DNA from: Eubacteriales bacterium
GTDB lineage: Bacteria; Bacillota_A; Clostridia; Christensenellales; Aristaeellaceae
Direction: 5' to 3'
Assembly (NCBI GenBank): GCA_028692205.1
Contig: JAQUXV010000008.1
Span: 1 to 24,354 of the forward strand
DNA: 24,354 bases
This document shows, one piece after another, positions 1-24,354 of this stretch (within the stretch, counting starts at the first letter, position 1; every line of letters begins with the position of its first letter). Under the pieces are notes generated by a model. That model saw nothing but the letters and a program-made list of their open reading frames with translations. It was not told the origin of the DNA and ran no database searches. A program made the translations under genes and the position numbers.

Positions 1-800
1 TTGTACTCGTCGAACGCTTCGGTGGCGACGCCGGTAAAAAGTAAATCGACGACGTGCATCATGGCGATCCGGGAGGACATGGCGGCGGAACGGATGATGG
101 TTTCCGTGGAAGCGACGAAAAGCGGAATATCCGCGGCCCGGCTCAGGCGGGTGCTGCCGTAACGCGAGACCGAGATGGTGGTTGCGCCGGTTTTTTGCAC
201 CTCGTGGAGCGTATCCAGTATATCGGTGGTTTCACCGGAGTAGGAAAACAGCACCGCAACATCGCATTTGTGCAGCGACGCCGCCTGAACCACCTGCACA
301 TGGCTGTCCAGCGAAGTCTGGGACGGTTTGCCCAGCCGCAGGAATTTTTGGTGGGCGTCTTGCGCCACAACGCCGGACGCGCCCACGCCGTAAAAATCTA
401 CGCGGGGGGCTTTGACAAGGGCGGCCACCGCGCGGGCGTAGGTATCCAGTTTCAGAAGGCGCATCGTATCCGCGATGGCGGCCTGATTATGGCTGGTTAC
501 GTTTTGAAGAATTGTGGATAGATCGTCCCCGGGACTGACGTCCTGATATTGAATGCGGGCTTCGCCTCCGCTGGCGAGGTCCGCCGAGAGGGCCATGCAA
601 AACTCTTTATAGCCTTTATAACCCAAATGCTTGCATAGGCGTACAATGGTCGGGCTGCTGGTGCCGCAGGCCTCCGCGACCTCCCGGATGGACATGCTGA
701 GTATTTCGGAAGCGTTTTGTTTCAGGAACTGTGCGACACGGCTTTCCGATGCGGAAAGCTGGTCCTCCAGCTGACGGATTTTCAGAATGCAATCCTCCAT
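1..800 (-). CDS. RpiR/MurR-family transcriptional regulator (SIS domain), cut by window edge
   Basis: The gene starts at an ATG whose first base is 800 on the minus strand, eight bases after an AAGGAAGG ribosome site. It runs off the left edge, so 266 codons are visible and the C-terminus is missing. The first ~75 residues form the RpiR helix-turn-helix (SIREVAEACGTSSPTIVRLC, 37-56). A sugar-isomerase (SIS) domain follows, with a GVGASG phosphosugar loop near 138-143 and SYSGET at 186-191. Members of this family bind a phosphorylated sugar and repress or activate sugar catabolic genes. It is divergent from an amino-sugar transport cluster, so I infer that it controls that cluster, probably sensing an amino-sugar phosphate. 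Family certain; ligand inferred. Confidence 0.93.
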   Translation of the reverse strand, partial: MEDCILKIRQLEDQLSASESRVAQFLKQNASEILSMSIREVAEACGTSSPTIVRLCKHLGYKGYKEFCMALSADLASGGEARIQYQDVSPGDDLSTILQNVTSHNQAAIADTMRLLKLDTYARAVAALVKAPRVDFYGVGASGVVAQDAHQKFLRLGKPSQTSLDSHVQVVQAASLHKCDVAVLFSYSGETTDILDTLHEVQKTGATTISVSRYGSTRLSRAADIPLFVASTETIIRSAAMSSRIAMMHVVDLLFTGVATEAFDEY

Positions 801-857
801 ACGATCCCTTCCTTAACTGCCGGCGTCATTGACGGCATCTCCGTATCGGCTGAAACA

Positions 858-886
858 ATTATACAGGAAGGAAGGACAAAATGCAA
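858..886 (-). promoter_or_regulatory. Sigma-A promoter for the RpiR regulator gene
   Basis: On the minus strand a TTGCAT -35 (881-886) and a perfect TATAAT -10 (858-863) are separated by 17 bases. The -10 lies 58 bases before the regulator start codon at 800. Confidence 0.65.
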
Positions 887-1044
887 TAATGGTACGGAGA
901 TAAAAACAAATTAGGTAATTAATTTCTGTATACAAAACAGAAAAGCGTTATAGATAAATGGATTGAAATATTTCGCTTGCAAAGGGAACGCGAAACATAC
1001 GGCGTTACGCGTAAAATTTATTTCATAAAAGTATAGCACAATGC

Positions 1045-1073
1045 TTGACTTTCCTCCGGCTTTTTGCTATCCT
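1045..1073 (+). promoter_or_regulatory. Sigma-A promoter of the amino-sugar cluster
   Basis: TTGACT (1045-1050) and TATCCT (1068-1073) are separated by 17 bases. The -10 lies 53 bases before the binding-protein ATG at 1127. No other good promoter was seen before the cluster on this strand. Confidence 0.65.
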
Positions 1074-1126
1074 GTGCTCGGATGAAGGATCGTGCTTCTA
1101 CAAAAATCTGAATTGGAGGAATCTAT

Positions 1127-2380
1127 ATGAAAAGGCTGCTCGTTATCCTGACGGTGCTTACCCTTCTCGCTTCAGTATTTGCGATGCCCGCGTTGGCGGA
1201 AAACGCCACGGAAATCCAATTCTGGACCTGGCGCCCGGAAGACACCGCGTTCTACGACAAGATCATCGCTCAGTTTGAAGAAGCGAATCCCGACATTACT
1301 GTTGTGCAAAACCCGATTAAGAACACCGAATACAACACCATCCTGTCCGCCGCGCTTGCGGGCGACAGCGCGCCGGACGTGTTCATGAGCCGTGCGTACG
1401 GCGGCCTGCAGACGTTTGCGGATTCCGGCTACATGCTCGCGCTGGATGAGCTGATGCCCGAACTGAAGGACTTCTCCGATGCGGCCCGCCAGGGCGCCAT
1501 CTCCACCACCGATGGCAAAATCTACGGTGTGCCGGCGACCAGCCAGACGATGCTTTGCTACTATAATAAGAAGGTTTACAGCGATCTCGGGCTGACTGTG
1601 CCCACCACGTGGGATCAGTTCCTTTCCAACTTGCAGGCCTGCAAAGACGCCGGTTACGACGCGCTGGCCAACGGCACCAAAGACGGCTGGAACTGCGAGA
1701 TGCTGTTCGGCGCGGCGGGTGCTTCCCAGTACGGCGGCAACGACTTCTACGATAAGGTGATCACCGGCGAGACGAACTTCGAAGATCCCATTTTCGTATC
1801 CGCCGTCAACGACATGCTTGCCCTGACCCCCTACATGCCCAACATGTTTGAAGGCGTCGCTTACACGGATGCCCAGTCCAGCTTCATCAACGAGATGAGC
1901 GCGCACTTCCTGGGCGGCTCTTTCGAAGCCGGATATTTCAAGACCGAGAATCCGGATCTTGACTTCGACATCTTCGCCGTTCCCGGCAAAACGGAATCCG
2001 ACCCGGCTTACGTATCCGTGTACGCCGATATGAACTTCTCCGTCGCCGCTTCTTCCACCAAGCAGGAAGCCGCGCTGAAGTTCGTTAAGTTCCTGGCTAC
2101 GCCCGAGTTCGGCGCGCAGATGGTAAGCGACCTGGCCATGGTTTCGGATGTGCCCGGCGTGGACGTGTCTTCCAACCCCTTCATCTCCAAGGTGCTGGAG
2201 CTGCAGAAGAACAACACGCCTTACCTCTTCCTGGTCGGCTTCCGTTACAACCAGCCCACCGGCTCCTCCCTGTTCCAGGCGGCCGCTCAGGGCATGTTCA
2301 CCGGCACGCTGACTGCCGAGGATGTGTGCAAACAGGTACAGGACGGCATCGCCACCTACTACACCCCGTTCCAGAAGTAA
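1127..2380 (+). CDS. Sugar ABC transporter substrate-binding protein (family 1)
   Basis: This 417-residue protein is preceded by a GGAGG ribosome site eight bases before its ATG. Residues 1-24 form a signal peptide: a KR start, a hydrophobic core, and an A-L-A cleavage site at 22-24. There is no lipobox cysteine, which is unusual for a Gram-positive binding protein. The mature part has the layout of extracellular solute-binding family 1 (CUT1 systems), including the early FWTWRPED segment and an APDVFMSRAYGG segment. It would capture a sugar outside the cell and deliver it to the two permeases downstream. Their neighbours, an N-acylglucosamine epimerase and a kinase, suggest an N-acetylated amino sugar or a glycan containing one. 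Substrate is inferred; family is confident. Confidence 0.93.
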   Translation: MKRLLVILTVLTLLASVFAMPALAENATEIQFWTWRPEDTAFYDKIIAQFEEANPDITVVQNPIKNTEYNTILSAALAGDSAPDVFMSRAYGGLQTFADSGYMLALDELMPELKDFSDAARQGAISTTDGKIYGVPATSQTMLCYYNKKVYSDLGLTVPTTWDQFLSNLQACKDAGYDALANGTKDGWNCEMLFGAAGASQYGGNDFYDKVITGETNFEDPIFVSAVNDMLALTPYMPNMFEGVAYTDAQSSFINEMSAHFLGGSFEAGYFKTENPDLDFDIFAVPGKTESDPAYVSVYADMNFSVAASSTKQEAALKFVKFLATPEFGAQMVSDLAMVSDVPGVDVSSNPFISKVLELQKNNTPYLFLVGFRYNQPTGSSLFQAAAQGMFTGTLTAEDVCKQVQDGIATYYTPFQK

Positions 2381-2391
2381 AATCGACCTCC

Positions 2392-2419
2392 GGAGGAGAG
2401 GGAAAAATCTCTCTCCTCC
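2392..2419 (+). terminator. Stem-loop just after the binding-protein gene
   Basis: GGAGGAGAG (2392-2400) pairs perfectly with CTCTCCTCC (2411-2419) across a ten-base loop. It begins 12 bases after the stop codon. No U-run follows, so it looks more like an mRNA-stabilising or partially terminating hairpin than a full terminator. Confidence 0.5.
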
Positions 2420-2429
2420 AATTCGTTGA

Positions 2430-2485
2430 GATTGCCCTGCCGGCCGTGTTACAATGTTGTTAACCGCCCAACCGGCAGGGCAATC
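2430..2485 (+). repeat. Perfect 14-bp inverted repeat in the spacer
   Basis: GATTGCCCTGCCGG (2430-2443) and its exact reverse complement (2472-2485) flank a 28-base loop. The loop could itself pair GTTA with TAAC. No U-run follows. It may act with the preceding hairpin to protect the upstream mRNA from 3' decay. Confidence 0.6.
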
Positions 2486-2743
2486 CTGTACCTATCGCTA
2501 TACGCTTATCGCCAGACAAGCACGGAACCAAGCGCTTCGCGACCGTTGCGGCATGGCATACCGATTCCGGTTAAAAGCCCGCGGCAAGCACTCAAAAACC
2601 TCTCGCACACTGTCGGCTGTTTTTCGCCAACCCGCGCTCCCGGTGCCCCCGGCTCAGCGCTGCTGCTCCTTGGGATTTCCAAGGTACAGTTGGCTAAAAA
2701 TTCAACAGGGTATCGCGCAGGCTTTTGACACATTGCTTACCAG

Positions 2744-2762
2744 TAAATAGCGCTGCTATTTA
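2744..2762 (+). repeat. Short AT-rich hairpin upstream of permease genes
   Basis: TAAATAGC (2744-2751) pairs perfectly with GCTATTTA (2755-2762) across a GCT loop. It lies about 100 bases before the first permease start. Role unknown. Confidence 0.4.
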
Positions 2763-2861
2763 TGCGGCTTATCTTGCCGGAACCGTCCGCTCCCTGCCGA
2801 AACATCCGCAAAGCGATCACCAGTGTGCTTATCTCAGACTCCGAATCAGGAGGGGTGTCGG

Positions 2862-3779
2862 ATGCAACGGAGAAATCATCGCAGTCAGGCCGGGTGGATC
2901 ACCTTTTTCGTCACACCTGGGCTTCTCATCGTATTTGTGTTTATTCTGCTGCCGCTTTTTATGTCGCTGTTCAACAGCTTTTTCGCCTGGAATCAGCTGA
3001 TTCGGCTCGACTTTGTGGGCCTTGACAATTTCAAGAGGCTCTTTACCGGATATCCCTATCAGATGCGCTTTTTCAACGCCCTCGGCAACAATGCCAAATG
3101 GTTTGTTGTCACGATGGTGTTTCAAAACCTTACCGGTCTGCTGTTCGGCTATGTGCTCAGCCGCAGGATTGCCGGGAACCAGTTTTACCGCCGCGTGTTC
3201 TTTATTCCCGTGCTGTTTTCCATCGTCGCGGTCGGCTTCCTGTGGGGGCTGTACCTGCGGCCCAACGGCATGATCAACTCGCTGCTGACCGCCATGGGGC
3301 TTGGCCAGTACGCCACCGCGTGGCTCGGCAACGAAAAAACGGCCACCTACGCCATTATTCTTGTGAATATATGGCGCTGGGTCGGCTTCCCAGCGCTGGT
3401 GTTTATGACCGCCATTGACAATGTGCCGGCGGAATGCACCGAGGCCGCCTATCTGGACGGCACCAATGAGGGGCAGATGTTCTTCCACATCGTGCTTCCG
3501 CTGATTGTGCCTGCTATCACCATTATCACGGTGCTTACCATTATCGGCAGCCTGAACGTGTTCGAGCAGGTATATACTATGGCCGGGCTGGACGGCGCGC
3601 CCAACTATGCCACCGATACCATCGGCACCCTGTTCTACCGCACCGCGTTCGGCTCGGTGGATTCCGGCTCGCCGGAGATCGGCGTTGGCTCCGCCATCGC
3701 CGTTGTGATCTACCTGATGACGTTTGCGATTTCGCTGATTTCCATCGGCATTACGAAATCCAGGGAGGTGGAACTGTGA
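2862..3779 (+). CDS. Sugar ABC transporter permease 1 (MalF/UgpA type)
   Basis: This is an integral membrane subunit of a CUT1-type sugar importer, 305 residues long. I start it at the ATG at 2862 because an AGGAGGGG ribosome site lies six bases before it; a start further upstream would precede that site. Hydrophobic segments occur near residues 12-36, 80-100, 112-132, 163-183, 212-235 and 275-297, giving about six helices. The conserved EAA loop that contacts the ATPase reads EAAYLDGTNEGQMFF (195-209). It overlaps the next permease by four bases, so the two are translationally coupled. The pair must work with an ATPase encoded elsewhere, as none is present here. Confidence 0.93.
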   Translation: MQRRNHRSQAGWITFFVTPGLLIVFVFILLPLFMSLFNSFFAWNQLIRLDFVGLDNFKRLFTGYPYQMRFFNALGNNAKWFVVTMVFQNLTGLLFGYVLSRRIAGNQFYRRVFFIPVLFSIVAVGFLWGLYLRPNGMINSLLTAMGLGQYATAWLGNEKTATYAIILVNIWRWVGFPALVFMTAIDNVPAECTEAAYLDGTNEGQMFFHIVLPLIVPAITIITVLTIIGSLNVFEQVYTMAGLDGAPNYATDTIGTLFYRTAFGSVDSGSPEIGVGSAIAVVIYLMTFAISLISIGITKSREVEL

Positions 3780-4630
3780 CAACCGATATGCAGTACCGCT
3801 TCGCATCCCGGCCTAAGCGGGTTTTCATCGTACTGATGCAGGCGATCATGATTACCTATGTAATCCTGATTATCTATCCGCTGTTCAACATGATTCTTTC
3901 CTCGTTCAAAACGACGCGCGAGATCATGAAATACCCGTTTTCCATGCCCGCGACGTTTGAGTTCGGCAACTATGCCAACGTCTGGGTGGATCAGGGCTTC
4001 GGGCGCTACTTCCTGAACAGCTTCCTGTACACCTTCGTTTCCATGACGTTTGTCGTAATCTTCGGCTCCATGGCCGCCTACGGCATTTCGCGCTACCGGT
4101 TCAAGGGCAGCACGCTGCTTTACATGCTGTTCTTAAGCGGCATCATGCTTCCGCTGAAAGCGGCGGTAATCCCGCTGTTCCAGATTGTGAAGAAGCTGAA
4201 CCTGATGGACAGCCCCTTTTCGCTGATTTTTATTTACATTGCCATGGGCATCCCTTCGACGGTGTTCATTTTGGCCGGGTTTATGAAAACCATCCCCAAC
4301 GCGCTGGAGCAGGCTGCGCGCATCGACGGCTGCAACGACTTCCGCATCTACCGGCAGATCATCATGCCGATCTGTATGCCGTCCGTCGCGCTGGTAACCA
4401 TCTACAACGCCGTGCCGATCTGGAACGAATTCTTCTTCCCGCTGGTGTTTATCCAGAACGATAAGCTGAAAACCCTGCCCGTCGGGCTTGCGTCCTTCAT
4501 CGGGCAGCATTCCACCAAGTGGGATCTGCTGTTTACAGGGCTGAGTATCGCCATCGTGCCGATGCTGATCCTCTACCTGTCGATGTCCAAGTATTTCATT
4601 AAAGGTATGACGGCGGGCGCCGTAAAGTAA
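3776..4630 (+). CDS. Sugar ABC transporter permease 2 (MalG/AraQ type)
   Basis: This second membrane subunit has 284 residues and pairs with the preceding permease. It starts at a GTG that overlaps the upstream TGA stop, with a GGGAGGTGG ribosome site a few bases before; an ATG at 3788 is a less likely alternative. The EAA loop reads EQAARIDGCNDFRIYRQII (178-196). The C-terminal SKYFIKGMTAGAVK is the usual tail of MalG-like permeases. Together with the binding protein it forms a CUT1 importer for a sugar, likely an N-acetylated amino sugar judging by the enzymes downstream. Confidence 0.93.
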   Translation: MTTDMQYRFASRPKRVFIVLMQAIMITYVILIIYPLFNMILSSFKTTREIMKYPFSMPATFEFGNYANVWVDQGFGRYFLNSFLYTFVSMTFVVIFGSMAAYGISRYRFKGSTLLYMLFLSGIMLPLKAAVIPLFQIVKKLNLMDSPFSLIFIYIAMGIPSTVFILAGFMKTIPNALEQAARIDGCNDFRIYRQIIMPICMPSVALVTIYNAVPIWNEFFFPLVFIQNDKLKTLPVGLASFIGQHSTKWDLLFTGLSIAIVPMLILYLSMSKYFIKGMTAGAVK

Positions 4631-4649
4631 CGGAACAGAGGCTTTACAT

Positions 4650-5837
4650 ATGGACAAATCGGAAATTGCACGGTATCATCATATCTATCGCGACGAACTG
4701 TTCAACTCGGTGGTTCCTTTCTGGCTCAATCATTCGCTCGACCGCGAATGCGGCGGATACACGACCTGCCTGGAACGCTACGGTCAGGTGTTTGATACCG
4801 ATAAATACGCCTGGATGCAGGGCAGGGAAATCTGGATGTTTTCCAAGCTTTGCTCCGTATACGGCACTCGGCCGGAATGGCTGGCGGCGGCAAAGCACGG
4901 CGTGGAGTTTATGCGCGCGCACGGCCGTGCGGAAAACGGCGATTATTATTTCGCGATGGACCGGCAGGGCAACCCGCTGTTGGCGCCGTACAACATCTTT
5001 GCGGACTGCTTTATGTGTACGGCGCTGGCGGAGTATTCCCGTGTGAGCGGGGATGAGGAGGCGGGGCGGGAAGCCCTGCGCACCTACCGCCGCATCCAGG
5101 AGCGCAAGGACTGCCCCAAGGGCGTCTGGACCAAGCCGGTGCCGGGCGCACGCAAGCTGGGGGCCATGGCATTCCCGATGATCCAGATGATGATGGCGCG
5201 CGAGCTGAAAGGCTTCATTGGCGACGACGAGCTGATGCCCATTGTGAAAGAGAATCTGGACATCTTCTTTACCCGCCATGTGGACCGGGAGCGCAAGCGC
5301 GTGTTTGAACGCGTTCTGCCGGATGGAGGGCATCTGTTCGATATCATGGAAGGGCGGCTTTTGAACCCCGGCCATGCGCTGGAAATCCTGTGGTTTGTGA
5401 TGGACGTGGCCGATACCATCCTGCACGACCAAAGCATGGTGGAGGATGTGGCCGAGATCATGCTCTGGTGCATCGAAAGCGGCTGGGATAAGCAGTACGG
5501 CGGCATCTTTTACTATCAGGATTATATGGGCTACCCGACGGACAAGCTGGAATCCAACATGAAGCTTTGGTGGGTACACAACGAGGCGATTAACGCCATG
5601 CTGCTGGCCACAAAGCTGACGGGCAGCAAGGCGCATGAGGAATGGTTCAAAAAGCTGCACGAGTACAGCTTTACGCATTTTGCCGATCGCGCGGGCGGCG
5701 AGTGGTACGGCTATCTGAGCCGTGAGGGCGAGCCGGCGTTCGGCCTGAAGGGCGGAAAATGGAAGGGGTTCTTCCACCTGCCGCGGATGCTGATGGTGTG
5801 CGAACAATGGCTGAACGAAATGGAAAAACAGGCGTAG
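4650..5837 (+). CDS. N-acylglucosamine 2-epimerase (AGE/RnBP family)
   Basis: This 395-residue cytoplasmic enzyme would interconvert N-acetylmannosamine and N-acetylglucosamine. It shows the (alpha/alpha)6-barrel features of the renin-binding-protein/AGE family: GGYTTCLERYGQVFDTDKY (35-53), WMQGREIWMF (55-64), a late NPGHALEILWF segment, and KLWWVHNEA near the C-terminus. The length matches the usual ~390-420. The related cellobiose 2-epimerases share the fold, but the N-terminal motifs fit AGE better. It starts 19 bases after the permease stop with a weak ribosome site. With the next gene, a GlcNAc-type kinase, it would turn ManNAc into GlcNAc-6-phosphate. This is the route used by bacteria that lack NanE/NanK. 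Confidence 0.9.
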   Translation: MDKSEIARYHHIYRDELFNSVVPFWLNHSLDRECGGYTTCLERYGQVFDTDKYAWMQGREIWMFSKLCSVYGTRPEWLAAAKHGVEFMRAHGRAENGDYYFAMDRQGNPLLAPYNIFADCFMCTALAEYSRVSGDEEAGREALRTYRRIQERKDCPKGVWTKPVPGARKLGAMAFPMIQMMMARELKGFIGDDELMPIVKENLDIFFTRHVDRERKRVFERVLPDGGHLFDIMEGRLLNPGHALEILWFVMDVADTILHDQSMVEDVAEIMLWCIESGWDKQYGGIFYYQDYMGYPTDKLESNMKLWWVHNEAINAMLLATKLTGSKAHEEWFKKLHEYSFTHFADRAGGEWYGYLSREGEPAFGLKGGKWKGFFHLPRMLMVCEQWLNEMEKQA

Positions 5838-5860
5838 CCGGTTTGCGGAGAGCGGAAAGA

Positions 5861-6775
5861 ATGACCTATGTTTTTGGAATCGACGGCGGTGGCACGCGCT
5901 CGCGGATACGCATTGCGGACGGCGACGGGCGGCTGATCCACCGTGTGGAAAACGACAGTACCAATATCTACTCCGTCGGCATCGAAGCGGCGCAGCAAAA
6001 CCTGCGAGCGCTGATGGAGCGCGCCTGCGCCGGGGCCGGGGTAACCCCCGCCCAATTCGGCGCGGGCTGTTTCGGCTCCGCGGGGCTGGACAGGCCTGCG
6101 GAACGCGAACTGTTTACGCGTTTCTTTCGGGAGACGCTGGGGATTGCCTGCCCCGTTAAGCTTTGTAACGACGGTGAAATTCTGCTGGTGGGCGCGCTGG
6201 GCGATACGCAGGGATATTGTTTGATCGGCGGCACAGGTTCGCTGGCGCTGGCCCGGCGAAGCGACGGCGCCAGCGCGCGGGCGGGCGGATTAGGCTACAT
6301 GCTGGGGGACGAGGGTTCCGCCTGCTGGATCGGCTGGTGTGCCGTACGCCGCGCGCTGCGTGCGGCGGAGGGCCGCGACCTGCCCACGGGAATGCTGCCC
6401 GCGTTGATGGCGCATTTTCACATTGAATTGCCGGGCGACTTTGTGGCGCTGATCCACCACCATTTCGACAAGCCCACCGTGGCGGCAGCCGCCCGGCTGG
6501 TGGCCGACTACGCATCGCGGGGGGACGCGCTGGCCGCGGACATCTGCGAAAAAGCGGCGGAGGAACTGGCGCTGCTGGTGGAGAGCGTGGTGAAACGGAT
6601 GCCTCTGCAAGGCGGCAGGCTGGCGCTTTCCGGCGGCGTGATGGAGCACAATCCACGCATCCGCGGCCGCCTGCTGGAGCTGCTTTCAGACCGGCTGCCC
6701 GAACTGGCCGTGCAGGAAAAGGGCGGTACGGCGGAGGAAGGCGCGGTGCTGCTGGCGCTGGAACAGCTTGCGTAA
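5861..6775 (+). CDS. BadF/BadG-type ATPase, likely N-acetylglucosamine kinase
   Basis: This 304-residue protein belongs to the actin-like ATPase superfamily, in the BadF/BadG/BcrA/BcrD branch that includes N-acetylglucosamine kinases. Visible motifs are the phosphate-1 loop GIDGGGTRSRIRIADGDG (6-23), an IGGTGS loop near 121-126, GGLGYMLGDEGS near 140-151, and the adenosine motif LSGGVMEHNP near 255-264. There is no 2-hydroxyacyl-CoA dehydratase nearby, so an activase role is unlikely. The start at 5861 is 23 bases after the epimerase stop and gives the expected N-terminus. I infer phosphorylation of GlcNAc made by the epimerase, feeding NagA/NagB encoded elsewhere. Confidence 0.85.
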   Translation: MTYVFGIDGGGTRSRIRIADGDGRLIHRVENDSTNIYSVGIEAAQQNLRALMERACAGAGVTPAQFGAGCFGSAGLDRPAERELFTRFFRETLGIACPVKLCNDGEILLVGALGDTQGYCLIGGTGSLALARRSDGASARAGGLGYMLGDEGSACWIGWCAVRRALRAAEGRDLPTGMLPALMAHFHIELPGDFVALIHHHFDKPTVAAAARLVADYASRGDALAADICEKAAEELALLVESVVKRMPLQGGRLALSGGVMEHNPRIRGRLLELLSDRLPELAVQEKGGTAEEGAVLLALEQLA

Positions 6776-6838
6776 CGGCGCGGCGGTATAACAGGACGGC
6801 TTTTTACGGGCGATACAACAGGGAGAGTGCAAAAACAG

Positions 6839-7621
6839 ATGATGAACATCTTCGTGTGCATCAAACAGGTGCCTGCGACCAACAAGGTGCAGGTGGACGA
6901 GAAGACGGGCGTGCTGCAGCGGGCAGGGGTGCAAAGCAAAATGAACCCCTACGACCTGTACGCGCTGGAGACGGCGCTGCGGCTGCGCGAGGCGCACGGC
7001 GGCACGGTAACCGTGGGCACCATGGGCCCGCCGCAGGCACAGGCGATCATCGCCGAGGCGTACCGCATGGGCGCGGACGACGGCTATGTGTTCTCCGACC
7101 GGCGGCTGGGCGGGGCGGACGTGCTGGCCACCAGCTACACGCTTTCGCAGGCCATCCGCAGCGCGGGGGATTTCGACCTTATTTTGTGCGGACGGCAGAC
7201 CACCGACGGGGACACCGCGCAGGTCGGCCCCGCGATCGCCGAACATATGGGCATCCCGCACGCGGCGTGGGTGTCCCGCATCGAGGCGACGGGCGACGGC
7301 GTGGACGTGGAACAGCAGCTGCAGGACGTGGTGGAAACTGTTCACATGCCCTTTCCCTGTCTGGTGACGGTGGAGAAGGATATTTATATGCCGCGCCTGC
7401 CCTCGCTGAAAACGGCGAAACAGGTGAAAGACCGGCCCATACACATCGTTGGGCTGGACGCGTTTCCGGATACCAATGCCGAGCACTACGGGCTTTCCGG
7501 CAGCCCCACGCAGGTGGAGCGTATCTTCCCGCCGCCCTGCGGCGCGGAGAAGGAAGTGTGGTCGGGCGACGGCTGCGACGGAAAACTTTGCGACGCTTTA
7601 CAACATTGGAAGTTTATTTAG
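6839..7621 (+). CDS. etfB: Electron transfer flavoprotein beta subunit (LctB-like)
   Basis: This is the small subunit of an electron-transfer flavoprotein, 260 residues. The N-terminus MNIFVCIKQVPATN is typical of EtfB. GRQTTDGDTAQVGP near residues 118-131 matches the conserved loop of bifurcating Etfs, which carry a second FAD here instead of AMP. LVTVEKDIYMPRLPSLK is the usual late segment. GGGAG at 6821-6825 is the ribosome site. ATG 6839 has the better spacing, and the adjacent ATG 6842 is equally possible. It is followed directly by a ferredoxin-fused EtfA and an FAD dehydrogenase, the gene order lctB-lctC-lctD of Acetobacterium woodii. It begins 63 bases after the kinase gene with no terminator between. 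Confidence 0.93.
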   Translation: MMNIFVCIKQVPATNKVQVDEKTGVLQRAGVQSKMNPYDLYALETALRLREAHGGTVTVGTMGPPQAQAIIAEAYRMGADDGYVFSDRRLGGADVLATSYTLSQAIRSAGDFDLILCGRQTTDGDTAQVGPAIAEHMGIPHAAWVSRIEATGDGVDVEQQLQDVVETVHMPFPCLVTVEKDIYMPRLPSLKTAKQVKDRPIHIVGLDAFPDTNAEHYGLSGSPTQVERIFPPPCGAEKEVWSGDGCDGKLCDALQHWKFI

Positions 7622-7638
7622 AAAGGGGCGGCAGCACC

Positions 7639-8826
7639 ATGGCACAAATCGCGATTCTGGAACGTAAATGCGACGGATGCGGGCAATGCGCGCAAAGCTG
7701 CCCTTTCGGCGCCATTGATATGAAAGACGGCAAGCCGGAGTTGAACGCCGCCTGCAAGGTGTGCGGCGTGTGCGTGAAAGCCTGCCCGAAGCAGGCGATT
7801 ATCCGGCTGGAAACCAAAGTGGACTCGGTGGACAAGACCAAGTGGAACGATATCCTCGTGTTCGCGGAGGTCGTTTGCGGCAGGCTGCACCCCGTGGGGT
7901 TGGAGCTGATCGGCGAGGCGCTGAAGCTGGCAAAGCCCGTGGGCTTTCAGGTGAAGGCCGTGCTGGTGGGCAGCGGCCTGACCGCGCATGCCGAGGAACT
8001 GCGGCACTACGGCGTGAGCGAGGTGTTTGTGTACGACGATCCCACGCTTGCCTACTTCCGCGCGGACGCCTACGCCGCCTGCGTGGCGGACGCGATTCGC
8101 AGGCTGAAGCCCAGCGTGGTGCTGGTGGGCGCGACGTCGCTGGGCCGGAGCCTTGCGCCCCGGCTTTCCACCCGGTTTCATACCGGGCTCACCGCCGACT
8201 GTACGAAACTGGAACTCCGGAAGAACACCGATCTGGTGCAGATTCGCCCGGCGTTCGGCGGCAACATCATGGCGCAGATCGTCACCACCCGCACGCGGCC
8301 CCAGTTCGCCACCGTGCGCTATAAGGTGATGGATGCGCCCGCCCGCCGGGAACAGGCGGCAGGCGAGATTGTGAACCGCAAAATCCCCAAGGAGGTCGGG
8401 GAATCCCCCGTAACGCACGTAAGCACCGTGCCGGTGCCGCCCTGCAAAACCATCTCCGACGCGGAAATCCTCGTGGTCGGCGGACGCGGCTTGCAGAAGG
8501 AGGCCGACCTCGCGCTGGTGAAAGAGCTGGCGGCCCTGCTGGGCGGGGACTGGGCGGTCAGCCGCCCGCTGGTGGAAATGGGCTGGGCGGATAATAACCG
8601 GCAAATCGGGCTGTCCGGGCGCACGGTGCGGCCGAGGCTCATTATCACCTGCGGGGTGAGCGGAGCCATCCAGTTCAAAAGCTGCATGAACTGCAGCGAG
8701 CGCATCGTGGCCATCAATACCGACGCGGAAGCGCCGATTTTCGACGTGGCGCACGTGGCGATCGTGGGCGACCTGTACCCGATCCTTCGGGGGCTGATCG
8801 CGAAGCTGAAGGAGGCCGCCGCATGA
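7639..8826 (+). CDS. etfA: Electron transfer flavoprotein alpha subunit with N-terminal ferredoxin domain (LctC-like)
   Basis: This 395-residue subunit begins at ATG 7639 after a GAAAGGGGCGG ribosome site. Residues 1-60 form a two-cluster ferredoxin domain with cysteines 11, 14, 17, 21 and 39, 42, 45, 49, each in the CxxCxxCxxxCP pattern. The EtfA body follows, and the FAD-binding domain ends with VSGAIQFKSCMNCSERIVAI (340-359) and APIFDVAHVAIVGD. In most EtfA proteins the stretch after VSGAIQ is HLAGM; here it reads FKSCM. The ferredoxin extension fits Etfs that exchange electrons with ferredoxin, as in the confurcating lactate dehydrogenase complex. Its stop overlaps the next start (ATGA), so the products are probably made in fixed ratio. 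Confidence 0.94.
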   Translation: MAQIAILERKCDGCGQCAQSCPFGAIDMKDGKPELNAACKVCGVCVKACPKQAIIRLETKVDSVDKTKWNDILVFAEVVCGRLHPVGLELIGEALKLAKPVGFQVKAVLVGSGLTAHAEELRHYGVSEVFVYDDPTLAYFRADAYAACVADAIRRLKPSVVLVGATSLGRSLAPRLSTRFHTGLTADCTKLELRKNTDLVQIRPAFGGNIMAQIVTTRTRPQFATVRYKVMDAPARREQAAGEIVNRKIPKEVGESPVTHVSTVPVPPCKTISDAEILVVGGRGLQKEADLALVKELAALLGGDWAVSRPLVEMGWADNNRQIGLSGRTVRPRLIITCGVSGAIQFKSCMNCSERIVAINTDAEAPIFDVAHVAIVGDLYPILRGLIAKLKEAAA

Positions 8827-10220
8827 AACCGTTCAAGCCGGTGGACGCGAAGGACATCGCGTATTTGGAAGAACTGCTGCCGGGCCGGGTGTTTACCGGC
8901 GAGGCGATCAGCGTGGATTACGACCACGATGAAATGACGGAGTACGGCCATTTCAGGCCGGACGCGGTGCTGCAGGCGCTTTCCACGGAGGACGTGGCGG
9001 CGGTGCTTCGCTACTGCAACGGGCGCAACATCGCCGTTACGCCGCGCGGCGCGGGCACGGGCCTGTGCGGCGGGTGCGTGGCGACCGAAGGCGGCGTGGT
9101 GCTGTCCACCGAGAAGATGAAAAAGGTGCTCGAGGTGGACGCAAAGAACATGACGGCCACGGTGGAGCCGGGCGTGCTGCTGATGGAGTTTCCCAAGGCG
9201 CTGGAAGGCACGGGGCTGTTCTACCCGCCGGACCCCGGCGAGAAAACGGCCACGATGGGCGGCAACGCCATGACCAACGCGGGCGGCATGCGCGCCGTGC
9301 GCTACGGCGTAACGCGGGACTACGTGCTGGGCATGGAAGTGGTACTGGCAAACGGCGAGGTACTGGAGCTGGGCGGCAAGAACGTGAAGTGCTCCAGCGG
9401 CTACAGCCTTATCGACCTGATGGTCGGCAGCGAGGGCACCCTCGGGTTCCTGACGAAGCTGACGGTGAAGCTGATTCCCGAGCCGAAAACGAACCTGAGC
9501 CTGCTGATTCCGTTCGACGATCTGGACGAGTGCATCGGGGCGGTGCCCGCGGTGCTGGGCTGCGGGTGTGAGCCGACGGCGGTGGAGTTTATGGAGCGCG
9601 AGGTGATCGCCTCGGCGGAAACGTATCTGGGCAAGCAGTTTCCGGATACCAGCGCGGACGCGTACCTGCTGGTGCGGCTGGACGGGACGAGCGAAAGCGC
9701 GCTGCAGCCCGCGGTGGACACGCTGACCGACCTGTGCCTGTCGCTGGGCGCGAAGGACGTGCTGCTGGCGGACACGGACGAGCGCAAGGAGAGCATCTGG
9801 AACGCGCGGGGCGCGTTTCTGGAGGCGATCAAGAACGGCACGACGGGCATGGACGAATGCGACGTGGTGGTGCCGCGGGACCGGATTGCGGCGTTCGTGG
9901 CCAAAAGCGTGGAGATCGGTAAAACGGAAGGCGTGCGCATCTGCTCGTTCGGGCACGCGGGAGACGGCAACCTGCACATTTACGCCTGCCGGGACGGGCT
10001 TTGCGAAGCCGACTGGAAAGCGAAGGTGGAAAGCGTGATGGACTCGCTGTACACGTCCGCCAAAACGCTTTCCGGCGAGGTGAGCGGGGAGCACGGCGTG
10101 GGCCACGCCAAGCGCGCGTTCCTGCGGGAATCGCTGGGCGAAACGCAGATCCGGCTGATGCGGGGCATTAAGCAGACCTTCGACCCCAACGGGATTCTCA
10201 ATCCCGGAAAGGTGATCTGA
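8823..10220 (+). CDS. FAD-linked lactate dehydrogenase of the Etf-coupled type (LctD/GlcD family)
   Basis: This 465-residue flavoprotein belongs to the FAD-binding oxidase family of D-lactate and glycolate dehydrogenases. The N-terminal PCMH FAD domain has TPRGAGTGLCGGC (73-85), PPDPGE and GGNAMTNAGGMRAVRYG. The C-terminal FAD-oxidase cap has FGHAGDGNLHIY (376-387) and SGEHGVGHAKR (421-431). It overlaps etfA by four bases. With EtfAB it would form the confurcating complex that drives NAD+-linked lactate oxidation with reduced ferredoxin. Glycolate or another 2-hydroxyacid is a possible alternative substrate. No lactate permease or racemase is in the window. Confidence 0.9.
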   Translation: MKPFKPVDAKDIAYLEELLPGRVFTGEAISVDYDHDEMTEYGHFRPDAVLQALSTEDVAAVLRYCNGRNIAVTPRGAGTGLCGGCVATEGGVVLSTEKMKKVLEVDAKNMTATVEPGVLLMEFPKALEGTGLFYPPDPGEKTATMGGNAMTNAGGMRAVRYGVTRDYVLGMEVVLANGEVLELGGKNVKCSSGYSLIDLMVGSEGTLGFLTKLTVKLIPEPKTNLSLLIPFDDLDECIGAVPAVLGCGCEPTAVEFMEREVIASAETYLGKQFPDTSADAYLLVRLDGTSESALQPAVDTLTDLCLSLGAKDVLLADTDERKESIWNARGAFLEAIKNGTTGMDECDVVVPRDRIAAFVAKSVEIGKTEGVRICSFGHAGDGNLHIYACRDGLCEADWKAKVESVMDSLYTSAKTLSGEVSGEHGVGHAKRAFLRESLGETQIRLMRGIKQTFDPNGILNPGKVI

Positions 10221-10377
10221 AAAAACAAACCGACGCGGGGGAGCAGTTGGGACGCAGCGCCCAAACGGAACCGGTTGTGCCGGTTGGCCCGGGATTGTCG
10301 ATGGGGGACGGCGGTTTCTCCCGAAAAACGAGGGCAAATGTTTAAACTTACGGATTTTTTCTAAAAACAAATTAAAC

Positions 10378-10424
10378 AGCCCGGCTTCGGACTTTCCGAA
10401 GCCGGGCTGCGCTTTGTGTTTTAT
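10378..10424. terminator. Bidirectional terminator between converging operons
   Basis: AGCCCGGCTTCGGA (10378-10391) and its perfect reverse complement (10395-10408) form a 14-bp stem with a CTT loop. T-rich sequence follows on both strands: CTTTGTGTTTT on the plus side and GTTTAATTTGTTTTTAG on the minus side. It can therefore serve both the lactate dehydrogenase operon and the converging hcp operon. The rest of 10221-10377 shows no gene. Confidence 0.88.
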
Positions 10425-10426
10425 GG

Positions 10427-12052
10427 TTACGCGTTCAGGAACAGCGCGATATCATCCTCCGGCGTGCCGATGCCTGCGATGCCGAACTTCTCCACCAATA
10501 CCTTTGCGACGTTGGGGGAGAGGAAGCCCGGCAGCGTGGGGCCGAGGTGGATGTTCTTGATGCCGAGGTACAAAAGTGCCAGCAATACGATAACGGCTTT
10601 CTGCTCATACCACGCGATGTTGAAGGCGATGGGCAGCTGGTTGATATCCTCCAGCCCAAACACTTCCTGCAGCTTCAGGGCGATGACTGCGAGCGAGTAG
10701 GAATCGTTGCACTGGCCCGCGTCCAGCACACGCGGGATACCGCCGATATCACCCAGCTTCAGCTTGTTGTAGCGGTACTTGGCGCAGCCCGCGGTAAGGA
10801 TGACCGTGTCTTTGGGCAGCTTCTCGGCAAAGGTTGTGTAATACTCGCGGGATTTCATACGCCCGTCGCAGCCCGCCATGACGAAGAACTTCCTGATCGC
10901 TCCGGTTTTCACCGCCTCGACGATTTTATCCGCAAGGGCGATTACCTGATTATGCGCGAACCCGCCCACGATGCTGCCGGTTTCGATTTCCTCCGGCGCG
11001 GGCAGTGTTTTCGCCAGTGCGATGATCTCGGCGAAGTCCTTCCGGCCGTCCTGATCCGGCAGGATGTGGCGGCAGCCGGGATAACCGGCGGAGCCGGTGG
11101 TAAAGATGCGGCCCTTCACCTCTTCGCTGCGCGGGGGCACAATGCAGTTAGTGGTGAACAGGATGGGCCCGTGGAAGGAAGCGAATTCTTCCGTCTGCTT
11201 CCACCAGGCGTTGCCGTAGTTGCCCACGAAGTTCGGGAACTTCTTGAACGCGGGGTAGTAATGAGCAGGCAGCATTTCGCTGTGGGTGTACACGTCTACG
11301 CCGGTGCCCTGTGTTTGTTCCAGCAGTTGTTCCAAATCGGTCAAGTCGTGGCCGGAAATCAGGATGGCGGGGTTTTGGCGAACGCCGATATCGACGCTGG
11401 TGATCTCAGGGTGGCCGAAACGCCCGGTGTTGGCCCCATCCAGCAGGACCATCGCTTTCACGCCGTGCTCGCCGGTTTTCAGCGTGAGCGCAACCAGCTC
11501 GTCGGCGGTCAGGCTGTCATCCAGCGTTGCGGCCAGCGCTTCGCAGATGAACGCGCTGATGTCGGGATCGGTCTGGCCGAGGTTGGCCGCGTGCTCGGCA
11601 TAAGCCGCTATCCCTTTCACCCCGTAGGTGATCATTTCCCGCAGGGAGCGCACATCCTCGTTCTCAGTTGCCAGCACACCGATCATTTCTGCCTTTTGCA
11701 ACATGGTTTCGCGGGCCGTTACGGTGAAGGTGGCGGCGCCGTGCAGGCGGGCGTCCGGTGCGGGAAGCCGATCGCGGATATCGATCATTTTCAGGATCTG
11801 CCGTTCAATTGCGCCGTCGTCGAAGTTGGCGTTGGTGATGGTCATAAACAGGCTGTTGAAGAGTTCCCGTTCCAGATTGCCTTGCTTTGCGAGGTCGAGC
11901 TTCCCTTTAACGACGATCTCCGCAATGCCCTTGAGGGTGTAGATCAGCAAATCCTGCAGCTTGGCGACTTCCTCGGTCTTGCCGCATACGCCGCGCAGGG
12001 TGCAGCCTTTACCGCCTGCGGTTTCCTGACATTGATAACAAAACATGCTCAT
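10427..12052 (-). CDS. hcp: Hybrid-cluster protein (Hcp, prismane/hydroxylamine reductase)
   Basis: This 541-residue protein begins at an ATG whose first base is 12052, eight bases after an AAAGGAGGC ribosome site. The N-terminus carries cysteines 5, 8, 17 and 23 ([13 protein letters not shown]...GVC), the Cx2Cx8Cx5C cubane motif of class I Hcp from anaerobes. Later motifs including [10 protein letters not shown] and GQCNDSYS supply ligands of the hybrid 4Fe-2O-2S cluster. Hcp reduces nitric oxide to nitrous oxide with high activity and hydroxylamine to ammonia in vitro, protecting cells from nitrosative stress. It is the last gene of a leftward operon with a cupin and a ferredoxin protein, opposite a Crp/Fnr regulator. 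Confidence 0.96.
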
Positions 12053-12072
12053 TTTTGTGCCTCCTTTGGTTG

Positions 12073-12387
12073 TCAACGGGTTGGGGCGGGCGCTTTCACC
12101 ACGATCAGTTCCAGCGTTTCCAGCCCGGAGTTGCGTACGTTCATTTTGGTTCGTACAGGAATCTTCAGCAAGGTTCCGGCATCGTAACGGCGGGGCTCCC
12201 GCCCGTCCAGCGCGATGGAGAGTGTTCCACGTATAACCGTCATGTACACGTTGGCGTTGGCATTGTGCTCCGGCAGCCCGTCGCCCGGAGCGAACACCAT
12301 ATGAATGTATTGCAGGTAATCGTCCAGCAGTACCTTTTCGACAACGGTCTGATTTTCTCTCGGTATGTTAAATATTTCCTCGTTCAT
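12073..12387 (-). CDS. Small cupin-domain protein
   Basis: This 104-residue protein is a single cupin barrel. It starts at an ATG with first base 12387, eight bases after AGGAGG. The first cupin motif is degenerate: [20 protein letters not shown] keeps one histidine of the usual H-x-H pair, with asparagines nearby. The second motif is [18 protein letters not shown] and lacks the usual histidine, so metal binding is uncertain. It sits between the ferredoxin protein gene (13 bases upstream) and hcp (20 bases downstream), so all three are likely cotranscribed. Its role in the nitrosative-stress operon is unknown; a sensor or small-molecule binding role would be a guess. Confidence 0.8.
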
Positions 12388-12400
12388 TCCAACAATCCTC

Positions 12401-13093
12401 CTATTCCAGGATTCTTCCGTCGGTCGCAATGGTTACGACGCTCCACGGGATGAACTTTCCGCTGTTTTGCAGCGCGCGTTTGGCTGCGTTCTCAATGCCG
12501 CCGCAGCAGGGAACCTCCATGCGGACGATGGTAACGCTTTGAATATCGTTGTATTGAATGATGTCCGTAAGCTTTTCGGTGTAATCCCCCTCGTCCAGCT
12601 TGGGGCAGCCGATCAGGGTGACACGGTTGCGAATGAAGCGGTTGTGGAAATCGCCGTAAGCGTAGGCCGTGCAATCGGCGGCGATCAGCAGATGGGCATC
12701 CTTGAAATAGGGCGCGTTGACTGGCGCAAGCTTGATTTGCACCGGCCACTGGGTGAGGCGGCTCGGGTTTTCGTGGGGCTCGGGGGCGGTTTCCGCAGGC
12801 TCGCGGCGGATGGCGCGGGATTGCGTGCCCGGACAGCCGCAGGCCAACGGGGCGTTCTGCCGTTTATGCGCCTCCACGGCGGCTTCGTTATAGGCTTCGG
12901 CTTCCCGCTCCTCAAAGCTGATGGCTCCGGCGGGGCATGCGGGCAGGCAGTTCCCCAGCCCGTCGCAATAATCGTCCCGAAGCAGGCGCGCCTTTCCGTT
13001 TACCATCCCGATGGCGCCCTCGTGGCAGGCCTCCGCACACAGCCCACAGCCGGTGCATTTATCCTCATCGATTTTAATGATCTTGCGAAGCAT
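12401..13093 (-). CDS. Dicluster 4Fe-4S ferredoxin protein of the hcp operon
   Basis: This 230-residue protein opens with a bacterial ferredoxin domain. Cysteines 13, 16, 19 and 23 form one complete cluster. YCDGLGNCLPACP supplies cysteines 43, 49 and 53 of a second, atypical one. After a linker with a CGC pair (84-86) comes a ~110-residue C-terminal domain with ADCTAYAYGDFHNRF, LIGCPKLD and PCCGG, rich in potential metal or cluster ligands. The start at 13093 follows a GAGAGG site. Proteins of this layout recur beside hcp in Clostridia. I infer that it donates electrons to Hcp, in place of the Hcr reductase used by enterobacteria. It is the first gene of the leftward operon. Confidence 0.88.
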   Translation of the reverse strand: MLRKIIKIDEDKCTGCGLCAEACHEGAIGMVNGKARLLRDDYCDGLGNCLPACPAGAISFEEREAEAYNEAAVEAHKRQNAPLACGCPGTQSRAIRREPAETAPEPHENPSRLTQWPVQIKLAPVNAPYFKDAHLLIAADCTAYAYGDFHNRFIRNRVTLIGCPKLDEGDYTEKLTDIIQYNDIQSVTIVRMEVPCCGGIENAAKRALQNSGKFIPWSVVTIATDGRILE

Positions 13094-13168
13094 AACATTC
13101 CTCTCTCTCTTCCCGTTTGCGGGAGGGGGTTACAGGGAGGGGCCGCGATCGCGTAAACTAGCAGCTCC

Positions 13169-13197
13169 TTGACTTTACGGTTTCATTTTAGTATGCT
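13169..13197 (+). promoter_or_regulatory. Sigma-A promoter of the Crp/Fnr regulator gene
   Basis: TTGACT (13169-13174) and TATGCT (13192-13197) are separated by 17 bases. The -10 lies 43 bases before the regulator ATG at 13241. The palindrome at 13212-13227 lies just downstream of the expected start point. Confidence 0.7.
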
Positions 13198-13227
13198 GTG
13201 GCTGAATAGTATGTTGGAAATACAACA
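13188..13227 (-). promoter_or_regulatory. Probable activator-dependent promoter of the hcp operon
   Basis: On the minus strand a TACTAA -10 (13188-13193) has no recognisable -35. Instead the palindrome TGTTG-N6-CAACA (13212-13227) is centred roughly 38 to 41 bases before the expected start point. That is the position where Crp/Fnr proteins activate class II promoters. Start point and activation are inferred. Confidence 0.45.
13212..13227. promoter_or_regulatory. Candidate Crp/Fnr operator, TGTTG-N6-CAACA
   Basis: This 16-base inverted repeat has the 5-6-5 geometry of CRP/FNR sites (TGTGA-N6-TCACA). It lies between two divergent genes, one of which encodes a Crp/Fnr protein. It could activate the hcp operon and repress the regulator's own gene. 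Binding is inferred. Confidence 0.5.
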
Positions 13228-13240
13228 AAACGGAGCTGTT

Positions 13241-13921
13241 ATGGAAGAATATTTTGAAATTCTGAAAAGCGTGGAGCTGTTTCAGAACATCAGGCCGGAG
13301 GAACTGCCGCAATTACTGGCCTGTCTGGACGCGCGGGTGGTGCGTTACATAAAAAACCAGACCGTCTTTTCCAGCGGCGAGAGCATCCGCCGGTTCGGCA
13401 TTGTGCTGAGCGGCGGGGTGCAGGTGGTGCATGATGATTTTTACGGCAACCGCAGCATACTGGGCAATTTCGGCACGGGGGAGCTGTTTGGCGAATCCTT
13501 TGCGTGCGCGCAGGTGAAGGCGCTGCCGGTAAGCGTGATCGCGACCGCTGAAAGCGAGGTAATGCTGATCGACTGCCAAAGGCTGGCGGTTCCCTGCGCG
13601 CGTGCCTGCGGGTTCCACGGTACGCTGATCCGCAACCTGATGGGCGTAATCTCCCAAAAGAACATCGCGTTGACCCGCAAGATGGAACTGACATCCAAAC
13701 GCACCACGCGGGAGAAGCTGACGGCCTATCTGATGACCGAAGCCCAGCGGGCGGGCGCAAGCCGGTTTACGATTCCGTTTGACCGGCAGGGGCTGGCGGA
13801 TTACCTGTCGGTGGACCGCAGCGCCATGTCGGCGGAGCTTTCCAGGCTGAAACGGGACGGCATTCTGGATTACCACAAGAACCGGTTTGCGCTGTTTTCG
13901 CCGGATGAGGGCAGGAGATGA
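13241..13921 (+). CDS. Crp/Fnr-family transcriptional regulator (HcpR-like by context)
   Basis: This 226-residue protein has an N-terminal cyclic-nucleotide-binding-type beta-roll (residues ~10-125, including FGTGELFGESFAC). A C-terminal winged helix follows, with QGLADYLSVDRSAMSAELSR at 182-201. I start it at 13241 because GGAG lies six bases before that ATG; a longer version would have no ribosome site. No N-terminal Fnr-type cysteine cluster is present, so it is not a canonical Fnr oxygen sensor. It is divergent from the hcp operon, as are HcpR regulators that sense nitric oxide, often through haem. I infer nitrosative-stress control, but the ligand cannot be read from the sequence. Confidence 0.9.
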   Translation: MEEYFEILKSVELFQNIRPEELPQLLACLDARVVRYIKNQTVFSSGESIRRFGIVLSGGVQVVHDDFYGNRSILGNFGTGELFGESFACAQVKALPVSVIATAESEVMLIDCQRLAVPCARACGFHGTLIRNLMGVISQKNIALTRKMELTSKRTTREKLTAYLMTEAQRAGASRFTIPFDRQGLADYLSVDRSAMSAELSRLKRDGILDYHKNRFALFSPDEGRR

Positions 13922-14188
13922 AAAGCCCTGAAACAGCGTGCTGAAAAAGGGTCATCTGTCGGGGCGCCTATGCTGAACACGGGCGATTACGCAGATCCGT
14001 GTATACGCTTGCCCATATGCGACTTGGCTTCGTGCATTTTGATTTTATAAACTATGCTGGAGTGGCTTTATAACGTATGCCGACAGCCGGGAGCGAACCC
14101 GCCGGGCAAATTTAAATCAGTCGTCAACCGGGCTGCCCGACAGGTAGTCGAAGCGACGCATCGGAAACGTAAAAAAGGGTATAAAAAA
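13922..14188. other. Intergenic region with no clear gene
   Basis: No convincing coding sequence is seen. A weak hairpin after the regulator stop (CCCT/AGGG enclosing CAGC/GCTG, about 13925-13953) lacks a U-run. A stretch near 14090-14120 resembles the T-arm of a tRNA on the minus strand, but no complete cloverleaf forms. Confidence 0.4.
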
Positions 14189-14227
14189 ACACCATCCGCC
14201 AAGAGAACCCTCTGGGACATCTGGTGT
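14183..14227 (-). terminator. Rho-independent terminator of the tRNA-Gln/Glu unit
   Basis: On the minus strand ACACCA (14222-14227) pairs with TGGTGT (14189-14194). The arm between them can form a further CCAGAG/CTCTTGG stem with one bulge. A run of seven Ts follows (14183-14189). It lies just past the tRNA-Glu 3' end. Confidence 0.75.
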
Positions 14228-14235
14228 TGGGCTGC

Positions 14236-14310
14236 TGGTAGCTCCAAGGGGAATCGAACCCCTGATTTCGCCTTGAGAGGGCGACGTCTTAACCGCTTGA
14301 CCATGGAGCC
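14236..14310 (-). tRNA. tRNA-Glu (anticodon CTC)
   Basis: The 75-base gene forms a full cloverleaf on the minus strand: acceptor GGCTCCA pairs with TGGAGCT (G1-U72 wobble), the anticodon stem TCGCC/GGCGA encloses loop CTCTCAA, and the T-loop is TTCGATT. The loop centre reads CTC, for glutamate GAG codons. CCA is encoded (14236-14238). It lies four bases downstream of tRNA-Gln. Confidence 0.93.
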
Positions 14311-14314
14311 AAAA

Positions 14315-14388
14315 TGGCTGGGGAACTAGGATTCGAACCTAGACAATACGAGTCAGAGTCGTAGGTGCTACCGTTACACAATTCCCCA
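14315..14388 (-). tRNA. tRNA-Gln (anticodon CTG)
   Basis: The 74-base gene folds on the minus strand with acceptor TGGGGAA/TTCCCCA, anticodon stem TACGA/TCGTA around loop CTCTGAC, and T-stem CTAGG/CCTAG around TTCGAAT. The anticodon is CTG (glutamine CAG). CCA is encoded at 14315-14317. It is the first gene of the pair. Confidence 0.93.
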
Positions 14389-14408
14389 ATGCGTTAGCTG
14401 CATCGCCT

Positions 14409-14437
14409 ATTATACTTGCCATCCCCCCGCCTGTCAA
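14409..14437 (-). promoter_or_regulatory. Consensus promoter of the tRNA-Gln/Glu unit
   Basis: On the minus strand TTGACA (14432-14437) and TATAAT (14409-14414) are both perfect and separated by 17 bases. The -10 lies 20 bases before the tRNA-Gln 5' end, as expected for a stable-RNA promoter. Confidence 0.92.
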
Positions 14438-14476
14438 GGTGTTTTTGAAAAACCTTGGAACGTTTTCGAAAAGCGG

Positions 14477-14505
14477 TTGACATTCGTCCCGGTTATGCAT
14501 ATAAT
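14477..14505 (+). promoter_or_regulatory. Consensus promoter of tRNA-Leu
   Basis: TTGACA (14477-14482) and TATAAT (14500-14505) are perfect and 17 bases apart, 16 bases before the tRNA-Leu 5' end. It stands back to back with the leftward tRNA promoter. Confidence 0.92.
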
Positions 14506-14521
14506 ATCAACGTTGCACTTT

Positions 14522-14605
14522 GCGATCGTGGCGGAATTGGCATACGCGCACGTTTGAGGGGCGTGTCCGATAAGGGTACGGGTTCAAGTCCCGTCGATCG
14601 CACCA
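14522..14605 (+). tRNA. tRNA-Leu (anticodon GAG)
   Basis: This 84-base class II tRNA has acceptor GCGATCG/CGATCGC, anticodon stem CACGT/GCGTG around loop TTGAGGG, a short variable arm (TCC/GGG) and T-stem ACGGG/CCCGT around TTCAAGT. The anticodon is GAG with G37, for leucine CUC/CUU codons. CCA is encoded. Confidence 0.93.
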
Positions 14606-14610
14606 TAAAC

Positions 14611-14649
14611 ATCACCTACGTATTGATGCAATGCGTAGGTGATTGTTTT
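14611..14649 (+). terminator. Terminator of tRNA-Leu
   Basis: ATCACCTACG (14611-14620) pairs perfectly with CGTAGGTGAT (14634-14643) and is followed by TGTTTT. It starts five bases after the encoded CCA. Confidence 0.82.
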
Positions 14650-14982
14650 ATGCTCGAATGTGCATGAAACATTGAAATATAAGGGTATGTTAGAAACGAA
14701 TATATTAGGAAGCTACTGGCCAAATATTGTCTATTGAGCTCAATTATGGTGATCATGCAGAAAACAATAAAACCCGTAAAAAATGCACCTTCTTAGCGAT
14801 ACTTTGATACCATGGCTTTTGTTATCGTTTAGGTGTATTCTTATACCACACATTTTGACTAATGCTGTTCTATTAATACTTTCTAGAACGATGATAATAT
14901 GATATTCTGATAAAAAAGTGAAATGAAGACAGTAGTATAACAAATTGTCCATTAACTAATATTCTATTTGGAGGTAAACACT
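14650..14982. other. AT-rich leader of the island downstream of tRNA-Leu
   Basis: Base composition drops sharply here relative to the flanking genes. No confident gene is seen; a short minus-strand frame across 14740-14952 has no support. TTGACT (14855-14860) and TACTTT (14877-14882) with a 16-base spacer could be a promoter for the decayed gene that follows. Confidence 0.45.
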
Positions 14983-15754
14983 ATGCAAATACAGCAACAA
15001 CACCGGCACCTACCGATGCGCTACCATCAGGCATTGAGAATGCATTTTCTTGGATCAAGTTGCTTGACAATCATTTTCCAAAAAACATCGTCGAAAATCC
15101 ATACTTTATAAATATTATCAGTGGAATTATAACCGTGGCACTTCTTTACTTTTTTCAATTATTTTATTGCAAACGGAAAATTGTGAAGGATATGAGAATA
15201 CAAGAAGTCATGCAAGATATATTTTTAATGTTGAACGCACACGAAATGAACTACGAACTTATAAGCACGATACAACGGATTCAATCGTTTTCTACGAAGA
15301 ACATAAAACAATGCTTGAGGTGATTCATAGATCATATACTTATCAGAACAACAGTATCCTGCTTGATTCAATACAAACTGTTTTTTTCCTGAATATCAAT
15401 TTTAAACTTTTGTCCATCATCAACCATGTTAAGAATCGAGTACTAACAATGGATGAAAGCTGGAATGAGAGCGTGAATGAAACTGATCCAGCGAAACGAA
15501 AGCGTAGTATTGAGAAGTTTCTTCTAGATATTGGTTTTCTGGCGTCTTATTATGATGAACTGCTCGGGTACTTTCATTTTGATATGTTGTATACGCGAGC
15601 ACTTAGCAAACGATTGGGCATGTATATTCTAGATTTTTTAAGGTTACCCAAACAAGAGCAAATAGAAATTCTAAAGAAAGCTGCGCGTTTAGCACGAAGA
15701 GATGCTCGTAAAACAAGGAAAGAACTGAAAAGATCTAAAAGCAAATCTGTATAA
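14983..15754 (+). pseudogene. Decayed gene for a small membrane protein, at least two frameshifts
   Basis: A good GGAGG site precedes ATG 14983, but that frame stops after 42 codons. The frame that continues as protein (ANTATTPAPTDALPSGIENA, then a hydrophobic helix NIISGIITVALLYFFQLFY) is shifted by one base from the start codon. One missing G, restoring ATG-GCA, would join them. A second break lies between about 15170 and 15290, after which the reading frame runs as EEHKTMLEVIHRSY and onward to a basic tail, KKAARLARRDARKTRKELKR, ending at 15754. Repaired, it would be about 257 residues: a short outer N-terminus, one transmembrane helix and a basic, helical cytoplasmic part. I recognise no family. 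Its AT-rich codons differ from its neighbours, suggesting transfer. Confidence 0.6.
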
Positions 15755-15833
15755 TGATGAGTTTCTACCATAATAAGAGTTGCTTCCACACTTGGGTATT
15801 TTGCACCCTTCGCAAGGTTGTAAAATTTCGCCG

Positions 15834-15872
15834 TGTCATTGTATTAGTTTATTAGTCATTGATACAATGACA
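15834..15872. repeat. Overlapping inverted repeats built on GTCATTG
   Basis: TGTCATTGTAT (15834-15844) is the exact reverse complement of ATACAATGACA (15862-15872). A second GTCATTG (15855-15861) can pair instead with the same CAATGAC (15865-15871) across ATA. The two hairpins exclude each other. No U-run follows. The rest of 15755-15984 shows no gene. Confidence 0.5.
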
Positions 15873-15984
15873 GAGGAGTGTGTTTTATATACTGCCACTA
15901 TGGCTCTAATGTGTCTGCGTAACATCGCAAATACAACTATGCAAGCGAGTGCGCCACCTATGTTTTTCTATGGCAATTCAGCAG

Positions 15985-17277
15985 TTATTCTCCGGTCAAG
16001 GGGACGTATACGGAACGATCCATATCATACATCCAATATGTATTGTTAACAGGGTTAATAGAAGCCGGATCGTAATCATCTGCCTGCGGGTCCCATTCGG
16101 GCTGATAAGTTCGCGGTACGATCAACACAGCGTCAGGCAACGCTCCGGATACGGGATTCAGTTCGAGGCGATATGAAAGATAATCCGTTCCTTCTTCGTC
16201 TGTTTTCATTCCCCATTCGCTGCCGCCGGTCAGTTCCACCTTGGTATTCGCATCAAGCAGAGTTACGTTGCTGTCGCGCTGCGCTTCCAATGCTTCGGTT
16301 GATGCATACATGCGAAGGATGCAATATCCGCCCATGCTGGAGTATTGGAAATCCTCAATCTGATATCTGCAATCCTGAAGATCGAAAACCGTTTGGACCG
16401 GTTTCACAGCATTGACTTCGTCGCTGTTCAATACGATATTGAAAGTGCAGTCAACCGTTTCAATTCGTTGGACCCAACCAAGGTCCTGATATACTTTTTC
16501 GTGCTCTGCCGCGCTGTATGTTGTAAAATTGTCGTCGGGAATAAAGCCTGAAAGATCGCAAAATCCAGTTGAGTCGGTTGGCAGACGTTTTTCGCCGATA
16601 ATACTTTTTATGGTGTCGTATCCTTTCTCAGCCAAAACCGGAGCGCTCAGGGGCTTCCAAATACAAATTTGGCAGGATAATGTAATTGTCTTTCCTTCCA
16701 GTGAGGACCGAAGAACCGAAAACTCATCTTTTCCGATGCCTCGATAACGAGCGGTGTATTCGATTGAATCCGTTAAATCAATACCGTCTATAGGACCGCC
16801 TAAAAGCTGACCATAGCCAAAAGAATCGGATATAAGGCAGGGTTCTGTCTCTGGGGCTAAAGCTGTATCGTTGGCCCTGAATTCCGACATGGTATACATA
16901 TACTGCTGGTCCGTAAGATTCTTGAGCGTCCAATTCAAGTAGAGGGAATCACCCGTAAAAAGATACTCGTTCAAAACAAATACGCCGTTTTCTCCCTGGA
17001 TTTCTTCGTTTGGCTGGATAAGCTGTTGTTGGGCCTCCTGGGAAGCTGTGTTTTGCGATCCATACATTTGATCGAGAATTCCCGAACGCATCAAAGCGAA
17101 AGCGCTGCCGGCAATAAGCAGAAGCAGAACCATTGACAGCAGCAAACCGGTCGATAACTTTGTCTTCACTTTTTTCCCTCCAGTTATTTCGTCAATCATC
17201 TTTTGCCCCTGGGGCTTAGATATGTAAAGATCGGACAGTACGGTGTTGATACTGTTGAAAATATCATCGTTCTTCAT
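15985..17277 (-). CDS. Membrane-anchored anti-sigma-like protein with large outer domain
   Basis: This 430-residue protein begins at the ATG with first base 17277, one base after the sigma-factor stop, using the GGGAGG inside the upstream gene. Residues 1-40 are cytoplasmic and would be the sigma-binding part. A single helix spans about 41-62 (LSTGLLLSMVLLLLIAGSAF). The remaining ~365 residues lie outside the cell and contain beta-rich stretches such as GDSLYLNWTLKNLTDQQYMY, like the DUF4179-type partners of ECF sigma factors in Clostridia. I do not see a zinc-binding HxxxCxxC motif, so it is not a ZAS anti-sigma. Role inferred from gene order and topology: it holds the sigma factor inactive until an envelope signal arrives. 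Confidence 0.75.
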   Translation of the reverse strand: MKNDDIFNSINTVLSDLYISKPQGQKMIDEITGGKKVKTKLSTGLLLSMVLLLLIAGSAFALMRSGILDQMYGSQNTASQEAQQQLIQPNEEIQGENGVFVLNEYLFTGDSLYLNWTLKNLTDQQYMYTMSEFRANDTALAPETEPCLISDSFGYGQLLGGPIDGIDLTDSIEYTARYRGIGKDEFSVLRSSLEGKTITLSCQICIWKPLSAPVLAEKGYDTIKSIIGEKRLPTDSTGFCDLSGFIPDDNFTTYSAAEHEKVYQDLGWVQRIETVDCTFNIVLNSDEVNAVKPVQTVFDLQDCRYQIEDFQYSSMGGYCILRMYASTEALEAQRDSNVTLLDANTKVELTGGSEWGMKTDEEGTDYLSYRLELNPVSGALPDAVLIVPRTYQPEWDPQADDYDPASINPVNNTYWMYDMDRSVYVPLTGE

Positions 17278-17278
17278 A

Positions 17279-17788
17279 TTATCGCCATCCCTCCCGCTGC
17301 GAACGCATGAAAGCATGCGCTTTCTGAAGCCGATTCTGCACGGTTGATCGGCTGAGTTTGAGAACATAGCCAACTTCAGCCATCGACATCCGCTGATAAT
17401 AATATAATAAAACCACTTCTTTATACTTATTGGGAAGAGCAATAACGTCAAAGAATACCGTCCTGGATTCTTCTGTGTAATTACAAGATACGAGCGGAAT
17501 TTTCTCTAACGTCATATATGGATCGACGTGCCGAAACCATGCCGATCGTTTATAATCCTTACATGTATTGATGGCAATTCGCATGATCCATGTTTTGGCA
17601 GAGCATTCGTTCTTCTTTTGAAACCCATCCATATTACGCCAGACTTTCACGAATGTATCCTGCAGAGCATCTTCTGCCAGCGAGCTGTTACCTAAATAAG
17701 CAAAACACATACGCAATATCGAATCACAATATTCCGCAAACCATGTTTCGAATTGCCGTAGCCTGCTATCGTTTGAATCCTTAGTCAT
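17279..17788 (-). CDS. ECF-subfamily RNA polymerase sigma factor
   Basis: This 169-residue sigma-70 family protein has region 2 near residues 18-85 (YLGNSSLAEDALQDTFVKVW, 31-50) and a region 4 helix-turn-helix near 112-165 (ALPNKYKEVVLLYYYQRMSM, then EVGYVLKLSRSTVQNRLQKA). Regions 1 and 3 are absent, as in ECF factors. I choose ATG 17788 because a GGGTGG site lies upstream and a putative promoter occupies the sequence before it. A longer frame back to 17863 would run through that promoter. It is cotranscribed with a membrane-anchored partner, so it should direct a small envelope-stress regulon and probably its own operon. Confidence 0.9.
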   Translation of the reverse strand: MTKDSNDSRLRQFETWFAEYCDSILRMCFAYLGNSSLAEDALQDTFVKVWRNMDGFQKKNECSAKTWIMRIAINTCKDYKRSAWFRHVDPYMTLEKIPLVSCNYTEESRTVFFDVIALPNKYKEVVLLYYYQRMSMAEVGYVLKLSRSTVQNRLQKAHAFMRSQREGWR

Positions 17789-17817
17789 ATGGAACTTAAT
17801 CACCACCCTAATAATTA

Positions 17818-17843
17818 GACGATAGAAACGAGGGGTTTTGTCA
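17818..17843 (-). promoter_or_regulatory. Probable ECF-type autoregulated promoter
   Basis: On the minus strand TGACAA (17838-17843) and CGTC (17818-17821) are separated by 16 bases. This resembles ECF promoters (TGAAAC-N16-CGTC). It lies 30 bases before the sigma-factor start. Self-recognition is inferred. Confidence 0.45.
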
Positions 17844-17961
17844 ATTGGAGGGATTTTTTTCATGTGATGGCGTTATCCGTCTCTGCTGAAAGGCTTATAG
17901 GTGATTTAATCATGGTACAATGTGAGTGAGAGCGGCGATATTATTCTCCATATCCCTTCCC

Positions 17962-17990
17962 TTGACACACCCCCTTCAACCCATTATGAT
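17962..17990 (+). promoter_or_regulatory. Sigma-A promoter of the methyltransferase leader
   Basis: TTGACA (17962-17967) and TATGAT (17985-17990) are separated by 17 bases. Transcription would start near 17997, giving a leader of about 245 bases before the methyltransferase. Confidence 0.8.
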
Positions 17991-17996
17991 AACCAT

Positions 17997-18240
17997 GACA
18001 GCAGACTGTATTATTTTGTGGAGGGATGCCGTCCGGCTGGGGCAGTCGCCTGCGCCAACCGGAAAAGAAAGATAGAACAGATACGAACAAACAGCCTTAC
18101 AAGAAGGTGTTTTTGTCGTACCTGTTCGTCTTTCGGCGGCATCCTCCTTTTATATTGTTGGTGGGGGATGCCGAATTAAAAACGGCATCCTTCTATTCAG
18201 TCTGCTGTTCAATAGAGTGATAGGAAAAGAGGAAAAAGCA
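17997..18240 (+). ncRNA. Structured 5' leader or small RNA upstream of the methyltransferase
   Basis: This ~245-base untranslated leader contains four alternating complementary 8-mers: GGATGCCG (18024-18031), CGGCATCC (18137-18144), GGATGCCG (18166-18173) and CGGCATCC (18183-18190). Adjacent arms can pair in mutually exclusive ways. Between the first two lies a long imperfect hairpin (18075-18127, ends GAACAG/CTGTTC, then TACGA/TCGTA). Its inner part, CCTT-ACAAG-AAGG followed by TGTTTTTG, could act as a weak terminator. I do not recognise a known riboswitch class. It may be an attenuator for the downstream gene or a separate small RNA. Confidence 0.5.
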
Positions 18241-19071
18241 ATGCTTACGTACGAGGATTTTATCAATGCCGACAAGTGTCCCGCCCCTTTCGAGCCGGGC
18301 GAAGAACTCTGGAACGATCCGTACATTTCGCAAATGATGCTGGAGGCGCACCTGACCCCGGATACCGATGCCGCAAGCTACCGGCCGGAGATAATTCAGG
18401 CGATCTGCGATGATTTAACAAGGGTGCTGAAACTGAAAAAAGGCGATTCGGTGGTCGATCTTGGATGCGGCCCCGGCTTGTACTGTGCGCGCCTTGCGCA
18501 AAGCGGATTCCGCCTTACGGGAATCGACCGGTCCGAAAATTCTATCCGCTATGCACGCATGAAGGATAACAAATCGGAATATCAGGTGGCAAGCTATCTG
18601 GAACCGTTCGGCGTAGACCGGTTCAGCGCAGCGCTGATGATTTCGCAGGATTACGGCGTACTCAGCCCGGAAAATCGAAAGCGGCTGCTCGCCAATGTCC
18701 GTAACGCCCTGAAGCCGAACGGCGCATTTGCTTTTGATGCATGCAGCATGGCCGCTTTTCGGGGCAGGCAAAACGGCGCCGCTTCGAAGTGGTATGCCTC
18801 CGACGGTGGATTCTGGCGGCCGGGGAAGCACTTCGTGCTGGAAAAAACGTTCTTCTACCCGGATATTCACGCGCTGTGCGATGATTTCTCCGTGTTGGAC
18901 GCCGACGGATTGAAGACATACCACATCTACCAAACTTTCTTCTCGCCGGAGACGATTCGTACAGAATTGGAAGAAAACGGATTCCATGTGGAAGAAATTA
19001 AAGCAAATCTGTATGGCGAACCGTATCATGCCGATTCGCCGGTACTGGGCGTAATCTGCCGGAAGGCATAA
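18241..19071 (+). CDS. Class I SAM-dependent methyltransferase
   Basis: This 276-residue protein has the Rossmann methyltransferase fold: motif I VVDLGCGPGLY (71-81), the following acidic GIDRSENSI that binds the SAM ribose, and a late LKPNGAFAFDAC strand. It starts at ATG 18241, nine bases after a GAGG site; a GTG at 18217 is less likely. About 70 residues precede motif I and a long C-terminal half follows, so it could modify a small molecule. The substrate cannot be told. It appears to be transcribed alone behind a long structured leader. Fold confident, substrate unknown. Confidence 0.85.
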   Translation: MLTYEDFINADKCPAPFEPGEELWNDPYISQMMLEAHLTPDTDAASYRPEIIQAICDDLTRVLKLKKGDSVVDLGCGPGLYCARLAQSGFRLTGIDRSENSIRYARMKDNKSEYQVASYLEPFGVDRFSAALMISQDYGVLSPENRKRLLANVRNALKPNGAFAFDACSMAAFRGRQNGAASKWYASDGGFWRPGKHFVLEKTFFYPDIHALCDDFSVLDADGLKTYHIYQTFFSPETIRTELEENGFHVEEIKANLYGEPYHADSPVLGVICRKA

Positions 19072-19098
19072 CTCCCGCTGGTAATCGCCAACCCAACA

Positions 19099-19149
19099 AA
19101 GGCCCCGCAAACCCGCGTTACTTCATTGACGGTGGGAACGCGGGGCCTT
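19099..19149 (+). terminator. Stem-loop between methyltransferase and reductase genes
   Basis: AAGGCCCCGC (19099-19108) pairs with GCGGGGCCTT (19140-19149). Alternatively CCCGCGTT (19112-19119) pairs with AACGCGGG (19137-19144), which overlaps the first partner. There is no U-run, so the terminator role is uncertain. Confidence 0.45.
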
Positions 19150-19252
19150 GAACGATGGTTGGATTGCCGACCCAACCGGCTGCCCGAAGAAACGTTGCAA
19201 TATCTATACGCGTCCATAACGATTGCTGATAACACGTTTGCCGGGAAGGTAT

Positions 19253-19260
19253 GCTATAAT
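19253..19260 (+). promoter_or_regulatory. Extended -10 promoter of the aldo/keto reductase gene
   Basis: TGCTATAAT (TG at 19252-19253, TATAAT 19255-19260) is an extended -10 element 30 bases before the reductase start. No good -35 is present. Confidence 0.55.
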
Positions 19261-19290
19261 AGGGCGACAAACGAAAGGCGGTACACGGGC

Positions 19291-20307
19291 ATGGAATATG
19301 TAAAGCTGGGTAAAACGGGTATTACGACGCCGAAAAACGGCTTTGGCGCACTGCCTGTTCAGCGCGTGAGCATGGAGGAAGCCGTGAAGCTGCTGCGGAA
19401 AGCGTACGATAACAATATAACGTTTTTTGATACCGCGCGCTGGTACACCGACAGCGAGGAGAAGCTTGGCCGGGCGTTCAAAGGCCTGCGAAGCCATATT
19501 TATATCGCGTCCAAAACGGGGGCGAAGGATGCCGCCGGTTTCCGGCGGGATCTGGAAACCAGCCTGACCCTGCTTGGAACGGACTACCTTGATCTGTACC
19601 AGTTCCACAACCCGGCCTTCTGCCCCGTGCCCGGCGGAGAAGACGGCCTGTACGATGCCATGCTGCAGGCGAAGAAACAGGGCAAAATCCGGCATATCGG
19701 CATTACGAACCATCGCCTGTCCGTGGCAAACGAGGCGGTTGCGGGCGGCTGGTACGAGACGCTCCAGTTCCCGTTCAGCTATCTGGCGACCGAAGTGGAT
19801 GTGATGGTCGTGCGGGCCTGCGAGAAGGCCGACATGGGCTTTCTGGCCATGAAAGCCCTTTCCGGCGGGCTGATTACGAACGCCCGGGCCGCGTACGCGT
19901 ATCTGGCCCAGTATCCGGGCGTACTGCCGATTTGGGGCATTCAGCGGGAGCGCGAGCTGGATGAGTTTCTTCAAATGAACGAGGCTCCGGCGCGCATGGA
20001 CGATGAGCTGGCGGCGGTGATCGAGGCGGACCGAAAAACGCTGGCTGGCAGCTTCTGCCGGGGCTGCGGCTACTGCATGCCCTGCCCGGCGGGCATCGAA
20101 ATCAACAATTGCGCGCGTATCTCGCTGCTCCTCCGGCGGTCGCCGACCGGGCAGTGGTTCAGCGAGGAAAATCAGGCGAAGATGAACCGGATTGAGGATT
20201 GCCTGCACTGCGGGCAGTGCGAAAGCCGCTGCCCTTACGGGCTGAACACACAAGCGCTGCTGATGGAAAACCTGCGCGATTACCGGGAAATGCTGGCCGC
20301 CAGATAA
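19291..20307 (+). CDS. Aldo/keto reductase with C-terminal 4Fe-4S dicluster domain
   Basis: This 338-residue protein joins a short aldo/keto reductase barrel to a ferredoxin-like C-terminus. The catalytic tetrad is visible: Asp47 (FFDTAR), Tyr52 (WYTDSE), Lys75 (ASKTG) and His106 (YQFHN). Two cysteine groups follow: 256, 259, 262, 265 (CRGCGYCMPC), with 274 nearby, and 304, 307, 310, 314 (CLHCGQCESRCP). Enzymes of this layout are common in anaerobes and are thought to couple NADPH or ferredoxin to carbonyl reduction; substrates are mostly unknown. The start at 19291 follows AAAGGCGG. It has its own promoter and a strong terminator, so it looks monocistronic. Confidence 0.9.
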   Translation: MEYVKLGKTGITTPKNGFGALPVQRVSMEEAVKLLRKAYDNNITFFDTARWYTDSEEKLGRAFKGLRSHIYIASKTGAKDAAGFRRDLETSLTLLGTDYLDLYQFHNPAFCPVPGGEDGLYDAMLQAKKQGKIRHIGITNHRLSVANEAVAGGWYETLQFPFSYLATEVDVMVVRACEKADMGFLAMKALSGGLITNARAAYAYLAQYPGVLPIWGIQRERELDEFLQMNEAPARMDDELAAVIEADRKTLAGSFCRGCGYCMPCPAGIEINNCARISLLLRRSPTGQWFSEENQAKMNRIEDCLHCGQCESRCPYGLNTQALLMENLRDYREMLAAR

Positions 20308-20366
20308 AAATTGTACGGCGGGGAAAACACCCGCCATCGGTAAAAACCATTCGATAAGAAATCGAA

Positions 20367-20417
20367 AGCCACCGTTTCGACCGGATGTTCATCCGGCTGA
20401 AACGGTGGCTGTTTTAT
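20367..20417 (+). terminator. Strong rho-independent terminator after the aldo/keto reductase
   Basis: AGCCACCGTTTC (20367-20378) pairs with GAAACGGTGGCT (20399-20410). An inner stem CCGGATG/CATCCGG (20381-20387, 20390-20396) continues it, and GTTTTAT follows. Confidence 0.92.
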
Positions 20418-20459
20418 CCAGAGGCACTTATCGGCAACGGTATACGCCGCCTGTAAATA

Positions 20460-20768
20460 TCATTCTGCGATGGAGGCTTCGTTCAGCAGCGTGCCGGTAC
20501 CGTCCTCACCGTACTGGTAGAGCAAAACGGTGGTTTGCGCGCCGCCCACGGCGGGGGAGATGACGATATACGTACAGGACGGGCCGATGGTGGGATGATC
20601 GATCCATGAACCGCTGTTGGCGTATAGAACCTCATCGCCGTTCAGGTTTTTCAGGGCCGCGACGGTTGCAATGTGGCTGTGGCCGAATACAACGACCCGT
20701 ACGGAAGCGTCCACATCAAAATTATGATAGAAAACCGACCAGTGCGTATGAATGAAAGACCGCCTCAA
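20460..20768 (-). pseudogene. C-terminal remnant of a metallophosphoesterase
   Basis: Only about 100 residues of a calcineurin-like phosphoesterase remain. The late metal-binding motif VVVFGHSH and the following YANSGSWID are clear. The N-terminal metal motifs (DxH, GDxxD, GNHE) are absent, and the frame meets a stop just upstream, near 20800. The only start is a TTG without a ribosome site. The break lies near 20755-20800, where unrelated sequence begins. A tiny stand-alone protein cannot be excluded, but it would lack half of the active site. Confidence 0.7.
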
Positions 20769-21105
20769 AGGGAGAACAGAATGATCGGAAGGATCTTGGC
20801 GAAGAACTCAATTTCGCTTGAGTTGTCAGCCGGGCGGATCGGCGCGATTTTCGGAGGCTTGTGTTTAAGGGGACGCCTTCGTGTCCATATAATTATTGGA
20901 AGTTGCTGCCGGCCGGCCCCCGCCGGGCAGCAGTCCGGACGTTTACTTTCTCAGGCGGAAGGCGAAATGAAGTGCCTGAAAGATAGCGGAATCGTCCACG
21001 GACATTACTGCGGGGAGGATATCTTAGTGAATCGCTGGTTCGCGTCGGGCGCTGGGAAACCCCGGCATGCCCGGATCAGCTTTTCTGAAACGGGAGGGTA
21101 CCTGC
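20769..21105. other. Unassigned region between the phosphoesterase remnant and the dioxygenase
   Basis: No supported gene is seen in these ~337 bases, although long open frames exist in more than one phase. A GC-rich imperfect hairpin (GCTGCCGGC against GCCGGGCAGC, one G bulged, about 20904-20933) has no U-run. No promoter for the dioxygenase gene could be assigned. Confidence 0.4.
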
Positions 21106-21888
21106 ATGAGCTTGATGCCGGTTTTGTTTGTGGGGCATGGATCGCCCATGAACGCCATAGAGGATAATACGTTTTCCGAACGGTGGAAGCAGCTTGGCGC
21201 GCGGCTGCCGAAGCCTGAAGCCATTTTATCCGTTTCCGCGCACTGGTTTACCAATGGAACGAAGGTAACGGACACCCCCGCGCCGAAAATGATCTACGAT
21301 ATGTACGGCTTCCCGGAGGCACTGTACCGAGTCACGTACCCCGCGCCCGGCTCGCCGCGCTTTGCGCGGCTGGCGAAAAACCTGATCGGAAGCGGGGTAG
21401 AGATTGATAATACCTGGGGGCTGGACCACGGCAGCTGGTCCGTGCTGCGGCGCCTCTACCCGGATGCGGATGCTCCTGTTTTCCAGCTCAGCGTAGACGC
21501 GCAGGCCTCTATGAAGGAACATTTCGAAATCGGCCGAAAGCTGCGTTCGCTCCGCGAGCAGGGCGTGCTGATTTTTGGCAGCGGCAACGTTGTGCATAAT
21601 CTGGCGCGCGTCGACTGGAACATGGACGGGGGATTCCCTTGGGCGGACACGTTTGACGGTTATATTCGGGAGAATGTGCTGCATCGGAATTTTAAAAACG
21701 TCGTCGGGTACGAACAGGCCGGTTCGTCGGCTTCGCTCGCCTTTACGACGCCGGATCATTTCGCCCCGCTGCTGTATGTGCTGGGCGCGTCCGACGAGCG
21801 GGATCGGATATCTGTTTTTAACGAGGCCCGCATGATGGGCTCGCTTTCAATGACCAGCTACCTGTTTGAGCAGACATCGGCTGACTGA
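21106..21888 (+). CDS. ygiD: Extradiol ring-cleavage dioxygenase, DODA/LigB type
   Basis: This 260-residue protein belongs to the class III extradiol family that includes YgiD 4,5-DOPA dioxygenase. Candidate metal-binding histidines are His11 (GHGSPMNA), His46 (SAHWFT) and His217 (PDHFAPL). His107 (LDHGSW) is in the catalytic position and His163 (VVHNL) is also conserved. The start at ATG 21106 follows GGGAGGG at the right spacing. Known members open catechol rings with O2, which is striking in an apparent anaerobe. A pirin gene follows 33 bases later, and the two are likely cotranscribed. The natural substrate is unknown. Confidence 0.87.
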   Translation: MSLMPVLFVGHGSPMNAIEDNTFSERWKQLGARLPKPEAILSVSAHWFTNGTKVTDTPAPKMIYDMYGFPEALYRVTYPAPGSPRFARLAKNLIGSGVEIDNTWGLDHGSWSVLRRLYPDADAPVFQLSVDAQASMKEHFEIGRKLRSLREQGVLIFGSGNVVHNLARVDWNMDGGFPWADTFDGYIRENVLHRNFKNVVGYEQAGSSASLAFTTPDHFAPLLYVLGASDERDRISVFNEARMMGSLSMTSYLFEQTSAD

Positions 21889-21921
21889 CAGACGAAACGA
21901 GACATCCGGGAGGTGTACACA

Positions 21922-22758
21922 ATGAGCAGGTGTGAAATTAAAAAACTGGTTCGGGGACAACGGGCGACCGACGGCGCGGGCGTCCGGCTGGTTCGGGTGC
22001 TGGGCTACGGAACGGTGGAGGATTTTGATCCGTTCCTGATGCTGGACTCTTTCGACTCCACAAAGCCCGCCGATTATACGCCGGGCTTTCCCATGCACCC
22101 GCACCGGGGCATTGAAACGATCACCTACCTGATCTCCGGCAGAATTGAACATGAGGACAGTTTGGGCAACAAAGGGGCGATCCTTGCGGGGGAAAGCCAG
22201 TGGATGACCGCCGGGAGCGGCATTCTGCATCAGGAAATGCCAAAACCGTCGGAGCGGATGCTGGGGTTTCAACTCTGGCTGAACCTGCCCCAGACCGAGA
22301 AAATGGCGGCCCCGGCCTACCTGAGCATCACCCGCGACAGGATTCCCCATACAGCCATTGGCAAAGCGGAGGTTTTGGTTCTGTCGGGAAAACTGGGGGA
22401 GGCTCAAGGGGTTACGCCCCGGCATATTCCGGCAACAATTTTCGACGTGCGGCTTCCCGGCGGGGAAGAAGTGGAGCTTCCCACACAGCCGGAGGAAACG
22501 GTGTTTGTTTTCCTGATCGAGGGGAACGCGACCATCGGCGGGCAGCCGATACCGGAAAAGACGGCCGTGTTGTTCGGCGAGGGGGATTCCATTGCCGTGG
22601 CCGCGCCGCCGGACAGCGACTTGCGTTTCATCTTCTTCTCCGGCAAAGCCCTGCATGAGCCGGTCGCCTGGGGCGGCCCGATTGTGATGAACACAAGGGA
22701 AGAGCTGGAGCTTGCGTTTGACGAGCTTCAAAGGGGCGAGTTTATCAAACACCGTTAA
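21922..22758 (+). CDS. Pirin-family bicupin (quercetinase-like)
   Basis: This 278-residue bicupin has the pirin signature in its N-terminal half: HPHRGIETITYLISG, with metal ligands His59 and His61, and GILHQEM, with His103 and Glu105. The C-terminal cupin is less conserved, as usual. The start at 21922 follows CGGGAGGTG. Bacterial pirins such as YhhW show quercetin 2,3-dioxygenase activity in vitro, while others bind partner proteins, so the role here is open. Its position directly after an extradiol-type dioxygenase suggests a joint role in handling plant phenolics or quinones. Confidence 0.9.
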   Translation: MSRCEIKKLVRGQRATDGAGVRLVRVLGYGTVEDFDPFLMLDSFDSTKPADYTPGFPMHPHRGIETITYLISGRIEHEDSLGNKGAILAGESQWMTAGSGILHQEMPKPSERMLGFQLWLNLPQTEKMAAPAYLSITRDRIPHTAIGKAEVLVLSGKLGEAQGVTPRHIPATIFDVRLPGGEEVELPTQPEETVFVFLIEGNATIGGQPIPEKTAVLFGEGDSIAVAAPPDSDLRFIFFSGKALHEPVAWGGPIVMNTREELELAFDELQRGEFIKHR

Positions 22759-22827
22759 GGCGGTGCTTTCGCCGATGGGCGCAGCGCGACCAAGCCGGGG
22801 CTGAATACCCCCAAGATAGAATAAGAA

Positions 22828-22859
22828 CGGAGGAGCGTTCCGGCGTGAACGTTCCTCCG
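22828..22859 (+). terminator. Stem-loop between pirin and acetyltransferase genes
   Basis: CGGAGGAGCGTTC (22828-22840) pairs with GAACGTTCCTCCG (22847-22859), with one G-U pair and a six-base loop. No U-run follows, and it ends 17 bases before the next ATG. It may attenuate or structure the leader of the acetyltransferase. Confidence 0.45.
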
Positions 22860-22876
22860 CACTGTGAGGCGGTTGA

Positions 22877-23314
22877 ATGGACCTTCAATATGAACCCGCG
22901 GGCACCGAGGATATCGAAAGTATTTTTCTGGCGAACCAATCGATGATCGACCAATATGAGAATATCGAACAGATAGATTATCAGCGCGTTTTGGCGTGGG
23001 TGCGGCGGAAGATCGAAACGCATATTGCGGAATATACGCGCGTGCTGGAAGCGGGAACCCCGGTCGGCTATTGCTATTGCCATGAAACGGACGGACAAAT
23101 GGAAATCGACGATCTGTGGATTTCCCCGCCATACCGCAACCGGGGTATTGGAACGGAGATCATTCGGAAGTGCATCGGCGGTACGAGCCTGCCGGTGATG
23201 CTTTATGTTTTCATTCGGAACACGAAAGCCGTTGCGCTTTACCAAAGGCTGGGTTTTCAGATTGTTGAAAACATCAAAGATTCGCGCTACATAATGGTAC
23301 GCCGTAACGGATAG
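22877..23314 (+). CDS. GNAT-family N-acetyltransferase
   Basis: This 145-residue single-domain acetyltransferase carries the acetyl-CoA binding motif A, LWISPPYRNRGIGTEI, with the RNRGIG pyrophosphate loop near residues 87-92. The late ALYQRLGFQIVEN is the usual motif B. The start at 22877 is five bases after GAGGCGG. GNAT proteins transfer acetyl groups to amines of small molecules, antibiotics or proteins; nothing nearby indicates the acceptor. Confidence 0.9.
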   Translation: MDLQYEPAGTEDIESIFLANQSMIDQYENIEQIDYQRVLAWVRRKIETHIAEYTRVLEAGTPVGYCYCHETDGQMEIDDLWISPPYRNRGIGTEIIRKCIGGTSLPVMLYVFIRNTKAVALYQRLGFQIVENIKDSRYIMVRRNG

Positions 23315-23397
23315 CAGCCTCCGGTGGCAAATTCGGCGGCGTATCGCTTTGGCCGGAAGAACCAGCGCTTTCCGGTATCGACTCTACGGAGCGTTCA

Positions 23398-23426
23398 TTG
23401 GCTTTTCTCCTGTCGCCTGCTATACT
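23398..23426 (+). promoter_or_regulatory. Promoter of the XRE-desulforedoxin-SOR gene
   Basis: TTGGCT (23398-23403) and TATACT (23421-23426) are 17 bases apart, with an extended TGC before the -10. Transcription would start near 23433, directly before the ribosome site, giving a very short leader. Confidence 0.6.
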
Positions 23427-23448
23427 TTCGATTCGGAGGCGAATGCAC

Positions 23449-24033
23449 ATGGATTGCGCAAAGATCGGGAAACGGATACTGGCCCTGCGGAAAGAACAGG
23501 GACTTACGCAGCGGCAGCTGGCCGAGCAGATGAACATCAGCGATAAAGCGGTTTCCAAATGGGAGTGCGGGCTGGGCTGCCCGGATGTGTCTTTGCTGCC
23601 CGAATTATCCAAAATTCTTGGCGTGCCGTTGGAAGAACTGCTTTCCGGCGAACGGAACGCCAACGATCTGGTGGGAGGCAACATGAAAAAGACTCAATTC
23701 TACGTATGCCTGAACTGTGGTAACCTGCTTACTTCAACCGCGGATGCGGCGGTGGCCTGCTGCGGTAAAACCCTTGCGCCGCTGACGCCGCAGAAAGCGG
23801 CGGAGGCGGAGCGCCTGTCCGTAACCATGGTGGAAGGCGACTACTTTATCACTTCGGAACATGATATGACCAAAGAACACTACATCGCTTTTGTCGCGCT
23901 TCTCACGGGGGACAGCCTGATGCTTCGCAAACAGTACCCGGAGTGGAACCTGCAAACGCGAATCCCCTGCCACGCGCACGGGCTGCTGGTGTGGTACTGC
24001 ACCCGGCACGGGCTGTTTTACCAGACCGTATAA
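23449..24033 (+). CDS. XRE-type regulator fused to desulforedoxin and superoxide-reductase-like domains
   Basis: This 194-residue protein has three parts. Residues 5-65 are an XRE/Cro helix-turn-helix (LTQRQLAEQMNISDKAVSKW). Residues 84-110 resemble desulforedoxin: cysteines 87, 90, 104 and 105 in CLNC...CC order could hold one iron. Residues 125-194 resemble the superoxide reductase iron domain, with EHDMTKEHYI (His138, His144) and WYCTRHGLF (Cys184, His187) matching the HPMxxxHYI and CNxHGLW motifs. The fourth histidine of superoxide reductase is not seen. Start 23449 is chosen because CGGAGGC lies eight bases before it; ATG 23443 is too close. I infer an iron-based sensor of oxygen or superoxide controlling transcription. 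HTH-Dx-SOR fusions have been noted among superoxide reductase families, but their function is little known. Confidence 0.82.
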   Translation: MDCAKIGKRILALRKEQGLTQRQLAEQMNISDKAVSKWECGLGCPDVSLLPELSKILGVPLEELLSGERNANDLVGGNMKKTQFYVCLNCGNLLTSTADAAVACCGKTLAPLTPQKAAEAERLSVTMVEGDYFITSEHDMTKEHYIAFVALLTGDSLMLRKQYPEWNLQTRIPCHAHGLLVWYCTRHGLFYQTV

Positions 24034-24051
24034 GCGTGTGCTTTCCGCCCC

Positions 24052-24136
24052 GCGCGCGCGGCGTTCAACCGGTACAGTGCTTACCGATAACCTGCCCGTT
24101 GCTTGCCGGGCGTTACAGGTTGCGCGCGCGGCGTTC
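24052..24136. repeat. Direct repeat of a 15-base GC-rich element
   Basis: GCGCGCGCGGCGTTC occurs at 24052-24066 and again at 24122-24136, exactly 70 bases apart. Between the copies lies a hairpin: AACCTGCCCG (24089-24098) against CGGG (24107-24110) and CAGGTT (24116-24121). The second copy overlaps the spacer of a promoter. Confidence 0.55.
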
Positions 24137-24148
24137 CCGTATTATAGT
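24120..24148 (+). promoter_or_regulatory. Promoter of the last gene
   Basis: TTGCGC (24120-24125) and TATAGT (24143-24148) are separated by 17 GC-rich bases, 60 bases before the ATG at 24208. Confidence 0.5.
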
Positions 24149-24207
24149 AGCAGTGGACAAACCAATCCCGGGCCGGGGGGTGTTCCCAGCCCTGAACGAG
24201 GTGCATT

Positions 24208-24354
24208 ATGCCGGATATACGGGACGGGGACGAAGCTTATCAACGCAAAAGAAAAACCTATTCCATCATCTCCATCGCGGTGCTGATAGCCGTATTTACC
24301 ATTGCGACCATCGTGTTGTGGAAGCCCTTTGCCACAACCTTCAAGGACCCGGAT
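24208..24354 (+). CDS. N-terminus of a membrane protein, cut by window edge
   Basis: Forty-nine codons are visible from ATG 24208, preceded by GAGGTG a few bases upstream. A charged start containing QRKRK is followed by a hydrophobic helix (YSIISIAVLIAVFTIATIVL, 17-36), with positive-inside orientation. The following LWKPFATTFKDPD resembles the start of TVP38/TMEM64 (DedA-like) membrane proteins, but too little is present to be sure. Confidence 0.65.
   Translation, partial: MPDIRDGDEAYQRKRKTYSIISIAVLIAVFTIATIVLWKPFATTFKDPD

Follow-up and report, generated by a model that had tools for sequence, protein, structure and literature searches.

Proteins in which a DNA-binding domain precedes a superoxide reductase (SOR) module were named as a class, HTH-Dx-SOR, by SORGOdb in 2011, when they made up 19 of 325 proteins, and the SORGOdb expression for centre II, HX5H-CX2H, does not require the first histidine of that site (PMC3116461). 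What is accessible of that paper assigns the class neither a function nor an operator or a regulon. The gene analysed here, hth-dx-sor, lies in a 24,354 bp stretch of DNA from a Eubacteriales bacterium (contig JAQUXV010000008.1), which we call the window. Its product resembles the class, as the accessible SORGOdb text describes it, in having an N-terminal HTH, a desulforedoxin (Dx) and a SOR domain in that order, and in a centre II that agrees with HX5H and CX2H. It differs in the replacement of the first SOR histidine by glutamate and in its centre I, which is CX2CX13CC rather than CX2CX15CC and so falls outside the screening expression; because of this two-residue difference in spacing, we file the window protein in HTH-Dx-SOR by architecture only. 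The catalytic SOR centre II motif is given in the available text of another source as (E)(K)H(x)19-27H(x)5H(x)40-63C(x)2H (PMC11980386). Glu121 and Ala120 of the window protein depart from this motif, and so does its spacing, with 16 residues separating 121 from 138 and 39 separating 144 from 184.

Unlike the window protein, the Dx-SOR or desulfoferrodoxin proteins (2Fe-SOR; PDB 1dfx, 2ji1) and the SOR 1y07 have no HTH, and 12 canonical Dx-SORs keep the sequence EKH where the window protein has E-A-E. Its HTH fold is common to XRE/HTH_3 regulators such as P22 c2 and SinR, but its second domain, which is SOR-like with metal sites, sets it apart from these and from λ cI. When bound at OR2, λ cI is an activator that sits beside the -35 hexamer, and the site predicted for the window protein likewise adjoins -35. 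SoxR, OxyR and PerR have other folds and other metal sites, and are alike only in the working idea, namely that redox chemistry at a metal or thiol site is converted into a transcriptional response. The oxygen-related XRE protein TrtA of Treponema denticola (104 amino acids; PMC12724145), as far as the accessible text describes it, matched nothing after its residue 81 and is not a Dx-SOR relative on that evidence.

No functional study of HTH-Dx-SOR proteins was found in the open-licence PubMed Central literature. Within the literature searched, the architecture is already known, and the ligand swap, operator and regulon proposed below appear not to have been described. The full explanation that we favour, with somewhat better than even confidence, is that the window protein is an autoregulated, metal-dependent one-component redox regulator.

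Domain architecture of the window protein

The features of the gene and its promoter are collected in Table 1. The N-terminal part belongs to the XRE/HTH_3 family, with an HTH_3 match at residues 11-64 (E 4.2e-14, 52.8 bits against a curated cut-off of 23). Taken alone, the Dx/SOR part of the window protein gives only weak matches, to PF01880 (E 0.0047, below Pfam's cut-off) and TIGR00320 (E 2.1e-6, also below cut-off). An 87-row profile of the family, in contrast, matches desulfoferrodoxin 2ji2 over residues 81-191 (E 2.9e-11), and hhalign of the family profile to the 12 canonical Dx-SORs gives a probability of 99.5 (E 1.2e-22). The original prediction, made from the window sequence alone, had named an XRE domain, Dx cysteines at 87, 90, 104 and 105, and a SOR-like site keeping His138, His144, Cys184 and His187; all are found at those positions, and the profile matches bear out the SOR-like fold. 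Centre II comprises H138-x5-H144 and C184-x2-H187. Judged from these matches, the window protein is an HTH DNA-binding domain fused to a remodelled, putatively metal-binding SOR-like domain.

Table 1. Features of the hth-dx-sor gene and its predicted promoter in the window
Feature	Position	Strand	Basis or remark
hth-dx-sor gene, 194 aa	23449..24033	+	ORF translation; most aligned homologues are 194 aa with the same start Met
XRE/HTH_3 DNA-binding domain, residues 1-68	23449..23652	+	
Desulforedoxin-type (centre I) Cys4 site C87, C90, C104, C105, CX2CX13CC	23689..23775	+	Ligand conservation
SOR-like (centre II) domain: E121 (first-His position), H138, H144, C184, H187	23803..24030	+	Ligand conservation and profile matches
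Glu121 codon, aligned with first SOR His	23809..23811	+	MAFFT and hhalign, register agrees
Operator-like motif ACTCTACGGAGCGTTCATTG	23381..23400	+	Exact match to family motif
Near-palindromic part of operator-like motif	23383-23397, centre 23390		About -43 from predicted transcription start
-35 hexamer TTGGCT, abutting near-palindrome	23398..23403	+	
-10 hexamer TATACT, 17-bp spacer	23421..23426	+	TAnnnT at 16-18 bp in 89/91 family promoters
Ribosome-binding site GGAGG	23435..23439	+	Sequence

Conservation and remodelling of the metal ligands

Among the best 120 of 4,601 homologues, C87, C90, C104, C105, H138, H144 and C184 are present in 120/120 and H187 in 119/120, and these eight ligand-type residues rank among the most conserved columns, a conservation beyond chance that supports the predicted ligand set. 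The first SOR histidine has no counterpart in the window protein, as had been suspected: Glu121 takes its position in both MAFFT and hhalign alignments, the latter placing E-A-E under the EKH of canonical SORs with Ala120 at the lysine position. In the same best 120, position 121 is Glu in 95, Asp in 19, Gln in 3, Lys in 2 and His in 1. The suggestion that the iron site is left "open" thus stands as to the missing histidine and is doubtful as to the vacancy, since the acidic residue found there in 114/120 may itself be a ligand; with the first His replaced in this way, centre II may be Fe(His)3(Glu)(Cys).

More distant relatives show a wider range. In the best 80 of 592 loci (43-66% identity) the four Dx cysteines and H138 are kept in 80/80, H144 in 71, C184 in 70 and H187 in 53, and position 121 is His in 31/80, within motifs such as DEEH and DEKH that MAFFT aligns to canonical EKH. 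A non-redundant set, made by thinning 274 sequences at 85% identity to 195 (12 of them canonical), contains 183 HTH-Dx-SOR rows, among which the Dx cysteines and H138 are invariant (183/183), the first His is present in 57 and all five centre II ligands are kept in 51. The lysine of EKH occurs in 3 of the 57 His121 rows, versus 12/12 canonical SORs. Some relatives have an eroded centre II (e.g. EHNSD and QHESD patterns) and retain all four Dx cysteines; His121 is also absent from all 15 rows in which C184 is replaced and from all 15 in which H144 is. We note that His138 is kept even in rows lacking the other centre II ligands. His177, a candidate substitute ligand, is found in 77 of the 97 rows that lack the first His and have H138, H144, C184 and H187, versus 22 of the 57 first-His rows, a comparison confounded by kinship.

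These counts bear on the strongest competitor of a metal-borne signal, in which the Dx-SOR part is a zinc-type structural module, a degenerate scaffold that mediates dimerisation or contact with proteins in an ordinary XRE autoregulator with a signal that no metal carries. Cys4 sites often contain zinc, which would make the site structural, and universal conservation in the non-redundant rows is limited to the four Dx cysteines and His138, the other centre II ligands having been lost in several lineages. A mere scaffold is nevertheless hard to reconcile with the near-invariance of His138, His144, Cys184 and His187 in the closest proteins, and we consider it unlikely. On balance we lean towards sensing that is metal-borne in the window protein; given the erosion of centre II in some relatives, sensing through a metal at that centre cannot be common to the whole family.

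Distribution and history of the family

At a threshold of E <= 1e-20 the window protein has matches, including a few partial ones, in 73/394 genomes sampled from one order and 76/391 from its class. A tree was made from 141 rows (129 HTH-Dx-SOR and the 12 canonical proteins as outgroup) and 111 columns, with the trait columns left out; 67 of its 138 inner branches are unresolved. Its early lineages mostly have His121, and the window protein falls in a set of 50 rows of which 40 are acidic, 8 other and 2 His at this position. The likely history, read from this tree, is that a full SOR site lost its first His and that H144, C184 and H187 were then lost in some lineages. The tree therefore offers a natural series from a complete (His4Cys) through an acid-substituted to an eroded site, along which a step from enzyme to sensor could be traced. 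An unannotated faecal phage record, MT835563.1, carries at 21718-22296 a homologue that is 43% identical over 98% of the query.

Promoter and predicted operator

The family motif ACTCTACGnnnCGTnnnTTG adjoins the -35 box of the hth-dx-sor promoter, its TTG being the start of -35. It was sought in 100 upstream regions (99 loci plus the window, L055 and L116 being one site), which remained of 139 loci considered once loci with insufficient upstream sequence, an opposite-strand match or an ambiguous start had been set aside. It is exact in 43/100 and within two mismatches of its 14 fixed bases in 89/100, versus 0/500 mononucleotide shuffles and 0/100 reverse strands; a recognisable copy is absent from 5/100. 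A conserved upstream palindrome in homologues had been proposed as a thing to look for, and a near-palindrome is what these regions contain. As one data set served both to find the motif and to count it first, the -10 and genome-wide comparisons are the more independent ones. At the 91 sites with three or fewer mismatches, a TAnnnT -10 stands at 16-18 bp in 89, versus 0-20 at shifted positions. Half-site positions agree at no higher rate than the composition of their columns would give, and the case for dimeric symmetry therefore comes from the consensus.

The promoter match in the window is not by itself beyond chance (1 found, 1.1 expected in shuffles), and is credible because of the family-wide support. 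The very short leader in the original prediction is seen there: 22 nt separate the -10 from the start codon, with GGAGG between them, and the family median is also 22 nt. No second site within three mismatches occurs in the 24-kb window.

Genomes were scanned with a pattern of 13 fixed bases, CTCTACGnnnCGTnnnTTG, which is present in 23/26 genomes picked via best hits and in 32/80 further carriers of the regulator (55/106 in total; the other 48/80 further carriers have no exact match), versus 1/80 non-carriers. The non-carriers are genomes of the same order and class that have no match to the protein at 1e-20, and the single site among them, in L225, could be assigned to no target. The association of pattern and regulator has a Fisher p of 5e-16 pooled and 2e-10 with the second carrier set alone, and the site accompanies the regulator across genera, from Cohnella and Paenibacillus to Oscillospiraceae. 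Of the 64 sites in the 106 carriers, 48 lead to an hth-dx-sor gene (3 at a split copy and 1 with a long leader) and 11 to one of three recurrent target families. The other 5 have no clear target: 2 of the 30 sites in the first carrier set (G010:C12, G013:C31) and 3 of the 34 in the second (G596:C1:785333, G144:C22, G409:C13). Among sites with a single mismatch, those of G459 and G628:C66 also lead to no target family. The view that this deeply conserved site in front of the gene is the regulator's predicted operator is thus strongly supported by comparative sequence, and the window protein is very probably a regulator with its own putative operator. We note that site G596:C1:785333 is upstream of a DUF2087 gene, and that in L230 an HTH-only protein (71 amino acids, no Dx-SOR) lies behind the same operator and is followed by a GIY-YIG-like gene.

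Candidate regulon in relatives

Conserved neighbourhood was no guide to function: among 444 neighbour proteins at 80 loci, no family occurs in more than 8 loci, so it was the operator, rather than synteny, that identified candidate targets. The 11 target sites precede genes for CAT-like acetyltransferases (3 sites; Pfam CAT 3.5e-61, whereas the match to NCBI's CatA model falls short of its cut-off), FMN-reductase-type flavoproteins (3 sites; FMN_red 2.4e-18) and a 113-residue GIY-YIG-like protein (5 sites; weak TIGR01453 match, 6.5e-4), a provisional name. The flavoproteins have a four-cysteine motif like that of Isf proteins. One of the five GIY-YIG-like sites, G010:C17, and a single-mismatch site of G651 are upstream of more distant relatives of that protein.

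The converse comparison covered 53 carriers, and homologues above about 50% identity were called close; for CAT it took 30 of 34 matches in carriers. Close homologues are linked to the operator or to the regulator's operon in 10/11 cases for CAT, 6/6 for the flavoprotein and 8/8 for the GIY-YIG-like protein, 24/25 in all, or 21/22 without the three homologues that were themselves the queries, which were drawn from operator hits. Eight further close homologues were first seen via the operator scan; of the other 14, 13 are linked, 12 in the regulator's own operon and 1 following the GIY-YIG-like gene at an operator site. Of the distant homologues, 3/41 are linked (CAT in carriers 2/19, CAT in non-carriers 0/8, flavoprotein 1/7, GIY-YIG-like 0/7), the flavoprotein case being a tandem copy in L278, 50 bp behind a close flavoprotein gene and inside the regulator's operon. 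All these rows share ancestry and are not independent draws. The close CAT homologue G398:C111 has no operator site. Among 80 non-carriers no close CAT homologue was found (best 37% identity), nor any flavoprotein homologue at 1e-30, an empty result that alone shows little. In L070 / L172 (Clostridium sp. E02) a regulator with a shortened SOR part is fused in frame to the flavoprotein, which is an operon partner elsewhere.

This target set weighs against the one-component oxygen or superoxide switch of the original prediction, in which superoxide or O2 would act on the centre II iron and turn on superoxide defence. The SOR fold, the presence of most ligands and the full ligand set of some relatives do agree with such a switch. 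However, the operator sites with an assigned target include none at a recognisable SOR, rubrerythrin, catalase or flavodiiron gene, and none of the recurrent operator-sharing genes is a classical superoxide-defence gene; the catalytic Lys is nearly always absent; and the family occurs in Cohnella and Paenibacillus genomes (L040/G015, L047/G018) that yielded no Desulfoferrodox match at E <= 0.001. We regard the superoxide or oxygen signal as improbable, and the superoxide switch as a guess. The target set points instead to a putative role in protecting the cell from small molecules that are toxic or redox-active, and away from general superoxide defence or superoxide removal.

Proposed mode of action

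A regulator acting on such targets could work as follows. A dimer of the HTH domain would bind the near-palindrome TCTACGnnnCGTtnA abutting the -35 of its own promoter, and the bound protein may contact RNA polymerase and so activate transcription, by analogy with λ cI at OR2. The predicted site could also serve repression; activation fits better than steric repression because the site is fixed near -43, directly upstream of an intact -35/-10, and we think it moderately likely that activation is the mode of action and that the regulator gene is probably self-activated. The Dx-SOR part, from the conservation of its ligands, would bind metal in the Cys4 centre I and in a remodelled Fe(His)3(Cys) centre II with Glu121 replacing the first His, and one or both of these centres, on being oxidised or on binding a ligand, may alter how the protein binds DNA or touches the polymerase. 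Its counterparts in relatives appear to drive the small regulon of CAT-like acetyltransferase, flavoprotein and GIY-YIG-like protein.

We do not expect the window protein to reduce superoxide efficiently, since the first His is lost in its clade, the Lys of EKH is rare and a separate SOR match above 58 bits is present in 17/26 carriers. A bifunctional protein, still an enzyme and using its HTH for autoregulation, is accordingly very improbable for the window, where the first His is missing and Ala120 stands at the Lys position, even if earlier-branching relatives retain all five ligands and might be thought to favour it, and many carriers already have a separate SOR.

Extending the metal-dependent regulator to the whole family, we offer tentatively, and with less than even confidence, that in a widespread Bacillota family a SOR iron site may have been made a sensor by a swap of its first His for an acidic residue, and that it may activate its own gene and a small detoxification regulon in response to redox-active compounds or NO, in the manner of the unrelated SoxR. 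With this operator and these targets, a class known through annotation gains a testable regulon.

Other genes of the window and insertions into hth-dx-sor

At 10427-13921 the window contains, on the - strand, genes for a hybrid-cluster protein (Prismane, 9.4e-173), a ferredoxin-like protein and a protein with a weak cupin match, and an adjoining Crp-type regulator gene on the + strand; the arrangement resembles an hcp/HcpR nitrosative-stress locus. At 21067-22758 a LigB-type dioxygenase gene is followed by one for pirin.

Although intact in the window, the hth-dx-sor gene is a recurrent insertion site (L304, L305, L306/L307, L309). Three genomes have a copy split near codon 40 (SKWERG), in which about 10-25 kb separates a part with the operator and N-terminus from a part encoding residues 38/39-194. 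A large serine recombinase gene ends beside the C-terminal piece, and the recombinases are 67-89% identical to one another; L309 has a partial recombinase that is 98% identical to that of L304. The element ends at the split copies are imperfect inverted repeats, and L304 also carries an ORF that by eye is nucleotidyltransferase-like.
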